DNA of 64,000 nt. Source: Algoriphagus terrigena DSM 22685 (GTDB lineage Bacteria; Bacteroidota; Bacteroidia; Cytophagales; Cyclobacteriaceae). The first letter of the stretch is position 1. Every line of letters starts with the position of its first letter. The position numbers and the translations under genes were made by a program. The DNA lies in the NCBI RefSeq assembly GCF_000429445.1, contig NZ_KE386904.1:310001-374000 (forward strand). Reading direction: 5' to 3'. Of this stretch, positions 1 through 64,000 are shown one piece after another. Below the pieces are notes generated by a model. That model was not told the DNA's origin. It saw nothing but the letters and a program-made list of their open reading frames with translations, and did not search any database.

Positions 1-1180
1 TAATATAATCTCTGGCCTCCTTGTGTGCGGGGTGTTTTCGCTTCGCATATTTTTTTACGCGATCGAAATATTTTTTGGCTTGGGCTTTATTTTTGGCCTC
101 GGTTTCCATTTTTCCCAGCTGAATCAACGAGTGCAGATAGTAGCCACTCTCCTGTGACTCAGATTCCTCCCCATATGCTACAGTCTTGAGATAATATTGT
201 TTTGCCAGCGGCCGGTCACCAATCCGACGATAATATTCAGCCACAAAAAACGCCGCGTACCTCCCACTGTTGGATTCGTATCCCACCTGCTTTTGATCGA
301 TTCGATCCAAGATTTCCAACGATTGGTCCACGGACTCCATCCATCGACCTACCGCATACAGGTGTCTGGCATAGGAGCGGTGGAAATACGGATTGTTCGG
401 GAATTTACCATGCAGATATTCAGAGATTCTCAAGGCGTCATAAGGCCGCTTTTCCTCGGAGGCATAGAGTCTGAAGAGAAAATACTGAGCCTCCACACGA
501 GTGTAAAAAGCGTTGGAAGCGACTGTCTCCAGCTGCTGGAGTCCAAGAGCTTTATTTCCCTTCGGAAAAAGGGCCATCACCGGCTTCATCATCGGGTAAT
601 TCTCGGGAATCCAGGCTGAGAAATAATTAAACAACGCATCCCCCAACAAGAGCTCGGGGTTGAACTCGGCCTCTCCCCTGCTGAGATTCATATACTTCAG
701 CGCGTTTCTGCCCGCCCAAGTCGCCTTCGTCCAGCTTTTTCGCTCGCTGTATAATCTCCCCTGAAATCCATATCCAGCTGCCAAAAAGAACGCCGCCTCC
801 TTATTGTTTTCATCGGCATCAAACATCCGCTCGGCCTTCTCATTGGCTCGATCCAGGTATTGGATAAAGATATTGTCGTATCTGGTATTGGTCACGTCGA
901 CCTCGATCCGCCACCAATAGCCCAAAGCCATCAGAAAATCAGGCAGTGGATGATCGGGATATTGATACATAATGACTGTGAAATCATGCTCTGCGGTCGG
1001 GAAATCAAAGTTATACATGCTGTTGATCGCCCTGGTGATGCGATACTGCAACCCTTTGTCCAGCAGCAGGTACCCCGAAGGATTCGCAGGATCGATGGGT
1101 TCCGTCGTCTGAGCAGAAGCTCCGCCGACAAAAACTAGCATTAAGACACACAGTACCGCTATCCTTATTCTCTTACTCAT
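1..1180 (-). CDS. Tetratricopeptide-like exported protein (3' end beyond window)
   Basis: An open frame of 393 codons runs from an ATG at 1180 to the left edge without a stop, so the C-terminus is missing. The N-terminus MSKRIRIAVLCVLMLVFVGG followed by ASAQ is a clear signal peptide with a signal peptidase I site. The rest is helical and rich in paired-helix patterns (residues spaced like ...A..Y.......A...) typical of TPR solenoids. Proteins like this are periplasmic scaffolds in Bacteroidota, but no specific function is visible. It diverges from the membrane protein at 1260 with 79 bp between them, which must hold both promoters. The coding frame is clear; the TPR assignment is by pattern only. 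Confidence 0.75.
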   Translation of the reverse strand, partial: MSKRIRIAVLCVLMLVFVGGASAQTTEPIDPANPSGYLLLDKGLQYRITRAINSMYNFDFPTAEHDFTVIMYQYPDHPLPDFLMALGYWWRIEVDVTNTRYDNIFIQYLDRANEKAERMFDADENNKEAAFFLAAGYGFQGRLYSERKSWTKATWAGRNALKYMNLSRGEAEFNPELLLGDALFNYFSAWIPENYPMMKPVMALFPKGNKALGLQQLETVASNAFYTRVEAQYFLFRLYASEEKRPYDALRISEYLHGKFPNNPYFHRSYARHLYAVGRWMESVDQSLEILDRIDQKQVGYESNSGRYAAFFVAEYYRRIGDRPLAKQYYLKTVAYGEESESQESGYYLHSLIQLGKMETEAKNKAQAKKYFDRVKKYAKRKHPAHKEARDYI

Positions 1181-1259
1181 CAACTTGTTTTCGTTTCGAA
1201 TCCAAAATTACGGCGAATTCCAAACAAAGATTTAGATTTGGTTACTTTAACAAATTAAA

Positions 1260-1907
1260 ATGGCAAAACCTGCTTCACCGATTGCACAACGTCTGCAAGA
1301 GCTGTTAGATTTCGACAAGAGACTATATTTCTTCGTACTCGTCCTCATTTTTTTGGCCATCAGGTATTTGACCAACACGCTGATCCTCGAATCCATCCCC
1401 GATTACGAGGCCTTGGAGCAGCAGGGAGGGCTCATGTTTTTCCATGTCTTCAACACGCTCAACTATCTATGGACTCCTTTTGCGCTACTTTGGAAATTCA
1501 CCGTGATCGCGTTTCTATTTTGGTCGATCGGGCTGATGATCGGGTACAAGGCAAATTATAAAGAGCTCTGGAAATTTGCTTTGGTCGCTGAGGTCGTGTT
1601 TATCTTCCCGGAATTGCTGCGATTGCTGGTTTACATGAACCCTTCGGGCAATGTTACCTATTTCGACATCCAGAATTTTGAACCACTCTCAGCTCTCTGG
1701 ATCGTCGGCCCGAGCAATGTGGCCGAGAAATACCACTACCCGCTTTCGGTTCTAAATATCTTCGAGCTCGTCTACGGAGCGGTGTGGGTCTTGGGATTTC
1801 ATTCCATCAGCAGAAGAAGTCTGGAGGAAAGTAGCCTGGTGGTGTTTATCGCCTATTTTATCCCTCTCCTGCTATGGTTGGGATTCTATATCGGCGCGTA
1901 TCGGTAG
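1260..1907 (+). CDS. Hypothetical multi-pass membrane protein
   Basis: 215 residues with about five hydrophobic helices (roughly 22-40, 70-92, 103-125, 158-180 and 190-212) and an amphipathic N-terminus. The start is the ATG in AAATTAAAATGGC; no better upstream ATG exists. I do not recognise a named family. There are no obvious catalytic or metal-binding clusters, and the loops are short. It stands alone between divergent and convergent neighbours, so the context gives no functional clue. It could be an inner-membrane protein of the YIP1 or DUF type. Confidence 0.75.
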   Translation: MAKPASPIAQRLQELLDFDKRLYFFVLVLIFLAIRYLTNTLILESIPDYEALEQQGGLMFFHVFNTLNYLWTPFALLWKFTVIAFLFWSIGLMIGYKANYKELWKFALVAEVVFIFPELLRLLVYMNPSGNVTYFDIQNFEPLSALWIVGPSNVAEKYHYPLSVLNIFELVYGAVWVLGFHSISRRSLEESSLVVFIAYFIPLLLWLGFYIGAYR

Positions 1908-1981
1908 GATTTGCTTGCGTCTAATCCTTTAAAAATGCCTGCCTCCGCCTGTTTTTCCCGAGCGAAAGAAGATATCAAACC

Positions 1982-2008
1982 AAAAAAGGCCTGATCATCG
2001 ATCAGGCC
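1982..2008 (-). terminator. Rho-independent terminator of the DUF4394 gene
   Basis: GGCCTGATC-ATC-GATCAGGCC gives a perfect 9-bp stem with a 3-nt loop. Read on the minus strand it is followed by TTTTTT, 27 bp past the DUF4394 stop codon. The membrane-protein gene on the plus strand converges on the same hairpin but gets no T-run from it. Confidence 0.8.
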
Positions 2009-2034
2009 CTTGAACCCACTAACCCAACTATTAA

Positions 2035-3552
2035 TCAAAATCCAAGTCCTACAGTCATGGCGACAGGAGTGAAAGTCAAGTCTGAAACTTTGGTCGCCGC
2101 TCCGGTCGTCAAATTGATGCTGTAAACTCCAGACGCGCCACCTACTGTCAACGCTGCAAAGGCGCCTCCAGAATTCCCACCAATGTCAAAGCCGTTTTGA
2201 CTGGTGATGGCAACTCCCAATGAACCTACCGGCACCAGCACACCGTCATTTGGTGGAATCTGGGTAAACAGCATCCCCGTCATGTGATCAATCACAAATA
2301 ATGTCGTGGTAGTAGCTCCTGCAATGTTATTGGCGTAAGCTGCCGCAGAGACCATGGGCGTCCCGGGATTTAATCGACCATCAGTCGCTACCACAGTGCC
2401 CAGATCTGGATGAAGCCGCAGGTTTTGACCAGTATTGGTTACCAATCTGATGCGATCTACGGTCGGATTGAAATCAAATCCTGCCACATCTCCTTCCATC
2501 ATCGGTGACAGCGGGCTTCCTATTTTCGTCAGCATACCATTCGCAGGATTCACGGAATACAACTGACTCATTGATGAAACCGCCAGTAGTTGACCATTGG
2601 CAGGTCTAAAGTCAAGACCGACAATCTGCTCGCCCATACCCAGGCCCTGGAAAGCAGCCATCGTCGGCTGGGGACTCATCGGATTGAACCGGTACAGCAT
2701 TCCGTCAGCACTCGCGGCGTAGGCGACTGGATTGGTCTTAAATGCCAAACTGATCACCGGCTGGGAGAAAACCCCGACCCAAGACGCAGCACCACTGCTC
2801 AGGTCAATGGAATAAAGTCTTGATTCGCCGTCCATACTGTTCACAGCGAGCGCCAGTGAATTATCCGCCAGGATGTCCATGTCGACCATTCCTTCAAAAT
2901 CAACGCCCAAATCCCCTACTTCCATCAGCCCGCCGTCATTGGGCGGCACTTGCTGATAGAGCTTATCCGTGGCAACGTCTATATCAAACAGGACTGTCGC
3001 TGTAGCGCCTGAAACGCTGTTGTTATAGGCGACTGCTCCTATCTTGGGAGTCATCCCGCCGTTTATACTTCCGTCGGTAGCTACGACCGCACCCGTTTCG
3101 GGATGAAGTCTTAAGTTCTGTCCGGTCTCTGACACCAATCTCATCCGATCCACGGTGGGATTGAAGTCGATCGAGGCCATGCCTCCTTCAATAGCCGGGG
3201 AAAAAGCCGCAGTCCCAAGCGGAGTCGCCACTCCGGAGTTTTCATTGATAAAATAAATTCGGCTTCCTGAGCTCAAGCCATATAACTGGCCCGTTGCCGG
3301 TCTATAGTCAATCGAAAGAATCGACTCGCCGGAGCCTAAGCCGGTGATGTTGATCATCTCAGCTGGAGATGTAAGGTTTCCTTCTTCAAAATAGAGAAGT
3401 TGGTTCCCCTCCGCCAAGGCAGTGAAGCTAACTTCTGGGGTCATCCCGGGAGTTTCGACAATAGGCTGATCGTCCTTGTCATCACAGGATGTCAGGGTGA
3501 AAGCTGCGAGCGCGACGGCCAGCATAATTGGGGAAATGGTCTGTTTTTTCAT
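2035..3552 (-). CDS. DUF4394 lipoprotein with duplicated domain
   Basis: 505 residues from the ATG at 3552; a frame extension upstream lacks a signal sequence. MKKQTISP... ends in a lipobox (LTSC, then DDKDDQ), so this should be a surface or periplasmic lipoprotein. The mature part contains two copies of a ~220-residue DUF4394 beta-propeller-like domain (about 45-265 and 285-505). Both copies carry the motifs DFNPTVDR, TGQNLRLHP, VVATDG and PPNDG. DUF4394 proteins have no established biochemical role. The gene ends in a strong terminator and is monocistronic. Family assignment is from the repeated motifs. Confidence 0.88.
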   Translation of the reverse strand: MKKQTISPIMLAVALAAFTLTSCDDKDDQPIVETPGMTPEVSFTALAEGNQLLYFEEGNLTSPAEMINITGLGSGESILSIDYRPATGQLYGLSSGSRIYFINENSGVATPLGTAAFSPAIEGGMASIDFNPTVDRMRLVSETGQNLRLHPETGAVVATDGSINGGMTPKIGAVAYNNSVSGATATVLFDIDVATDKLYQQVPPNDGGLMEVGDLGVDFEGMVDMDILADNSLALAVNSMDGESRLYSIDLSSGAASWVGVFSQPVISLAFKTNPVAYAASADGMLYRFNPMSPQPTMAAFQGLGMGEQIVGLDFRPANGQLLAVSSMSQLYSVNPANGMLTKIGSPLSPMMEGDVAGFDFNPTVDRIRLVTNTGQNLRLHPDLGTVVATDGRLNPGTPMVSAAAYANNIAGATTTTLFVIDHMTGMLFTQIPPNDGVLVPVGSLGVAITSQNGFDIGGNSGGAFAALTVGGASGVYSINLTTGAATKVSDLTFTPVAMTVGLGF

Positions 3553-3672
3553 GGTCGTAAAAGTTGATTCAGTGACCATTTACGAAGTGGGGAATTGGGT
3601 TGGATTGCGCCGCTTCAAAAAAAAGTAGGCCGCTTGACCCACTTTTTCATTCTTAAACCAAAACCCATTTTG

Positions 3673-4008
3673 CTATACTGTTTCAAAAGGCCATCTCGCA
3701 ATGCCTCCGGACAGATTCTTGAGTTTATCAAAACCCAGACCGGCCATCACATCGCAGGCCTTGCCACTTCTGTTTCCACTTCGGCAATACACCAGATAGG
3801 TCTTGTCCTTCGGTAGATTTGCAACCTGGTTGTAAAATCCCGGAGACGTTATATCCAGATTTCTGGCACCTCGGATTTTCCCAGAGGAAAATTCTCCTGA
3901 AGATCTCACATCCAGGATTACAGTATTGGGCTGACGACTCAAGTCATAGAATGCATCCGCCGGAACGTCTTGGTATTTCTTTGCTTTGGCACTAAAGAAG
4001 CTGAACAT
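3673..4008 (-). CDS. Rhodanese-like sulfurtransferase
   Basis: 111 residues, a single rhodanese domain without a signal peptide, hence cytoplasmic. ILDVRSSGEF near residue 31 is the substrate-side motif. YCRSGNRSG holds the active-site Cys75 in the six-residue loop typical of thiosulfate or persulfide sulfurtransferases. It lies 97 bp downstream of the TauE-type permease on the same strand, so the two are probably co-transcribed. A role in handling sulfane sulfur together with sulfite or sulfur-compound export follows from context; the actual donor is unknown. Length and motifs are normal for the family. Confidence 0.92.
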   Translation of the reverse strand: MFSFFSAKAKKYQDVPADAFYDLSRQPNTVILDVRSSGEFSSGKIRGARNLDITSPGFYNQVANLPKDKTYLVYCRSGNRSGKACDVMAGLGFDKLKNLSGGIARWPFETV

Positions 4009-4105
4009 GGTTGCTATTTTTTCAAGCTAATTTATTGCAGGTTCGGCGCTCTTTTCAGTAATAAAAGTCACCCAGACCCATAATTTTTCTTTGTTAATCG
4101 CTGAT

Positions 4106-4912
4106 TTACAAGGATGTCAGTTCCTTTCCAATGATGTATATCCCCATGAGTAGGACAAACCAACCAAACCCTGTTTTGAGTGCTTTTTCGTTGATATTTT
4201 TTGACATCGCACTTCCTATAAATATTCCCATAATAGACAATCCCGTGAAGATCAACAGCATCTTCCAATCAATTGTCTGAGTGGAAATATCTCCCAGAAA
4301 TCCGATCAGAGACTTTGCTGCAATGATCAGCAGCGAGGTACCTACCGCCATCTTCATGGGGAGTTTGGCTAGGATGACCAAAGCCGGGATGATCAAGAAT
4401 CCTCCTCCCGCACCAACAATTCCCGTAATCAAACCTACCACCGAGCCTTCCAAAGCAATCAAGGGAAGATTGAATCGGACTTCTTCATTCTCATTGCAGT
4501 CCACACACTTCTTATTTCTGATCATTGAGACCGATGCTGCAAGCATGATCACCGCAAAAAAGACCATTATTCCGACATCCTTGGTAATGGCAAGCTCTCC
4601 GACCGAAAAGAGTGGGTCTGGAAGCCAGGGCACCAGAAATTTACGGGTCAGAAAAACCGCTATAAATGACGGAATGGCAAAAACAACCGCGGTCTTGTAG
4701 TCGACCAGGCCCTTTTTCATGAAAGTTCCGGCTCCTACCAAAGAGGTGGACCCCACGACAAACAGGGAATAGGCTGTCGCCAAAACCGGGTCGACTCCCA
4801 GGATATATACCAAGACCGGCACCGTAAGGATCGAGCCACCACCGCCAATCAGCCCCAGACTGATACCGATCAAAACAGCCGCCGCAAAGCCCACAAGAGT
4901 TACTACATCCAT
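4106..4912 (-). CDS. TauE/SafE-family sulfur-compound permease
   Basis: About 268 residues starting at the ATG at 4912 (MDVVTLVGFAAAVLIGISLG). The 22-codon upstream extension overlaps the putative operator and lacks membrane character. It has eight or so helices and the two glycine-rich repeats characteristic of TauE/SafE (LIGGGGSILTVPVLVYILG near the N-terminus and TGIVGAGGGFLIIPALV in the second half). A soluble loop between the halves has a CVDC motif. The family exports sulfite or organosulfonates, or moves other sulfur species. A Crp/Fnr-type site and an exact TACTTTTG -7 element lie upstream, and rhodanese follows. The substrate is not predictable from sequence. Confidence 0.9.
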   Translation of the reverse strand: MDVVTLVGFAAAVLIGISLGLIGGGGSILTVPVLVYILGVDPVLATAYSLFVVGSTSLVGAGTFMKKGLVDYKTAVVFAIPSFIAVFLTRKFLVPWLPDPLFSVGELAITKDVGIMVFFAVIMLAASVSMIRNKKCVDCNENEEVRFNLPLIALEGSVVGLITGIVGAGGGFLIIPALVILAKLPMKMAVGTSLLIIAAKSLIGFLGDISTQTIDWKMLLIFTGLSIMGIFIGSAMSKNINEKALKTGFGWFVLLMGIYIIGKELTSL

Positions 4913-4964
4913 TTCCGTTAGTTGAATCCCCCGCAAAAGTAAGAGGGTGCAGTTCCTCTTTGTC

Positions 4965-4978
4965 GTAACATTTGTCAC
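4965..4978. promoter_or_regulatory. Putative Crp/Fnr-type operator upstream of tauE
   Basis: On the minus strand GTGACAAATGTTAC is an imperfect inverted repeat. It matches the near-perfect palindrome upstream of the Crp/Fnr gene (6609-6622) at 12 of 14 positions. A -7 element TACTTTTG (exact TAnnTTTG) lies at 4934-4941. The operator centre sits 34 bp upstream of the -7 centre, close to the -41.5 position of class II activators. No good -33 box is present, as expected for an activated promoter. Confidence 0.5.
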
Positions 4979-5098
4979 AAATCAGAAAAACAAAAGAAAT
5001 TGGGGAGGGCTTTTGAGCTTGGGTGCTTCGATGCAAAATGAGGTTATTCCTGTTTTTCTTCGATCTGAAGATTTAAATTCGGTAAAACAAAACAGCCC

Positions 5099-5902
5099 AT
5101 GATAATCGTTGTCCCATTAGACTTTTCAGAAAATTCCCTAAAAGCGCTGGAATTCGCCATGACTATCGCTGAAAAAAGAGACGCAAGCATCGTACTGGTG
5201 CATGTAGTCAACCTCTCCTTTGATTTTGCGGCCCAGTCGGCGAATGCGCTGCACTCCCTGCTCAAGGAAGGCGAAGCGCTTCTTCAGACGACCATTGAGA
5301 AGTACCGGGCGCCAGGAGTTCAGGTGGATTACCAAATCCTGGAAGGCGACCCGGCAATCAACATCGCTCGGGTTGCAGCTGAAAAAGAGGCAAGGATGAT
5401 CCTAATCGGCACCCAGGGAGCAAGTGGAATCGCCAAAAAACTCATTGGCTCCACGACCATAAATCTGATCAGGGAAGCCAGATGCCCGGTACTCATCGTA
5501 CCGGCACAAGCCAAGGTTGAACTAATCAAAAAAGCTACCCTCGCTATGGAGTTTTCAGGCCATGAGGAAGCATTCATCGACTGGATCGTAGATATGACGC
5601 GGCGCTGGGAACTTGGGCTGGAGATCCTCCACGTCCAATCCGGCGCGGACTTCAAGGAACAGCTCGCTGTCTTGGGACTGGAAGGGTACCTTCAGAAGAA
5701 GTACCCGGGCATCATGGTCAGGATACATACGTTCTACGCGAGCAGCGCCTCAGAAGGCCTCGAACTGTATATGGACGAGCATGACAACATGATCCTGGTC
5801 ATGTGTCATCAGCACAGGAATCTTTGGGAACAAATCCTGCAAAAAAGCCTCTCCATCCAAATGGCCTTCCACACGCACATTCCCCTGCTGATCATGAATT
5901 GA
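5099..5902 (+). CDS. Universal stress protein, two UspA domains
   Basis: 267 residues. The first UspA domain (about 1-140) starts with IIVVPLDFSENS and ends with GTQGASG-9x-GST, the ATP-binding pattern G2xG9xG(S/T). The second domain (about 145-267) keeps the fold pattern but lacks this motif, so only one nucleotide site is expected. Cytoplasmic. It diverges from the TauE gene and converges with the Crp/Fnr gene with only 3 bp between stops. USP genes of this tandem type are common in Bacteroidota next to redox regulators. The function is a stress or energy-state response; the ligand is inferred from the motif only. Confidence 0.92.
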   Translation: MIIVVPLDFSENSLKALEFAMTIAEKRDASIVLVHVVNLSFDFAAQSANALHSLLKEGEALLQTTIEKYRAPGVQVDYQILEGDPAINIARVAAEKEARMILIGTQGASGIAKKLIGSTTINLIREARCPVLIVPAQAKVELIKKATLAMEFSGHEEAFIDWIVDMTRRWELGLEILHVQSGADFKEQLAVLGLEGYLQKKYPGIMVRIHTFYASSASEGLELYMDEHDNMILVMCHQHRNLWEQILQKSLSIQMAFHTHIPLLIMN

Positions 5903-5905
5903 AAC

Positions 5906-6562
5906 TCACCTGCTGATCAATTCCTCAAAATCATCCCGGATGTAGATGATATTTCTACCGAGTTCGATCCACTTTTTCTTCTCCAGCTGTTTCAAAAGCC
6001 GCGACACAACCTCTCTCGAAGTCCCCAGTTCATTGGCTATTTCCTGGTGAGTGGTATGGAGTTCGTTTGCTTTATGCTGCTTCATCTTGGTGACGATATA
6101 GCGCATCAGCCGCTCGTCCATCCGCTTAAATGCCACGGCATCCAGTGTCGTCAACAGTTCCTGAAATCGCAACTGATACGTGGTCGAGACAAAGTCCTTC
6201 CACTGCTTAAAGTCGTTTGAGAATTGCTCGTGTGCTTGGACCGGGATAAAAAACAGGATCGAATTCTCCTCCACCACGGCCTTGATTTCACTGAGTTTCG
6301 AGGCACTGCAGCAGGTGAGTGAAAGTGCACATGTCTCTCCAGGCGCCAGATAGTAGAGAAAAAGCTCTCTGCCCTCGTCATCCGTCCGCATGATTTTCAC
6401 CGAACCTTCGATCACCAGCGGAACGCCTTTGATATAGTGCCCCGGCTCTATCAATACCATGCCCGGTTCGCAAGTCATCTCTTTCCCATTGTCCAGCAGC
6501 GCCTGTAGAAGCTTGGGGTCGGTGAAATTGGGATAGGCTTCTTTGAGTCGTTCGAGGTTCAT
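5906..6562 (-). CDS. Crp/Fnr-family transcriptional regulator
   Basis: 218 residues. An N-terminal cyclic-nucleotide-binding-like beta-roll (about 20-135) contains GSVKIM, ELFLYYL and a cysteine-bearing GETCALSLTCCSASK segment. A C-terminal winged helix-turn-helix (about 150-215) has THQEIANELGTSREVVSRLL. The beta-roll lacks the arginine/serine cAMP pocket of CRP and the N-terminal cysteine cluster of FNR. The CxxxxxxCC segment might sense redox or reactive sulfur, but this is inference. A perfect-arm palindrome in its own promoter suggests autoregulation, and the sister site upstream of tauE suggests a small local regulon. Confidence 0.92.
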   Translation of the reverse strand: MNLERLKEAYPNFTDPKLLQALLDNGKEMTCEPGMVLIEPGHYIKGVPLVIEGSVKIMRTDDEGRELFLYYLAPGETCALSLTCCSASKLSEIKAVVEENSILFFIPVQAHEQFSNDFKQWKDFVSTTYQLRFQELLTTLDAVAFKRMDERLMRYIVTKMKQHKANELHTTHQEIANELGTSREVVSRLLKQLEKKKWIELGRNIIYIRDDFEELISR

Positions 6563-6608
6563 TTTTCAAGATTATTCACAAAAATCGCATTTCGCAGAAA
6601 GGAGTTGG

Positions 6609-6622
6609 GTGACAACTGTCAC
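6609..6622. promoter_or_regulatory. Putative Crp/Fnr-type operator, autoregulatory
   Basis: GTGACA-AC-TGTCAC is an inverted repeat with 6-bp perfect arms, 47 bp upstream of the Crp/Fnr start codon. A -7-like element GATTTTTG (7 of 8 to TAnnTTTG) lies at 6579-6586 on the minus strand. Its centre is 33 bp from the operator centre, nearly the same geometry as at tauE. Confidence 0.55.
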
Positions 6623-6714
6623 AGGTGCACGACCTATTTTACCTGATTTGGCAAGTCGGTCGATTCCTTAGTCAGCTTCCACCGGAGATCTTCACAGTAT
6701 CAGATTCTCTTTTT

Positions 6715-9700
6715 TTAATCTGAAACTACCAGTGCTTCTTTCAGCTTCTTGACTTCTGCCAAAATAGCTTTTCCTTCCTCAGAACTTGCCATGGACAACC
6801 CTTTAATTAAAACATCCAGGTGCTCTAGCTCTGACTTTTGATTGGAAGGACTGCCAGCCATCTTCCAGAGTTCTTCGTAGGATTTTCTAACTTTCTCAAA
6901 GCTACCTGATTTGGGGTTCACCATCAGATTGGAAAGCAAAAGGTTAGATTCTCCCACATAATCCCAGAAATCCTTCTTGGATTTTGGCGTCGAATTGGCA
7001 GATTGTTTAAATCGGACGATCAATTTGGCCAGATCCAACTTCGTTTTTTCTTCCAAAAAGCTCACTTCTTCCCCACTGACCAGCTCGTGGATTCGACCCA
7101 GTTGCAGGGAATTATTGATCGCATAGGAGTCCGCGAGTTTTTTAATCTTGGCTGCCTCAAAGTAGGCTTCGGAAGCCATCAGGAGTGTTTTGGAAAACAA
7201 GGCCTTCTCCTTTGCTTTGAGAAGCATCAGTTTCCGTTTGTAGGCACTTCCCAAAAGACTATACCGCTCGGAGGTTTTCCCAATAGCAAGCAGCCCTCGC
7301 AATTTTAGAATCACATCGTCCAGTTCGCCCACCAAGTCCTCTGTTTCACTTGCTGGCGACGCCTTAAGTCTCTCGACCAAGTACTTCCCTGCGATGTTAC
7401 AATACTGCTCTATCGCTTTGAAGGTGAAGCCTGCTTTTTCATCTTTGAACAACAATTCGTAGGCGGCTTTTGAGCTGGCATAGTCGCCCAACTTGGCGTA
7501 TAGGTCTGCCTTATATTCCAGAATCTTATCGCTGGAGAGATTGGCCTGCCTAAGTCCTCCTTCTAAGACACCCAGCTTCCGTCGTGCCACCTCCGGTTTC
7601 ATATTCTTGGATTCAAGCTGATAGCAGAGATTGAATAGCTCTATTTCAACTTCCTCTTGAAGGTAAAAATTCGTCTTGGATCTGCTTGAGCTGAGCGGTC
7701 CGTCGATCTTGTAGAAAGGATCTCCATAGCACTGATAGGCTCCCCAGGTATTGGTACGCCCTTGATGATCCTCGTAGATCGCTTTTCTGGCGGACTTGGC
7801 AGCTTCTCCAAACGGCACTCCGCTGAACAGACAATCGTAAAACTTTTTGCAAAAATCCAACGCTGCGCTATCGTCCACGGCCCAGCCCGCTACAATCACC
7901 GCCTTCACCCCAATCTCAATCAATTGCGTGCCGATATTTGCGGCCAGCTTATTTCTGTCCTGATTGAGCTGATCGGCTGCGGCGTCCATCTGGCCGAGGT
8001 AGCAGCAGTTGACAAAGACAAACTCAGGCACCTTGCTCAGCTGGGCGATGTCACTGGTCGTCAAAAACTGACCAGCTCCGATGACCATTCCAGAAGGCCG
8101 ATTGGGATCTGCATTGAACACGCCATGTCCCGCCAGGTGCATGACCTTGTAGTTTTGTGTGAAAAGCTTCAGGATGATCTCGGAAGACGTACTATGGATG
8201 AGCGTCTCAGTGGCATACCCTGATTCCTTCAGCTTCTCAGATACCAGATTGGCTTCCTTTTCGGCACCTTTCAGCTGACTCATGTAGCCTCTTAGGTCCG
8301 GATCTCCCACGATCAAGGCTCGCCTATCCCTGACCGTATTGGGCATACTTCTGAAATTGGTCGTGGCCAACTGTCTGACCATTCCGGAATGGATACAGAG
8401 CGGAAGCCCGTGCAGATCTTCCTGGAGCATCTCCCAAGGGAAGCTTGCCGTGCGCTTGTCGAGCACCCAGGTGATGTTGTTTTGTCGCTTGAGGTTCTCT
8501 TTGAATTCGAAAGGAATCAACAGTTCAAACATGGTTTTGGCAATCTCCGGCGCAAATTGGTTTTTGCGGGTCATTCCATCCAGCAGACTATCGATGTTTC
8601 CAAGATTGGTCAGCAAAGGGATTTCCTTTTCGCTGGCGCCGTTGGTGGCCATCGCCATCCTGATCCTTCTTCCGTATCCACTCTTTGTGCCTTCCTCGAG
8701 GTTTTCCTCCGTCACCTTGATTCGAGTCCACCAGTCCGAGGTGTTGTCATGGGGAATTCTGGACAGTCTTCCGATTTTTGGGGTCAGGCAAAGTGTCGGC
8801 ACGCTGATGTTGAACTCACGGCTGTCGTCCTGTTCGAGGTTTTTGACAGTCCGCAATATCCCGAGTGCCCGATCTTGAAACAGCTCGATGATCTCTATCT
8901 CTTCGATAACCTTTACTTTGTTGTTGTAGGTTTTGCGGATATTCCGATTCGCGTCTTGGATACCCAATAGGATGGACCGAATGGACGTATCGCTGGAAAA
9001 TCCCCCAAAGGATGTCGCCAACGCCAAGACGGAAATACCCAGGATTTCCCTTTTCTTCGCCTGCCCATTTTCGTCCAGTTCCATGGCTTCGGGTTCGCCT
9101 TCCCGCATGTTTTTGATCGTCAGGTATCGGGCAATTCCTTTGGACACGGTCATCATCATCTGATAGGGTGTCAGTTCCCCCGGAACTCCAAATCCGACGA
9201 CGACCGTCCCCTTGAAATTCTCGTCTTTAACCGGATTGCCATTTGGCACTATGTCCTTGGTCAATACGATCTGATGAGTTCCGACAGGACCTGGATATAG
9301 ACCCAAACTCAGCAGTCTCGAAAGTTCATTATTCAACTTTTCGTCGATCACCCGCTCCGTGGTCAGGATGGTGTCAAATTGAAAGTGGCCAGCCAAAACC
9401 GGGTAGTCCGCAAAGGTCAAATCCCCATGACTGACCTTTACCTGAATCGGAGTTTCATGCAACCGCTCTTCACCCTCTTCTCCGAGACCCAGAATCGTTT
9501 TGATGACATTAGCTTCGCTGATATCAAAGATCTCTTCCTCTTTGGCGACAAAGTTCTTCTCTTCTCCGCGGCCTTTTGGAAGCGCATTTTGCAGGCGGCC
9601 GGTCTTGCCTTGGTTCAAAATATCCTCAATAGCACCGAATATTTTCTTTTCTGCCGAAAGTGATCCATGAGTGACATTGGCATAGTAGAGATGGTTGGAT

Positions 9701-12120
9701 TCGATAAGGCCCTTCGGAATGCCGCTTTCCCAGGTCACGCTCTCATCTCCCTCGTTGGTGGCATGGAAAAGTAATTTTCCATCTTTGATTTCGAGATCTG
9801 AGATGGTCGACTTTTTGGTTCTACTTTGTCCGGCGATGTAGTAGATATTCTCGTAGTTGATTTTTCCCTCCTGCTGCAGGATCAACTTCTGGTATTTTCC
9901 AAAGTTTTGAAGGTCGGCTTCACTTGGAATCGGCCAAGACTCGTCACCGGAGGCTTTGCGAAGCTTCTCCCAAAAACTCCTGTCAGAAAAGTCATGCTTT
10001 CCTGACTTGTTGATCGGCAGCAGCGCGAGGATCCCCGGGAAATTGACGAACACGTTCATCAATTTCTTTGGCGAATTGATGATATCGATCTTCGCGAGCA
10101 GTTTGATGATTCCGTCTTTCCCAAAAAGCACGTAAGGAATGCGGTAAGAGCCTCCCAGCGGGGAACCCAAAAAGAGGATCTTGAATCCGGGCACTTCGCT
10201 GAGTTGCTGATAGGTGTCAGGGTGATAAAGCATAAAATCCCGGATCAGCACACCGCCCATGCTGTGGCCGACCAGCTTGATTGGCTGGTCCAATAGCATC
10301 AGCTCTTTGATTTTTTGATTGAGCAGCTTGGCGTTGCCCTCCATTCCCAGCCTCCAGTCGAATGGAAAAGCCTGCACATCGTAGTTTCTTGAGAGATATT
10401 CTCCGAGCTCCTTGTATGAAGTCTTGATCAGCGAATCCGGCGTGATGCCGTCAATGTCGCTTGGAAGGAGATATTTCAATTCTCCACGCAGCATCCGACC
10501 ATATTTGACCCAAAGCACATCCTGATCGTCTCTAAGATTGGTCCCCATGATGCCCGGCAGCAAAACCAAAATCGGCTTTTTACCGGTGATCTCCGTGCCA
10601 TTGTAGGCCCCTCCTTCTAGCACGAATCCGCCGCGGTCCTCGCCCCGGAGGAACGTAATCCCATCTGTCCGGACTTTACCCGCAAACTCCTCCGGCCTTC
10701 CAAGTAACCCCAACTGGATAAATTTCCTGACTTTTGGGGTTTTGAAGTACTTGATGTGGTCGATCTGACCGGTTTCTTCCATGTAGATAAACACATTGCC
10801 GGCGACCCGCTTAGCGCCAAACTCCATGCTGGCGGTGTCCACGACCAAATCATTTTTCCCACGGAAAAAGAACTTGCCCACCAGTACCACCAAACTCTTG
10901 AAAGACACGCTCAGCTCGCTGCTTCCGGCTATGACGATGAGTTTCGAATCCACCTCCAAACTGGTTCCCTGATAGTTCAGCACCTTGATGAATGGTGATT
11001 CGGGATTCATCGATTCAAGGCCGGGAAGGACTGAGACGTCGTCTTTGGTCTCGATCGATGCCAAGACCAGCTCCTTCATCGTAGCGAATATTGGATTGGA
11101 AATACCGCCAATCGCCGCTCCCAATAGGTTGATCGTCACGTTGAGAAACATGTCCAGCCGCTTCGACGCCAGCGTCGTGCCGTTGGCTGGACAGGCCACT
11201 CGGATCACGCGGTCTACGGAGATCTTTTTCTCCTTGAGCAGATCGGCGATCTTCTGAATATTAGCTAAATCCGCCCCGCGGTCGCTGTCTTTAAGGACCT
11301 GTTTTTCCTCCTCGCCAAAACCGACTGAATGGGAAGCAAACCTCGCGAACAAATCTCCGACGAGTCCACCCCGCGAGTGCGTGACCAGATCAAGCGTGAT
11401 CCCATCGGGAAGTGATTTCAATCCTTCCAGGACATTTTCGAGCGGGCTGCAGGTCAACGTCCGGTGTTGGAGCGCCAAGAGATTGGTTTTCCCATACGCA
11501 TTGACCATTTCTTTCCACTCATCCGTGCCTTTCATTTCTCCGAAAGAGCCCAAGGTCGAAGAGCCGGTGCCGTGTATAAACAACAGGCATTTATTTTTCA
11601 CATCAACCCTTGAAAAATCAGCCAGTGCCAAGTCAAAGTTTTCTCCGACTCCAAGCACCACTGCTGCGGCTTCTCCTTCAAAGCTTTTGCCCGCAAACTC
11701 TAGTGCAGAGTTTTCGGCTTTCGTTGCCAGATGTCGGATTCCGGGTCGGATGACCTGATTTTTCACAAAGACTTTGGCCGCTTTGATGACCACCGTTTGA
11801 ACCAAACTCCGATCCTGCTCGTCAGTTTCGATCACTCCGGAGAGATAAACCTCCTCTCCATCGCCGCCCCGTTTGAGTTCTTTGGAGAAAATCTGCTTGA
11901 TCGATTCCGCGTCCCCGAGCCAGACAGAGTTGTCTTCAAAGTCGAGTTCCAAAATTTCCCCGTCATTGAGCTCCACGAGCTGCTCGGGTACATCGCTTCG
12001 TGTGGAGCTCTCGACAGTAAATGTGCGGCTGACATTGTAGTAGCCCAAGGCTTGATCTTCGGCTTGGGAGATTTCTTTGGGCAGTTCCTGACCTCTAAGT
12101 CTGATCTTGAATGTTGACAT
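6715..12120 (-). CDS. Giant CHAT protease with two alpha/beta-hydrolase domains
   Basis: 1801 residues, no signal peptide or membrane helix. Domain order by eye: N-terminal beta-rich region (1-120). First alpha/beta-hydrolase (about 170-450; oxyanion motif FIHGTG at 181-186, nucleophile Ser249 in THSRGG). Second, LCAT-like hydrolase (about 510-830; LPGIMGTN at 521-528, Ser620 in GHSMGG). A domain (about 890-1100) with VVVGFGVPGELTP resembling the N-terminal part of M17 aminopeptidases. CHAT caspase-like peptidase (about 1200-1475; His1332 in HLAGHG, Cys1373 in VFVNCCYLG, then WAVDD). A helical TPR-like tail (1485-1801). All three predicted catalytic centres look intact. The gene stands alone. 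CHAT peptidases are often effectors of defence or programmed-death systems, but the role here is not known. Confidence 0.9.
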   Translation of the reverse strand: MSTFKIRLRGQELPKEISQAEDQALGYYNVSRTFTVESSTRSDVPEQLVELNDGEILELDFEDNSVWLGDAESIKQIFSKELKRGGDGEEVYLSGVIETDEQDRSLVQTVVIKAAKVFVKNQVIRPGIRHLATKAENSALEFAGKSFEGEAAAVVLGVGENFDLALADFSRVDVKNKCLLFIHGTGSSTLGSFGEMKGTDEWKEMVNAYGKTNLLALQHRTLTCSPLENVLEGLKSLPDGITLDLVTHSRGGLVGDLFARFASHSVGFGEEEKQVLKDSDRGADLANIQKIADLLKEKKISVDRVIRVACPANGTTLASKRLDMFLNVTINLLGAAIGGISNPIFATMKELVLASIETKDDVSVLPGLESMNPESPFIKVLNYQGTSLEVDSKLIVIAGSSELSVSFKSLVVLVGKFFFRGKNDLVVDTASMEFGAKRVAGNVFIYMEETGQIDHIKYFKTPKVRKFIQLGLLGRPEEFAGKVRTDGITFLRGEDRGGFVLEGGAYNGTEITGKKPILVLLPGIMGTNLRDDQDVLWVKYGRMLRGELKYLLPSDIDGITPDSLIKTSYKELGEYLSRNYDVQAFPFDWRLGMEGNAKLLNQKIKELMLLDQPIKLVGHSMGGVLIRDFMLYHPDTYQQLSEVPGFKILFLGSPLGGSYRIPYVLFGKDGIIKLLAKIDIINSPKKLMNVFVNFPGILALLPINKSGKHDFSDRSFWEKLRKASGDESWPIPSEADLQNFGKYQKLILQQEGKINYENIYYIAGQSRTKKSTISDLEIKDGKLLFHATNEGDESVTWESGIPKGLIESNHLYYANVTHGSLSAEKKIFGAIEDILNQGKTGRLQNALPKGRGEEKNFVAKEEEIFDISEANVIKTILGLGEEGEERLHETPIQVKVSHGDLTFADYPVLAGHFQFDTILTTERVIDEKLNNELSRLLSLGLYPGPVGTHQIVLTKDIVPNGNPVKDENFKGTVVVGFGVPGELTPYQMMMTVSKGIARYLTIKNMREGEPEAMELDENGQAKKREILGISVLALATSFGGFSSDTSIRSILLGIQDANRNIRKTYNNKVKVIEEIEIIELFQDRALGILRTVKNLEQDDSREFNISVPTLCLTPKIGRLSRIPHDNTSDWWTRIKVTEENLEEGTKSGYGRRIRMAMATNGASEKEIPLLTNLGNIDSLLDGMTRKNQFAPEIAKTMFELLIPFEFKENLKRQNNITWVLDKRTASFPWEMLQEDLHGLPLCIHSGMVRQLATTNFRSMPNTVRDRRALIVGDPDLRGYMSQLKGAEKEANLVSEKLKESGYATETLIHSTSSEIILKLFTQNYKVMHLAGHGVFNADPNRPSGMVIGAGQFLTTSDIAQLSKVPEFVFVNCCYLGQMDAAADQLNQDRNKLAANIGTQLIEIGVKAVIVAGWAVDDSAALDFCKKFYDCLFSGVPFGEAAKSARKAIYEDHQGRTNTWGAYQCYGDPFYKIDGPLSSSRSKTNFYLQEEVEIELFNLCYQLESKNMKPEVARRKLGVLEGGLRQANLSSDKILEYKADLYAKLGDYASSKAAYELLFKDEKAGFTFKAIEQYCNIAGKYLVERLKASPASETEDLVGELDDVILKLRGLLAIGKTSERYSLLGSAYKRKLMLLKAKEKALFSKTLLMASEAYFEAAKIKKLADSYAINNSLQLGRIHELVSGEEVSFLEEKTKLDLAKLIVRFKQSANSTPKSKKDFWDYVGESNLLLSNLMVNPKSGSFEKVRKSYEELWKMAGSPSNQKSELEHLDVLIKGLSMASSEEGKAILAEVKKLKEALVVSD

Positions 12121-12182
12121 GGCGTAAAAGATTCTTGAAAACGTTGGAAAAAAAAATCCGTAAGCAGCTACCTGGACAGAGT

Positions 12183-12190
12183 CAAACTTA
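12183..12190 (-). promoter_or_regulatory. Probable -7 element of the CHAT gene promoter
   Basis: On the minus strand TAAGTTTG matches the Bacteroidota -7 consensus TAnnTTTG exactly. It would start transcription about 57 nt before the CHAT start codon. The only -33-like TTTG is 23 bp upstream, slightly beyond the usual 19-21, so the promoter call is tentative. Confidence 0.4.
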
Positions 12191-12401
12191 CAGGTCGATA
12201 AGTGATAGATTCACAAACGATTAAATCTAAAAAGTTATTCCCTAGGATGCAATACGAAAAGGCGGAGTTTTCACCCCTCTGTGATCTTCGAATTCCATTT
12301 TTTCCCAACTCAAAAAATACCCGCTTTCCTTTCATCAGTCGCACTCGAATGAATTTCAAATCCGCCCTGAGTAGGAAACTCGCTACTGTGCTTCGTCGCC
12401 G

Positions 12402-13961
12402 TTATTTTTTCAGAAAAACACGGCTTGAATTACCGCTCAGCTTCAGCTTTCCATCCACCACTTCTCCCCCTCCCAAGCTAAAAATTACCGTTTCAAACCC
12501 TTCGGGAAGACTGATTTCAATAGCCTCCTTGCCCACATTGTGAACCACAAAGATTTCCTGTTCACCGGAATTTCGGAAATACGCCATCACTGATTCTGGA
12601 AACTCTATTTCCGACAATTCCAGTGCTCCGATCGCCAGGGGCGGATAGGAGTTGCGAAGGGCGATCAGCGTTTTGTAGTGGTTAAAGTAGCTGTTAGGAT
12701 CCTTACGTTGGATTTCTAGCGGGGTAACGGTCGAGTCCTTGCTGTATCTGGCTTTGATCCACGTGGTCCTGCCGGTGTCTTTTGCTTTTTTATCCCAAAG
12801 AAAGGGTTCCCGGATATGCTGATCTGGCTTCAGGCCAAGCATTCCTATTTCTTCCCCATAGTACAGATAGGGAGCTCCGGGCATCGTCAGCAATACAGCG
12901 ATGGCTTGCTTGTATCTGGCAGGATCCTTACCCAATTCGTTGAGCAAGCGGGGTTGGTCGTGGTTCGAAGAGAATGTCGCGTCAATAAAACTCGGAGCGA
13001 TACTCTGGTAAAAGTCGAGCGTCTCCTTTTGGATCTCTGGCAGCAGCAGGCCATCTCCGGAGTTCATGGCCGTCAGCAATGTGTAATGGAAATCAAAATT
13101 GAACAGCGCCGGCAGGCCCGGCAAATAAGGCGCGACGACGTCCTTCTTGTCATACACCTCCCCAACCAAATAAACGTCCGGCTTGATGGCGGTCATCCTT
13201 GCCCGGAATTCCTTCCAAAATTCATGGTTGTCCGCGTGACGATCATCCGGGAAGATATGCTTGGCCGCATCCAACCGAAACCCATCCACGCCTACTTCCT
13301 CCAGCCAAAATCTACCAATCTCATAGATCTCTTCCCTTACTTTGGGATTGTCAAAATTCAAATCAGGCATTCCTCCCCAGAAAAATCCATAATAGTAATC
13401 TTCGCCCCTGCCCGGATCATGCCATTGCCTACGATTGCTGGAATCGAGCGTGAGGACTTTCTTGTTCAGAACCTTCGCAACCGTATCCCGCTGCGCCCAG
13501 ATGTAATAGTCGCGATAGGGATTGTCCCGGCCGGACTTCGCTTCCAAAAACCACGGATGCTCCACACTGGTATGGTTGATGATCAGATCGATCACCACTT
13601 TGATGTCCCGCTTGTGCGCTTCATCCAGCAGTTTTCGGAAATCATCCATCGTCCCGTAGTCCTTGTGCACTGACTTATAGTCCGTCACGTCGTACTTGTG
13701 GTAAGTCGGAGACGGCATGATCGGCATCAGCCAGATCGCATCCGCTCCCAGTTCCTTCACGTAGTCTAGCTTTTGCGTTACCCCGTTGAAGTCGCCGATG
13801 CCGTCACCGTTAGAATCATAGAAGGATCGGACAAAGATCTCATAGGTAATTCCCGCTTGGGGCCAGTAGTTCTTAACAGCTAGCCCTTCATTCTCCATTT
13901 TCTCACAGGAAGCAAGAGCGGCTACGGTCAATGCAGAGGCTGTCAAGATGGATTTTTTCAT
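12402..13961 (-). CDS. GH13 alpha-amylase-family lipoprotein
   Basis: 519 residues. MKKSILTASALTVAALASC is a lipoprotein signal (Cys19), so the enzyme is probably at the outer membrane or cell surface, as SusG is. The (beta/alpha)8 catalytic domain has all GH13 signatures: calcium-site DSNGDGIGD (49-57), DLIINH (125-130), GFRLDAAKH (227-235, nucleophile Asp231), VGEVY (acid/base Glu268) and SNHDQPR (Asp335). A beta-sandwich C-domain ends the protein. The pattern fits alpha-amylase, neopullulanase or oligo-1,6-glucosidase; exact specificity cannot be read. No SusCD pair is adjacent, so it is not in a classical polysaccharide locus within this window. Confidence 0.93.
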   Translation of the reverse strand: MKKSILTASALTVAALASCEKMENEGLAVKNYWPQAGITYEIFVRSFYDSNGDGIGDFNGVTQKLDYVKELGADAIWLMPIMPSPTYHKYDVTDYKSVHKDYGTMDDFRKLLDEAHKRDIKVVIDLIINHTSVEHPWFLEAKSGRDNPYRDYYIWAQRDTVAKVLNKKVLTLDSSNRRQWHDPGRGEDYYYGFFWGGMPDLNFDNPKVREEIYEIGRFWLEEVGVDGFRLDAAKHIFPDDRHADNHEFWKEFRARMTAIKPDVYLVGEVYDKKDVVAPYLPGLPALFNFDFHYTLLTAMNSGDGLLLPEIQKETLDFYQSIAPSFIDATFSSNHDQPRLLNELGKDPARYKQAIAVLLTMPGAPYLYYGEEIGMLGLKPDQHIREPFLWDKKAKDTGRTTWIKARYSKDSTVTPLEIQRKDPNSYFNHYKTLIALRNSYPPLAIGALELSEIEFPESVMAYFRNSGEQEIFVVHNVGKEAIEISLPEGFETVIFSLGGGEVVDGKLKLSGNSSRVFLKK

Positions 13962-14026
13962 AAAAAAGAATACTGACGAAAGAAATCGACGAAGCTGTAG
14001 CCGGCTATGATCAGGCCGGAAAAAGA

Positions 14027-14053
14027 AAAAGTCACCTGATTCAAGTGACTTTT
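14027..14053 (-). terminator. Rho-independent terminator of the aldolase gene
   Basis: AAAAGTCAC and GTGACTTTT form a 9-bp stem with a 9-nt loop, 20 bp past the aldolase stop. On the minus strand it ends in TTTTTC, giving a short U-tract. Confidence 0.65.
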
Positions 14054-14073
14054 CCCTGTTAAATCCAAGTATG

Positions 14074-15135
14074 TTAGTTCCTGCCTACTGCATTCAGCAT
14101 GTCAAAAGCAAGCTCGAGACGCTTCACGAAGTTCTCTTCGCCTTTTCTCAACCAGTTACGCGGATCGTAATATTTCTTGTTAGGGCTATCCACACCATCA
14201 GGATTCCCCAATTGGGTCTGAAGATAGCCTTCATTTTTCTTGTAGAAGTTCAAGATGCCTTCCCACATCGCCCACTGCATATCGGTATCGATGTTCATCT
14301 TGATCGACCCATAGCTGTTAGCTTCGCGGATCTCCTCTACCGATGAACCAGATCCTCCATGGAACACGAAGTTCAATGGCTTGCCAACGGTTCCGTATTT
14401 TTCATTGATAAAGTCTTGGGAATTTTTCAAGATGATCGGCTTCAAACTCACATTACCTGGCTTATAAACGCCGTGCACGTTGCCAAAAGCCGCAGCAATG
14501 GTAAACAAATCGCCGATCTCCTTCAAATGCTCATAAGCATAAGCTACTTCCTCAGGCTGCGTGTAGAGCTTTGATGAATCCACATCGGAATTGTCTACGC
14601 CATCCTCTTCTCCGCCGGTCACGCCGAGTTCGATCTCGATTGCCATGTCCAGCTTGGCAAATTCTTTGAAATATTTGCAGGAAATCTCTACGTTCTCGTG
14701 AAGAGGCTCTTCGGAAAGATCCAACATGTGAGAGCTGTATAGCGGTCTCTTATAGGCAGAATGGTATGCTTTTCCAGCCTCAAGCAAGCCGTCGATCCAA
14801 GGCAACAGCTTCAGCGCAGCGTGATCGGTATGCAAAATAACAGGAACGCCATAGGCTTCTGCCATCTGGTGTACATGATGTGCACCTGAGATACCGCCCG
14901 CAATACTTGCCTGCTGCATATCGTTTGCCAGTCCTTTTCCGGCAAAAAACTGTGCTCCACCGTTCGAAAACTGAATGATCACCGGAGAATTCACTTTCTT
15001 AGCAGTTTCCAACACGGCGTTTACCGAGTTGCTGTTGATCACGTTGACTGCAGGCATCGCAAACTCACTTTCCTTCGCGTAAGCGTAAAGGTCTCTGAGC
15101 TCTTCCCCGTACTTTACTCCAGGCTTAAATTTCAT
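14074..15135 (-). CDS. fbaA: Class II fructose-bisphosphate aldolase
   Basis: 353 residues, the size of class IIA FbaA. It splits fructose-1,6-bisphosphate into dihydroxyacetone phosphate and glyceraldehyde-3-phosphate, or the reverse, using Zn2+. Visible signatures: VILHTDHA with catalytic Asp104 and zinc ligand His105, GGEEDGVDN at 174-182, NVHG with His221, and FHGGSGS with His259, matching the E. coli FbaA ligand set. Cytoplasmic. The gene is monocistronic with its own terminator and an exact -7 element TATCTTTG at 15204-15211. Nothing unusual. Confidence 0.96.
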   Translation of the reverse strand: MKFKPGVKYGEELRDLYAYAKESEFAMPAVNVINSNSVNAVLETAKKVNSPVIIQFSNGGAQFFAGKGLANDMQQASIAGGISGAHHVHQMAEAYGVPVILHTDHAALKLLPWIDGLLEAGKAYHSAYKRPLYSSHMLDLSEEPLHENVEISCKYFKEFAKLDMAIEIELGVTGGEEDGVDNSDVDSSKLYTQPEEVAYAYEHLKEIGDLFTIAAAFGNVHGVYKPGNVSLKPIILKNSQDFINEKYGTVGKPLNFVFHGGSGSSVEEIREANSYGSIKMNIDTDMQWAMWEGILNFYKKNEGYLQTQLGNPDGVDSPNKKYYDPRNWLRKGEENFVKRLELAFDMLNAVGRN

Positions 15136-15684
15136 AGATTATTAGGTTTGATTTTTTTCTTCGGGAAAATATATAGTTGGCTTCCCGGTCAATTGGAAAG
15201 CACCAAAGATATAAATCCCTGCCTGATTTCCATTGTAGTCAAAGTCTAAAATGTTCCAGCTTCTTCGATTGGATTGTCTGATTGAGACCTTGTGCGATTA
15301 TGCCACCTCGCTCAAAAACAACGCTCAGCAGTAGCCATCGCAACTATAAAAAATAATGTGGTGGCAATTGGATACCCCATAAAAAAAATTCAGTTCGCAA
15401 CCCAACTGGGCTACGAACTGAAAGTCATCCGGAAAAACCGGTGGAAATGAACTTAGAAAAAGCCCGCCCTTTAAACATGTCCAAATCAAAAACTATCCAA
15501 AGGGACGATTTCTAAGCGTTTTTCTTCGTTCTTCCGCAGGACCTGCACGAGACAGATCCTGCTTGAAGAATAAGGCTTGAATGATTCGATTTATATCCCG
15601 TTGCCGGAACCGACTTTAGTAGTTTGGTGTCAAAAACGCCAAACAGTGTGGGCCGAGAATTCTATGTTTAAAATGTCAGTTAGC
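15136..15684. other. Intergenic region with fbaA promoter, no gene
   Basis: 549 bp between the aldolase start and the cold-shock gene stop. On the minus strand, TATCTTTG (15204-15211) is an exact TAnnTTTG -7 box for fbaA, giving a leader of about 63 nt; no -33 box at proper spacing was found. A hairpin GTTTGGTG/CGCCAAAC (15622-15644) lies downstream of the cold-shock gene but has no T-run. I see no convincing coding frame or RNA gene in the rest. Confidence 0.45.
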
Positions 15685-15876
15685 TTACGCCAACTTAACA
15701 TTCACTGCGTTCATTCCTTTTTTGCCACGCTCAGTTTCGTAAGAAACTGTGTCGCCTTCACGGATTTTGTCAATTAGTCCACTTACGTGCACAAAAATTT
15801 CCTCCTTTGAGGCATTGTCAACGATGAAGCCAAATCCCTTAGCTTCGTTGAAGAATTTTACTGTTCCAGTATTCAT
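15685..15876 (-). CDS. Cold-shock domain protein
   Basis: 63 residues, a single five-stranded OB-fold cold-shock domain. RNP1 is KGFGFIVD (residues 13-20) and RNP2 is EIFVHVSGL (26-34). It binds single-stranded RNA or DNA and works as an RNA chaperone or antiterminator. The family is usually 63-70 residues, so it is full length. The 361-bp upstream region contains a -7-like TAGCTTTA at 15916-15923 (minus strand), which would give a short leader. It could be constitutive or cold-induced; the sequence does not say. Confidence 0.95.
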   Translation of the reverse strand: MNTGTVKFFNEAKGFGFIVDNASKEEIFVHVSGLIDKIREGDTVSYETERGKKGMNAVNVKLA

Positions 15877-16237
15877 TGGTAAAATTTATAAGTATTGATT
15901 GGCTATTTGCCGGGATAAAGCTAACTGGTTAAAAAGTAAAAATTTGATTTTCAGCGATTTTTTAATGGATAGTTTTGAAAAAAGTCAAAATAAGCGGTTC
16001 GAACGGCCCATTTTCACTGAATTGTTACCAGAAAGGCCGAACTCAGGGTTATCCTAGAGCCGATTTTCCGAGCTAAGCGAGAGTCAAAGACTTGATCCTC
16101 CACCTCCTCACTACTCTATTCTAAATTTTTTAGAAAAAAACTTGCAACCAATCGGTTTCATTTATACATTAGCAACCGATTGGTTTCACATTAGGTTAAA
16201 AACTTGAGCTAGTCGTTATATATAAAATCAAGAACAG
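15877..16237. other. Divergent promoter region of cold-shock and ArsR genes
   Basis: 361 bp between divergent genes. The left part serves the cold-shock gene (TAGCTTTA at 15916-15923, minus strand). The right part holds the ArsR promoter with its two operator repeats (16142-16188). The middle (about 15960-16130) shows no gene or clear RNA. Confidence 0.5.
16142..16188 (+). promoter_or_regulatory. ArsR-operon promoter with two overlapping operators
   Basis: -33 TTG (16142-16144), a 20-bp spacer and -7 TACATTAG (16165-16172, 7 of 8 to consensus). Two 17-bp copies lie at 16144-16160 and 16172-16188: GCAACCAATCGGTTTCA and GCAACCGATTGGTTTCA. Each contains the inverted repeat AACC-N4-GGTT, and the 4-nt centres (AATC, GATT) are reverse complements. 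One copy fills the spacer and the other starts at the end of the -7 box, so a bound repressor would block transcription. Confidence 0.65.
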
Positions 16238-16558
16238 ATGAGAAGGGACATTTTTCAGGCATTGGCAGACCCAACCCGAAGGGCGATCATCCTGCTACTG
16301 GCAGTCCAGTCGATGACGCCCAATACGATTGCAGAAGAGTTTCACATCAGTAGGCAGGCTGTGTCCAAGCACATCAAGGTCATGAGCGAATGTGAGCTCC
16401 TGAGTCAAGAGCAAAAAGGACGCGAGATCTATTATCACTTACAGACTGATAAGATGAAGGAAATAGAAAAATGGCTAGAGCAATTCAAGGAATTGATAGC
16501 GACTCGTTTTGAACAATTAGATCAAGTATTATTTCAATTAAAACAGAAGAAAAAATGA
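16238..16558 (+). CDS. ArsR-family repressor of the AHSA1/VOC operon
   Basis: 106 residues, a winged helix-turn-helix: FQALADPTRRAIILLL (helix 1-2), then TIAEEFHISRQAVSKHIKVM as recognition helix region, then a beta-wing (EQKGREIYYHL). It lacks the ELCVCDL metal site, so it is not a metal sensor of the ArsR/SmtB type. It belongs to the subgroup commonly paired with AHSA1/SRPBCC proteins. Its stop overlaps the next start by 4 bp (ATGA), so the pair is translationally coupled. The operators in its promoter suggest autorepression. The inducer is unknown. Confidence 0.93.
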   Translation: MRRDIFQALADPTRRAIILLLAVQSMTPNTIAEEFHISRQAVSKHIKVMSECELLSQEQKGREIYYHLQTDKMKEIEKWLEQFKELIATRFEQLDQVLFQLKQKKK

Positions 16559-17520
16559 AAAACGCAATCCTGTTTGATTTTTTGGTTGACAAAGAAAACC
16601 ACAAAATCACCGTAAAAAGAAGCTTTGATGCACCGCTTGACTTGGTCTGGGCGGCGTGGACAGATCCCGATATCCTTGACCTTTGGTGGGCTCCCAAACC
16701 CTGGAGAACGGAGACCAAATCCCTTGATTTTAGAGAAGGCGGCCGATGGCATTATGCGATGGTCGGACCCGAGGGAGATCGGCAATGGTGCATCTTTGAT
16801 TACAAACATATCGTGCCGCAGCGAAGCTACTCCGGTCAGGACGCCTTCTGCGACGAGAATGCGGTAGCCGATGACACCAAACCGATTGTTAAATGGCTTA
16901 ACCAATTCGAGGAAACTGAGGATGAAAGTACGGTCGTTGACATTGAGCTGGCTTTTGCCAATCTCCAGGATCTGGAATCGCTCATCCAGATGGGCTTCAA
17001 AGAAGGCTTCACGATGGGAATGGAGAATCTGGATGAGTACATCAAGGCGCAGTTTTATCTCCGGAAACAAAAAAAGCCTGACAACAAACCCCGAGTGGCG
17101 ACCTACCTGAACTTTCCAGGCAACACGGAAGAAGCTTTTAACTTTTACAAAGATGTATTTCAATCGGAATTTGTCGCAGGTATCCAGCGATTTGATCAGG
17201 TCCCGAGCGAGCCCGGTCAGCCCCAGCTCGATGATCATGTCAAAAGGATGATCCTTCATGTAGAGTTGCCGATATTGGGAGGCCACATCCTGATGGGAAC
17301 AGATGCTCCGAAGGAAATGGGATTCACCGTTACCGTCGGCAACAACATGCACATCCAGCTGGAGCCGGAAACGAGAGAAGAAACCGAACGCATCTTCAAT
17401 GGTCTTTCTGCCGGGGGGACAGTTTCCATGGCGCTGCAAGACATGTTTTGGGGCGCTTATTTTGGAAGCTTCACAGACAAGTTTGGAATCAACTGGATGG
17501 TAAACTGCCAGCCTAAATAA
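16555..17520 (+). CDS. AHSA1/SRPBCC and VOC domain fusion protein
   Basis: 321 residues. The N-terminal half (about 10-155) is an AHSA1/START-like domain: ITVKRSFDAPLDLVWAAWTD, then WWAPKPW, then FREGGRWHYAM, which forms a hydrophobic cavity for small ligands. The C-terminal half (about 180-320) is a PhnB/3-dmu-9 type VOC domain: YLNFPGNTEEAFNFYKDVF, GGHILMGTD and WGAYFGSFTDKFGINWMV. Both domains usually occur as separate proteins; here they are fused behind a coupled ArsR gene. A role in sensing or detoxifying a small molecule is plausible but unproven. No signal peptide. Confidence 0.9.
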   Translation: MKNAILFDFLVDKENHKITVKRSFDAPLDLVWAAWTDPDILDLWWAPKPWRTETKSLDFREGGRWHYAMVGPEGDRQWCIFDYKHIVPQRSYSGQDAFCDENAVADDTKPIVKWLNQFEETEDESTVVDIELAFANLQDLESLIQMGFKEGFTMGMENLDEYIKAQFYLRKQKKPDNKPRVATYLNFPGNTEEAFNFYKDVFQSEFVAGIQRFDQVPSEPGQPQLDDHVKRMILHVELPILGGHILMGTDAPKEMGFTVTVGNNMHIQLEPETREETERIFNGLSAGGTVSMALQDMFWGAYFGSFTDKFGINWMVNCQPK

Positions 17521-17628
17521 CCACTGAAGCAACTCGGCTATATAAATACAGCACTGATTAGTAGTCCATTTTCTTGGGGAAACAACCCATGGTTTGTAAT
17601 TTTCCAGAGCACAATAGACACCGTAGAA

Positions 17629-18087
17629 ATGGAAGAAAATGAACGCATAGTTAGCTTATTTGAAAAGCTATATGATGGAGAGCCCTGGATCGACGTACCG
17701 GTCCGGGGCACCCTTCATCGTATTTCGGCAGTACAAGCAGCACATCGACCGCTCCCAAACTGCAACACGATCTGGGAAATCGTAAACCACCTCATTGAGT
17801 GGAAGATCAACGTACAGCAAAGGCTGAAGGGACAAATCACGGAGTCTCCGGCCAACAACTACATTTCAGCGATTGAAGACGTTTCGGAAGAAGCTTGGAA
17901 TGAAACTCTCCGGCGTTTTGACTCTGTGCAAAATGAGTGGACCGAGTTTTTAAGAAACTTCGATACACAATCTTATGACACAGTTTATCCAGCTAACCAG
18001 TGGACATATTACGAACACATACTTGGTGTGCTACAGCACGACGCCTATCATCTCGGCCAGATTGTGATCCTTGCCAAGCAGCCCTGA
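17629..18087 (+). CDS. DinB/YfiT-like four-helix protein
   Basis: 152 residues, a DinB-superfamily four-helix bundle. Candidate metal ligands are the His in WEIVNHLIEWK (about residue 54) and the two in QHDAYHLGQI (about 135 and 139), the usual three-histidine pattern. Such proteins include thiol-dependent S-transferases and YfiT-like metal hydrolases; the substrate here is unknown. It lies 108 bp after the AHSA1-VOC gene on the same strand and may be part of that detoxification-like group. It converges with the VOC gene 5 bp away. Confidence 0.85.
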   Translation: MEENERIVSLFEKLYDGEPWIDVPVRGTLHRISAVQAAHRPLPNCNTIWEIVNHLIEWKINVQQRLKGQITESPANNYISAIEDVSEEAWNETLRRFDSVQNEWTEFLRNFDTQSYDTVYPANQWTYYEHILGVLQHDAYHLGQIVILAKQP

Positions 18088-18092
18088 GGGAC

Positions 18093-18476
18093 CTATTCCA
18101 TTTGCGTCGACACTGACCAGACGTTTCCGTTAAAATCCTTAAACATCCCCCTTAGGTCTGGGTCGCCTTTTTGGATTGGTTCCTGAAGTCCCTCGCAACC
18201 CAGCTCCAACGCTTTTTTGTAGGTCGCTTTTGCATCTAATACGTAGTAGTGCATCAGAAATTCATTGGCAGGGTATTCGGCTGTGGCCTCGCTGAGCATG
18301 ATGACGGAATCGTCCAGCTTCAGTTCCATGTGCATGATTTTTCCATCAGGCCTGTCATATTTCCGCAATTCGACCGCATCAAACAGGTCTTTCATCAATT
18401 GAACAAATCGAGCGGCATCTTTTACGATAAAATAGGGCGATACGGCATTGTATCCGGCTGGTTTGAAGTAGATCAT
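18093..18476 (-). CDS. PhnB-like VOC-family protein
   Basis: About 127 residues from the ATG at 18476 (MIYFKPAGYNAVSPYFIVKD), where family similarity begins; a 19-codon in-frame extension to 18533 is possible but has no domain character. It is a single VOC unit of two beta-alpha-beta-beta-beta modules, ending in GMFKDFNGNVWSVSTQ. VOC proteins of this PhnB-like class include glyoxalase, bleomycin-binding and fosfomycin-resistance relatives; the ligand cannot be read. The metal ligand pattern is incomplete, so it could be non-catalytic. Confidence 0.85.
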   Translation of the reverse strand: MIYFKPAGYNAVSPYFIVKDAARFVQLMKDLFDAVELRKYDRPDGKIMHMELKLDDSVIMLSEATAEYPANEFLMHYYVLDAKATYKKALELGCEGLQEPIQKGDPDLRGMFKDFNGNVWSVSTQME

Positions 18477-18560
18477 AGCTGGTTGCTTTTTTATTGTGAA
18501 TTGATTGATATTCAAGCTTAAGTGCTTTTTCAAAAAGTATCAAGTCGATGGCGTTAAAGT

Positions 18561-20273
18561 TTACCAGCTTCCGCCGCCACCGCCCCCTCCCCCACCGCCG
18601 GAGAATCCGCCGCCTCCCGAACCGCCACCACTGCTGGAAGGCTGTTGGCTGGATTGGCTGATCGTATTTGAGAGACTGGAGTTGAGCATGTGGGCAAATG
18701 CTGCCCGCTGAATCATCCCACCACCATACCAGCTGGGGTTGTAGTCCTGACGCTCTGCACTCATCGCCAGCTTATTTTGAAATTTCTCTCCCCAGATTTC
18801 TTCCACATCCAACACCATCGCGTAAGGCAAGAGCGCTTCAAATTTCTCGGGAGTCATTTCCGGAGGATTGCTGAACTGAAGCATCTTCTCTTCCGCTGCT
18901 GACAGGTACATCTTAAACCCTTCGATCTCCGATCGCAGCTTGAGTTTTTGTTCGGCCGGTCTGCGAATCAGCCATTGGTAAAGGACAAATAGAACCGCAT
19001 TTCCCGCCAAAAACCCAATGAGAAGCGGCGCCTTGTCCCGATATACAAAGTAGTCATCCAACAGCACCAGCATCGCAATATATCCGGCGATCAGTACGAA
19101 GGGCAAAATCCAAAACTTGAAATTAAAACCTTTGTAAAGCAACGTATTCCACTGCGAAGTCAAGCTGGAATGAAAATTCGTCACCGCCTTCGCTATTGTT
19201 GCGTCATATTTCCCGTTCAGCGTGATTTTTTCCTTTACCGCAAACAGAGACCGCAGCAGCTCCTTCTCTTCCTTTGGCAAGCTATCATTCGGATAATTTA
19301 CCTGAATGAGTTCGAATTCCTTTTGTTTGAAAAGCCCGAAAAGTCCGTCACTCGTCTTCTCTTCAATTCGGAGGTAGCCTTTGGAAGCAAGACTGACCAA
19401 AGAAGCGGTCACGAAATCCTGCCAATAATATCCCTTCGCCACCATCCCCACAGAGGCCGGCGAGAGATTGGAAGGCGGATCAAAAAGCGGAATTACTGTC
19501 GGCTTGGGCGGATCAATTCCAAATCTGAGCCAAGTGAAAAAATAATAGCCCAACAGAAACAACCCGAACCCAGCCATCAACAGCTGGTAACCGTTTCGCT
19601 GCAAAAAGCCGGGAGGCGGAGGTACAGCGACTATTCCTTTGCTAAAGCCGATGGCGACACTAAGATTCTCATAGGGATTCAGCGGTCCCGCTTCAAATGT
19701 GACCAACTTTCCATTAGCCGAACTCTGGCAATTACCCTCCGTACTTCCGTATTGGCCGGTGTAGCAGGCATTTTGCACCATATTAGCTCCTTCGGGAAGG
19801 AAAATTTCTGCTTTGATCTTATCGACAGCAAAAGGCCATTGGGTTCCGTTGACATTCCAATACAATTCATCATACCCGTCGAAAAACCGGATCTGCCCCG
19901 GTATCGAGTAGGTGATTTCGTACTCATAGTCGCCTGGATCGAGGAATACCGAAGACTCGCCGACATAGATTGAAAGGTGGCCGTTTTCCCGCTCCGTGTG
20001 ATAAAGAGACTCTGTTCCGTCGCGTTTCACTGACAGGATAATAAATTCATTCTTGATCTCATCTCCGAGGTCGTCTACTCTTGTCAAGGGCAGTGATCGG
20101 ATGATGCCTCTTTTGCCACTCAGTTCAGTTGAATAAATGATCGTTTCTGAAACCGTGATGAGCCCTGAAGGATCAATCAGAATAGTGGATTCAAACTCCC
20201 GCAACTTTTCATCCTGCCCAAAAGCTAACGCTGAAAGAAAAATTCCCAGAATAAAAAAGGTGACCTGTTTCAT
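18561..20273 (-). CDS. DUF2207 membrane protein with glycine-rich tail
   Basis: 570 residues. Signal peptide (MKQVTFFILGIFLSALAFGQ), an extracytoplasmic beta-rich DUF2207 domain (about 20-225), one membrane helix (about 235-255), a cytoplasmic region, two more helices (about 385-435) and a C-terminal tail of GGGSGGGG-type repeats ending in GGSW. The glycine tail is a known feature of DUF2207 proteins. Its start codon directly follows the LemA stop, so the two form a translationally linked pair. LemA/DUF2207 pairs recur in bacteria, but their function is not established; a membrane-associated assembly is likely. Confidence 0.9.
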   Translation of the reverse strand: MKQVTFFILGIFLSALAFGQDEKLREFESTILIDPSGLITVSETIIYSTELSGKRGIIRSLPLTRVDDLGDEIKNEFIILSVKRDGTESLYHTERENGHLSIYVGESSVFLDPGDYEYEITYSIPGQIRFFDGYDELYWNVNGTQWPFAVDKIKAEIFLPEGANMVQNACYTGQYGSTEGNCQSSANGKLVTFEAGPLNPYENLSVAIGFSKGIVAVPPPPGFLQRNGYQLLMAGFGLFLLGYYFFTWLRFGIDPPKPTVIPLFDPPSNLSPASVGMVAKGYYWQDFVTASLVSLASKGYLRIEEKTSDGLFGLFKQKEFELIQVNYPNDSLPKEEKELLRSLFAVKEKITLNGKYDATIAKAVTNFHSSLTSQWNTLLYKGFNFKFWILPFVLIAGYIAMLVLLDDYFVYRDKAPLLIGFLAGNAVLFVLYQWLIRRPAEQKLKLRSEIEGFKMYLSAAEEKMLQFSNPPEMTPEKFEALLPYAMVLDVEEIWGEKFQNKLAMSAERQDYNPSWYGGGMIQRAAFAHMLNSSLSNTISQSSQQPSSSGGGSGGGGFSGGGGGGGGGGSW

Positions 20274-20825
20274 TCAGAATTTCACTTGGGGAAGTACTCG
20301 CTCGGCATCGCTATCCAGCTCGAAAAACTTGGACTTAACAAACCCAAACAGGTTTGCCAGGATATTGCTGGGGAAGGAATCGATAAGGATGCTCTTCTCC
20401 CGCACCGTCCCGTTGTAGTACCTTCTGGATTTCTCGATGTCCTGCTCGATCACCGACAATTCCTCCTGGAGTTTCAGAAAATTTTGGTTGGCCTTCAGCT
20501 CTGGATATTGTTCCGATAGGGCAAAAAGGTTGACCAGCGCTTTGTTGAGTTGGTTTTCGGCAGCTTGTTGAGACTCCAAAGTCGTCGCTGACTGCGCCAT
20601 ATTTCGGGCGTTCACCACTTTTTCGAAGGTCTCCTGCTCGTGCTTGGCGTAGCCTTTGACAGTTTCTACCAGATTGGGAATGAGGCTGTATCGCTTTTTG
20701 AGCTGCACATCGATCCCGCTCCAGGCTTCGTCTACGAGGGTTCGGAATTTGACTAGCTTGTTATAGATCCCGATGGTGTAAAAAATCACCAGGAGCACGA
20801 TCACTCCGATAATTAATAAGGTCAT
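20274..20825 (-). CDS. lemA: LemA-family membrane-anchored protein
   Basis: 183 residues. One N-terminal membrane helix (LLIIGVIVLLVIFYTIG, about 3-20) is followed by a long helical coiled-coil domain with the LemA signature YNKLVKFRTLVDEAWSGIDV, then LKKRYSLIPNLVETVKGYA. The N-terminus is likely outside and the coil on one face of the inner membrane. The family has unknown function and is co-transcribed with DUF2207 here, as in many bacteria. The start is the ATG at 20825; length is typical. Confidence 0.93.
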   Translation of the reverse strand: MTLLIIGVIVLLVIFYTIGIYNKLVKFRTLVDEAWSGIDVQLKKRYSLIPNLVETVKGYAKHEQETFEKVVNARNMAQSATTLESQQAAENQLNKALVNLFALSEQYPELKANQNFLKLQEELSVIEQDIEKSRRYYNGTVREKSILIDSFPSNILANLFGFVKSKFFELDSDAERVLPQVKF

Positions 20826-20972
20826 TTGCTTTGCGTTGAGGTTGGAAAAAAACGTGATTTGAATTTAAGGATTTATGCGATCCCTCATAGCTTAAATCCT
20901 CTGTTTCAGATTTGACCTGATGACATGATGATCCGACCGGCTTCGGACTATCAAATGTCATCTGTTGAAAAA

Positions 20973-22145
20973 CTACCTCAACAGCTCCAAATACAGTTCG
21001 TTGATCACTTTTTCCGCATTCGAGTGGATCGGGCTTCCCGTCACGGTGGCGAGATTGATTGCCAGGAAAATGTAGGTTTTCCGCTCGGGGAAGTAATACA
21101 ACTGGCTTCCCGCTCCCAATCCTCCCCCACTGTGCCCAATCGCTTCTTTGCCTCCGATAGTGGTCAGATCCAGGCCCAGTCCATACTGAGGAAGTCCTTT
21201 GGCATCGTTCACCCAAGTTTTCATCTCGGAGAGAGACTGTTCAGAGATTAACTTCCCACTCAACAGGCCTTCCAAAAACCGTATCCCATCGCCCGGAGTA
21301 GTCACGATTCCATCGTCTCCGACCATCTTTTTCACATTTTGAACTTGCAAATAGCTCGAGTTCTCGATGATACCGTTGCTGTACCGATCCCAATAGCCAT
21401 CTACCAATCTGGGATTATCCAGGTAATCATCGGATTGTCGGTAGCGCGTATTTTCTAGTCCCAGCTTTCCAAAAATATTCTCGCGGATAAATGCCGCATG
21501 ATCTCCAGTCAAATGATCCATCATCAAAGCCAGCAAGACAAATCCAGAATTCCGATACGAATACTTGGCGCCAGGTTCAGAATCCAACTTTTTGCCCTTG
21601 ATCAATTCCATGTAATCCATCGGCGTAAACGAATGGTCTGGGTCTTGGAGCAGCACCGTGATGTATTCCGGCAGGTAGTTATATTCGGGAATTCCAGAAG
21701 TATGATTCAGCAGCATGCGAACCGTTATTTCATTGGATCGGGTAATCCAAGTGCTCAATTCATCTGGCAGATACGTAGAAACAGGCTGGTCCAAATCAAT
21801 CTTGCCTCGATCCTTTAACATCAGAACACTGGTAGCCAGATAGGTTTTTGAGATGCTCTGAAGGTATTGCAGATTACAGGTGTTCATCGGCGTTTTGCTC
21901 TCCAGCCTGGAGAATCCGGCGGCGGAATACCATTCTACTTCCGGTGTTTTGACCCCTGCCACCACGCCTGGAATCCCAAGCCGCACGAGTTCCTCCAGCT
22001 TATCCTGCACATTCTGAAACCTCCCGTTTTCATACTCTGAATTTTCAGGGTTGCATGCCGTTTCCTGTGGCTTTGCGAGATGGATGACTGAGAAAAACAA
22101 CAAGCCCAAGATCACGCAAATCCGCTTTTTTTGAATGCCTTTCAT
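20973..22145 (-). CDS. Exported serine hydrolase, beta-lactamase class C family
   Basis: About 390 residues from the ATG at 22145 (MKGIQKKRICVILGLLFFSV), chosen because a hydrophobic export signal follows; an upstream in-frame start adds 19 residues that spoil it. Catalytic motifs of the PBP/class C fold: SISK with nucleophile Ser97 and Lys100, YRN as the tyrosine motif, and GHSGGG as the KTG-equivalent HxG. Likely a periplasmic or lipid-linked D-peptidase or esterase; a true beta-lactamase role is not implied. It starts 1 nt after the stop of the upstream gene, so the two are coupled. Confidence 0.9.
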   Translation of the reverse strand: MKGIQKKRICVILGLLFFSVIHLAKPQETACNPENSEYENGRFQNVQDKLEELVRLGIPGVVAGVKTPEVEWYSAAGFSRLESKTPMNTCNLQYLQSISKTYLATSVLMLKDRGKIDLDQPVSTYLPDELSTWITRSNEITVRMLLNHTSGIPEYNYLPEYITVLLQDPDHSFTPMDYMELIKGKKLDSEPGAKYSYRNSGFVLLALMMDHLTGDHAAFIRENIFGKLGLENTRYRQSDDYLDNPRLVDGYWDRYSNGIIENSSYLQVQNVKKMVGDDGIVTTPGDGIRFLEGLLSGKLISEQSLSEMKTWVNDAKGLPQYGLGLDLTTIGGKEAIGHSGGGLGAGSQLYYFPERKTYIFLAINLATVTGSPIHSNAEKVINELYLELLR

Positions 22146-22146
22146 A

Positions 22147-22755
22147 TCAGTTTCCGTTGAAGTGGGTTCGTGTTCCAAACTGAAAAATCGTCTCCGGGAC
22201 AACCGGAATATCCTGATTGAATCCCTTCAGAAATACAGCCTGATAGTTGACAAAAGGACTGGTATATACTCCCTCAGAATAGTTGTGAACGCCCAAACCC
22301 ACACCAATCGGGATAGCCAGCATTCCTTTCCCTTTCTTTCCCACCGGGATCCAATCGCCATCTTTTTGGACAAAAGACTCGCTGGGCCTAAAGGCCAGCT
22401 TGTAGCCGACGCCCGCTTTGATTTCCCCGAAAAGCGGATCACTCAAATAGGGTCGCCAGGCAGTTTGCGTCATCAGATAGATGCCGTTGCCCATGTTTTT
22501 GTTTCGGATCCAAAAGACCGAAAACTCCTGAATCCAGTCGTGGCTGTCACCGCCATGACTGATTTCGGTACCCAGTCCGATTCCCATATTTTTGAAATTC
22601 GCTCCCAGGTTTTTGAAAGGAAGGGAAAAGGACTGAAACTGAAGGGTGACCGTCAAAGGGAAATTACGGTAATCCTTTGGAGTCGAATCCTGCGCTTTTA
22701 TCGCTGAACAGATTGTGATGAAAAGCGAAAACAAGAGAAAAATCTGTCTGTACAT
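22147..22755 (-). CDS. Exported hypothetical protein, likely beta-rich
   Basis: About 202 residues from the ATG at 22755 (MYRQIFLLFSLFITICSAIKA, then QD), which gives a clean signal peptide; a start seven codons earlier is less likely. The mature part is rich in glycine and aromatic residues in alternating patterns (GIGLGTEISH, GYKLAFRPSES, IGVGLGVHNY), suggesting a small beta-barrel or outer-membrane protein. I do not recognise a family. It is upstream of and coupled to the serine hydrolase (stop and start separated by 1 nt). Confidence 0.75.
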   Translation of the reverse strand: MYRQIFLLFSLFITICSAIKAQDSTPKDYRNFPLTVTLQFQSFSLPFKNLGANFKNMGIGLGTEISHGGDSHDWIQEFSVFWIRNKNMGNGIYLMTQTAWRPYLSDPLFGEIKAGVGYKLAFRPSESFVQKDGDWIPVGKKGKGMLAIPIGVGLGVHNYSEGVYTSPFVNYQAVFLKGFNQDIPVVPETIFQFGTRTHFNGN

Positions 22756-22854
22756 AGCCGTCGATTTACGGAACAATTCTACCTATAAACCGCCGTCTGA
22801 ATCAAAAAATGAGGCAAGGATTCGCCGAAGTGCACTCAAATTTGCCTTGAAATG

Positions 22855-23682
22855 TCAGCGGCTTGGCATAAACCACGCGCGAAACGAAGGTGCTTTGGCG
22901 CGGCTGATGCCCAACTTCAGCTCCACGTTGATCTTGGAATCTACTTGAGCTTCCAGTTTTCCATGATCTGACTTTTTGAATCCAAGCAAAATCTGCCGAT
23001 GTACAATCGTCTGTCTGTTGAGCCTGAAAAAATCAGCTTCGGGCAACTCCTTTTCCCAATAATCCAGACTTTCATCGAGGAAGTATTTTTTGCCCGCGAG
23101 AGAAATCAGCAAAACATATTCGTCTTCAATCCTCAAAGCGGCCGCATCCGCACCGGGAATAAGCAGATTCTGATTCCCCATTTTCACTGCAAATCCACTG
23201 AAAACAGGCTGAATCTTGGGTTGCTGGGATTGAATCTCCTGGAGCGTGTGGTAATAGTAAAGGCCGATGTAGATGCCGTTGATCACCAAAAACCAAACTC
23301 CGATGATAAAGACGTCCATCGTGTAAAACTCCAACACGGCCGGTCTTCCTTTGGCTATCCAACTCACCAGCTCGGTGGTCAGGATGATAAAGCTCAGCCC
23401 GGAAAAAGTTGTGAGCAAAAGCTGGAGCAGGATTCTCTTTGCGGGTTTTGGCCCAAAAGGCAAGGATTGATCCAGTCGCAAAATGATCCATCGCACGATC
23501 AGCCAAGCCAAATATCCCTGCGTGGTATCAATCGCAAAAGTCAGGACCAGAAACCCGTTCCATTGGATATTGGAATAGGTCAGGTAATAATTGAAAGCGC
23601 TGATCAGCGGAATCAACACCAAAAAAATCAGAAGATCCGGCCGGTATTTTTTTGATAAAGAAAGGCCTGAATTTCTGATCAT
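22855..23682 (-). CDS. Membrane-anchored LytTR-family regulator
   Basis: 275 residues. Four membrane helices (about 17-32, 42-62, 85-108, 122-145) are followed by a linker and a C-terminal LytTR DNA-binding domain (about 175-268) with ALRIEDEYVLLIS, FFRLNRQTIVHRQ and ISRAKAPSFRAWF. This is the Bacteroidota single-component type: a membrane sensor and a LytTR output in one protein. It starts 6 bp after the tryptophan dioxygenase stop and may be co-transcribed with it, so it may respond to or control aromatic metabolism; that link is inference. Confidence 0.9.
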   Translation of the reverse strand: MIRNSGLSLSKKYRPDLLIFLVLIPLISAFNYYLTYSNIQWNGFLVLTFAIDTTQGYLAWLIVRWIILRLDQSLPFGPKPAKRILLQLLLTTFSGLSFIILTTELVSWIAKGRPAVLEFYTMDVFIIGVWFLVINGIYIGLYYYHTLQEIQSQQPKIQPVFSGFAVKMGNQNLLIPGADAAALRIEDEYVLLISLAGKKYFLDESLDYWEKELPEADFFRLNRQTIVHRQILLGFKKSDHGKLEAQVDSKINVELKLGISRAKAPSFRAWFMPSR

Positions 23683-23688
23683 GGGCGC

Positions 23689-24660
23689 TTAGCCTTTTTG
23701 GATCTCTTCTCCAAAAATCTCCTTTACTACCCAGCCTTTGCCCCACTCTTCCGTCTCTTGGTCGGACCAGAGTTCTGGGAAAAAGATGACTTTCTGAAAG
23801 CGCGGAGGAAGATACTTTTGCCAATTGGTACCGCCGGTAGCTGCGATGTCCACCGGGTCGCGTTGCAGGTAGCGCACGGCGGATTTGTAGTGCGCCAGTG
23901 GCCAAAACACATTGGCTTTCAGGTCAAACTGCCGCATCAGCTCTTTCATTTCCGGCGAAGGGTTCTCTAGCTCCATGTACTTTTGCCAGAGGTTTTTGCG
24001 GCGGTAGGACTCGATGAGGTCGACGAGCTTTTTTCCGTACTTTTCTTCGAAATTCTTCAGGGTCAGCGTCTTCTCCCCAGTCGCCAGCTCGATAGCGCCC
24101 TGTTGCCAATAGAGATTTTCAAACAAATCGTCCGACGGGCTGTGATAATCGTATTCTGGTCTTTTGGAGAGCGTGATCAGGTGAAAAGCATCCGTCGCCA
24201 TCAGCTCAATCTCCCGAAACTGAGCGCTTTGGAAACCGGAGGAAGGCAAAAGCGACATGCGGAACTTCAGAAATTGCTCGCGCTCCATCCCTTTCCACAT
24301 CAGGGCAAAAGAGCTGATCAAGTGGTCAAAATACATTGCAATCCGCTCCAGTCTGGCTTTGAAAAACGTCTCCGTCAGTGGGTTTTGCTCCGCGATCTGC
24401 TCCATCTCCGAGATGATCAGCTTAAAGTACAGCTCGGTGATCTGATGATAGATGATGAAGATCTTCTCGTCTTTAAAGCTCGTCTTGGGCTGCTGCAGGG
24501 ACAGCAAAACGTCCAGATTGATATAGTCCCAGTACGTCAGGTAGTCTGCGTAGAGCAAGCCTTCAAGGTACGAAAGCAGGTCCTGTCCCGACGACTTAAA
24601 CTTCTCCTCCAGTTGATGAATTCTATCGAGGATCTTGGGATCAAACTGGGACTCTTGCAT
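23689..24660 (-). CDS. kynA: Tryptophan 2,3-dioxygenase
   Basis: 323 residues, heme enzyme that opens L-tryptophan to N-formylkynurenine, the first step of the kynurenine route. The N-terminal motif DYLTYWDYINLDVLLSLQ and IIYHQITELYFKLIISEM (His72 at the distal pocket) are diagnostic, as are FRMSLLPSSGFQSAQFREIE and the C-terminal GGTNWQKYLPPRF. Cytoplasmic. It is divergent from glutaryl-CoA dehydrogenase, which acts lower in tryptophan or lysine degradation, so the intergenic 117 bp may be shared control DNA. Length is slightly long for bacterial TDO (about 280-300). Confidence 0.94.
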   Translation of the reverse strand: MQESQFDPKILDRIHQLEEKFKSSGQDLLSYLEGLLYADYLTYWDYINLDVLLSLQQPKTSFKDEKIFIIYHQITELYFKLIISEMEQIAEQNPLTETFFKARLERIAMYFDHLISSFALMWKGMEREQFLKFRMSLLPSSGFQSAQFREIELMATDAFHLITLSKRPEYDYHSPSDDLFENLYWQQGAIELATGEKTLTLKNFEEKYGKKLVDLIESYRRKNLWQKYMELENPSPEMKELMRQFDLKANVFWPLAHYKSAVRYLQRDPVDIAATGGTNWQKYLPPRFQKVIFFPELWSDQETEEWGKGWVVKEIFGEEIQKG

Positions 24661-24777
24661 GGGGAATTTTTAGTCAAAAAGGTAGTTTATTCAGGGCCTT
24701 TCTCCTTAATTTCGGGACGACCGCGGCTCTGCGTCGCCGCAAAAATGAGTGATTCCCAAAAATAAACCAAATATAAC

Positions 24778-25983
24778 ATGGAGGCTATCGAAATCCGGAA
24801 ATCCCTGAAGCAGGATAATTTTGAAGGCGTTGATTTTCTGGATCTGGACGAGTTGCTCACCGATGAGCAGAAGTTGATCCGATCGTCTATGCGGGACTTT
24901 GTCAAAAAAGAAATCTCTCCCTACATCGAAGACTGGGCTCAAAAAGCTCATTTCCCCTACGAAATCGTCCGAAAATTTGGCGAGGTCGGCGCATTCGGCC
25001 CACAGCTTCCCGAGCAATACGGCGGCGGAGGCCTGGATTACATCTCCTACGGGCTGATCATGCAGGAGATCGAGCGCGGAGACTCAGGCATGCGCTCCAC
25101 GGCCTCCGTCCAAGGCTCGCTCGTGATGTATCCGATATACAAGTTTGGCACCGAGGAGCAGCGAATGAAATACCTGCCCAAACTGGGCTTGGGTGAATAC
25201 CTCGGCTGCTTCGGTCTGACCGAACCGGATCACGGCTCCAATCCCAGCGGGATGGTCACCAACTTCAAAGACATGGGCGACCACTACCTGCTCAATGGCG
25301 CGAAGATGTGGATCTCCAATTCCCCCAAGGCTGATCTAGCCGTCGTCTGGGCCAAGAATGAAGAAGGCAGAATCCACGGCTTGATCGTCGAGCGCGGCAT
25401 GGAAGGTTTCAGCACTCCGGAGACCCACGGCAAATGGTCGCTTCGCGCTTCATGCACGGGCGAACTGGTTTTTGACAACGTAAAAGTTCCAAAGGAAAAC
25501 CTCCTTCCTGGCAAGTCCGGCTTGGGCGCGCCGATGATGTGCTTGGATTCGGCACGGTTTGGCATCGCTTGGGGCGCGATCGGAGCGGCGATGGATTGCT
25601 ATGACTCGGCAAGACGCTACGCCGCGGAGCGCATCCAGTTTGGGAAGCCGATCGGAGGTTTTCAGCTGACGCAAAAGAAACTGGCAGAGATGCTGACCGA
25701 GATTACCAAAGCACAGCTATTGGCTTGGAAAGTCGGCAAGATGATGAATGCCGGCACCGCCAAAACCGTGCATATCTCCATGGCCAAGCGCAACAACGTG
25801 GAGATGGCGCTGAATATCGCCCGCGAAGCCCGGCAGATCCATGGCGGCATGGGCATCACCGGCGAATACCCGATCATGCGTCACATGATGAATCTGGAAT
25901 CAGTAATTACTTATGAAGGAACGCATGATATTCACTTGCTGATCTTGGGTCAGGATATTACCGGATTGCAGGCTTTTAAGTGA
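24778..25983 (+). CDS. gcdH: Glutaryl-CoA dehydrogenase (acyl-CoA dehydrogenase family)
   Basis: 401 residues. FAD-dependent oxidation and decarboxylation of glutaryl-CoA to crotonyl-CoA. Acyl-CoA dehydrogenase motifs are present: GCFGLTEPDHGSNPSGM (flavin), WISNSPKADL, RIQFGKPIGGFQL, and the catalytic base Glu380 in YEGTHDIHLLILG. The GMRSTASVQGSLVMYPI segment and the C-terminal GQDITGLQAF match the glutaryl-CoA dehydrogenase subgroup rather than short-chain enzymes. It sits divergent to tryptophan dioxygenase, supporting a role in tryptophan catabolism. It ends before a strong bidirectional terminator. Confidence 0.92.
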   Translation: MEAIEIRKSLKQDNFEGVDFLDLDELLTDEQKLIRSSMRDFVKKEISPYIEDWAQKAHFPYEIVRKFGEVGAFGPQLPEQYGGGGLDYISYGLIMQEIERGDSGMRSTASVQGSLVMYPIYKFGTEEQRMKYLPKLGLGEYLGCFGLTEPDHGSNPSGMVTNFKDMGDHYLLNGAKMWISNSPKADLAVVWAKNEEGRIHGLIVERGMEGFSTPETHGKWSLRASCTGELVFDNVKVPKENLLPGKSGLGAPMMCLDSARFGIAWGAIGAAMDCYDSARRYAAERIQFGKPIGGFQLTQKKLAEMLTEITKAQLLAWKVGKMMNAGTAKTVHISMAKRNNVEMALNIAREARQIHGGMGITGEYPIMRHMMNLESVITYEGTHDIHLLILGQDITGLQAFK

Positions 25984-26147
25984 TTGAATCTGAAAAATTG
26001 GAACTGAAAAGTGGGAAGGTGAAAAGGTAGTAAAATTGAAAAGCTCCGACATGTTCCCTCCCTCTTGAGCGTCGCCGCTCGCGAAAATTCAAATCCACAT
26101 TCTGCAAACAAAATCCAGTGAGTGGGGACATTTACTTAGGCGCAAAG

Positions 26148-26181
26148 AAAAGGCCCTGAATTTCATTTTTCAGGGCCTTTT
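26148..26181. terminator. Bidirectional terminator, gcdH and nucleoside-hydrolase-like gene
   Basis: AAAAGGCCCTGAA and TTCAGGGCCTTTT form a 13-bp stem with an 8-nt loop, with A- and T-runs on both sides. It lies 2 bp beyond the stop of the minus-strand gene and serves both convergent genes. Confidence 0.85.
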
Positions 26182-26182
26182 T

Positions 26183-27052
26183 CTATTTCACCTTCCCCGG
26201 ATTCTCCAGAATCTCTTTAAGCGAATCTGGGGTGTTTTTCTGGCTGCCGGTGAGAAGGTAGACGATCATCCCCGCATCGGAAGGGTCAAACTCCTCCCCT
26301 TTTTGCGCAGCTACCAATCTGCTGTACAGCCATGTCCAAGAGTCTTTTTCGAAGAGCTTCGGGTCGAGGTTAGTCGCGTTTTTCAACCAGTCATACTTGC
26401 TTAGGTCGGACTTTAAGCCTTCGGACTCTTCGCTGCCATTTTGGTCAGCGATATGATCCAGTTGCAGCCCCATTGGCTCAAATTCCGCTTTAATCTCTTC
26501 CCAAGTCCAGCCTTCGTGCTTTTCCCATTCGTAGGGTTTGTCGGCATGCTCATCATTCCAGACGGAATGGGAAATCAGTCTGACATACTTCAGTTTGGTC
26601 GAGTCGGCTTCGTTGATCGCATCGCCAACCAAATCCATCGGGCCGGCAGCGATAATTGTCAGCGGATCCTTAGCGGAGCTTTTATTGATCTGAAGGGTAA
26701 TCTCGATCACGGCATAGTTCGGAGCCGCCGCCGCCTCGATGAACTTGGTCTTTTTGAAGCCAAACTTATTGGAACCGATAAAGGCACTTTCGCGCATCTG
26801 TTCTGCCGCTTTTGGCTTCTCCTTATTTGAACCCCAGGTGTGGTCGCTGAAGGCATAGATTACCAGCTCATCCTGCAGCTCTCTCGCTGCCAGCAGCGCC
26901 AGACTCATCGGTGTTGCCGCCCAGTCGTCCTCATCGTGCTCGTTACCATCCGAACTGATAATAATTCTGCCTTTGGAATATGGGATCGTCTGGGCGAAAG
27001 AATTTGAAAAAACGCAGGCAAAAAATAATAGTGTAAGGGAGAGAAACTTCAT
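26183..27052 (-). CDS. Exported nucleoside-hydrolase-like protein
   Basis: 289 residues with a signal peptide (MKFLSLTLLFFACVFSNSFA, then QT). The N-terminal motif IIISSDGNEHDEDDWAATP followed by a hydrophobic helix resembles the Ca-binding DxDxxxDD motif of inosine-uridine hydrolase folds (the DUF1593-type group in Bacteroidota). Polar and acidic residues recur later (SHSVWNDEHADKPYEWEKH). It is 10 bp downstream of the large T9SS beta-helix gene, so probably in the same operon. Substrate unknown; a glycoside or nucleoside is plausible. The family call rests on one motif and is moderate. Confidence 0.7.
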   Translation of the reverse strand: MKFLSLTLLFFACVFSNSFAQTIPYSKGRIIISSDGNEHDEDDWAATPMSLALLAARELQDELVIYAFSDHTWGSNKEKPKAAEQMRESAFIGSNKFGFKKTKFIEAAAAPNYAVIEITLQINKSSAKDPLTIIAAGPMDLVGDAINEADSTKLKYVRLISHSVWNDEHADKPYEWEKHEGWTWEEIKAEFEPMGLQLDHIADQNGSEESEGLKSDLSKYDWLKNATNLDPKLFEKDSWTWLYSRLVAAQKGEEFDPSDAGMIVYLLTGSQKNTPDSLKEILENPGKVK

Positions 27053-27062
27053 TTTATGTGGT

Positions 27063-30000
27063 TTAGTTTACTACGACAAGTTTTCCGAAATAAGTTTTTT
27101 GGTTTTCACCAATGATCCAAATCAAGTACGTGCCTTTTGACATTCTGTTCAGGGAAATTTCGACTTTGGAGTCGGTCAAGACAGTAATCTGAACAACTGA
27201 GCTAACATTTTTCCCTTCGGAAGAATAAACCAGGATATTCGGTTTCGCACGCAAGACGCCATCCGGCAGCTCGATCGTCACCCTGTCTGAAGCTGGATTG
27301 GGATAGAGTTTCAGTTCTACGGACGGGTTCACCGGCCTTCCGATAATCCCTGAAATGGTCAATGTGACTGCTTCAAACATCGTTTTGCAGCCTGCCTCAT
27401 TGGTCAACTCCACGGTGTATTCTCCCATCTGATCTGCAGTGAAAACCCGGTTGGTCGCGCCGTTGATCTTCTCCCCGTTCCTGAACCATTGGTAGCTGAA
27501 ATTCCCCTCGGGAGCCCGTAGGATATTTCCGTCCACGGCAATCTCACCGGCGGGTATTGGACTCACTTTTACTTCGACGGCTTCCGTTTCAGAAAGGCAT
27601 CCGCCTGCATAGCGAATGACCGCATGATAATTGCCAGCTTCGGAGACTTCCAGCGTCTTTCCGGTTTGACTTTGGATTTCAACTCCATTTCTCCTCCAGC
27701 GGACGACCTCAAAAGCCTTGGAAGAGCTGAGTTCCAGAATGGTTTTTTCACCTGCACAAAGTTCACTTTTACCAGAGATCAGCACTTTTTCCGGTTCAGA
27801 TCGGATCACCGACACGACTGCAACCGCCTCAGTTACATTGCCTGAATTGTCCTCCGCCCGGATAGCCACGGAGAATTCTTTTCCAACATCTTCACAGGTA
27901 AAGCGGTTTTTATTGATCGTCAGCGACTTGATCCCACAATTGTCTCCAAACTCAGCAAGCAACGACTGCGGAGTGATCTCAACGACACCTTTGGACACAT
28001 CGAGGTCGAGGGTGATGTTTTTAGGCACTAAGACAGGCTTCGTCTGATCCTTCACGATCACTTTTATTGTCCTCTCCCATGTTTCTCCACCGGGCTTTTT
28101 GATTAAGATCGTCACTTGATTATCACCGATGTTTTCGCATGAGAAAAGCGTCTTACCCAGTGTAATTACCAAACTTGGATCCGACAATGGCCAAGTAGAA
28201 AATACATCCTGCGGTCTCAATTCTGCCTTTCCATCAGGCCCCAAAACGAGTTGATGCGATTCCTTGACTCCGCCAAAAGGCAAAGAAGAAAAATTGATCT
28301 CGGTCTTCATGGATTCCACAGTACAGTCCGAGCCTTTTGGAAAAAGTTTTGCCCAGTAAGTACCCGGTTCGTCGGTGAGGATTGCATTGCCTTTTTCGAT
28401 AGCGAGCCGTTGTCCATTGCGGTACCAGCCCTCCAACGTAAACTCAAACTCACTTCCCAAACGAATCTCTGCCTGCTGTCCAACGGTAAACTGCTTCCCT
28501 GATTCCGGTGAGATCGAGATTTTCTTGGATTCAAAGGAGGAAAGATTCAGGGTAATCACTTCCCGTGTCTGGTTGCCAGAGTTGTCCACGGCTTCCAACA
28601 CCACCTCTATCGGCAACTGATATTCCGAGCAACCGATACGATTTCTGCTGATTGTCAGCGACTTTACCCCACAATTATCCGTGACTGACGATACAAAATC
28701 CTCCGCCGTGAACTCCAAAAATCCCTTGACCAAATCGAATTGGAGACCATGGGGCTTCAGCGTCAGTTTGGGAGGAATATTATCCTTTACTTTGACGATT
28801 ACCGTTTTTGTCCAAATGTTCCCCTTAGAATCGGTGATCTTCACTTCATTTTGTGTGCCTGCCAAGTCTGCACAGGTGTACTCAGGACTTCTGGAAAATG
28901 TCACTTTCCAGTCACCCTTCACCTCATTTTTGAGATAGTCTGCAAGAGTCGTGGATACCTTGCCGTCCTGTCCCAGTTCGACAGTGATTAACTCTTCGAA
29001 AACAGGTAGGGAAACTTCGGATTCAAATTGGATCTGGAACACAGCAAACTGAGAATCAGTATGCACCGGCCTATGGGGCATGTTTCCTTTTGGAGGCAAA
29101 GACTTGGTCAAATTCATCGGAAAAACCACCTTGCCACCGGAGTAAACACCCTTTAAATCGAGAGATGCATCAAAGGGGTTTTGGATATCCAGAATGCGAT
29201 AGGAGCTTCCTGCGGGAATATTGAAATCAGAAAATGCAACCTCCACGGCAGTCTGTTTCTGTGGATTGACGATCGTCACATAGAACTTTCTAGGATCGTA
29301 CTCATTTCTCCGGACAAAAATCTGCGGTGTATTCGGGGCAATTTCCGAATAGCTACTACCGGCGTCAAAGCCAGATTTACTCTTCCAATCCGAAAAATTA
29401 GCTCCAGTAAAGGGTGTCGCATTTTTCTCAATATTAAAATACTGGTTTTCATTCCAGACAACTTCGATCGCTGCACTTGGCACCGATAGAAACTGGAAAA
29501 ACTTTCCGTGAACGTTGTAAAATTTATTTCCCGTCAATCTCAGTTTCTCAACTGGCTGGATCTCAAGTTGATTCCCCCCACCGTACAGCAGATTATTGGT
29601 AAACGAGATATTTTTGTTGGGCTGATAGGTTCTACCCAGTGACACATTACTTACTTGGGTTTTGGACAATCTCCCTCCTTGTAGATCTGCGTAAAAGACA
29701 TTTTTGTCCACCTTCAAGTCAAAACTCTCGTTGCTTTGGGATCCGATGGTAAGGTTGTGCGGAGGGCGAAACACCGAGGGATTGAAGTTTGCAATTGCAC
29801 CGGTATTGAAAGCGATATTTTCCAGGGAATTGATACCACCGTTGATCGGATTACTGGTGTATATATTGATCCCTTGAGAGGCATTTTGAAACACGATATT
29901 GTTTCGGATTACCTTAGGTCTCGAGGGATCGTCATGCTGGATATACATACCATGTCCGGTACCCCGAAGACTGGCTTGAGACCCGTTGTTAAAGATCACA

Positions 30001-30554
30001 CAGCCATACACTTCCAGATCAAGTGCAGGCTTCCAGAGTTGTAGGCCTCCTCCTGGAATGTCATAAATCCAGCAGTTGATCAGCTTGACACCCACACCGA
30101 AAACCGTAATCCCAGCCTCGTAGGGTACGGATTCGCCCAAGTCTTCTCTCTTGACAGTAGATGAGGAAGTCAGGTGCAGCCCAATCAGCCAAACATAGGA
30201 ACCGTTGACCGTGATCCCGGTTTCAGCAACCCGGTTTTTACCGGTGTCAAAGATTGCTTTACCCTCGTTTTTCGGCAAGATGAAGATTGGACTTTGGGAG
30301 GTACCACTTTTATCAAGGACGAAGTTGCCTTCGTAAATTCCATCCAGCAGAATCAACGAATCTCCCGGCGCAAGGGGAGAATTTTGCTGAAATGCAAAAG
30401 CCAAATTCCAGGGAGCTGCCTCACTCGTGCCAGCGTTACTGACATTTCCAGTCGGGGAAGCATACCTTTTGGCGGCAAACGTCTCCAGCCCAAATAACAA
30501 TACCAGAATAAAGGGGAAAAGAATACGTCCAAACCTGCTGTTGCGCTTTTTCAT
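27063..30554 (-). CDS. Large T9SS-secreted beta-helix and Ig-repeat protein
   Basis: 1163 residues. Signal peptide to about residue 28 (ending ETFAAKRYASPTGN), then a right-handed parallel beta-helix (about 30-450) with many short strand motifs (GITVFGVGVKLINCWIYDI, GGGLQLWKPALDLEVYG), as in polysaccharide lyases or adhesins. Next come Ig-like or PKD-like units (about 500-1080) containing repeated DNCGVKSLTI and DNSGN motifs. The C-terminal type A T9SS sorting domain (about 1085-1163) has LKLYPNPASDRVTIELP and KGTYLIWI. It is thus exported by T9SS and surface-attached or released. Catalytic residues for a lyase were not identified. Confidence 0.88.
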   Translation of the reverse strand: MKKRNSRFGRILFPFILVLLFGLETFAAKRYASPTGNVSNAGTSEAAPWNLAFAFQQNSPLAPGDSLILLDGIYEGNFVLDKSGTSQSPIFILPKNEGKAIFDTGKNRVAETGITVNGSYVWLIGLHLTSSSTVKREDLGESVPYEAGITVFGVGVKLINCWIYDIPGGGLQLWKPALDLEVYGCVIFNNGSQASLRGTGHGMYIQHDDPSRPKVIRNNIVFQNASQGINIYTSNPINGGINSLENIAFNTGAIANFNPSVFRPPHNLTIGSQSNESFDLKVDKNVFYADLQGGRLSKTQVSNVSLGRTYQPNKNISFTNNLLYGGGNQLEIQPVEKLRLTGNKFYNVHGKFFQFLSVPSAAIEVVWNENQYFNIEKNATPFTGANFSDWKSKSGFDAGSSYSEIAPNTPQIFVRRNEYDPRKFYVTIVNPQKQTAVEVAFSDFNIPAGSSYRILDIQNPFDASLDLKGVYSGGKVVFPMNLTKSLPPKGNMPHRPVHTDSQFAVFQIQFESEVSLPVFEELITVELGQDGKVSTTLADYLKNEVKGDWKVTFSRSPEYTCADLAGTQNEVKITDSKGNIWTKTVIVKVKDNIPPKLTLKPHGLQFDLVKGFLEFTAEDFVSSVTDNCGVKSLTISRNRIGCSEYQLPIEVVLEAVDNSGNQTREVITLNLSSFESKKISISPESGKQFTVGQQAEIRLGSEFEFTLEGWYRNGQRLAIEKGNAILTDEPGTYWAKLFPKGSDCTVESMKTEINFSSLPFGGVKESHQLVLGPDGKAELRPQDVFSTWPLSDPSLVITLGKTLFSCENIGDNQVTILIKKPGGETWERTIKVIVKDQTKPVLVPKNITLDLDVSKGVVEITPQSLLAEFGDNCGIKSLTINKNRFTCEDVGKEFSVAIRAEDNSGNVTEAVAVVSVIRSEPEKVLISGKSELCAGEKTILELSSSKAFEVVRWRRNGVEIQSQTGKTLEVSEAGNYHAVIRYAGGCLSETEAVEVKVSPIPAGEIAVDGNILRAPEGNFSYQWFRNGEKINGATNRVFTADQMGEYTVELTNEAGCKTMFEAVTLTISGIIGRPVNPSVELKLYPNPASDRVTIELPDGVLRAKPNILVYSSEGKNVSSVVQITVLTDSKVEISLNRMSKGTYLIWIIGENQKTYFGKLVVVN

Positions 30555-30597
30555 CGTTGTACTGAGTGATTTCCCTATTCCCTTTTATTTCCGGAGT

Positions 30598-31692
30598 CTA
30601 CTCTATCCTGCTTTTCAGCACAATCAGCTGCACGGGATTGACCGGATCATTACTAAAGATATAAATATTTCGTTGGTCAATGCCTTTTCTGCCGATGGGA
30701 TCCAGTGTGAGACTGAGTTCCATACTTTCTCCGGGCTCCAGCTTCTCTTTGGGCGCTTCGAGCACCAGGCAATCACAGTTTCCTTGCACTTTGCGGATTT
30801 CGAGCGTCTGTCGGCCTTGGTTACTCAGCGTGACGGTCCTTCTGACGACCGCCTTGGAGCTGATCTCTCTGAGGTCGATTTCCTTCTGGGCGATCACCAA
30901 TTGGGGCACTTGATTCAAGTCGTCTTTTGGAATTGGCGCAAAATACTCAAACAAGTCAGCCACGATCTCCAATTCAATCTCCGACCCTTCGACATTTTCC
31001 CAGTTGGCGGGAATCAAATCCTCAAAAAATCCAAGGTCATTCTTGAGCTTGCCATCGTACCGGATCATCAGCAAGCCCCGCTCCTGCGGCCTCACAAACT
31101 GTTGAATCTGCGAAATCTGGAGATAGGGAGGTGTAGTCGAGCGAAAAGCTCCCTTGTCCAATATCTCAGTTCCCTTGTTAAAAAACTCGACATACTTGAT
31201 CTTTGGCTCATTGTCAAAGACATCTCCCATGTTCACTTTTTTCAACCGAAACCCCAAGGAACCTCTGGAAATTGGATATGCCCGCTGGAGATCTGAAGGA
31301 TAGGGAATGGAGATACCTTCCAGGAAAAGTGAATCCTGCACCCCACTCAAATTGCCCTTGACCACAATCATCTTTGAAAAAAAACCTGCAGCAGAAGTCG
31401 GGTCAAACGACACGATGATCTTGCCGGACTCTCCCACTTGGAGCGTATCCCGGGTATATTCTACCGTGGCACATCCGCACTCCAGCCAGACATCCTGAAT
31501 AAAGAAAAGAGAATCCTGGGTATGGGAAAATTCAAATTCCGCCTGCTGCAGGCCTTGCTCCTCCAGCACGGTCCCGATATTGATCCGGTTGACTTTCCAA
31601 ATCAACTTTGGAACATTAGATTCCTGAGCGGAGACAGAAAGTGAAACGATGAAATAAAGAGCAACGAAAAAGGGGAAAGCTAAACGATTCAT
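30598..31692 (-). CDS. DUF1573 exported protein with two domains
   Basis: 364 residues with an export signal (MNRLAFPFFVALYFIVSLSVSA, then QE). The first DUF1573 unit has the hallmark FSHTQDSLFFIQDVWLECGCA, then VGESGKIIVSFDP (about 45-110). A similar unit near the C-terminus has VTLSNQGRQTLEIR, GNCDCLV and LEPGESMELSLTLDP (about 275-345). DUF1573 is an Ig-like ASH-type domain, often next to extracellular enzymes. It lies 43 bp upstream of the T9SS beta-helix gene and probably starts that operon. Role unknown. Confidence 0.85.
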   Translation of the reverse strand: MNRLAFPFFVALYFIVSLSVSAQESNVPKLIWKVNRINIGTVLEEQGLQQAEFEFSHTQDSLFFIQDVWLECGCATVEYTRDTLQVGESGKIIVSFDPTSAAGFFSKMIVVKGNLSGVQDSLFLEGISIPYPSDLQRAYPISRGSLGFRLKKVNMGDVFDNEPKIKYVEFFNKGTEILDKGAFRSTTPPYLQISQIQQFVRPQERGLLMIRYDGKLKNDLGFFEDLIPANWENVEGSEIELEIVADLFEYFAPIPKDDLNQVPQLVIAQKEIDLREISSKAVVRRTVTLSNQGRQTLEIRKVQGNCDCLVLEAPKEKLEPGESMELSLTLDPIGRKGIDQRNIYIFSNDPVNPVQLIVLKSRIE

Positions 31693-31762
31693 AGTTGCAA
31701 TTAACGCATAATTTCACCTCCATTTCAGGTTGATTTACTTAATTTGCCCCAAATTTAGGCAA

Positions 31763-32737
31763 ATGGCAAGAGTACTTACGGGCATTCAAAGCTCCGGTCG
31801 CCCGCACTTGGGCAACATCCTGGGAGCTATCGTCCCAGCAATCAAGCTGATCAATCAAAATCACGAAGAGGCTTTCATTTTTATCGCCGACTTGCACTCG
31901 CTGACCTCCGGCAAAGACGGCGAATTGCGAAAGCAAAACACCCTGGCGGTCGCCGCGGCATGGTTGGCATTTGGCCTGGATATCGAGAAGACAACCTTCT
32001 ACCGCCAGTCACGGATCCCCGAGGTAACCGAGCTCACTTGGTACCTCAACTGCTTCACGCCGTTTCCGATGCTGGCCAATGCGCACAGCTTCAAAGACAA
32101 ATCGGAGCGTCTTTCGGATGTCAATGCCGGGCTATTCACTTATCCCGTGCTGATGGCCTCCGACATCTTGCTTTATTCCGCCAATCTCGTCCCCGTGGGA
32201 AAAGATCAGCTTCAACACCTCGAGATGACCCGCGACATCGCCTCGACTTTCAATCGTATAGTAGAAGAAGAAATACTGATCGTGCCCGAGGCCAGAATCA
32301 GCGAAGAGGTGATGATCATCCCCGGTACGGACGGCCAGAAGATGAGCAAGTCCTACAATAACTACATCGATATCTTCCTGCCGGAAAAGGAGCTGAAGAA
32401 AAACGTCAACTCGATCGTGACCGACAGCACACCGCTCGAGGAACCGAAAGATCCTGATACCTGCCATGTATTTAAGCTTTACAGCCTTTTGGCAAATCCT
32501 GAGCAAATCCAAAAAATGCGAGCAAACTACCTAGGCGGAAACTACGGATATGGCCACGCTAAGAAGGAGTTTATGGAACTGATCCTGAGCAAATATGCCA
32601 AAGAAAGGGAAACCTTCAATTTCTTCATGACCAACCCTGAAGAAGTCGAAAAGCGGCTTGCTGAAGGTGAGAAAAAAGCCAAAGCAGTCGCGATGGACGT
32701 GTTAAACCGGGTTCGGACTAAACTGGGTTTTAGATAA
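31763..32737 (+). CDS. trpS: Tryptophan-tRNA ligase
   Basis: 324 residues from the ATG at 31763 (MARVLTGIQSSGRPHLGN); an 11-codon upstream extension would be non-homologous. Class Ic aminoacyl-tRNA synthetase: HIGH-equivalent HLGN near residue 16, and KMSKS in DGQKMSKSYNN. It charges tRNA-Trp in the cytosol. The Rossmann domain and the helical C-terminal domain are present and of normal length. It ends ahead of a strong bidirectional terminator. Nothing unusual. Confidence 0.97.
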   Translation: MARVLTGIQSSGRPHLGNILGAIVPAIKLINQNHEEAFIFIADLHSLTSGKDGELRKQNTLAVAAAWLAFGLDIEKTTFYRQSRIPEVTELTWYLNCFTPFPMLANAHSFKDKSERLSDVNAGLFTYPVLMASDILLYSANLVPVGKDQLQHLEMTRDIASTFNRIVEEEILIVPEARISEEVMIIPGTDGQKMSKSYNNYIDIFLPEKELKKNVNSIVTDSTPLEEPKDPDTCHVFKLYSLLANPEQIQKMRANYLGGNYGYGHAKKEFMELILSKYAKERETFNFFMTNPEEVEKRLAEGEKKAKAVAMDVLNRVRTKLGFR

Positions 32738-32824
32738 ATACCTGGTCAACAGTCGACTGTCGGCAGACTCAGCTCCAGATAGTATCTTCAATCCAAGAAA
32801 AAATTTATCAGATTTTATAGTACA

Positions 32825-32868
32825 AAAGAAAAGCGGCCGGTTGGAATCCAAACCGACCGCTTTTCTTT
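32825..32868. terminator. Bidirectional terminator, trpS and PIG-L genes
   Basis: AAAGAAAAGCGGCCGGTT and AACCGACCGCTTTTCTTT pair over 18 bp with one mismatch and an 8-nt loop. Located 87 bp after the trpS stop and 86 bp before the PIG-L stop, it suits both convergent genes. Confidence 0.8.
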
Positions 32869-32954
32869 GCATGACTTACCTGCGCTTCAATCTCAGACAA
32901 ACTGAATTTTATTACCGAAGGGCTGCCGACTGTGACCGTCAACTGTGGACTGTT

Positions 32955-33809
32955 TTACTTCACTTCTCTGAAATATTCCCGGTCAAAAATCCGCGAATAA
33001 ATCCAAGCCGGCACCTTGTCGTGAAAGGGCATCAGGTCGTCCAATACCGCTTGCTGGGTTTCATGGGCTTCCATTACGTCCAGTGTTCTGGGAAAGTACT
33101 CTCTGGTCTGAACCGAAAAGTCGGGATTAGGCAGCCCGAGGGAATGATCCTCCGGATAGTTTTTCTGAAAGCCGGACGAAAGCTTCAAAGCCAGCTTAAC
33201 CTGTTTTTTGCAGAGCGTCACCTGGTACATCTCCTTGGGAGAAAACCGCTGGTCACCTTTCTGTTCCAAGAAGACCTCCTCCACTGCCTGTCCGGTAAGG
33301 CGATGATCCGGGTGCCCATAGAGCCCAACTTTGGAATCATAGGAGATCAATACGTCCGGTCGGATTTCTTCGATCAAATCGGCCACAGCTCGCTTCAGCG
33401 AATCAAGACCCACTGTTTCCAGTCCACTGTCCGGATAGTTTTTCATGTGCAGCTGATCAGCGCCGATGAGCTGAGCGGCCCGCTCCATCTCATCCGTCCT
33501 GAGTTTGGCCAGCTGCACTTCGTCCTCGATTCCCGAGGACTTCCCCTTCTCTCCTCTGGTCAGGCAGACCATCTGGATCTCATGGCCTTCTTCCTTGAGC
33601 TTCATCAGCGTACCCGCTACCGTCACTTCGTCATCCGGGTGGGGAAAGATTACCAAAAAACGTTGCTTTCGCATTCTTTCCACCAATTGCTCCTGCTCGG
33701 GAATATCATGATCATGCAGCTGATCTCTCCCAAAAAGGATCAAAACCCAGGGAGAAAGCAACAGGATGAAGATGAAAATACCGAGAGATACAACTAGTAA
33801 CTTTTTCAT
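32955..33809 (-). CDS. PIG-L family deacetylase
   Basis: 284 residues with one N-terminal membrane helix (LLVVSLGIFIFILLLSPWVLIL), so membrane-anchored or exported. LmbE/PIG-L zinc deacetylase signatures: FPHPDDEV (about residue 56) and GHPDHR, which supply two histidines and an aspartate for Zn2+. Substrates in the family are N-acetylglucosamine conjugates, such as GlcNAc-malate in bacillithiol synthesis or other glycoconjugates; this membrane-anchored form probably acts on another substrate. Its start overlaps the stop of the cytochrome gene by 4 bp (ATGA), so the two are translationally coupled. Confidence 0.92.
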   Translation of the reverse strand: MKKLLVVSLGIFIFILLLSPWVLILFGRDQLHDHDIPEQEQLVERMRKQRFLVIFPHPDDEVTVAGTLMKLKEEGHEIQMVCLTRGEKGKSSGIEDEVQLAKLRTDEMERAAQLIGADQLHMKNYPDSGLETVGLDSLKRAVADLIEEIRPDVLISYDSKVGLYGHPDHRLTGQAVEEVFLEQKGDQRFSPKEMYQVTLCKKQVKLALKLSSGFQKNYPEDHSLGLPNPDFSVQTREYFPRTLDVMEAHETQQAVLDDLMPFHDKVPAWIYSRIFDREYFREVK

Positions 33810-36800
33810 TCTGACCTCCTCAACGTACTCAAATAACTCACTACATCTCTAATCTCTCTTTTGGTCAAGAGCGTACCCATCGGCGGCATACTGGACGCAG
33901 CCATCTGGGATGATTTAATATCCTTTTTTGAGATTACCTGATCCTCCGATCCTACCTTGACAGTCATCGAACCGGAGTCTTCGGACATCATCGTACCGGA
34001 TACTTTGTCACCGGAGTTGAGCTCCACCGTGATGAATCCAAAGCCGGGAGAAAGTCGCTTGCTAGGCTCGACCAAAGCGATCAGAAGTTCCTCACGGGAC
34101 AGCGTATTTCCGATCTTGTCAAGTGCAGGCCCTGCATTTCCGCCCATGTCATCGTAAGCGTGGCATCGGATACATTGTGCGGTTTGATTTTCGAAGAAAA
34201 TCCTCCTGCCGAGACGCACATTGCCTTCTGCCAGCGCTCCCGCGTATTTCTTCCAGTCTTCGCCGCCAGCTTTCGTGTCCAGCAGCGTATTAAACTGCGT
34301 CTGAAGCTCCGTAGATCCGGTGGCAGTGACGGCTTCTTCCAATTCGATCCAAGTCGCATCAGGCAACTTACCAGCCTCAAAGTCCGCCAGAATCGACTTC
34401 CAAACCGGCAAATCTTTACTTCCCTCCAATGTCCCCAAAGTCAAAAGTGCAGTTTGCTTTTCTGGAATTGTCCTCTTTTGGATGATGTCGGTGAGCAAGG
34501 CCACTTTCTGATCATTGCCCAGAGAGGTCTGAGCAAGCAACGCCAGTCCGGCTACCCGGACGGATTGAGAATTGTTGTTCATCGCCTGGGTGATGGCCTC
34601 ACCTAGATTTGGCGCGTTCAAGGCGACAATGGAATTCAAGGCCTGCACCTTCACCAGATCTGATGGGTCGGATTTCAATTTTGCCATCAACACGTCAGCG
34701 GCATCAGCCATACCCAACTTGCCGATCGCTTTCACAGATTCCACTCGAATAGCTTCCTCTTTGGCGTTGGACTGGGCAACCAAGACTGCATTAGCCTTCT
34801 TGGAAACAGCTGCAGCATCCCGGGTGACTTCACCTCTGTAGCGACCGTCTACACGATCAACGAGCGAAGGTTTTGCCCAGGTGCCAATCGTCGCAATCGC
34901 TTCTTGACGTAATGCTTCAGGAGTGTTTGTCTTACCCAAATAGGCAATCAACTGATCTAGATTTTCGTCTTTGCCGACACGTTGGTTGGCGCTGATTGCT
35001 CTTCGGATCAAGGCTTCATTTTGAAAAGTCGTCGTATTCAATATCGCCCCAAGCGCCGGAAGAGCAGCTGGCACCGAGAAATCATCATGAATCGCACGGG
35101 CCGCTTCGGTCACTATCAATTCATCAGAATCGCTGAGAAACTTCGCCAGTTCAGGCGACTCCAGTCTTCTCAGCGCAATGACAGCCCCCATTCTCACCGC
35201 CTTGGAGGCGTGAGTGGACAAAGCTGCGATCGGTTCTACTTTTCCGATTCGTGACAAAGCCAAAGTGGCAGCGTGTCTCAAGTAAGCGTCCTCGTCATTG
35301 TTTGCTTCCAACAGCAAAATTAAGGGCTGGACAGCGTCAGCATTTTTGGTTCTGCCCAGCGCCTCTGCGCTAAAAAATCTTACGCGGGCATTTTCGTCCT
35401 TCAAGCCAGCGATCAGATCATTTCCAGCCTTGTCATATTTGATATCACCCAGCCACTTGGCGGCTTGGGCTTTGATCTCAGGATCGGAATCTTTCAACAA
35501 AGGGACAATCGCATCCGCATACTTCATGTCTTCCATCCTTGCCAGTTGGCTAAGGCCGACGATTGCATGTATTCTGGCCAGTTGGCTACTCTTGTCGTTG
35601 AGGACGGCTTGGAAGATTTTCGCTCCATCTTCCCCTCTCTTCGCCAATTCAAACTGTGCCTTTCTCCTGATCCGTTGGTCTTCAAAGTTCAGCTTTGACT
35701 TCAGCTCTTCTTCGAACAACTTCTTATAGTCCGCTTCAATCTCGGCTTTAGTTTGCGCTTGCAAAGCCCATCCGGCAGCAGTCTCATCGGTCAACTTCCA
35801 GATACGTCCGTAATATTTATCATCCCAGCCATTGACAAAATCACCCATGTAAAGTGCTCCGTCAGGTCCAAAATCGATCCCGGTCGGCAAGAAACCGCCG
35901 ACGATTTTCTCGGTTTTCGTCATTTCAAAAGAAGCTCCCTTAGGCTGAAGCTGGAAAGCATGAAGGCCTGAGCTCGCAGCACTTCCCACAAACTCCACGA
36001 GCAAGAAGTGGTCTTTCCAACGCTCTCCTAAGCCCGCACCTGGATTGAAAACCATCCCAGTTGGCCCGCTCACGTAGTTTTGAATACAAGGCGTGATGAA
36101 GGCCGCCTGTCCTTCCCAACGGGGGAGATACAGTTTTTCATCCATCCAGACCTTGTAAGTATTATTGTCCGGATCGCGGTACTTTCCAAATTGCCAGTTG
36201 ATTCTCCATCCTGAGTCAGAGCCATTAGTCAGATAGACCAAGCGTTCTTTTTCACCGGCATGGTCTCCGTCATTGTCCTCGGAGATCAGATTATTATAGT
36301 TGTCAAACACAAACTCGTGGGTGTTTCGCACACCCATCGCAAAGATCTCAAAGTCACTTCCGTCTGGATTCGCTCTGGCGATCACGCCTCGGTTGGGGTA
36401 CTTCCATTCGGTGCCGTCTGCACTTTTTCCATTGAAACCAATGTCTCCGATCCCCCAGTAAATCCTACCGTCGGGTCCCATCTCAACACCAGACATGCCG
36501 TGGCCTCCAAAACCGATGTGCACACCGTAGCCATGCGACATCGACGTCTTTTCATCCATGATCCCGTCGCCGTTTTTGTCAACAAGCCGCCACATGTCAG
36601 GGCCCGCGGCCACATACATCGCGTCCTCTGTAGTCAACACACTACCCGCTACGTCCGTGACATCGTCGCTGAAGTCCTGCACCTGCACCTGCGACCAATC
36701 GGCCAGTCCGTCACCGTCGGTGTCTTTGAGCTTAATTACTTCATTTTTCTCTACCGTCATGTCCCGCCAATCATGCGAACCGTCACCGTTCAGATCGGCA

Positions 36801-37219
36801 AGCCAGGTATTTTCTGCAGACCGCTCAGGCGAAAGCTCGGAACGGAGAAAGGCACTTTTCTCCTCAATCGTCTGAATAGCGATCGATCGGATCTCCCATG
36901 ACTGATGGCCGCGGATATCAAATTCGGAATTGCTTCGTCGGGGAGATCTGGTGTAAAAGATTTCACCTTTGTCGTTAACATGGATGCCAATGGGGTCTTG
37001 GACCAGTGAATCCACCGCCCAAACTTCAAGTTTAAGTCCTTCCGCAAGCTGCGGGCTTACGGACTTTCTGGCGGCGTCTGCCTGAACGGCAATCTCCTCT
37101 TTGGTGAGTGTTTTGATCCGAAGGTCAATTGGTTCCTCTTTTTTGCAGGAAGAAAAACCGACCAGACCGGCAAGAATTAAGGTACTGAATAGGATAGGTT
37201 TATTTTGGGGTACGAGCAT
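33806..37219 (-). CDS. Beta-propeller, HEAT-repeat and cytochrome c lipoprotein
   Basis: About 1137 residues from the ATG at 37219 (MLVPQNKPILFSTLILAGLVGFSSC), giving a lipobox at Cys25. The N-terminal half (about 45-500) is a PQQ-dehydrogenase-like beta-propeller of the PVC-type heme-binding family (DGDGLADWSQ, GPDGRIYWGIGD, GPDGALYMGDFVNG). The middle (about 540-950) holds HEAT repeats (AAKWLGDIKYDKAGNDLIAGL and similar). The C-terminal cytochrome c domain carries CIRCH (Cys1016-His1020) and a late MPPMG with a candidate axial Met. It is an extracytoplasmic redox lipoprotein whose substrate may be a sugar or alcohol. It is coupled to the PIG-L gene downstream. Confidence 0.92.
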   Translation of the reverse strand: MLVPQNKPILFSTLILAGLVGFSSCKKEEPIDLRIKTLTKEEIAVQADAARKSVSPQLAEGLKLEVWAVDSLVQDPIGIHVNDKGEIFYTRSPRRSNSEFDIRGHQSWEIRSIAIQTIEEKSAFLRSELSPERSAENTWLADLNGDGSHDWRDMTVEKNEVIKLKDTDGDGLADWSQVQVQDFSDDVTDVAGSVLTTEDAMYVAAGPDMWRLVDKNGDGIMDEKTSMSHGYGVHIGFGGHGMSGVEMGPDGRIYWGIGDIGFNGKSADGTEWKYPNRGVIARANPDGSDFEIFAMGVRNTHEFVFDNYNNLISEDNDGDHAGEKERLVYLTNGSDSGWRINWQFGKYRDPDNNTYKVWMDEKLYLPRWEGQAAFITPCIQNYVSGPTGMVFNPGAGLGERWKDHFLLVEFVGSAASSGLHAFQLQPKGASFEMTKTEKIVGGFLPTGIDFGPDGALYMGDFVNGWDDKYYGRIWKLTDETAAGWALQAQTKAEIEADYKKLFEEELKSKLNFEDQRIRRKAQFELAKRGEDGAKIFQAVLNDKSSQLARIHAIVGLSQLARMEDMKYADAIVPLLKDSDPEIKAQAAKWLGDIKYDKAGNDLIAGLKDENARVRFFSAEALGRTKNADAVQPLILLLEANNDEDAYLRHAATLALSRIGKVEPIAALSTHASKAVRMGAVIALRRLESPELAKFLSDSDELIVTEAARAIHDDFSVPAALPALGAILNTTTFQNEALIRRAISANQRVGKDENLDQLIAYLGKTNTPEALRQEAIATIGTWAKPSLVDRVDGRYRGEVTRDAAAVSKKANAVLVAQSNAKEEAIRVESVKAIGKLGMADAADVLMAKLKSDPSDLVKVQALNSIVALNAPNLGEAITQAMNNNSQSVRVAGLALLAQTSLGNDQKVALLTDIIQKRTIPEKQTALLTLGTLEGSKDLPVWKSILADFEAGKLPDATWIELEEAVTATGSTELQTQFNTLLDTKAGGEDWKKYAGALAEGNVRLGRRIFFENQTAQCIRCHAYDDMGGNAGPALDKIGNTLSREELLIALVEPSKRLSPGFGFITVELNSGDKVSGTMMSEDSGSMTVKVGSEDQVISKKDIKSSQMAASSMPPMGTLLTKREIRDVVSYLSTLRRSE

Positions 37220-37291
37220 AAGTTTGGCTAATTGGACAACCAAATTATGAAAAATGGAGACAACCTAACTGCCGCTGATATAAATGGCGGT

Positions 37292-37327
37292 AAAAACAAA
37301 AATCCCGACCTAAGAGATCGGGATTTT
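37292..37327 (-). terminator. Terminator after the tRNA-Glu pair
   Basis: AAAATCCCGA and TCGGGATTTT form a 10-bp stem with a 9-nt loop. On the minus strand a T-rich tail follows. It lies 72 bp beyond the second tRNA-Glu gene and ahead of the cytochrome gene. Confidence 0.7.
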
Positions 37328-37399
37328 GTTCACTTTAACCACTAACAACCATAAAACAAAAATAATATAAGACACTCGGCGATTGAGCCTCCGGTCTCG

Positions 37400-37471
37400 T
37401 AGTCGGTACGGGAATCGAACCCGTGTTTTATCCGTGAAAGGGATACGTCCTAACCCCTAGACGAACCGACC
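37400..37471 (-). tRNA. tRNA-Glu (anticodon TTC), copy 2
   Basis: 72 nt folding as a full cloverleaf: acceptor GGTCGGT/ACCGACT (first pair G-U), D-arm TCTAGGGGTTAGG, anticodon arm TATCC-CTTTCAC-GGATA with anticodon TTC, and T-arm ACGGG-TTCGATT-CCCGT. CCA is not encoded. Sequence is identical to the upstream copy at 37531-37602. Confidence 0.95.
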
Positions 37472-37530
37472 ATGGGGGATTGAAAAATTTCAATAAACTG
37501 ACTTTAAGCTGTTGAAAATCAGTCATTAAG

Positions 37531-37602
37531 TAGTCGGTACGGGAATCGAACCCGTGTTTTATCCGTGAAAGGGATACGTCCTAACCCCTAGACGAACCGA
37601 CC
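37531..37602 (-). tRNA. tRNA-Glu (anticodon TTC), copy 1
   Basis: Identical 72-nt sequence and structure to the copy at 37400-37471, separated from it by 59 bp. It is the promoter-proximal copy; the promoter is at 37643-37675. CCA is not encoded, so it is added by nucleotidyltransferase. Confidence 0.95.
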
Positions 37603-37642
37603 ATTAAAACCCCTGAAAAACGTGCTTTTCCGAAAGGTTGTG

Positions 37643-37675
37643 CAAATATAGCTGGTCAGATTTACAAAGCCAAAA
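37643..37675 (-). promoter_or_regulatory. Promoter of the tRNA-Glu operon
   Basis: On the minus strand TTTTG (-33, 37671-37675), a 20-bp spacer and TATATTTG (-7, 37643-37650) match the Bacteroidota consensus exactly. Predicted start is about 35 nt before tRNA copy 1. This is the clearest promoter in the window. Confidence 0.75.
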
Positions 37676-37787
37676 GCGGTACAGAAATTTCTTTGGAAAA
37701 AAGGTAAAAAGCTGAACCAAAGGCCCAAAGTTTTGATTGAAAAATAGTCTCCCGCTTTTATCTAATTTCGCAGAGACGAAAACCAAG

Positions 37788-38807
37788 ATGAGCCCACAAG
37801 TTCCAATTACCAAGATTGCCATCAACGGATTTGGCCGGATCGGCCGATACACAGCCAAGCTCCTCCTCACGCATCCTGACCTGCAATTGGTCGCGATCAA
37901 CGACCTAGCAGACCCAAAAGCAATCGCACATTTACTGAAGTACGATTCCGTTCATGGAAAATTTGACGGCGAGATCTTACTCCAAGGTGAGCACTTGCAG
38001 GCCGGCGGTCAGAGCATTCAGCTCTTTTCCAAATCAAATCCGGACGACTTGCCTTGGGAAAAACTCGGAGTGGACATCGTCATCGAATGCACCGGGAGAT
38101 TTGCTCATCGGGAAGGCGCCGAGAGACATCTCAAGGCCGGGGCGAAAAAAGTCATCATCTCCGCCCCCGTCCAGGATGAAAACATTCCGATGGTGGTCTT
38201 GGGTGTCAACGAGTCAATCCTAGACGGTTCGGAGACTATCATTTCCAACGCTTCCTGCACTACCAATTGTCTGGCGCCGATGATTCAGGTTTTGGAAGAA
38301 AATTTCGGCGTGGTCAAAGGCTATGCCTCGACGGTCCACTCCTATACCAACGACCAAAACCTCCACGACGCACCACATCGGGATCTACGCAGAGCCCGCG
38401 CAGCGGCCTATTCGATTATCCCCACCACGACTAATGCTGGCAAGGCACTCGATCGGATTTTGCCAAAACTGGAGGGAAAAATCGAGGCGTCGGCCATGCG
38501 TGTGCCCGTGCCGGACGGATCGCTGACCGATTTGATCGTAGAGTTGAAGCAAGACGTCACCGCCCAGCAGGTCAACGAAGCATACAAAAATGCAGAGTCA
38601 GGAAAGCTAAGTGGCTATTTGCAGGTCGAAACTGACCCGATCGTCTCCATGGATATCCTGGGAAATCCACATTCCTGCATCATCGACGCCGAACTGACTT
38701 CTGCCAAAGGTAATCTGGTGAAAGTGGTAGGATGGTACGACAACGAGTCCGGGTACGCCAACCGGCTGGTTGATCTCGTCGTGAAAATTTCGGGAACTAG
38801 GCCTTGA
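37788..38807 (+). CDS. gap: Type I glyceraldehyde-3-phosphate dehydrogenase
   Basis: 339 residues from the ATG at 37788 (MSPQVPITKIAINGFGRIGR). NAD-binding INGFGRIGR, catalytic Cys157 in SNASCTTNCLAP, and the phosphate-site motif near TTTNAGKALD are present. It oxidises glyceraldehyde-3-phosphate to 1,3-bisphosphoglycerate in glycolysis and gluconeogenesis. An upstream in-frame extension of 17 codons lacks homology. The 3' end overlaps the convergent VOC gene by 11 bp. A second paralogue may exist elsewhere in the genome; the window cannot tell. Confidence 0.96.
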   Translation: MSPQVPITKIAINGFGRIGRYTAKLLLTHPDLQLVAINDLADPKAIAHLLKYDSVHGKFDGEILLQGEHLQAGGQSIQLFSKSNPDDLPWEKLGVDIVIECTGRFAHREGAERHLKAGAKKVIISAPVQDENIPMVVLGVNESILDGSETIISNASCTTNCLAPMIQVLEENFGVVKGYASTVHSYTNDQNLHDAPHRDLRRARAAAYSIIPTTTNAGKALDRILPKLEGKIEASAMRVPVPDGSLTDLIVELKQDVTAQQVNEAYKNAESGKLSGYLQVETDPIVSMDILGNPHSCIIDAELTSAKGNLVKVVGWYDNESGYANRLVDLVVKISGTRP

Positions 38808-39873
38808 CCCGGTTGAGGGCAAGAAGCTTTACCAAAAATTTCGGGAGATTCTTTTTGTGATTGCGGTTCTTCAGATTGAGGTAAAGGTTCCATTTCTGAA
38901 GGATCGGCACCCGATGTGTCTCCACAAACTCGATCAGCGTCTGATCCATATCCTCGAGGTAGCCGAAATGTCCTGAAGCGCTGCCCATATCAAAACTGTC
39001 CTCGCTGTCCACTGTAAAAGGAAACCCTTCTTCGCCTGCTTTCTTCTTGAGATTCCTCATTCCGTTGACGTCCAGACAGCAATGAATGAAACCCAAATCG
39101 CCCCAAAGGCGGTCTTTGAAGATTTGTTTGGTTTCTCTCCCCTTCACCTCGATCAGCTCGATCTGCGCTGGACAAAGCAAGGCGCCAAAAGCCCCCGGAT
39201 TGCCCTCACAAGGCATCGAGAGAAGTGCTCTTTTGAAGGTCTTTGCCTCACCGGGCATGTCTGCAAACACAGCCTCTTCTTGGTAGTGAACGACGGAAAA
39301 ACCCAAGGTATCTCGGTAAAGTGGAATCGATTTTTCCAGATCAGACACCCCAATCACAACCCCGAGTACACCTCCCGTTGGCGCAGTGTTTTCAGAAAAC
39401 CAGTTTGAATCCTCCACAATCTGGAAGACGTTGTCAAATGGATCTTTAATGAAAAAAGTCCCTACTTTATTGGGTGCTTTAGAAGGTGCGGTGAGGATGG
39501 TCGCGCCACATCCCTTGAGATGCTCAAACGCCCTACCTAGATCTCTCACCCTGATTTTGGCAGCATAGATACCGAGATCGCCTGGCTGAATCTCAAAATC
39601 TGCCGCACCGGGAGTCCTGCTGGTAAACTGCCAGATCTCAAATCCGCCTCCACCCTGCATATTCATCGCCAAAACGGCATGTCGGGATTCAGCCTTGCCA
39701 TTCGTATACCGGGTCATCAAATTGGCCGTCGCCTCATCCTCAAACACCGGCACATCCATCGAAAAGGCTTTGCGATACCAGGCCCAGGATTGGTGTACGT
39801 CTTTGCATCCTATGCCAATTTGCTGAATTCCATTGATTTGGTAAGACTTTTCAAGCGGTTGCCCCATGGTCAT
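38797..39873 (-). CDS. Two-domain VOC (glyoxalase-like) protein
   Basis: 358 residues with two VOC domains: first (about 15-155) beginning GIQQIGIGCKDVHQSWAWYRKAF, second (about 165-320) beginning VLGVVIGVSDLEKSIPLYRDTLGF. Candidate metal ligands are present in both (ESRHAVL; a His in IHCCLD, a Glu in TLIEFVE). A basic C-terminal tail (NRNHKKNLPKFLVKLLAL) is unusual for a cytosolic dioxygenase and could bind membrane or nucleic acid. Such paired VOC proteins are dioxygenase-like or glyoxalase-like; no substrate is evident. It overlaps the GAPDH 3' end by 11 bp. Confidence 0.87.
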   Translation of the reverse strand: MTMGQPLEKSYQINGIQQIGIGCKDVHQSWAWYRKAFSMDVPVFEDEATANLMTRYTNGKAESRHAVLAMNMQGGGGFEIWQFTSRTPGAADFEIQPGDLGIYAAKIRVRDLGRAFEHLKGCGATILTAPSKAPNKVGTFFIKDPFDNVFQIVEDSNWFSENTAPTGGVLGVVIGVSDLEKSIPLYRDTLGFSVVHYQEEAVFADMPGEAKTFKRALLSMPCEGNPGAFGALLCPAQIELIEVKGRETKQIFKDRLWGDLGFIHCCLDVNGMRNLKKKAGEEGFPFTVDSEDSFDMGSASGHFGYLEDMDQTLIEFVETHRVPILQKWNLYLNLKNRNHKKNLPKFLVKLLALNRVKA

Positions 39874-40318
39874 GATTGATTGAGTACGTAATTAGCTTTG
39901 TCCGGAGTTACTCCAGGTGAAACATCGTAAATACTTACAGATAAGCCAGTTGTACCCGTTGTCAGGAATTTTCCCGATACATTCTCGCGGACTCGGTAAT
40001 GAACCTCTGATGATCCGCAATTTTCGGTTGCTGTAGATTTTCAGGCACTCTCATGCTCGCTAATCAGCCCACATCGAAAATCACATCCACCAATGTATTG
40101 AAAAAATCACTGGATATAAAAAAGACGAGTGGGTTCAGATCGTCATTTTCTCTGTCTGAACTTTGTAAACCAGTAAATTAACCCGGTAAAATAAGTTTAA
40201 ATTCAGTGACAGGGGAAAGGACAAGAGGATCAAAACCTTCTGATTTCTTTAAGTTTTAAAGCCTGCCCTTGTTGACTTTAATAGAAGCTGTTGAAAAACC
40301 CGACCAAAAGTAAACTGC
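39874..40318. other. Intergenic region, possible decayed PAS fragment
   Basis: 445 bp without an intact gene. Translating the plus strand at 40097-40132 gives IEKITGYKKDEW, a PAS-domain-like motif. Just upstream, in another frame, KITSTNV could be its preceding strand after a 1-nt deletion. Nothing else supports a gene, so this would be a remnant at best. No terminator hairpin or RNA gene was seen. Confidence 0.3.
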
Positions 40319-40939
40319 TTAAGGAAGACGTTTGTATTGGAAATTTTTAACTGAGTGCTCCAGGGTGACTTTTTGAAGCTTGCCGGATTGATACAGATAC
40401 TCATTTGTATTTCCCTCAATCGTGGTACTGTGGACGTTGGGCTCTGGATTGTCGATCTTGGTGGTCAGACCAAATACTTCCGAAATAAACGTCTCGCCGC
40501 CCTTCAACTCTTCGAAAAAGGTTCGGGTCGAAGACCATTTCACCCGCTCCGTCACTGGCTCCGTGTTTTCGAACTTATATGACTTGGCATTCACGACATA
40601 CTTTTTGCCATCCCAATAGACTGTAGATGCAAAATCGCCCCGATTGGTGTTAGAGCGTGACAGGCTCTTGACCAGATAGCCATTTACATATTTGGAATGT
40701 GTGAAAACCTCGACGTCCACGCTCCCGAAAAACCAAAACCGGACCTTGCTCTCCGCGGTATAATGGACCGTATCACCGACTTGATATTTTTTCGCGTCCA
40801 GATCGCCGATTTTCATACCCAGTACCGAGATTTCAAACTTGACGGTTTCGGTTTTCTGCTGAGAAAAAGACGGCGTCGTCAAGCAAACGGCCAATCCCAA
40901 GATTAAAATCCAAGGGAGAAATTTTGCCGAAGAGCACAT
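40319..40939 (-). CDS. DUF3108/DUF6134-like exported protein
   Basis: About 206 residues from the ATG at 40939 (MCSSAKFLPWILILGLAVCL), which gives a signal peptide ending TPSFSQQ. In-frame upstream codons exist but add non-signal residues. The mature protein is beta-rich (FEISVLGMKIGDLDAKKYQ, WDGKKYVVNAKSYKFEN, GNTNEYLYQSGKLQKV), the pattern of the DUF3108/DUF6134 beta-barrel lipocalin-like proteins. Their function is unknown, and this gene has no functional neighbours: the double-VOC gene is downstream and the TIGR04282 gene is upstream but 145 bp away. Confidence 0.8.
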   Translation of the reverse strand: MCSSAKFLPWILILGLAVCLTTPSFSQQKTETVKFEISVLGMKIGDLDAKKYQVGDTVHYTAESKVRFWFFGSVDVEVFTHSKYVNGYLVKSLSRSNTNRGDFASTVYWDGKKYVVNAKSYKFENTEPVTERVKWSSTRTFFEELKGGETFISEVFGLTTKIDNPEPNVHSTTIEGNTNEYLYQSGKLQKVTLEHSVKNFQYKRLP

Positions 40940-41084
40940 CTTCTGAGCTTTTGACTGAGTGAAATCTTGAAGTATCATGACTGCCAATATATATAGACCC
41001 CACAGTTTTACTACAAAGCCCGCTACGAAAATTGAATAAAAGAGTATTGGTCGCGTGGATTTGAGAACTGGATATCAATTCAGC

Positions 41085-41696
41085 TTACAGCTGCTTGATT
41101 TGATTGCGCGACGTGAATTGTTGCCAATCTTCGAACGTATCTACGTCTGAATGTATTTTGAGAAATTCATAATCCAGCTTTAAGTCGTCGGCGATGTCCA
41201 GCGTCAGCTCCAGCACCCGCGGCGTACTCCAGGGGATTTCTCGGAAGAGCGCTGGAAAAAACCTCCGCATGCCGAGCAGATAGTATCCCCCATCCCTCGC
41301 CGGCCCTAAGACGAGGTCATTTTGACCCAAAATGAAAAATGCATTGGTAAGGTCCGAGACCTTCAAATCTGGACAGTCGGTACCAATGATTACCACATTG
41401 GAATATCCGTCCTCAAACAGGGCGGAGAATGCATGCTGCATGCGCTCTCCAAGGTCTGCTCCAGACTGTATCTCAAAGCGATACCCCGGATGCTCGTGGG
41501 CAGCCTCATCGGGAATAAAATCTGAATAAAAAATAAATTTGTCCACCTTAGTTCCCTTGGCGACCTGATGCGTGTAGGACGTCAGCCAATTGTAGATTTC
41601 AAAAGCCCGCTCGTCACCGACCGTTGCCGCGAGCCTTGTCTTCACCTTTCCGACAATGGCGTTTTTTTGAAAAATAATCAGAGCGGAATGTATCAC
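41085..41696 (-). CDS. TIGR04282-type arsenosugar glycosyltransferase
   Basis: 203 residues starting at the GTG at 41696, whose GTG overlaps the ArsS stop (GTGA). The N-terminal SALIIFQKNAIVGKVKTRLA is the nucleotide-sugar motif of the family; GTDCPDL and GPARDGGYYLLGM follow. An ATG-free upstream extension in the ArsS 3' end is unlikely. It is annotated in homologues as a glycosyltransferase of arsenosugar biosynthesis. It is last in a tightly overlapped three-gene cluster (AhpD-like, ArsS, this), so it should act on the product of ArsS. Confidence 0.87.
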   Translation of the reverse strand: MIHSALIIFQKNAIVGKVKTRLAATVGDERAFEIYNWLTSYTHQVAKGTKVDKFIFYSDFIPDEAAHEHPGYRFEIQSGADLGERMQHAFSALFEDGYSNVVIIGTDCPDLKVSDLTNAFFILGQNDLVLGPARDGGYYLLGMRRFFPALFREIPWSTPRVLELTLDIADDLKLDYEFLKIHSDVDTFEDWQQFTSRNQIKQL

Positions 41697-42751
41697 GCAG
41701 TAGCTCCCCCACAACTTGAACCTGCGCCGGCAGTACAGCCAAAGCAATGGTTATTGATCACAACACTTCGATCGGCAAGAGCCTTTGCATTCCAATCGGA
41801 AAGGTGTGTTGAGTCCGCAGAAGCAACCTTCAGATCCAACATCTGGTTGAAGTCGCAATCGTACAAGTACCCGTCCCAACCGATTGAAATGGTGTTTCGA
41901 CACATCACGCCGGCGGCTGCAGCGGGATTGAAAGAAGTCAAAAGCTTTTCCATGTAATTTTCATAATTATCAGATCGAATCAAATACTCCAAAAACCGGG
42001 AGATGGGAATATTGGTAATCGTAAACAAAGCGTTGAATTCGACTCCGAATCGCTCCCATAGTTTCTTTTTAAACTCAGCTTCCAGCTCGGATTGCGGCCC
42101 GGGTAGAAAAGCTCCTGATGGGTTGTAAACCAAATTCAATACCAGACCAGAATCCGCCCGCCCATACCCGACTTGGTTCAATAATCTGAGTGCCTGAATG
42201 GACTTGTCAAACACTCCGTCGCCACGCTGAGAATCCGTCTTCATGGCGGTGAAATAGGGCAAGGAAGACACTACCTCCACCCTGTTCTTTTTGAAAAACT
42301 CCGGTAGGTCATTGAACCTGGGATTTGCCAAAATAATGGTCAGATTGCATCTGACGATTATTTTCAGTTCAGGTCGGATCGCACGGACCTCCTCCACAAA
42401 CCAGCGGAAATCCGGGTTCATCTCCGGCGCACCCCCGGTGAGATCCACGCAGTTGATCGAGTCCAGACTTCGGATCACCTCAAGACACAAATGCATGGTT
42501 TTCCGATCCATGATCTCTTTGCGATCCGGCCCCGCGTCCACGTGGCAATGTTTACACACCTGGTTGCACATTTTTCCCAGATTGATCTGAAAGACCTCAA
42601 GTGAAGTTGGCCGGAGGGGATACAATCCGATGCGCTCGAGATGCGTGCGAAAATTGTTTGCTTCCCCGCCAGGGTGCCGCTCTGACAAGATCTCCAGCTC
42701 TGCCTCAGGATCAGCCAAGCCGTGAAGCTGTGCTTTCAATGACTTCATCAC
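41693..42751 (-). CDS. arsS: Arsenosugar radical SAM protein ArsS
   Basis: 352 residues. The radical SAM motif CxxxCxxC is present as CNQVCKHC (Cys62, Cys66, Cys69) after the FQINLGK strand; GGAPEMNP is the SAM-binding GGE-like motif. The C-terminal SPASM-type cysteines lie in GVMCRN, YDCDFNQ and FGCTAGAGSSCGG. ArsS makes the 5'-deoxyadenosyl transfer to dimethylarsinous acid in arsenosugar synthesis. It is coupled by ATGA to the AhpD-like gene and by GTGA to the glycosyltransferase. ArsM (arsenite methyltransferase) is not in the window. Confidence 0.93.
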   Translation of the reverse strand: MMKSLKAQLHGLADPEAELEILSERHPGGEANNFRTHLERIGLYPLRPTSLEVFQINLGKMCNQVCKHCHVDAGPDRKEIMDRKTMHLCLEVIRSLDSINCVDLTGGAPEMNPDFRWFVEEVRAIRPELKIIVRCNLTIILANPRFNDLPEFFKKNRVEVVSSLPYFTAMKTDSQRGDGVFDKSIQALRLLNQVGYGRADSGLVLNLVYNPSGAFLPGPQSELEAEFKKKLWERFGVEFNALFTITNIPISRFLEYLIRSDNYENYMEKLLTSFNPAAAAGVMCRNTISIGWDGYLYDCDFNQMLDLKVASADSTHLSDWNAKALADRSVVINNHCFGCTAGAGSSCGGATA

Positions 42752-43080
42752 ATCGTGATCTCTTTAATCTTATTCATCATCTGGGTACTGTGCACCAGTG
42801 AAGCCCCTCCGCGTATTGCCGCCGCCACATGTACAGCCTCCATCATTTGCTCTTCGTCACAGCCTTTTTCCAGGGTGTCTGTGGTATAGGCATCGATGCA
42901 ATACGGACATTGCAGGGCATGCGAGATGCCCAAAGCGATCAGGGACTTTTCCCTTGCGGTCAAGGCGCCTTCTTTGAATACCTCGGCGTAGTAAGCAAAA
43001 AACTTATCTGCCATGGATTTTTGAAGTTCACCGATAGCGCCGAATTTTTTAAGGTCTTCAGGATTGTAGTAGGTTTTCAT
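42748..43080 (-). CDS. AhpD-like arsenosugar-associated carboxymuconolactone protein
   Basis: 110 residues, an AhpD/CMD-fold protein with the redox motif CPYC (Cys58 and Cys61) in HALQCPYCIDAYT, followed by AVHVAAAIRGGASLVHS. Family members reduce peroxiredoxins or other thiols; this subfamily is found next to ArsS. It is the first gene of the arsenosugar cluster and overlaps ArsS by 4 bp (ATGA). A role in redox handling of arsenic thiol intermediates is inference. Length is typical. Confidence 0.9.
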   Translation of the reverse strand: MKTYYNPEDLKKFGAIGELQKSMADKFFAYYAEVFKEGALTAREKSLIALGISHALQCPYCIDAYTTDTLEKGCDEEQMMEAVHVAAAIRGGASLVHSTQMMNKIKEITM

Positions 43081-43279
43081 TGGCTGGTTTGAAAAGATGG
43101 ATATACGTGTTGGAAGTAAAGTACGGATTGACTTTTCAAAAAAATATTAAAAACATGAGTTTGGCTGAAATTTTCAGGATCAATGGCTAAAAGAAACATT
43201 CACAGCGAGCCCTTTCTTTTTGCAACCTTTTGGTTTTAATTTAGTCTATAGAATCAATGGACTTATAAATTTTAAAATC

Positions 43280-43918
43280 ATGACTTTACGATTAGGCGAT
43301 ATCGCACCGGATTTTTCAGCGGAAACTACCGAAGGAAAAATCAACTTTCATGAATACCTCGGCGATGGCTGGGGAGTGCTGTTTTCACATCCAGCGGACT
43401 ACACGCCTGTTTGCACCACCGAGTTGGGCGCTGTAGCAAGACTCCGCGACGAATTCGCAAAAAGAAACACCAAGGTCATCGCACTGAGTGTGGACGATCT
43501 GGAAAGTCACAAAAAGTGGATCGGCGACATTAACGAAACTCAAAAAACCGAGGTTAATTTCCCTTTGATCGCAGACGAGGACTTCAAGGTAGCCGGACTG
43601 TATGACATGATTCATCCCAACTCCAGCGAAAAAGCGACCGTCCGGTCTGTATTTATCATTGGCCCGGATAAGAAGATCAAGCTGATGATCTCTTATCCGG
43701 CGAGCACCGGCAGAAATTTTGACGAACTGCTGCGGGTAATTGACTCGCTTCAGCTCACGGCCTATCATTCGGTAGCCACCCCTGCCAACTGGAAACATGG
43801 CGACGACGTGGTGGTAGTGCCCTCGATCAAGACGGAAGATATCCCGGCAAAATTCCCGAAGGGCCACACAGTCATCAAGCCTTACCTGAGAATGACCCCT
43901 CAGCCGGACTTGGACTAG
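43280..43918 (+). CDS. 1-Cys peroxiredoxin (Prx6 type)
   Basis: 212 residues from the ATG at 43280 (MTLRLGDIAPDFSAETTEG), the start that begins the thioredoxin fold; a 20-codon upstream extension is spurious. HPADYTPVCTTELG contains the peroxidatic Cys45, and no resolving Cys is present in the C-terminal Prx6 domain (RVIDSLQ, then IPAKFPKGHTVIKPYLR). It reduces H2O2 and organic peroxides. It diverges from the arsenosugar cluster with 199 bp between. A strong terminator follows. Confidence 0.95.
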   Translation: MTLRLGDIAPDFSAETTEGKINFHEYLGDGWGVLFSHPADYTPVCTTELGAVARLRDEFAKRNTKVIALSVDDLESHKKWIGDINETQKTEVNFPLIADEDFKVAGLYDMIHPNSSEKATVRSVFIIGPDKKIKLMISYPASTGRNFDELLRVIDSLQLTAYHSVATPANWKHGDDVVVVPSIKTEDIPAKFPKGHTVIKPYLRMTPQPDLD

Positions 43919-43938
43919 GCGAAATTGTCTAAATCAAT

Positions 43939-43979
43939 AAATGCCCCAAAAAGTGACTTATTTTTTGGGGCATTTTTTA
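43939..43979 (+). terminator. Rho-independent terminator of the peroxiredoxin gene
   Basis: AATGCCCCAAAAA and TTTTTGGGGCATT form a 13-bp stem with a 9-nt loop; TTTT follows. Located 21 bp past the stop. The symmetry suggests it also limits read-through from the opposite strand. Confidence 0.85.
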
Positions 43980-44028
43980 TTGAACGATCAGCCCACTGCA
44001 TTTACAAAAGCGGGGATTCGATGCTATC

Positions 44029-44697
44029 CTAGGCTTTGCTTGCGTGAATGGACTCGATAATATCCATCGCATGGCGAACTGAATCTTTGATTTCGGCAAA
44101 AGCCCGCTTGGCTATCAGGTCTTTTCTAAAAAGCTGAGATCCCATCCCGACACAAAGTACGCCCGCGTCAAACCACTTTTTCAAACTCTCCGCAGTCGGC
44201 TCTACGCCGCCAGTTGGGATGAGTTCCATCTTGGGCAAAACCGCATGGACAGCCGGGACAAAATCAGGACCCAGTACATTTGCCGGATAGATTTTCGCGA
44301 GCTCGCAACCTAGCTCTTGGGCGAAGAAAACTTCAGAAACAGTCCCGCAGCCCGGTATCCAAGGCACCTCCACTTTGGCACAGTATTCACCCAGTTTGGG
44401 ATTCATCACCGGAGCCACGATAAACTCCGCCCCCATGTCAATAAACTCCTCCGCTTCATGGGAATGATAGATAGTCCCCGCACCGAGGTAGATACCGGGC
44501 AATTTGTCGGCGGCCTCCCGGATTTTTGGAAAAATACCCTTGGCTTCCTTACCGCGGTTGACCATCTCGATCACTCTCACACCGCCCTCGTAGGCAGCGT
44601 GGAGCAAGTCCAGGCAGACTTCCACATCGGGGTTGAAAAATATGGGCATCATGCCACCGGCATGCATTCGTTGAATAAAAGGAGTTGGGTTTCTCAT
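44029..44697 (-). CDS. eda: KDPG/KHG aldolase
   Basis: 222 residues, class I aldolase that splits 2-keto-3-deoxy-6-phosphogluconate into pyruvate and glyceraldehyde-3-phosphate. Catalytic Glu44 in VIEMVNRG and the Schiff-base Lys135 in LAKIYPANVLGPDF, plus phosphate-site GGVEPT, fit the family. The TAATG overlap with the KDG kinase stop shows a coupled operon. With the kinase it forms the lower half of hexuronate degradation, whose upper half (UxaA, UxaB) is nearby. Confidence 0.95.
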   Translation of the reverse strand: MRNPTPFIQRMHAGGMMPIFFNPDVEVCLDLLHAAYEGGVRVIEMVNRGKEAKGIFPKIREAADKLPGIYLGAGTIYHSHEAEEFIDMGAEFIVAPVMNPKLGEYCAKVEVPWIPGCGTVSEVFFAQELGCELAKIYPANVLGPDFVPAVHAVLPKMELIPTGGVEPTAESLKKWFDAGVLCVGMGSQLFRKDLIAKRAFAEIKDSVRHAMDIIESIHASKA

Positions 44698-45689
44698 TAT
44701 CGTTTGATTTTTCCGACAGCTTCACCGCTGGCCAGATCATGAACTTCTTGAAGGGAGCAAAGCAAGATATCTCCCGGGACGCTGTGCTTGATCGCTCCGG
44801 CCGCCATCGCAAATTCGATCGCCTCTTTCGGCTTCATATGGAGCAAGCCATAGATCAGACCTCCGGCAAAAGCATCTCCTGTACCTACTCGGTCCACGAT
44901 GTGCGTCAGGTCGTAGGATTTGGACGAATGCGATTTCTTCTTTTCATAAAGAACCGCTGAAATGGTATTGTGAGAAGAACTTTGGGATATCCGGTCAGTT
45001 TTCACAATGTATTGCAAATCAGGAAATCGGCTAAAAGCCATCTCGCGAACTGCGTCAAAATTCTTGAAATCCTCATTGAGACATTGCTTGAAATCCCGCG
45101 TTCCGGCGATGAATAGATTGGTCAATTCCATCAATTTGGGCATGATCTCATGCGGTTCTTTGCCAAACTTCCAGAGATTGCTTCTGTAGTTTAGATCACC
45201 ACTGACGGTCACGCCTCTTTTTCTGGCTTCCTTCAGAGATCTGAGCGTCAGTTCTGCACATTCTTTGGACAAAGCCGGTGTGATGCCAGACCAATGAAAC
45301 CAGCTCGCACCCTCAAAGATCGCATCCCAATTGAGGTCTTTCCCGTCAAAATTCGCGAAAGAAGAACCTCCCCGATCGTAGATCACCTGAGAGCTTCGCT
45401 GCATCGCGCCATTCTCAAGAAAATAGATTCCCATCCGTCCGGGGACATAGGGAATAAACTGGGTGTCGATGCCGTTTTTGCGGAGCTGTCCAGCCGCAGC
45501 CCAGCCAATTTCCTGATCGGGAAAAGCTGTCAGATGCGCCACATTCAAACCCCAGTAGGCCATCGCAGCGCCTACGTTAGCTTCGGATCCGCCAAATTCT
45601 ACATCAAAGGAATGTGTTTGAAAAAAACGTTGGTTTCCGGGAGGCGAAAGGCGGAGCATGACCTCACCGAGTGTGATTATTTTCTTCAT
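44697..45689 (-). CDS. kdgK: 2-Keto-3-deoxygluconate kinase (PfkB family)
   Basis: 330 residues. PfkB sugar kinase: GGSEANVGAAMAYWG near residue 34 and catalytic DRVGTGDAFAGGLIYG near residue 270. It phosphorylates 2-keto-3-deoxygluconate to KDPG for the aldolase encoded next. The start is the ATG at 45689, only 49 bp from the divergent altronate dehydratase, so the two transcripts share a very short promoter region. Specificity for KDG is inferred from context with the aldolase and UxaA. Confidence 0.92.
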   Translation of the reverse strand: MKKIITLGEVMLRLSPPGNQRFFQTHSFDVEFGGSEANVGAAMAYWGLNVAHLTAFPDQEIGWAAAGQLRKNGIDTQFIPYVPGRMGIYFLENGAMQRSSQVIYDRGGSSFANFDGKDLNWDAIFEGASWFHWSGITPALSKECAELTLRSLKEARKRGVTVSGDLNYRSNLWKFGKEPHEIMPKLMELTNLFIAGTRDFKQCLNEDFKNFDAVREMAFSRFPDLQYIVKTDRISQSSSHNTISAVLYEKKKSHSSKSYDLTHIVDRVGTGDAFAGGLIYGLLHMKPKEAIEFAMAAGAIKHSVPGDILLCSLQEVHDLASGEAVGKIKR

Positions 45690-45708
45690 CGAAGAATGAA
45701 TTTTTCTC

Positions 45709-45716
45709 TAAGTTTG
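45709..45716 (+). promoter_or_regulatory. Probable -7 element of uxaA
   Basis: TAAGTTTG is an exact TAnnTTTG match, 22 bp before the uxaA start codon and inside the 49-bp divergent region with kdgK. No good -33 match at 19-21 bp upstream was found, which may indicate an activator or a repressor-controlled promoter. Confidence 0.4.
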
Positions 45717-45738
45717 ACCAAGTTAAGGAATAAAAATC

Positions 45739-47373
45739 ATGAACAATACTTCCCTCCTTCTCGACCCATCGGACAATGTAGGAGTCGCGCTGTCAGATCT
45801 GGAACCAGGTCAAAAAGTCGCTCCCAATGGCGTAGAGCTTGAAATTCAGGAATTTGTAGCAGCAAAACACAAGTTTGCAATCCGGGATTTTCAGCCCGGT
45901 GAAGACATCCTGATGTACGGTACCATCGTGGGAGAAGCCACTCGGGCAATCCCGCTTGGCCACGCGATCACCCTGCAAAACATTCACCACAAAACACGCG
46001 AATACACCGCCAATCCCGGCCAGTTTACCTGGTCTGCACCGGATGTTTCCAAGTGGAGAGAAAGGACTTTCAACGGCTACCTAAGGACTGATAATCAGGT
46101 CGGTACAGCTAACTATTGGCTGGTACTTCCGATGGTTTTTTGTGAAAATACGAATGTGCTTCTCCTCAAGGAAGCCTTCGAAAATGCGCTGGGTTTCAGC
46201 ACTCCCAATCCCTACGAAGTCCAGATCAAAAACTTGATTTCTGGCGTCCAGGGCAAAAAAATTACGGAAACGGTTGCGGATAATTCCGTCCCTGCGGGCA
46301 GTCGAATTTTCGAGAATCTGGACGGAATCCGCTTCCTGACCCACGACCTCGGCTGCGGGGGTACCCGACACGATGCGGAGACGCTCTGCGCACTTCTCGC
46401 GGGCTACATCAACCATCCCAACGTCGCCGGTGCCACGGTCTTGAGTCTGGGTTGCCAAAATGCCCAATCCAGCATCTTGTTGGAAAAGCTTGCGCTCATC
46501 CAGAAAGGTCAGCCGAAGACCGTCATTATCTGCGATCAGCAGCAGGAAGGCACTACCGAGCAATTGATCCAAAAGGCAATCCGGGAGACATTCATTGGGT
46601 TGGTCGAAGCCAACAAGAACAAACGCCAGCCTGTCCCACTCAGCAAATTGGTCATCGGATTGGAATGCGGCGGATCGGACGGATTCTCCGGCATTTCAGC
46701 CAACCCAACCCTTGGACAAGTGTCGGACCTGGTAGTGGCCCTGGGTGGGTCCGCGATCCTTTCTGAGTTCCCTGAACTTTGCGGAGCGGAGCAAAACCTG
46801 ATCAACCGATGCGAAACCCAAGAGCTTGCGGACAAATTCATCCACCTCATGGAGACCTACAACGAAGCAGCAAAACGCGTCGGCAGTGGATTTGACATGA
46901 ATCCAAGCCCCGGCAATATCAAGGACGGGCTTCTGACGGATGCCATCAAATCCTGCGGAGCTGCCAAAAAAGGCGGAACTGCTCCGATCGTGGACATCCT
47001 GGATTATACAGAATACCTCAAAAATGCAGGATTGAATCTGTTATGTACTCCGGGAAACGATGTGGAAAGCACTACAGGTTTGGCGGGAAGCGGTGCAAAC
47101 GTAATACTGTTTACGACGGGACTGGGAACACCCACCGGCAATCCGGTGTGTCCGGTCATCAAAGTATCCACCAACACCAAGATGACCAACCGGATGTCAG
47201 ATATCATCGATTTCAATACCGGAACGATCATCTCCGGAGAAGATACATTGGAGACCTGCGGCGACAAGTTGCTGGAATTGGTCATCCAAGTGGCGAGCGG
47301 AGAAGTGACGACCAAAGCCGAAAAGAATAAAAACTACGATTTCATCCCTTGGAAGCGGGGCGTATCACTTTAA
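45739..47373 (+). CDS. uxaA: Altronate dehydratase
   Basis: 544 residues. An N-terminal SAF domain (about 1-95, with GVELEIQEFVAAKHKFAIRD and LGHAITLQNIH) is fused to the large UxaA/GarD catalytic domain. The latter has FNGYLRTDNQVGTANYWLV, LTHDLGCGG and LGCQNAQSS, with the conserved cysteines in CGGSDGFSG and LCTPGNDVESTTGLAGSG. It dehydrates altronate to 2-keto-3-deoxygluconate, the substrate of the kinase encoded divergently. Fe2+ dependence is known for the family. It is followed by a strong bidirectional terminator. Confidence 0.95.
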   Translation: MNNTSLLLDPSDNVGVALSDLEPGQKVAPNGVELEIQEFVAAKHKFAIRDFQPGEDILMYGTIVGEATRAIPLGHAITLQNIHHKTREYTANPGQFTWSAPDVSKWRERTFNGYLRTDNQVGTANYWLVLPMVFCENTNVLLLKEAFENALGFSTPNPYEVQIKNLISGVQGKKITETVADNSVPAGSRIFENLDGIRFLTHDLGCGGTRHDAETLCALLAGYINHPNVAGATVLSLGCQNAQSSILLEKLALIQKGQPKTVIICDQQQEGTTEQLIQKAIRETFIGLVEANKNKRQPVPLSKLVIGLECGGSDGFSGISANPTLGQVSDLVVALGGSAILSEFPELCGAEQNLINRCETQELADKFIHLMETYNEAAKRVGSGFDMNPSPGNIKDGLLTDAIKSCGAAKKGGTAPIVDILDYTEYLKNAGLNLLCTPGNDVESTTGLAGSGANVILFTTGLGTPTGNPVCPVIKVSTNTKMTNRMSDIIDFNTGTIISGEDTLETCGDKLLELVIQVASGEVTTKAEKNKNYDFIPWKRGVSL

Positions 47374-47378
47374 AAAGC

Positions 47379-47408
47379 AAAGAGCGGTCTTGAAGAAGAC
47401 CGCTCTTT
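47379..47408. terminator. Bidirectional terminator after uxaA
   Basis: AAAGAGCGGTCTT and AAGACCGCTCTTT form a perfect 13-bp stem with a 4-nt loop, 5 bp after the uxaA stop, with T-tails on both strands. It also serves the convergent lipoprotein gene. Confidence 0.9.
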
Positions 47409-47432
47409 TTAATCCATTTTAATCCGTCCTAA

Positions 47433-48089
47433 TCACTTAAAATAGATCTGCGCGGTAACAAGGGTTGTCCCCTTCCCATCTGCAGCTTGGACGTTTCCGG
47501 TTACGGAACCATGTCCTGTCGCGCCTGCAAACTTACCGGTGCCACCGACTACCTCCACATCAGCTTCAAAGGTGATGTTGCCGAGCTGGTCAAATGTCGC
47601 CTTGTTGGAGATATTATGGAACCAGATCGAGTTGCCCTTTCCGTCCGTTGTGATGGTACTTACAGTTTTTGAGCATTCTGCCAGCAGTCCCATCTCTATT
47701 CCCAAATCTGCAATCTCATCTCCGAAAAATTCAGAAACCGGAGCTGCGACAGTGTAGACCACCCCCTTTTCATCAGGAGCGCCTAGCGCGTATTGATTAA
47801 AGAAGGAATAGGCAATACCTAGATGCGTTGCGTTCCCCGTGCCAAAACCCGGAAAAGCATACGGCTTCGCAGGATCTGTGATACTTTGGTTTGAGAACTT
47901 CTCCATATAGACAACGCCATTAGGACTCTTTCTAAAACTTTCGTCCTGAGTAACGGCAGCTTCCAGCACCACTTCACTTTCGACCGCAGTTGCCTTCGCT
48001 TGAGGCATTTCCACCTCTGTCATACACGAGGACAAAATCAGCACACTGATCAGGCTAAGGCCTGAAAATTTAACGTAATTCTTTTTCAT
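47433..48089 (-). CDS. Lipoprotein, possible allene-oxide-cyclase-like barrel
   Basis: 218 residues. MKKNYVKFSGLSLISVLILSSC is a lipoprotein signal. The C-terminal part has VVGGTGKFAGATGHGSVTG followed by KGTTLVTAQIYF. This resembles the G-G-T-G-x-F-x-G-A-x-G segment of allene oxide cyclase-like or dirigent-like beta-barrels, but I cannot confirm the family. It sits between uxaA and uxaB on the opposite strand and may be unrelated to hexuronate metabolism. Periplasmic or surface location is expected. Confidence 0.7.
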   Translation of the reverse strand: MKKNYVKFSGLSLISVLILSSCMTEVEMPQAKATAVESEVVLEAAVTQDESFRKSPNGVVYMEKFSNQSITDPAKPYAFPGFGTGNATHLGIAYSFFNQYALGAPDEKGVVYTVAAPVSEFFGDEIADLGIEMGLLAECSKTVSTITTDGKGNSIWFHNISNKATFDQLGNITFEADVEVVGGTGKFAGATGHGSVTGNVQAADGKGTTLVTAQIYFK

Positions 48090-48522
48090 TGATTTATTTG
48101 ATTAGGGTGATTGTGTATTTCCAATATACATTAAACTAATCCGATCTATTTGTAGCTACTTCGATTAGTCGATCGGCTTCTAGTACCTTATTTTTTGTAC
48201 CTCATACCAATATAAATGCCAATAATACCAAATAAGAGCGGTTTGGCGCAAAATCAAAAAATTAGTCGCTCAAAAGATCAATTGTACCATTTATAGGTCA
48301 CTTTTTTGTAATAAAATCCAATTTTTAGATACATTATAATTGTGCCTATTTACATCGGCGAGTTCGTGCCAAGTCATCTCTGAGTCGGATCGCAAGACGC
48401 TCCGACGTGTAAATTCTGGTAATCTTCGTATTATCGTCCAAAACGACTCGCCCCCATCCTTCTCTCAAAAGGGAATGAGTCGCCGACATTATTTCAAAAT
48501 CAATAGAATCAAGACAACAACG
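48090..48522. other. Intergenic region with uxaB leader
   Basis: 433 bp divergent region. On the plus strand TTG (48306-48308), a 21-bp spacer and TACATTAT (48330-48337, 6 of 8) may form the uxaB promoter, giving a leader of about 180 nt. The frame upstream of the chosen uxaB start stays open for 61 codons but lacks family features. No terminator hairpin or riboswitch pattern was recognised. Confidence 0.35.
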
Positions 48523-49827
48523 ATGGCAACCCAAGACATCCAAATTCTTCAATTCGGTACTGGCAACTTCTTAAGGGCTTTTTTGGGATCAATGATCCAA
48601 GATCTAAATGACGCAGGCAATCCATTGAATATCTGTATCATACAATCCACTTCTGGCAACTCGATCGATAAACTTGCCGCGCAAAACTTCAACTATCACC
48701 TCTTGGTTGCGGGCTTCAAGGACGGTCAAGAGGTTGAAACTACCCGAAAGATCACCTGCGTCAAGGACGGTCTCAGACTGCCTGACGACGCGGAAAAGTT
48801 CTTCGAATTCAGCTCCTCGACCAGCGTAAAATGGTTGGTTTCGAACGTCACAGAAGCCGGTATGATCTGGAAAAATGAGGGCAAATTTGAAAAACTTGCG
48901 GAATCCTTTGCGGGCAGACTGACTCAGTGGCTTCACCGACGATTCCTGACAATCCCCCAAGCCGAAACCGTCGTTCTGCCCTGCGAACTGCTTCCCAACA
49001 ACGGAGATCTTCTAAAGGGTTTCGTGTTAGATCATGCAAAAGCTTGGAATATTTCAGCCAGTTTCAGCACGTGGATCGAGGAAAAAGTCACTTTCCTGAA
49101 CTCGCTGGTAGATCGAATTGTCCCGGGATTTCCGGCTCATCTTGATTTGGCGCTGAAAGAATCCGATCCCTTTTTGGTTCAGGCAGAGCCTTATGCGCTT
49201 TGGGCGATTCAGGGATCAGCATCCGAAAAATCCAACCTCCCATTTCTGGACAGTAAATCTGAAGTGATTTTGGCAGAAGACATCTCTGGCTATGCGCTGC
49301 GAAAAGTGCGGATTCTCAACGCCTCCCATACTGCCATGACCGGTCACGGAATGCTTAACGGAATCGAGACGGTTGGCGAGTGGATCGGAGATTCGGAGCG
49401 GGAACAATTCCTGAAAGAGATGATCGCTGAGGAGATCCTTCCTACGATGGATCTGGATCAGGCCGCATTGGCGAAGTACTCCGAAGAGGTCCTTGACCGC
49501 TTTAGAAATCCCTTTGTGTCCCACAAGCTGGGCGACATCTCTCTCAATAGCATCGCAAAACTAAAAAGCCGTCTGCTCCCCATCTTCGTTGATTTCCAAG
49601 CAAAAAAGGGCCATTTCCCAGCTAAATTGAGCAGGTGCCTGCTTTCCATGGTCTTGTTTTACCTGCGAAATCCTGATAAAATCAGAGACGGTCAGGAAGT
49701 GACAGCCTGGTTTGAATCCGTTCCCAACGATCAACCTGAACTGGAAAACTTGAAACTAGCGCTTGTTGAATGGCTCCAATTGGAGTGGAATCCAGAATTT
49801 GAATCAGCTTACAATAAACTGATTTAA
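48523..49827 (+). CDS. uxaB: Tagaturonate reductase
   Basis: 434 residues from the ATG at 48523 (MATQDIQILQFGTGNFLRAF), which places the NAD-binding GTGNFLRAF motif at the expected position; the open frame continues 61 codons upstream but those residues are unrelated. It is a mannitol dehydrogenase-fold oxidoreductase with VRILNASHTAMTGHGML, including the Lys/Asn/His catalytic region. It interconverts tagaturonate and altronate. It acts one step before UxaA. The isomerase UxaC needed for galacturonate entry is not in the window. Confidence 0.92.
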   Translation: MATQDIQILQFGTGNFLRAFLGSMIQDLNDAGNPLNICIIQSTSGNSIDKLAAQNFNYHLLVAGFKDGQEVETTRKITCVKDGLRLPDDAEKFFEFSSSTSVKWLVSNVTEAGMIWKNEGKFEKLAESFAGRLTQWLHRRFLTIPQAETVVLPCELLPNNGDLLKGFVLDHAKAWNISASFSTWIEEKVTFLNSLVDRIVPGFPAHLDLALKESDPFLVQAEPYALWAIQGSASEKSNLPFLDSKSEVILAEDISGYALRKVRILNASHTAMTGHGMLNGIETVGEWIGDSEREQFLKEMIAEEILPTMDLDQAALAKYSEEVLDRFRNPFVSHKLGDISLNSIAKLKSRLLPIFVDFQAKKGHFPAKLSRCLLSMVLFYLRNPDKIRDGQEVTAWFESVPNDQPELENLKLALVEWLQLEWNPEFESAYNKLI

Positions 49828-49846
49828 TAAAATAACAGTCAACAAG

Positions 49847-51235
49847 TTATTCAAATCCTAAACCAGCCGCATACCTTGTCTTTGCATAGGAAATCCTGAG
49901 TTTCGCGGCTAGTTCGTTGAGCGTCAGCCGAGAATCAAAGACTGAAACTTCCCGTGCATTGACAAGGAAAAGGCTTGATTCCCCGATTTCAAATCTGCGC
50001 ATCTCTCCGGTCAACAGCGCTTGCAGGCTTTTGACGTTTTCAGAAAAAGTGACAAGCTGCTGATTGACTACAGTCCAGTTGTTCAATTCGGATTCGAGTT
50101 TGGTCCTTAGCTGGACTTCTTTCAGATCCCTGGAATTCTCCTTAAAATCAATCTTGGCTTTGGCCAATCCGACTGCTCCCCGTGACTTTCTCCATAAAAG
50201 TGGCGTGTAAACCGACAAGCCCCATTTGTAATTGTTTTCATAAAACTGAGATTCGTCAAACTGGGAAAAGGACTCTGCCAGGAAATTATATTTCAACTTG
50301 ACTGTGGGGATGATCTGCTGGCCTTTGAGTCTGCGCTCCACATCAAGACTGGCCAATTCATAGTCGGTCAACAGCAGTTCCGGATGATTGGCAACTGCCG
50401 TCCGCAGCTCCTCCAAATCCGGTTTTAAGACAAACTCGTCAAACAGTCCCTCCGGAACGATCTCGTTTTCGAGGGCCATCGGACTTCCACCCTCATCCCA
50501 CAGGTAGGTGTTCAACTCCTGAGTGGTGGCAAAGTAGGTGTTTTCGGCAGTCTGCAACCGATACTGTCTGTTTAGCAACTGGGAAAAAGCTTCTACTGTA
50601 TCGATCGCCGCAAGATCACCCTGCTCAAAACTCGTTTTGACAGAATTGAAGCGAAATCTCGCGAGCTCCACTCCTTCCTTTAGCACACTGAGGTTTTCGT
50701 AAGCCAAAGCCCATCGCCAATACATGTCGGTTGCATCAAGATTCAATTCATTCAGGAGCTTTGCGCGCTCCACCTCACTGGCCTGCTGGTAGATTTGGGC
50801 TTTGCGCAGCGCAGCTCTTCTTTCATCCAAGATCAATCCCTGTCCCAGGTTGACGGAGGCTCCTGCCGAGAGCAAACCGCCTGACGGCCCGGTAGATTCG
50901 GGATTAAGGTAAGCTCCTGAATTCTGCTCAAAAGATCCATTCAGTTCGACTCCCATCCAGGTGGGAATGCTCACCCCGGCCTCACGCTTGTCGTAGTAGG
51001 TGGATTGTTTGTATTCTTTTTGGTCCAGATTTCCATAGATCAAAGGATCAAAACCGCCCCGAGCCTGCCTCACCTCCATCTGCCCCATGCGTAGGTTCAG
51101 TTCCGCCTGCGCCGAAACGGGATGATAAAGCCTCACCCACTCCATGTATTCTGCGTAGCTAAGTCTGAGGGCGTCCTGAGCATTCACAGAAAAAGAAAGG
51201 CAAATCGCCAAGAAAACCAGTTTCAGTTTTTTCAT
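49847..51235 (-). CDS. TolC-family outer membrane efflux protein
   Basis: 462 residues. Signal peptide (MKKLKLVFLAICLSFSVNAQ) and the long alpha-helical repeats of the outer membrane factor family (LRLSYAEYMEWVRLYHP, EVERAKLLNELNLDATDMYWRWALAYENL, TKLESELNNWTVVNQQLVTF). It forms the outer membrane channel of a tripartite exporter. The start overlaps the HlyD stop by 4 bp, so translation is coupled. It is the last gene of the TetR-ABC-HlyD-TolC run. Confidence 0.93.
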   Translation of the reverse strand: MKKLKLVFLAICLSFSVNAQDALRLSYAEYMEWVRLYHPVSAQAELNLRMGQMEVRQARGGFDPLIYGNLDQKEYKQSTYYDKREAGVSIPTWMGVELNGSFEQNSGAYLNPESTGPSGGLLSAGASVNLGQGLILDERRAALRKAQIYQQASEVERAKLLNELNLDATDMYWRWALAYENLSVLKEGVELARFRFNSVKTSFEQGDLAAIDTVEAFSQLLNRQYRLQTAENTYFATTQELNTYLWDEGGSPMALENEIVPEGLFDEFVLKPDLEELRTAVANHPELLLTDYELASLDVERRLKGQQIIPTVKLKYNFLAESFSQFDESQFYENNYKWGLSVYTPLLWRKSRGAVGLAKAKIDFKENSRDLKEVQLRTKLESELNNWTVVNQQLVTFSENVKSLQALLTGEMRRFEIGESSLFLVNAREVSVFDSRLTLNELAAKLRISYAKTRYAAGLGFE

Positions 51236-52584
51236 TTTTTGGAAGCTGCTTGATCTTTCTGTTCTCTGGTATAATAATCAGCCGGAAAACCATTGAGTTG
51301 GCGCCAGATTTCATACCAGACCGGCACGTTGTTGAGTATGGCGATTCCATCTGCGCCGGATCCCATTCGGAGCAAGTCCGGCCAGGCCTCTTCCTCAGGG
51401 TCTTCAATTACCAGTACTCGGTATTGATTACTTGGTCCGGCAAACTGGTCGATTGCGACCACTACTCCCCCGAATGTCCCATTGGATATTTGCGGCCATC
51501 CTGAGAATACAATCGCCGGCCAACCGTCGAAAATAAACCTGACTTTATTCCCCACTTTGATCAGGGGCAAATCCACCGGCTCGACATACATCTCGACAGC
51601 TAAATCAGCATTTGCCGGCACAATTTGGACGATTTGATCCCCTTCTTTGATGGTCTCACCGATCCCGACCTGGACGGCTTTGGCTATGTACCCATCCTGT
51701 GGGGCCAAAATATGCCTGTAACCAGTCCGTCGCTCGTAATTGGAATACTGGTTTTCAAGCTTGGTCGTACTTGCTTCCGCGTCAAACTGAGAGGACATCG
51801 CCGTGTACATGTCGGATTCGGCCTTAGCCAGTTTGTCCTTGAAATCGTTGTCTATCGCCTCCAGATCGATCCTGGCTGTGATCAGTTCGTTTTTGCTGCT
51901 CAAATAGCGGTTTTCTGAGGAAACCAATGCCGTTTGGACTTCCTGGAATTTGAGTTTTCGCCCTTCCAAATCAGTGAGAGATCTCAGGCCTTCGGCAAAG
52001 AGGTTTTCTGCCCGTTCGAGCTGGTATTTCCCGATATCAAAGTTTACTTTGGCCTGTTCCCATCCGATGCTATCCGACTGAACTTTCAGCTCGGCCATCC
52101 TGAGCTTATTTTCAGCCTGCTGAATCCGCAGGATGTTATTCTTTTTAAGTGCAGCAATTTGGTCCTGCAGTGCTTCTACCTTTCCTCCATAGGATTTGGC
52201 AGAAAGAGACTTGGCGTCTACCTGCATCTGGGTTCTGGGCAGAAGCAGAGAATCAAAGTATTCGTCTTTCACTTCTGAAATCCTCAAAATGGTATCTCCT
52301 TTAGCAACAAAATCCCCTTCTGCTACATACCAAGCCTCTATCCTGCCTGCCAATATCGAGTGGATTGTCTGTGGTCGTTGGTCTGGTCGAAGAGCCGTGA
52401 CATAGCCTTTGGATCTGATATTCTGGGTCCAAGGCAAAAAAAGCATGATAAATGCCACAATCAACAAGCCGGAAAGAATTCTGATTTTTCGCCGGCTTTC
52501 TTTGAGTGGTAAAGTCATGACCAGACTTCTGGATTCGTCAAAAGGAAGCGAATCGGGTATCTTAATGTTTGATATATTCAGCAT
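51232..52584 (-). CDS. HlyD-family membrane fusion protein
   Basis: 450 residues. One N-terminal membrane helix (about 35-51, LSGLLIVAFIMLFLPW), then a periplasmic part with a biotinyl-lipoyl domain (TIHSILAGRIEAWYVAEGDFVAKGDTILRI), a long coiled-coil hairpin (about 130-280) and a beta-barrel (GYIAKAVQVGIGETIKEGDQIVQI). It links the inner membrane transporter to TolC. It starts 11 bp after the ABC gene stop and its stop overlaps TolC. The order ABC-HlyD-TolC is that of type I-like export. Confidence 0.94.
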   Translation of the reverse strand: MLNISNIKIPDSLPFDESRSLVMTLPLKESRRKIRILSGLLIVAFIMLFLPWTQNIRSKGYVTALRPDQRPQTIHSILAGRIEAWYVAEGDFVAKGDTILRISEVKDEYFDSLLLPRTQMQVDAKSLSAKSYGGKVEALQDQIAALKKNNILRIQQAENKLRMAELKVQSDSIGWEQAKVNFDIGKYQLERAENLFAEGLRSLTDLEGRKLKFQEVQTALVSSENRYLSSKNELITARIDLEAIDNDFKDKLAKAESDMYTAMSSQFDAEASTTKLENQYSNYERRTGYRHILAPQDGYIAKAVQVGIGETIKEGDQIVQIVPANADLAVEMYVEPVDLPLIKVGNKVRFIFDGWPAIVFSGWPQISNGTFGGVVVAIDQFAGPSNQYRVLVIEDPEEEAWPDLLRMGSGADGIAILNNVPVWYEIWRQLNGFPADYYTREQKDQAASKK

Positions 52585-52595
52585 GACCTCAATCG

Positions 52596-54287
52596 TTAGC
52601 TATTTTTATATTCTTGGTAACTTCCTTGAAAAAGGATCTTTCCTTCGTCCATTACGATCACTTCATCTGCTCGCTGGAGGATTTCTTCGTCATACGCGAT
52701 CATCAGCAGGGTCCAGCTGCCTTTAAAGAGATAATCGATCACCCTGGTTTTGACCTCCGGATCCACATATTCGAGGACATTCTCCAAAATCAGTCCCTGA
52801 GGCTTACCCACTAATCCTCTGGCCAATAGAATCTTCTGGGCCAAGGATTTAGGAAGCCCCTTACCCTCCGGCTGAAGCATGGCATCCAAGCCCAGCGGCA
52901 GCCGGTACAAATAGTCTTTCAGCCCCACCAGATTCAGGATGTAGGTCAGTTGCCCCTCTTCAAAATCTCTTCCGAGCAGGATATTCTCTCTGATCGAGCC
53001 GTGAAAAATCTCCTGAAGCTCCAACGATCCACCCACCAATCCCCGATACTTCTCCAAGTTTATATACTCGAGAGAAAGGTCATTGACCGAAACAGTTCCT
53101 TCATATTCCTCATAAAGGCCCGAGAAAAGCGCCAAAAGTGTGCTCTTGCCACTCCCGCTTTTGCCTGTCACCACTACCTTCTTCCCCGCCTCGATCGTCA
53201 GGCTTACCCCTTTCAAAATAGGCTCATTGACATCCTTCGGTTGGAAAACCACATTTTCCATCCTGTATTTCAGACCATCCGGACCTGGCGTGATGACTTT
53301 TTCTGAAGGGCTGTGGTGCTCCATTTCCATGTCCATCACCTGACCGAGTTTCTCTACTGCTACCAGAGTATCATAGACAGTCTCCAGAGACAGGATGAGT
53401 TTTTCGACCGAATTGATCACCAACACGATGATCACTTCCGCAGCTACAAACTGCCCAATGGAAATCTGATCATTGATCAGCAACAAACTGCCTGCTATCA
53501 GCAAGCTCATGACGATGAACACTTTAAACCCGATCATCACTTTGTATTGAAAAATCAACACGGAGAAGTGCCTGGACCTGAATTCCACATATTTTTGGAT
53601 CAGTAGGTCTGCTCTCAGAATCGGAAGTCGGGTAGTGCCGGCCAACTTGAAGGAATTGAGCGTCCGGGCAACTTCCTCCAGCCAAAAAGCAGTTTGGTAT
53701 TTGTAGGTGGATTCTTTCAGTGCAGTCTCCATCCCCCGGGGACCGGAGAAGTAGAAGATAAGCACCAGAATACTGATCAGCACCAGTCCAAAAAAAATAA
53801 AAGTCGGATGATAGATCGCCAATAGAAGGAGGCCGAAAATCACCTGAAGCAAGGCCGCCGAAAAATCGATCAGGATCTTGGCAAGGCCCTTTTGCAGATT
53901 GACTGTATCGAAAAACCGGTTGACAATCTCAGGAGCGTACTGCCCATGCAGAATTTCTGTTTTCACCCGGGGAAGTCGATAGGCCAGCGAAAGACCGGAC
54001 TTCGAGAAAATCCGCTGCTGTAACTTCTCCATGATGTGCAGCTGGGATATCTGCAAAAAACCACTGAAAGCCACGCCCATCCCCACGATGATGACCAATA
54101 TCACCCAAGAGGTGCTGATCCTGCCTCCCAAGATAAAATTCAGGATTGCCTGAATCCCCAATGGCAGCGATAGTGTGACCAGTCCGTTGAGGATGGCATA
54201 AAAATAAATAGAGTAGACTTGTCTTTTTTCTTCCTTCAGCAAGCCAAAAAATCGCTTGAGCGGAGTCATTTCAGAATGGCTAGTCAT
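52596..54287 (-). CDS. ABC exporter with degenerate ATPase motifs
   Basis: 563 residues from the ATG at 54287; an upstream ATG at 54344 would add 19 residues overlapping the TetR gene. The membrane domain (about 20-310) has six helices, and no peptidase C39 domain is present. The nucleotide-binding domain (340-563) has an intact Walker A (GKSGSGKST, 375-383). However, the signature is LPKSL instead of LSGGQ, Walker B reads LILEN (Asp to Glu502, catalytic Glu to Asn503), and the switch His is Tyr532. Such a domain should hydrolyse ATP poorly as a homodimer. It may need a partner or may be a regulated or non-canonical exporter. Confidence 0.9.
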   Translation of the reverse strand: MTSHSEMTPLKRFFGLLKEEKRQVYSIYFYAILNGLVTLSLPLGIQAILNFILGGRISTSWVILVIIVGMGVAFSGFLQISQLHIMEKLQQRIFSKSGLSLAYRLPRVKTEILHGQYAPEIVNRFFDTVNLQKGLAKILIDFSAALLQVIFGLLLLAIYHPTFIFFGLVLISILVLIFYFSGPRGMETALKESTYKYQTAFWLEEVARTLNSFKLAGTTRLPILRADLLIQKYVEFRSRHFSVLIFQYKVMIGFKVFIVMSLLIAGSLLLINDQISIGQFVAAEVIIVLVINSVEKLILSLETVYDTLVAVEKLGQVMDMEMEHHSPSEKVITPGPDGLKYRMENVVFQPKDVNEPILKGVSLTIEAGKKVVVTGKSGSGKSTLLALFSGLYEEYEGTVSVNDLSLEYINLEKYRGLVGGSLELQEIFHGSIRENILLGRDFEEGQLTYILNLVGLKDYLYRLPLGLDAMLQPEGKGLPKSLAQKILLARGLVGKPQGLILENVLEYVDPEVKTRVIDYLFKGSWTLLMIAYDEEILQRADEVIVMDEGKILFQGSYQEYKNS

Positions 54288-54957
54288 TGGAGATGGTTTT
54301 AAATACGAGTTGGTAAAAAAACTGATACTGTTCGCTTCCTTCATGGGGCGTTTCTGTCATTCCGGGAAGATGGACAGCGTTGAAGGCCAGCAGCAAACTG
54401 GATTCCATTACACTGAATATGAGTGTCTTTGGGAACTTATATTCCGGTTTGATCTCCCGGATGATATTGGCAAGCCTATCTCCGAAGCGGTATATCTGGG
54501 CAAAAATTCCGGACTCATGTTCGCTATCCACTGACTTGGTCAAGTATCCCTTGATGGATTCGTTGATCACCAGTTTCCGAAGGAGCTTGGGGTCAAGAAA
54601 TTCATTTTCAAGGTAGGTCGGACCATCTACCATCAGCCGGATTCCGATGGCAAGCCGCTCTTCCGGGTCCTCGATATTCGAGCTGGCAAACACAAAATTG
54701 TGCTCCAACCAAGCCCAATACCAAGCGCTGAGATACAGTAGCAGTGCATGCTTGTTTTCAAAGTATCGATAGATCGCAGCCTCTGTCCTGCCGATTTTTT
54801 GAGCTAGTTTTTTGAAAGTGAAGAGCTCAAGGCCGATTTCGTGAACCAATTGTGCCCCTTCTTGGACAATCAATATCCCCAGTTCTGAACTGAAAGGCTC
54901 CTTGGAATAGAGTTTTGGGTTAACCTCAACGCGGATTTTTCTTAAGATGGATTCCAT
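54280..54957 (-). CDS. TetR/AcrR-family regulator
   Basis: 225 residues. N-terminal helix-turn-helix (about 25-75) with GAQLVHEIGLELFTFKKLAQKIGRTEAAIYRYFENKHALLLYL; the rest is a helical ligand domain with a hydrophobic core (WYWAWLEHNFVF). It overlaps the ABC gene start by 8 bp and is first in the exporter operon, so it most likely represses the operon and responds to the exported compound. No operator palindrome was convincing in the 286-bp region upstream. Confidence 0.93.
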   Translation of the reverse strand: MESILRKIRVEVNPKLYSKEPFSSELGILIVQEGAQLVHEIGLELFTFKKLAQKIGRTEAAIYRYFENKHALLLYLSAWYWAWLEHNFVFASSNIEDPEERLAIGIRLMVDGPTYLENEFLDPKLLRKLVINESIKGYLTKSVDSEHESGIFAQIYRFGDRLANIIREIKPEYKFPKTLIFSVMESSLLLAFNAVHLPGMTETPHEGSEQYQFFYQLVFKTISND

Positions 54958-55243
54958 TTACTCAAATAGAAGTATGAAATCACATAAACAGCCAATTCCT
55001 CAAAATGTTTGTAAAACTTCGATATCTGTTAGTAATCTTAACAAAAAAATAACTTTACTTCTCCGGCTTCAGTACCTCGGCGATCCGAATATCATTGCAA
55101 TCATGGTTAAGCGGGTTCATCCGCTACAAAGCTCCAGTCTATGCCCAAAGATATTTTGGCACATAGGACAAAGGAATAAAAACGTCCGAATTCAAATCCG
55201 CCAACCTGTCACGTTCAAGTCTGAAAAGCCCAAGGAAGCTAAT

Positions 55244-55615
55244 TCAAAAACCTCTGTATTTCAGCTTACTGAGTCCATACAGGTATAGCACCTTAGAGTA
55301 CCGGAGCATGGCCGGAAGCAGGATGATATTCAGCACGACCACCATCGTTAGGTACATCCACAGCTTGGGAACTTCGACCAAGACATTGATCGCCGTGAGA
55401 GAGGTAATCACCAGCGCGACCGAAAACGCATAACTGATGTACATCGCACCGTAGTAGAAATCAGGCTCCGGATGAAAATTAGCGCCACAGACCGTGCAGG
55501 TTTTATTGACATCGGACAGCTTTCGGTAGCTCAGCATACTTACCGAATACAGTTTTCCTTCGCGGCATTGTGGACATTTGGCTGCTGCAATTGCCAGCCC
55601 CAACCTTTTTGACAT
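55244..55615 (-). CDS. DUF983 zinc-ribbon membrane protein
   Basis: About 123 residues from the ATG at 55615 (MSKRLGLAIAAAKCPQCREGKL); an upstream 27-residue extension has no domain character. A zinc ribbon (CPQC near residue 14 and CTVCG near 40) precedes two membrane helices (about 58-78 and 85-105). DUF983 proteins are found in Bacteroidota and alphaproteobacteria, sometimes near cytochrome oxidase genes, but their function is unknown. It diverges from the exported pair starting at 55731. Confidence 0.85.
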   Translation of the reverse strand: MSKRLGLAIAAAKCPQCREGKLYSVSMLSYRKLSDVNKTCTVCGANFHPEPDFYYGAMYISYAFSVALVITSLTAINVLVEVPKLWMYLTMVVVLNIILLPAMLRYSKVLYLYGLSKLKYRGF

Positions 55616-55730
55616 ACGTTTTTGATTCAGTATCAACTCAGGAATCCCCAATGGTCGGCAATTTACCTTTTCGCTATCTGGAATTAAAGTTTTCACCTAA
55701 CCAAATCCAGCCCGACCCGTTAGTTTCTGG

Positions 55731-56132
55731 ATGAAAGATGGAAAGTCAAGGTCGTTGATAAGCCGGTTGCGGGACAGCAGCTGGTCGAAGGCTTTCCTTT
55801 TTCTCCTGCTGGTCAACTTCATAAACCTCTCTGCTAACTTCTATGAGGGAAATATCCTGTCATCTGATCAGGTTCAGATGGCTGACCCACTGGACACCAT
55901 CTCCGAATTGATTTTTGAATGGGCGCTGGACGGAGGTGAGGATCTCATCCCCGACAACGGCACGGAGCAGGATGACAACTCTCTGGAAAAACTGAAGCTG
56001 GCGCTGTTGCAAATCCCTGGCTTTGAGCTTTTCGCTCCCGTGTTTGAAAGGGAAAATTTGGCCTGCGGGGAAAATCCAAGTGCCGTCAATGGCCATCTTT
56101 CTTCTCCAACCCCTCCCCCTGATCGTTGCTGA
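55731..56132 (+). CDS. Hypothetical protein with one hydrophobic segment
   Basis: 133 residues with one hydrophobic segment (about 19-37, AFLFLLLVNFINLSANF), followed by a charged linker. A later segment reads IPGFELFAPVFERENLACGEN. I recognise no family. It is 47 bp upstream of the outer-membrane-like protein at 56180 and the two are probably co-transcribed. The gene is supported mainly by its open frame, position and plausible start; its role is unknown. Confidence 0.55.
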   Translation: MKDGKSRSLISRLRDSSWSKAFLFLLLVNFINLSANFYEGNILSSDQVQMADPLDTISELIFEWALDGGEDLIPDNGTEQDDNSLEKLKLALLQIPGFELFAPVFERENLACGENPSAVNGHLSSPTPPPDRC

Positions 56133-56179
56133 TTTTTTCGTGAATCACATTCAGCAAATTATCAACAAATCAATTAATT

Positions 56180-57064
56180 ATGAAACGAATACTTCTCCTG
56201 ACCCTTTTGGGGCTGGGACAACTTTGCGCGTATGCGCAGGAAAACAATAACGATCCTAAAATCCAGCGACAACTGCTCGACAGTCTCTTTATCGAAGAAG
56301 TGGAAAAGCCGGAAACCTCCCAAAAACCCAAAGTCCTCCACGCAGAGCCACTCTACATCGATCTGATCCGCGACTTGGGTGCCCGGAAAGGCGAAAGGGA
56401 ATGGAACGTAGCCTTTGGGATGCAGGACATGCGTAAATACGACGAGTTTCAAGCGCTGATCGAATATGAGTGGGCTCCAATCGATCGGCTGGGCCTCGAA
56501 GTGGAGCTGCCTGTCAGTCTTTATTCATTCCGCACTGGAAATAAGGAGGGCGCCATTCCGGCAAACAAACTGGAATCACTGAAAGTCGCGGGACAGTACA
56601 CATTCTTGGTCTCCGAAAAAATGAACACCTCCCTCGCGCTGGGTTACATTCATGAGTTTGAATTGGTAGACTTTGAAAAATACGGCAAGGAAAGCGCCTT
56701 TCATGGCAATGTCTTCAACCCATTTTTGGTGGCCGCGAAGCGTTGGGGGAGCAACTTTCACACGCTGATCTATACTGGCCCAAAAATCCACAAGCCTCAT
56801 AATAAAAAGGCTGAAATGGTGTATGACGTCAATTACAACCTGCACTACATGGTGCCGGGAACCAAGAATTTCATCGGACTGGAGATAAATCAGGAACTAT
56901 TCGAAGGCAGCTCGTCGACCACCCTACGTCCTCAAATGCGCGTTGGGCTGGCAGAGAACCTAATGATAGGCATTGTCTCGGCGATCCCGATATCTCAACC
57001 GGATGCGGGTTTGGGCTCTTTTGTGAGGCTCATCTATGAGCCCGGGTTCAAGGCGATGCATTAA
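56180..57064 (+). CDS. Exported protein, predicted outer-membrane-type beta-barrel
   Basis: 294 residues with a signal peptide (MKRILLLTLLGLGQLCAYAQ). A conserved-looking start HAEPLYIDLIRDLGARKGEREW is followed by beta-hairpin patterns (FQALIEYEWAPIDRLGLEVELPVSLYS, MNTSLALGYIHEFELVDF, NFHTLIYTGPKIHK) typical of an outer membrane barrel. I do not recognise an established family. Similar proteins in this phylum are generally hypothetical. It follows the small gene at 55731 and is likely in one operon with it; it ends at a terminator. Confidence 0.75.
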   Translation: MKRILLLTLLGLGQLCAYAQENNNDPKIQRQLLDSLFIEEVEKPETSQKPKVLHAEPLYIDLIRDLGARKGEREWNVAFGMQDMRKYDEFQALIEYEWAPIDRLGLEVELPVSLYSFRTGNKEGAIPANKLESLKVAGQYTFLVSEKMNTSLALGYIHEFELVDFEKYGKESAFHGNVFNPFLVAAKRWGSNFHTLIYTGPKIHKPHNKKAEMVYDVNYNLHYMVPGTKNFIGLEINQELFEGSSSTTLRPQMRVGLAENLMIGIVSAIPISQPDAGLGSFVRLIYEPGFKAMH

Positions 57065-57092
57065 AAAAGATCTTATTCACAACAATCAATAA

Positions 57093-57119
57093 AAAACGGG
57101 GCCTTCTGAGCCCCGTTTT
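57093..57119. terminator. Bidirectional terminator between exported protein and small gene
   Basis: AAAACGGGGC and GCCCCGTTTT form a 10-bp stem with a 7-nt loop. It starts 29 bp past the plus-strand stop and touches the minus-strand stop. Confidence 0.8.
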
Positions 57120-57322
57120 CACCTGTATTCTTCCAGATCGTAGTCCTTCCCTTTGCCCCATTGAAGGAGCTCATGGATCGTATAGTACTCCAGCGTATCC
57201 AAGTCTTTGATCTTGAAATCGTCCCCGGACAACCTGGTGATGACCTCAATAGACCTGATTTCGCCTTGATTGACGAGGCGGTATCTTCTACCAACTCGAA
57301 GGTTGTCCAGCGCTAGCGGCAT
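57119..57322 (-). CDS. Small hypothetical protein coupled to DUF4920 gene
   Basis: 67 residues (MPLALDNLRVGRRYRLVNQG..., ending GKDYDLEEYR). It is a small beta-rich protein with SH3- or Hfq-like spacing of hydrophobic residues, but I recognise no family. Its start overlaps the DUF4920 stop in TAATG, so it is translated from the same message. The overlap and good coding pattern support a real gene. Function unknown. Confidence 0.65.
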   Translation of the reverse strand: MPLALDNLRVGRRYRLVNQGEIRSIEVITRLSGDDFKIKDLDTLEYYTIHELLQWGKGKDYDLEEYR

Positions 57323-57840
57323 TAGGCTTTAGGTTTGATCATTGCGCCAGTAGCCTCAAACGTGATTTTTCTTTCAGGCTCGGTGATAGCTTCAACTTCC
57401 TCTTTTGAGACGCCTTTGTCTTCTGCATAGTGTCTCAATGTCTCCACGTCCGTTTCGGTCAGCGTAGCAACGCCCTCGATCACGATCGGAAAGCCCTGGG
57501 AATTCGTAGGCAAGAAAAATCCGTAATCCTTGAAGGTCACCCGCATGGACTCTCCGTTTGGCAGCTCCATGGCAAACCAGCAACCTTTTTTGGTGCAAAC
57601 CTCCTGGATTTCTCCGGAGATCTTTCCCGCAAATTCGCCCTTCGCCTCCACCGCTGAAATCATCTCCGCAGTGGTGACGATTTCCGTTGCTTCCACAATG
57701 TTTCCGTAGTTGCCCGGCACCACTTCAGCTTCTCCTACCACTTCATAGGTTGTGGTAGTGGCGGTTTCTTCGGTTTTTTGCTGGCAGGAGAAAGCGAAGC
57801 TTCCGGCTGCGAGCGCGACGATTAAAAATGACTTTTTCAT
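57322..57840 (-). CDS. DUF4920 lipoprotein
   Basis: About 172 residues from the ATG at 57840 (MKKSFLIVALAAGSFAFSC), a lipoprotein signal with Cys19; the 13-residue upstream extension spoils it. The mature part has the DUF4920 core: ISGEIQEVCTKKGCWFAMEL, then SMRVTFKDYGFFLP and VIEGVATLTETDVETLRHYAED. The CTKKGCW cysteine pair suggests metal or redox binding; similar domains occur in heme or copper handling, but the function is not established. It is followed by the small coupled gene. Confidence 0.88.
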   Translation of the reverse strand: MKKSFLIVALAAGSFAFSCQQKTEETATTTTYEVVGEAEVVPGNYGNIVEATEIVTTAEMISAVEAKGEFAGKISGEIQEVCTKKGCWFAMELPNGESMRVTFKDYGFFLPTNSQGFPIVIEGVATLTETDVETLRHYAEDKGVSKEEVEAITEPERKITFEATGAMIKPKA

Positions 57841-58159
57841 AATGTTATCAGTTCGATTGACCTTTCTTCTTTCTGGCAAAACCCTTGGTCCCGATGGTTT
57901 TACATAAGTTGATTTTTAGCAGCGGGCTTTCGTCTCTTGTCCGCGTACTAATTTTTCTCCAAAATTAACCCAAAAGCCGGTTTGGGAAAACTCCTTTTGC
58001 ATATCCCCATAAAATCGATTGCAAATGCAGGATTACCCATCGATTGATTGGTGAATTTTCAAACATGAAAAACTTTCTGATTAATTCTATCAACAAACCT
58101 TCGATTTTTTTAACAATCCTGTAATTTTACCTGCACTTAGACCTATTGACCCTGTACTC
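57841..58159. other. Divergent intergenic region of DUF4920 and serA
   Basis: 319 bp of AT-rich DNA between divergent genes. It must hold promoters for both, but no TAnnTTTG with a proper -33 was convincing. I see no small gene or structured RNA. Confidence 0.4.
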
Positions 58160-60052
58160 ATGCCCCAAACCAAAAAGTTCATCATTGATTTTGACAGTAC
58201 CTTTACCCAAGTAGAAGCGCTGGACATTCTCGGCGAAATCAGCCTGGTGAATGATCCCGACAAGGAACGAAAACTCCAGGCGATCAAAGACATCACCGAC
58301 AAAGGCATGGAAGGCTCCATCACCTTCAGAGAAAGTCTCGAACAGCGACTGGATATCCTGAAAGCCAGCAAAGCCCAAATCACGGACCTGATCACTGCGC
58401 TTCACCAAAAAGTCTCGAAATCTTTTGAAAGAAACAAAGAGTGGTTTCATGACAATGCCAAGGACGTTTATATCATCTCCAACGGTTTCAAAGACTTCAT
58501 CATCCCAATCGTATCCGAATATGGGATTCTGAGAGAAAACGTGTTTGCAAACGACTTCGTCTACGATGAATCGGGGCAAATCATCGACTTCAACAGGGAA
58601 AATCCGCTTTCCAAAAACAACGGAAAGGCAGAAACCATCAAAAACGTGAACCTTGAAGGCGATATTTATGTAATTGGTGATGGCTACACCGACTACGAAA
58701 TCAAGGCTTCGGGACTGGCAAATAAGTTCTATGCCTTTGTGGAAAATGTCCACCGACCCAAAGTCGTCAGCCAGGCTGATCACATTGCACCAAGTTTTGA
58801 CGAAATCCTTTATATCAATAAGTTGAACACGAAATTTTCTTACCCAAAAAGCCGGATCAAAGTTCTCCTCTTGGAAAACGTACATCCGATTGCAGTACAG
58901 CTTTTGACCGAAGAAGGCTATCAAGTGGAAGTGGCTTCCGGCGCCATGAGCGAAGAAGAACTTTGCGAAAAGATCAAAAACGTCTCGATCCTGGGCATCC
59001 GCTCCAAAACCAATGTCACCAAGAAAGTCTTGGAAAACGCCAACAGACTGTTGGCCGTCGGCGCGTTCTGCATTGGTACCAACCAGATCGATCTGGAAAC
59101 CTGTCAGGAAAAAGGCATCGCGGTGTTCAACGCACCCTTTTCCAACACCCGCTCCGTCGTGGAGATGGCAATCGCGCAGATTATCTTCCTGATGCGCCGC
59201 TTCTCTGACAAATCCGTCGGGATGCACCAAGGCATCTGGGACAAATCTGCCACGGGTTCTTTTGAGATCCGCGGCAAAAAGCTGGGAATCATCGGCTACG
59301 GCAACATCGGTGCCCAGCTCTCTGTCCTTGCCGAAAACATGGGCATGAACGTGTTCTATTTCGATGTCATCGAAAAACTCGCCCTGGGCAACGCCACCAA
59401 GGTCAATTCCCTGGAGGAACTGCTCGCCACCTGCGATGTGATTACGCTGCATGTCGACGGCCGAAAAGACAACAAATGCCTTCTCGATCGACAGAAGATC
59501 AGCTTGATGAAAAAGGGTGCGATCTTGGTCAACCTCAGCCGTGGCCATGTCGTCGATATCCCTGCATTGAGAGACGCGATCCTTTCCGGCCAGCTGGGCG
59601 GATGCGCGGTAGATGTGTTCCCTGAGGAGCCAAAAAATAACAAGGAGTCGTTTGAGTCAGAGTTGAAAGGTCTGCCAAATACGATCCTGACTCCGCATAT
59701 CGGCGGCAGCACGCTGGAAGCACAGGAGAATATCGCACGGTTTGTCCCTGGCAAGATCATGGAATACATCAACACCGGCAATACCTACAACTCGGTCAAC
59801 TTCCCAAATATCCAGCTTCCGTTCCTGAAGGATGCGCATCGTCTGATCCACATTCACCTCAACGAACCGGGTGTGTTGGCAAAAATCAACCAGATCCTGG
59901 CCAACTACAACATCAACATCGTGGGCCAGTATCTCAAGACGAACGAGAAGATCGGCTACGTGATCACCGATATCGAGAAAGTCTATGAAACCGAGGGAAT
60001 CGAGGCTTTGAAGACCATTCCCGGCACGATCCGATTCAGAACGCTTTATTGA
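58160..60052 (+). CDS. serA: Fusion of phosphoserine-phosphatase-like and phosphoglycerate dehydrogenase
   Basis: 630 residues. N-terminal HAD domain (about 1-210): IDFDST with Asp10 and Asp12, YIISNGF, and VIGDGYTDYE, like SerB. The rest is a D-3-phosphoglycerate dehydrogenase: substrate-binding half (about 235-330), NAD-binding GIIGYGNIGAQ, catalytic region ending TPHIGGST, and a C-terminal ACT domain (LNEPGVLAKINQILANYNINIVGQ). It combines the first and third steps of serine synthesis; SerC is elsewhere. The ACT domain may allow serine feedback. The usual DFDGT is DFDST here. A terminator follows at 60079-60111. Confidence 0.93.
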   Translation: MPQTKKFIIDFDSTFTQVEALDILGEISLVNDPDKERKLQAIKDITDKGMEGSITFRESLEQRLDILKASKAQITDLITALHQKVSKSFERNKEWFHDNAKDVYIISNGFKDFIIPIVSEYGILRENVFANDFVYDESGQIIDFNRENPLSKNNGKAETIKNVNLEGDIYVIGDGYTDYEIKASGLANKFYAFVENVHRPKVVSQADHIAPSFDEILYINKLNTKFSYPKSRIKVLLLENVHPIAVQLLTEEGYQVEVASGAMSEEELCEKIKNVSILGIRSKTNVTKKVLENANRLLAVGAFCIGTNQIDLETCQEKGIAVFNAPFSNTRSVVEMAIAQIIFLMRRFSDKSVGMHQGIWDKSATGSFEIRGKKLGIIGYGNIGAQLSVLAENMGMNVFYFDVIEKLALGNATKVNSLEELLATCDVITLHVDGRKDNKCLLDRQKISLMKKGAILVNLSRGHVVDIPALRDAILSGQLGGCAVDVFPEEPKNNKESFESELKGLPNTILTPHIGGSTLEAQENIARFVPGKIMEYINTGNTYNSVNFPNIQLPFLKDAHRLIHIHLNEPGVLAKINQILANYNINIVGQYLKTNEKIGYVITDIEKVYETEGIEALKTIPGTIRFRTLY

Positions 60053-60078
60053 TCTGAGAGGAGTTTCGCTATTAAAAG

Positions 60079-60111
60079 ATGCTAGTCGACTATTCGGCTG
60101 GCATTTTTTTT
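60079..60111 (+). terminator. Rho-independent terminator of serA
   Basis: ATGCTAGTCGA and TCGGCTGGCAT pair over 11 bp (two G-U) with a 4-nt loop, followed by TTTTTTT. It lies 26 bp past the serA stop. Confidence 0.8.
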
Positions 60112-60364
60112 GGTTTCGCGGATTGCTTTAGCCGCTGTTCGCCGCTGTCCCGCTTCTCCGAAAGCTGGACGCTGTTCGGCCGCTTCTTCCGAACCTGTCA
60201 GTGTCTCGTTTCCCGATTCCAATGAGCTGAATCTTTCTGGTAGCCGGGAGTATAAGCAGAATATTATTTTGAAAAATAGAATTATTCGTTGCTACAGCAA
60301 CGTGATTGCTATTTTTTGGTACCCTATTCCACCTACAGCAAGAGCGTTTCTGTTTTTTGCACCA

Positions 60365-60532
60365 ACGTTCCTACTTTTTATAGGAACGTTCTACCATTTT
60401 GGTACATCGTTCTTACTTTTTGCAAGAACGTTCCTACATTTTATAAGAACGTTCTACCATTTTGGTACAACGTTCCTACTTTTTGTAAGAACGTTCCTAC
60501 CTTTTGGTACAACGCTTCTACTTTTTGGTACA
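60365..60532. repeat. 21-bp tandem repeat, 8 copies plus degenerate flanks
   Basis: Eight contiguous 21-bp units start at 60365, 60386, 60407, 60428, 60449, 60470, 60491 and 60512. Each begins with ACGTTC, TCGTTC or ACGCTTC and contains a C-T-A-C-T5 core, ending AAGA, GTACA or AGGA. Degenerate units flank on both sides (60323-60364 and 60533 onward). The unit length is a multiple of three, so frames stay open across it. There are no spacers, so it is not a CRISPR array. Confidence 0.85.
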
Positions 60533-60585
60533 TCGTTCCTCCTACAGATGGATTGGTCTTGTTTGGACTGGGAAGATTTATTGTT

Positions 60586-60795
60586 CGACCCCGATAGGGT
60601 CGTGGGGGTCGCGGCATGGTATGTTATCCACGGGTTTCACCCGCGGTTATTGAGAAGTTTGACCCCTGCCGGGGTCGGAAAACTGTTTTCGATGGTTTGG
60701 AATAATGACCACGAAGTGGTCGAACCTTTCAATAGCCCTCGGTGAAACCGGGGGAATGAGGATTAACGAGGGTGACACCAACCCCGAAGGCGGTT
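60586..60795. repeat. Cluster of six short hairpin palindromes
   Basis: Palindromes with 3-5-nt loops: CGACCC/GGGTCG (60586-60602), CCACGGGT/ACCCGCGG (60628-60646), GACCCC/GGGGTC (60661-60676), GACCAC/GTGGTC (60707-60721), CCCTCGGT/ACCGGGGG (60736-60754), and a weak AACC..GGTT (60780-60795). Three of the loops are GAA or its complement TTC. The arms are short and separate, unlike a terminator. This looks like a Bacteroidota intergenic palindromic mosaic, which I recognise only by style. Confidence 0.6.
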
Positions 60796-61046
60796 GAACT
60801 TTTGGGAAATCGAATTACAAATCCCGAAAAACAGAAAGTCCAGTCCCTGATTGCCGCACTTCATCGTTCCAATAGTCATAGTTCACAAAATGCCCCAAGG
60901 AAAAAAGTATCGGCTACCCGTCTAATTGATGATTTTGCCTAATTTCAGCTTTCGACAACCCGTATCTCAAGTCTGCAAAATCGATCTGTCATCTGACTCC
61001 CTTCAGTTTCCAGAGCCTCTTTTGCAGCAGAAACTCACTCCCAACC

Positions 61047-62312
61047 ATGGCTAGATCCAGTGAAAATCAGCTTGACAAACCCAGCGTCAGCTCTCAAGAC
61101 CGACGATCATTTATCCGTAAGACTATCTTTTCCACTTTTTCGGCGGTACTGGGCGCAGAGATCATCCATGCAGCTTCGATACCGGAGGGGTACATTCCAG
61201 TCGCCCTGGCTCAGCAGTTTGATCCGATGAAAGGCAAAAATCCGGAGATGATTATCCGCAGCGATCAACCCTGGAACGTGGAAGCCAGACCGCATCACTT
61301 GGACGATGCGATCACACCCTTTGAAAACATCTTCATCCGAAACAACGGGCTGATCCCAGAAGACATCGATGCCACCAGCTGGGCGCTGACCATCGGCGGT
61401 GAATCTGTGAGCAAAGAAAAAACCTACACGCTCGCGGAGCTCAAAACAAAATTCAAACCCTACACCTATCAACTGGTCCTGGAATGTGGCGGAAATGGCC
61501 GGGCCGGATTCTATCCACCCACCGCCGGCAATCAATGGGAAGAGGGTGCAGTTTATTGTTCTGAATGGACTGGAATACGATTGAAAGATCTGCTTCAAGA
61601 CGTGGGAATCAAGTCCGACGCAGTCTACATCGGCTACTATGGCACAGACAAGCACCTCAACGGAGATGGTTCCAAGCCGGTGATCTCCCGGGGCGTACCG
61701 ATCTCCAAAGCCATGCAAGATGAGACGCTTGTCGCCTGGTCATTGAATGGCAAAGACATCCCGCTCGCGCACGGCTATCCGCTTCGGCTGGTTTGCGGAG
61801 GCTGGCCAGCGTCCGTATCCGGCAAATGGCTGAATAAGCTCGTCGTCAGAAACAAAGAACACGACGGTGCCAAGATGACCGGCGATTCCTATCGGATGCC
61901 AAAAAATCCTGTTGCTCCAGGAGAGGAAGGGACGGTAGAAGATATGACCATCATCGAATCCATGCCAGTCAAGTCCCTCATCACCTATCCCAAGACAGGT
62001 GCGATGTTTGCCAAATCCAAGAAACTGAATGTCCGCGGCCATGCGTGGGCAGGGGAATTTGAAGTTTCGGAAGTTCAGGTCTCGATTGACTTTGGTGCTA
62101 CCTGGAAGAAATGCATCTTAAAAAAACCAGCGAATCGCCTCGCCTGGCAACAATGGTCTACGGAACTGGCTTTCCCCGAAGCGGGCTACTACGAAGTCTG
62201 GGCAAAAGCGACCGACAGCCAGGGCATCTCACAACCCATGGTCATTCCGGGTTGGAATCCAAAAGGCTACCTAAACAATGCCTGTCATCGAATTGCCGTC
62301 AAAGTTAGCTAA
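61047..62312 (+). CDS. Tat-exported sulfite-oxidase-family molybdoenzyme
   Basis: 421 residues. Twin-arginine signal DRRSFIRK (Arg19-Arg20) marks Tat export of a folded cofactor protein. The Mo-pterin domain (about 75-280) has the molybdenum ligand Cys147 in LVLECGGNGRAGF, and GYPLRLVCGG later. An Ig-like dimerisation domain (about 300-421) follows. Sulfite oxidases and SoxC/SorA relatives oxidise sulfite to sulfate, passing electrons to cytochrome c; the next gene encodes such a cytochrome. Substrate is likely sulfite, but other members use different substrates. Confidence 0.93.
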   Translation: MARSSENQLDKPSVSSQDRRSFIRKTIFSTFSAVLGAEIIHAASIPEGYIPVALAQQFDPMKGKNPEMIIRSDQPWNVEARPHHLDDAITPFENIFIRNNGLIPEDIDATSWALTIGGESVSKEKTYTLAELKTKFKPYTYQLVLECGGNGRAGFYPPTAGNQWEEGAVYCSEWTGIRLKDLLQDVGIKSDAVYIGYYGTDKHLNGDGSKPVISRGVPISKAMQDETLVAWSLNGKDIPLAHGYPLRLVCGGWPASVSGKWLNKLVVRNKEHDGAKMTGDSYRMPKNPVAPGEEGTVEDMTIIESMPVKSLITYPKTGAMFAKSKKLNVRGHAWAGEFEVSEVQVSIDFGATWKKCILKKPANRLAWQQWSTELAFPEAGYYEVWAKATDSQGISQPMVIPGWNPKGYLNNACHRIAVKVS

Positions 62313-62314
62313 GG

Positions 62315-62791
62315 ATGACAAAGCAAAATTCTGACACAAAACAGCTCTTCAAGGTATTGACCGCAGCGATAGTTGGTCTGCTGGCGATCGTGATTCTACT
62401 GGTCGGCGCAGTACTTTTTGTCGGGTTCTACGATGGCTCAACTTCAGACAATGCTTCGGAGGAAGCCGTCTCCACCACTGCACCACTTGGCACCGATGAA
62501 GTAGTGGATGGCAAAGACGTTGCCACCGGATTTGTCATCGACGAAGGCTTTGAGATTGTGAAAGCCACCTGCACGGGGTGTCATTCGAGTGCGATAGTCT
62601 TACAAAATAAATTCACGCGGGAAGGCTGGAAAGCCAAGATCGTCTGGATGCAGGAGACCCAGGGGCTTTGGGATCTAGGCGACAACGAATCCATCATCCT
62701 GGACTACCTCGCCAAACACCATGCTCCCGAACCGCCAAAAGGAAGAAGGCTCCCACTCAAGGATATCGAGTGGTATGAGTTGGAGAATTAA
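62315..62791 (+). CDS. Cytochrome c partner of the sulfite oxidase-type enzyme
   Basis: 158 residues. An N-terminal membrane anchor (about 12-36, KVLTAAIVGLLAIVILLVGAVLF) is followed by a periplasmic c-type domain with CTGCH (Cys86-His90). The only later candidate axial Met is in WMQETQG. It starts 2 bp after the oxidoreductase stop, so the two are translationally linked as a SorAB-like pair. It probably takes electrons from the molybdoenzyme to the respiratory chain. The small single-heme form is typical for such a subunit. Confidence 0.9.
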   Translation: MTKQNSDTKQLFKVLTAAIVGLLAIVILLVGAVLFVGFYDGSTSDNASEEAVSTTAPLGTDEVVDGKDVATGFVIDEGFEIVKATCTGCHSSAIVLQNKFTREGWKAKIVWMQETQGLWDLGDNESIILDYLAKHHAPEPPKGRRLPLKDIEWYELEN

Positions 62792-62928
62792 TAAGCCAGC
62801 TGAGGCTGTTGGAAGCGTTGGAAGCGTATTGATCTATCCAGCTTCATCTTTCCCAGGATTCAATCAACACAACGACCTAAGCCAATAACGGCGGACCTCC
62901 TCGCAGAAAAACTGCGCCCAGTCACTGA

Positions 62929-64000
62929 CTACTTCTGCCTTCCGTCAATGGTAGTCGCTTCCAGCTCCAACACCTGTCCGTAGGCTCCTGATTGAGTGAA
63001 GACGCGGAACTTCTCCCCTCCTTTTTTCGGAATGGCTTTGGTATAGATCGGCGAATCTGCTGTCGGGTCTGAGCCGTCCTGCGTATAGCGGATGATCAGT
63101 CCCGGAGTCTGCACGTTGGCGTAGATCATCCCGTTCATTTCCACGGCCCCTGGCTTAGGCACTCGCTGCTTGAACCCTCCAAAGATTGCTTCCAGTTTTG
63201 GGATTTCATTTTGTCCGACTGCGTTGGCAAACACATCAAATTGCTGGGTTCGCAGCGCCTTCATCTCCGCCTCCGTCTTGGCTTCTGACCACTCGGGATC
63301 CCCTACCCAGGCCCGCTCGATGTAGCCAAGCATCTTTGGAAAGATGTAATATTCCAGCATCTCAGGACTGGTGATCGTCTCTGTCCAGACCTGACCGGAT
63401 ACGCCGATGATGTTGTTTCTACCCTCAGGCGTGAGCTGCGTGAAGTTCTTGGCGACCGCTTCCCAGTTCCATTCTTTGCCTTCAATCGTCAGATCATGGG
63501 AAAGATAAAGCTTGCCCGGCACCGTCTTCCAGGATTGATAGATATCGGTCACCCCGCTCCAGGTATGACCTCTTTCGTTGGGATCCCAGTCGTAAGCCAA
63601 GTCAAAGTAGAAGTTGGCGCTGGAGCAGATGACCACCGGATAGCCGGCGTTGGCTAGCTTGTAGGCCATGTCCTCTCCGCCCCAGCCTGCAACAGCGTTC
63701 CAGGCATAGAGTCTCCAGTTTTGATCAGCAAACTTCTCATTGGGAGTGATCACTTCGCCCTCGTGGGTTTGGCCGATCTCTTCCCAACCGCCCATTTCCA
63801 GCCCATGTTTCTTCAAGATCTGCGCAGCGCGGTATCTGAAATAGTCATTCAGGTCTGCAATCCTATATTCCGGGTTTTTGGCTACAAATTCTTTGCATAG
63901 CGGTGAATCCGTCCAGACTCCGCGAGGTACCTCATCCCCGCCCGTGTGCCAGTTTATCAATTCCACATCCGCGTCCTCAAACATGGTTTTCACCTCCACA
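62929..64000 (-). CDS. GH20 beta-N-acetylhexosaminidase (5' end beyond window)
   Basis: At least 356 residues are visible; the N-terminus is beyond the right edge, so the first visible codon is not a real start. Catalytic motif HTGGDEVPRGVW places the Asp-Glu pair at visible residues 22-23, typical of GH20. WNWEAVAKNF, SGQVWTETI and YYIFPKMLGYIERAW also fit. The C-terminal part (about 275-356, MNGMIYANVQTPGLIIRYTQDGSDPT) is a chitobiase-type domain. It releases terminal GlcNAc or GalNAc from glycans. Only the 3' part can be judged. Confidence 0.93.
   Translation of the reverse strand, partial: VEVKTMFEDADVELINWHTGGDEVPRGVWTDSPLCKEFVAKNPEYRIADLNDYFRYRAAQILKKHGLEMGGWEEIGQTHEGEVITPNEKFADQNWRLYAWNAVAGWGGEDMAYKLANAGYPVVICSSANFYFDLAYDWDPNERGHTWSGVTDIYQSWKTVPGKLYLSHDLTIEGKEWNWEAVAKNFTQLTPEGRNNIIGVSGQVWTETITSPEMLEYYIFPKMLGYIERAWVGDPEWSEAKTEAEMKALRTQQFDVFANAVGQNEIPKLEAIFGGFKQRVPKPGAVEMNGMIYANVQTPGLIIRYTQDGSDPTADSPIYTKAIPKKGGEKFRVFTQSGAYGQVLELEATTIDGRQK

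Follow-up and report, generated by a model that had tools for sequence, protein, structure and literature searches.

What is the run of short hairpins at 60583-60799 of the window (the whole stretch of 64,000 nucleotides of Algoriphagus terrigena DSM 22685 that was analysed), and what could have placed it there? An earlier note had described five good palindromes and a weak one within 210 bp (60586-60795, a slightly smaller span than that found here) and took such runs for dispersed intergenic palindromic elements. The count holds, with H1′ as the weak member. The six hairpins are two mirrored half-units, H1-H2-H3 and H3′-H2′-H1′, such that the whole block is one imperfect palindrome (Table 1); this single-unit nature had been overlooked. 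An inverted repeat lies within the block (60627-60667 / 60715-60755). The GAA or TTC loops that had been reported are present in H2 (TTC, when the inner T-A is counted as paired), H3′ and H2′, but H1 and H3 have other loops. An array with a 21-bp period and GAACGTTC palindromes lies to the left, at 60340-60540; it is absent beside other copies of the element and is therefore separate from it.

Table 1. Features of the hairpin block and its surroundings (window coordinates; R1 and R2 are the covariance models described in the text).
Feature	Position	Strand	Description
Whole element	60583-60799	.	imperfect palindrome with ends GTTCGAC ... GTTGAAC; mirrored halves, by-eye comparison with 6 other near full-length copies
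Left half-unit core (H2-linker-H3)	60624-60680	+	R1 71 bits, E 1.9e-17 (R1 training row); R2 40.8 bits, E 2.7e-9
Right half-unit core (H2′-linker-H3′), inverted	60702-60758	-	R1 70.1 bits (R1 training row); R2 48.1 bits, E 3e-11
Hairpin H1, outer left	60586-60602	+	CGACCC-CGATA-GGGTCG
Hairpin H2	60628-60646	+	CCACGGG-TTTCA-CCCGCGG, one mismatch; TTTCA loop region conserved
Linker TTATTGAGAAGTTT joining H2 to H3	60647-60660	+	conserved, [CT]TATT core
Hairpin H3	60661-60676	+	GACCCC-TGCC-GGGGTC
Hairpin H3′	60707-60721	-	GACCAC-GAA-GTGGTC, GAA loop
Hairpin H2′	60736-60754	-	CCCTCGGT-GAA-ACCGGGGG, one mismatch, GAA loop
Hairpin H1′	60779-60796	-	CAACC..GGTTG; weak, degenerate in the window copy; by eye
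Side palindrome GGAATTACAAATTCC, degenerate form	60811-60825	.	adjoins H1′ in several copies; by eye

The block folds better than its dinucleotide shuffles, both as DNA (z -2.8; 3 of 200 shuffles equally good) and as RNA (z -3.2; 1 of 200). By a strict count it contains four perfect hairpins in 210 bp, a number reached by 0.36% of 210-bp windows and matched at two further positions of the window, around 41.3 and 58.9 kb. Fold energy and hairpin density on their own are modest evidence; it is repetition and covariation that settle the reality of the block. As the earlier note had stated, there is no strong T-tail: the terminator scan gave only a marginal match inside the block, around H3 (60658-60679), and a stronger candidate directly 3′ of serA (60074-60109), with 2 terminator-like matches observed and 1.4 expected. 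The gene to the left of the block (58160-60052) looks, by eye, like a fusion of a SerB-like phosphatase and D-3-phosphoglycerate dehydrogenase. No Rfam family scored above its gathering threshold in 60000-61100 of the window (four matches with E up to 1, far below it) or in eight loci.

Searches of the genome of the strain, a 5.78 Mb draft in 57 contigs, revealed six other near full-length copies with 73-82% identity at the DNA level, together with partial ones. The order H1, H2, linker, H3, H3′, linker, H2′, H1′ is common to all seven copies (by eye). A covariance model of the half-unit core, R1, was built from 39 sequences of this genome and seven congeners and has 57 positions and 14 pairs; as input to the alignment A1, 8 of 46 regular-expression candidates were dropped and one was added by hand. 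R1 found 32 half-unit matches in the genome, 14 of which form seven tail-to-tail pairs, all plus then minus, 74-92 bp from start to start. Open reading frames of at least 150 amino acids were avoided by 28 of the 30 matches checked, and one of the two exceptions (L276) is probably due to a misplaced test position. Across 58 genomes, R1 was positive in 31 of the 35 other Algoriphagus genomes (32 of 36 with the strain itself; seven of the 35 supplied training rows) and in 3 of 22 from the rest of the order, all three weakly. The block thus repeats in its own genome and in relatives, and the reading as a dispersed intergenic palindromic element is borne out. The low identity among the copies of the strain fits an old, inactive family.

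Two side observations concern these copies. In three of them (L010, L013 and L017, at G000 C2:535k, C28:36k and C20:128k) the loop of H2 contains another short hairpin family (GGTTCGACTTCGCTCACCAACC-like), suggesting that hairpin families insert into one another's loops. The flank of the L017 copy (4078-4972) is also 88% like that of a different subclass 1.2 transposase of genome G015 (L048, 1-894), which hints at shared insertion hot spots.

The stems covary. In A1, a MAFFT alignment, 89% of the cells pair and 70 cells are changed on both sides (27 in shuffles), while the number of pairs with double changes, six, is no higher than in shuffles. In A4, which holds loci outside the genus, double changes affect 13 of the 14 pairs, compared with 8.1 in shuffles, and both-side changes are found in 84 cells, compared with 26. 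For A3, an alignment fitted to the model and hence leaning towards it, the both-side-changed cells number 422 against 117. Covariation alone does not distinguish DNA from RNA. RNA helices would be expected to hold more wobble pairs than are seen here: A3 has 33 in about 1,800 paired cells, A1 has 14 in about 487 and A4 has 18 in about 416. The scarcity of wobble fits a structure needed in DNA, with either strand perhaps folding; it is an argument, not proof.

These data bear on the possibility that the hairpins act in untranslated mRNA, where they would stabilise transcripts or bind a protein, as had been proposed. Covarying hairpins, an RNA fold better than shuffles and a mostly intergenic position would all suit such a role, which we nevertheless consider unlikely: wobble pairs are few, no Rfam family matches, the terminator-like hairpin after serA precedes the block, and with mirrored halves any transcript would hold both strands of the unit. 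An RNA role would also leave the inverted layout around transposase genes, described below, unexplained. The mirrored layout and the position around the transposase gene point to DNA, and mRNA protection is not needed to explain the element.

The earlier note had suggested a search for a REP-associated transposase (RAYT). The Y1_Tnp profile, positive in 49 of the 58 genomes, found nothing in the genome of the strain, a draft of 57 contigs whose gaps could hide a gene, and a profile of the partner protein of relatives, run without a positive control, had no match there either. A RAYT in this genome is rejected on the empty Y1_Tnp search of the draft. The suggestion was thus wrong in the letter, but right in spirit, as the partner in relatives is a Y1 (HUH) enzyme of the IS200/IS605 type. 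Half-units directly adjoin a Y1 gene on both sides in three genomes (G014, G018 and G022) and strongly on one side in a fourth (G004). The protein has 148 amino acids and the motifs DH[LI]H, WQ and YIKNQ-EHH. The motifs published for TnpA_Y1 subclass 1.2, in the part of the source used here, are 148 amino acids, DH[IV]H, WQ and YIKNQKEHH (PMC6006769). In the flanked clade Y---Q--HH (YIKNQEEHH or near), WQ and the length of 148 amino acids are all present, and DHLH, found in most members, is one residue off the tabled HuH consensus; the sister group has WA. On these published motifs, the partner is assigned to subclass 1.2.

Profile comparisons agree with a protein of the IS200 type. Each of the 16 members scanned gave a match to the NCBIfam IS200/IS605 model (NF033573) with E up to 0.001, and the three with scores (60-66 bits) pass its cut-off of 55. 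The RAYT model is matched by 10 of the 16 at E up to 0.001 (best 2.2e-11); one member scored 22.5 bits against a cut-off of 80. In the PDB the protein matches ISHp608 (E 1.1e-5).

The association is specific to one clade. R1 was used to search 104 Y1 loci, 80 newly fetched with flanks of up to 1.5 kb and 24 from earlier, and a tree was constructed from 89 of the proteins, 15 loci being left out for short proteins, weak matches or short flanks. In this sample of the genus and order, the genes of all loci with R1 matches above 20 bits fall in one 17-row clade (support 100/99), three rows of which (L059-L061) are loci that also supplied R1 training sequences. The nine strongest rows, with L127 and L151, form an 11-row subclade, and the other six rows carry a weaker-scoring form. 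Among the 72 rows outside the clade two have 19-bit matches; a gene fragment with a 36-bit match (L179) was too short for the tree. The 49 relatives with any Y1 match have 1-10 each, spread over many clades.

Flanking repeats are also seen when no model is used. With a threshold of 40 bits, a repeat shared by the two 700-bp flanks of the gene was present in 61 of the 80 loci from the genus and order (24 of the 104 Y1 loci being left out for short proteins, weak matches or short flanks), and in none of the 28 serA loci or the 44 window genes. For the named loci across phyla, 10 of 79 being left out, the flanks repeat each other in 44 of 69, compared with 0 of 53 distal pairs on the same contig and 10 of 276 mismatched pairs. 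The repeated sequence was inspected in 16 of the 80 cases, and most of it folds into short hairpins. Other genes of subclass 1.2 are flanked by their own repeats. At one locus (L057, G004:C49) a 131-bp direct repeat stands on both sides of the transposase of another subclass 1.2 clade; judged by eye, this repeat resembles coding sequence, namely the 3′ part of an smc-type gene.

The unit is found beside subclass-1.2-like genes far outside the genus. A scan of contigs with the partner profile A2 gave at least 587 loci, the best 79 of which, none of them cyanobacterial, were sampled; 44 of these best 79 were R1 positive. Setting aside 13 Cyclobacteriaceae loci by title or by identity with genomes of the genus, among them those of Belliella and Mongoliibacter, which we take to belong to this family, and keeping as outside the metagenome-assembled genomes (MAGs) titled only 'Bacteroidetes', R1, although trained on one genus, was positive in 33 of 66 outside loci of subclass-1.2-like genes and found nothing in the other 33. 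The positives include Chryseobacterium, Kaistella, Segetibacter, Tangfeifania, Chlorobiota, Verrucomicrobiota, one Fibrobacter and one Pirellulales (weak, 19.5 and 22.4 bits); several are MAGs with vague or doubtful labels, and beyond Bacteroidota, Chlorobiota and Verrucomicrobiota the matches are few and some are weak. One MAG titled Spirosoma fluviale (L235, contig CAMCBC010000158.1) appears identical to a contig from the genus of the window (G007:C158), so that its title is doubtful.

The units at these loci have near-fixed places. In the outside loci, 24 of the 26 nearest upstream matches within 300 bp have minus orientation (2 have the other), and 27 of the 30 nearest downstream matches have plus orientation (3 have the other), the plus ones lying at a median distance of 50 nt (7-74) from the match end; the nearest upstream unit lies a median of about 65 nt before the gene. 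Units are present on both sides in 21 outside loci. The zone up to 300 bp from the gene has a match density about 53 times that of the sequence beyond it (looser group of 70 loci; the table lacked some rows of L191 and L192, neither of which is in the outside group). The core common to loci is CC-stem-TTTCA-stem-GG-[CT]TATT-N4-6-TT-hairpin.

A second model, R2, was built from outside loci only (34 units from 20 loci, five of them MAGs titled merely 'Bacteroidetes'); 10 of the 44 units selected for A4 and R2 had been dropped, among them ones with long loops, a truncated one, and Algoriphagus or Cyclobacteriaceae ones. In the 64-kb window R2 has exactly two matches, and they are the two halves of the block (E 3e-11 and 2.7e-9). 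Neither R1 nor R2 matched in 29 serA loci. Whole-genome R1 totals, in which gene-side copies are included, are 22, 28, 18 and 4 in four Chryseobacterium, 29 in Segetibacter, 7 in Tangfeifania, 82 in Belliella calami, 70 in A. boritolerans, and 5 and 6 in two Verrucomicrobia bins. The unit is far from universal in the phylum, with R2 positive in 18 of 148 genomes at E up to 1e-4 under strict filters.

The close spacing to the gene would also be expected if the units were control or terminator structures of transposase genes that spread by recombination and are not substrates of the enzyme, the nearest ones lying, by their medians, about 50 nt after and about 65 nt before it. We regard this as very unlikely, given that unit orientation is opposite on the two sides of the gene, that tail-to-tail pairs exist alone, and that many copies are far from any transposase gene, including those of a genome in which none was found.

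Copy number is higher where the transposase clade is present. The median number of units per genome is 21 in the 13 genomes with the clade and 4 in the 23 without it (p 6e-5), in hand-typed presence lists and counts not scaled to genome size, many of the clade-less genomes being small or incomplete. Restricting the comparison to genomes with a completeness of 90% or more gives medians of 21 (11 with the clade) and 4.5 (12 without; p 0.001). Exceptions are the strain itself, with 32 matches and no transposase found, G015, with 20 and no clade member, and G040, with 33 and only a gene fragment. These unit-rich genomes mean that enzyme and elements are linked only statistically. Such persistence in genomes that lack the clade would be natural if the repeat were spread by another enzyme, either another Y1 class or an unrelated transposase, with the subclass 1.2 genes merely inserted at it. 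The chance of this appears very slim, because repeated chance insertion could hardly produce either specificity to one clade among 89 Y1 proteins or a layout conserved in several phyla.

One orthologous site shows how loss of the transposase can happen. In G018 (L059, G018:C9) the site is occupied by about 12.5 kb that include the transposase, several blocks and further open reading frames, whereas its sister G020 (L297, G020:C1:498400-500600) has a solo half-element there, together with about 150 bp that have no match; the comparison fits deletion as well as insertion. No clean empty site was found between these sisters, nor any target duplication or cleavage site. For the window copy, a tblastn search of 29 other serA loci with flanks of up to 1.5 kb placed the next gene (61047-62312) near serA in none of them, and the orthologous site is therefore not obtainable. 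As no transposase was found in the strain, its copies are probably relics that now only diverge; the genome appears to have lost the enzyme and kept the repeats.

Taken together, the block is probably a non-autonomous REPIN-like element of two tail-to-tail recognition units (H2, [CT]TATT linker and H3, with the outer H1), cognate to a subclass 1.2 HUH/Y1 transposase that would have mobilised it and orphaned in this genome. What is observed directly is the repetition, the anatomy, the covariation and a link with a single transposase clade and, at a greater remove, with the subclass in several phyla. In the parts of the literature cited, relatives of the enzyme bind hairpins of single-stranded DNA and cut beside them (mostly at CT in the case of the TnpA_REP studied), and they are believed to mobilise or duplicate the unit (PMC8266576, PMC8049555). 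By analogy, the subclass 1.2 enzyme would recognise the hairpin pair in single-stranded DNA during replication, cut near the linker, whose core often begins with CT, and move or copy the paired unit to other intergenic sites. The left half of the window block has TT where the linker core often has CT, so that a cut site at CT is a candidate only. In relatives and in other phyla the gene is often flanked by inverted copies of the half-unit, in the order unit(-)-gene-unit(+); the order in the free element, unit(+)-unit(-), is the inverse and looks like a right end joined to a left end. Joined-end intermediates are known for IS200/IS605, and formation of the free element through joined ends would be an attractive route.

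More broadly, it seems rather likely that subclass 1.2 has a DNA partner, the two-hairpin [CT]TATT unit, kept from Bacteroidota and Chlorobiota to Verrucomicrobiota and possibly in Planctomycetota and Fibrobacterota, which spreads as paired REPIN-like elements and constitutes another REP system, one that was built independently around an IS200-type enzyme, with other subclass 1.2 clades having hairpin repeats of their own. The substrate of the subclass was an open question, and a covarying unit at near-fixed places is a concrete candidate. In the open-licence literature, mostly at the level of titles and the beginnings of abstracts, no report of subclass 1.2 repeats or of a two-hairpin unit was found. 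If correct, this reading would account for one class of hairpin strings between the genes of Bacteroidota and their neighbours, would mean that REP-like systems evolved twice, on separate branches of one enzyme family, and would make the strain a natural case of elements outliving their transposase.

One of the closest known parallels is with the REPtrons, REP/REPIN sequences and their RAYT (TnpA_REP). As described in the parts of the sources drawn on, they likewise consist of short dispersed intergenic palindromes in inverted pairs, with arrays around a low-copy HUH/Y1 gene, a repeat type tied to the transposase type, and copies that outlive the gene (PMC6006769, PMC3733652, PMC8266576, PMC8049555). 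Dispersed short intergenic palindromes (32 matches) and two inverted copies as one unit (7 pairs) are found here too. A REP, however, is a single hairpin with a GT[AG]G foot, whereas each half of the present element is two covarying hairpins with a [CT]TATT linker, plus an outer hairpin. By eye, A1 and A4 have no GT[AG]G column before H2 or H3; GTT[TCA] is usual before H3 in A1, and TT before the H3 stem in A4. The enzymes differ as well, class 2 with Y---NP and the partner here with Y---Q--HH; no class 2 TnpA_REP gene was found as cognate, the strain giving no Y1_Tnp match and the partner in relatives passing the IS200 cut-off. Subclass 2.6 (RAYT group 5) is similar in its presence in Bacteroidetes, its lack of GT[AG]G and its 'atypical secondary structures' with copies elsewhere in the genome, but has YIH[QN]NP and a median of 179 amino acids, compared with YIKNQ-EHH and 148; the protein motifs and the IS200 model match rule it out as the partner.

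With IS200/IS605 (TnpA subclass 1.1) the element shares its closest enzyme, the IS200 TnpA, and hairpins near the gene ends. It differs in that its ends are inverted copies of one two-hairpin unit, with a dispersed form that is tail to tail, and in that the Y1 proteins of one genome are mostly in different clades, unlike the high copy number of near-identical IS200/IS605 genes. The partner resembles subclass 1.2 as described in the part of PMC6006769 used here in length, in the W and Y motifs, nearly in the HuH motif and in the phylum, Bacteroidetes. That account (Quentin et al. 2018; PMC6006769) places the subclass close to IS200, generally without IS end structures, and its table gives 'no' in the REP column, whereas a repeat partner was found here.
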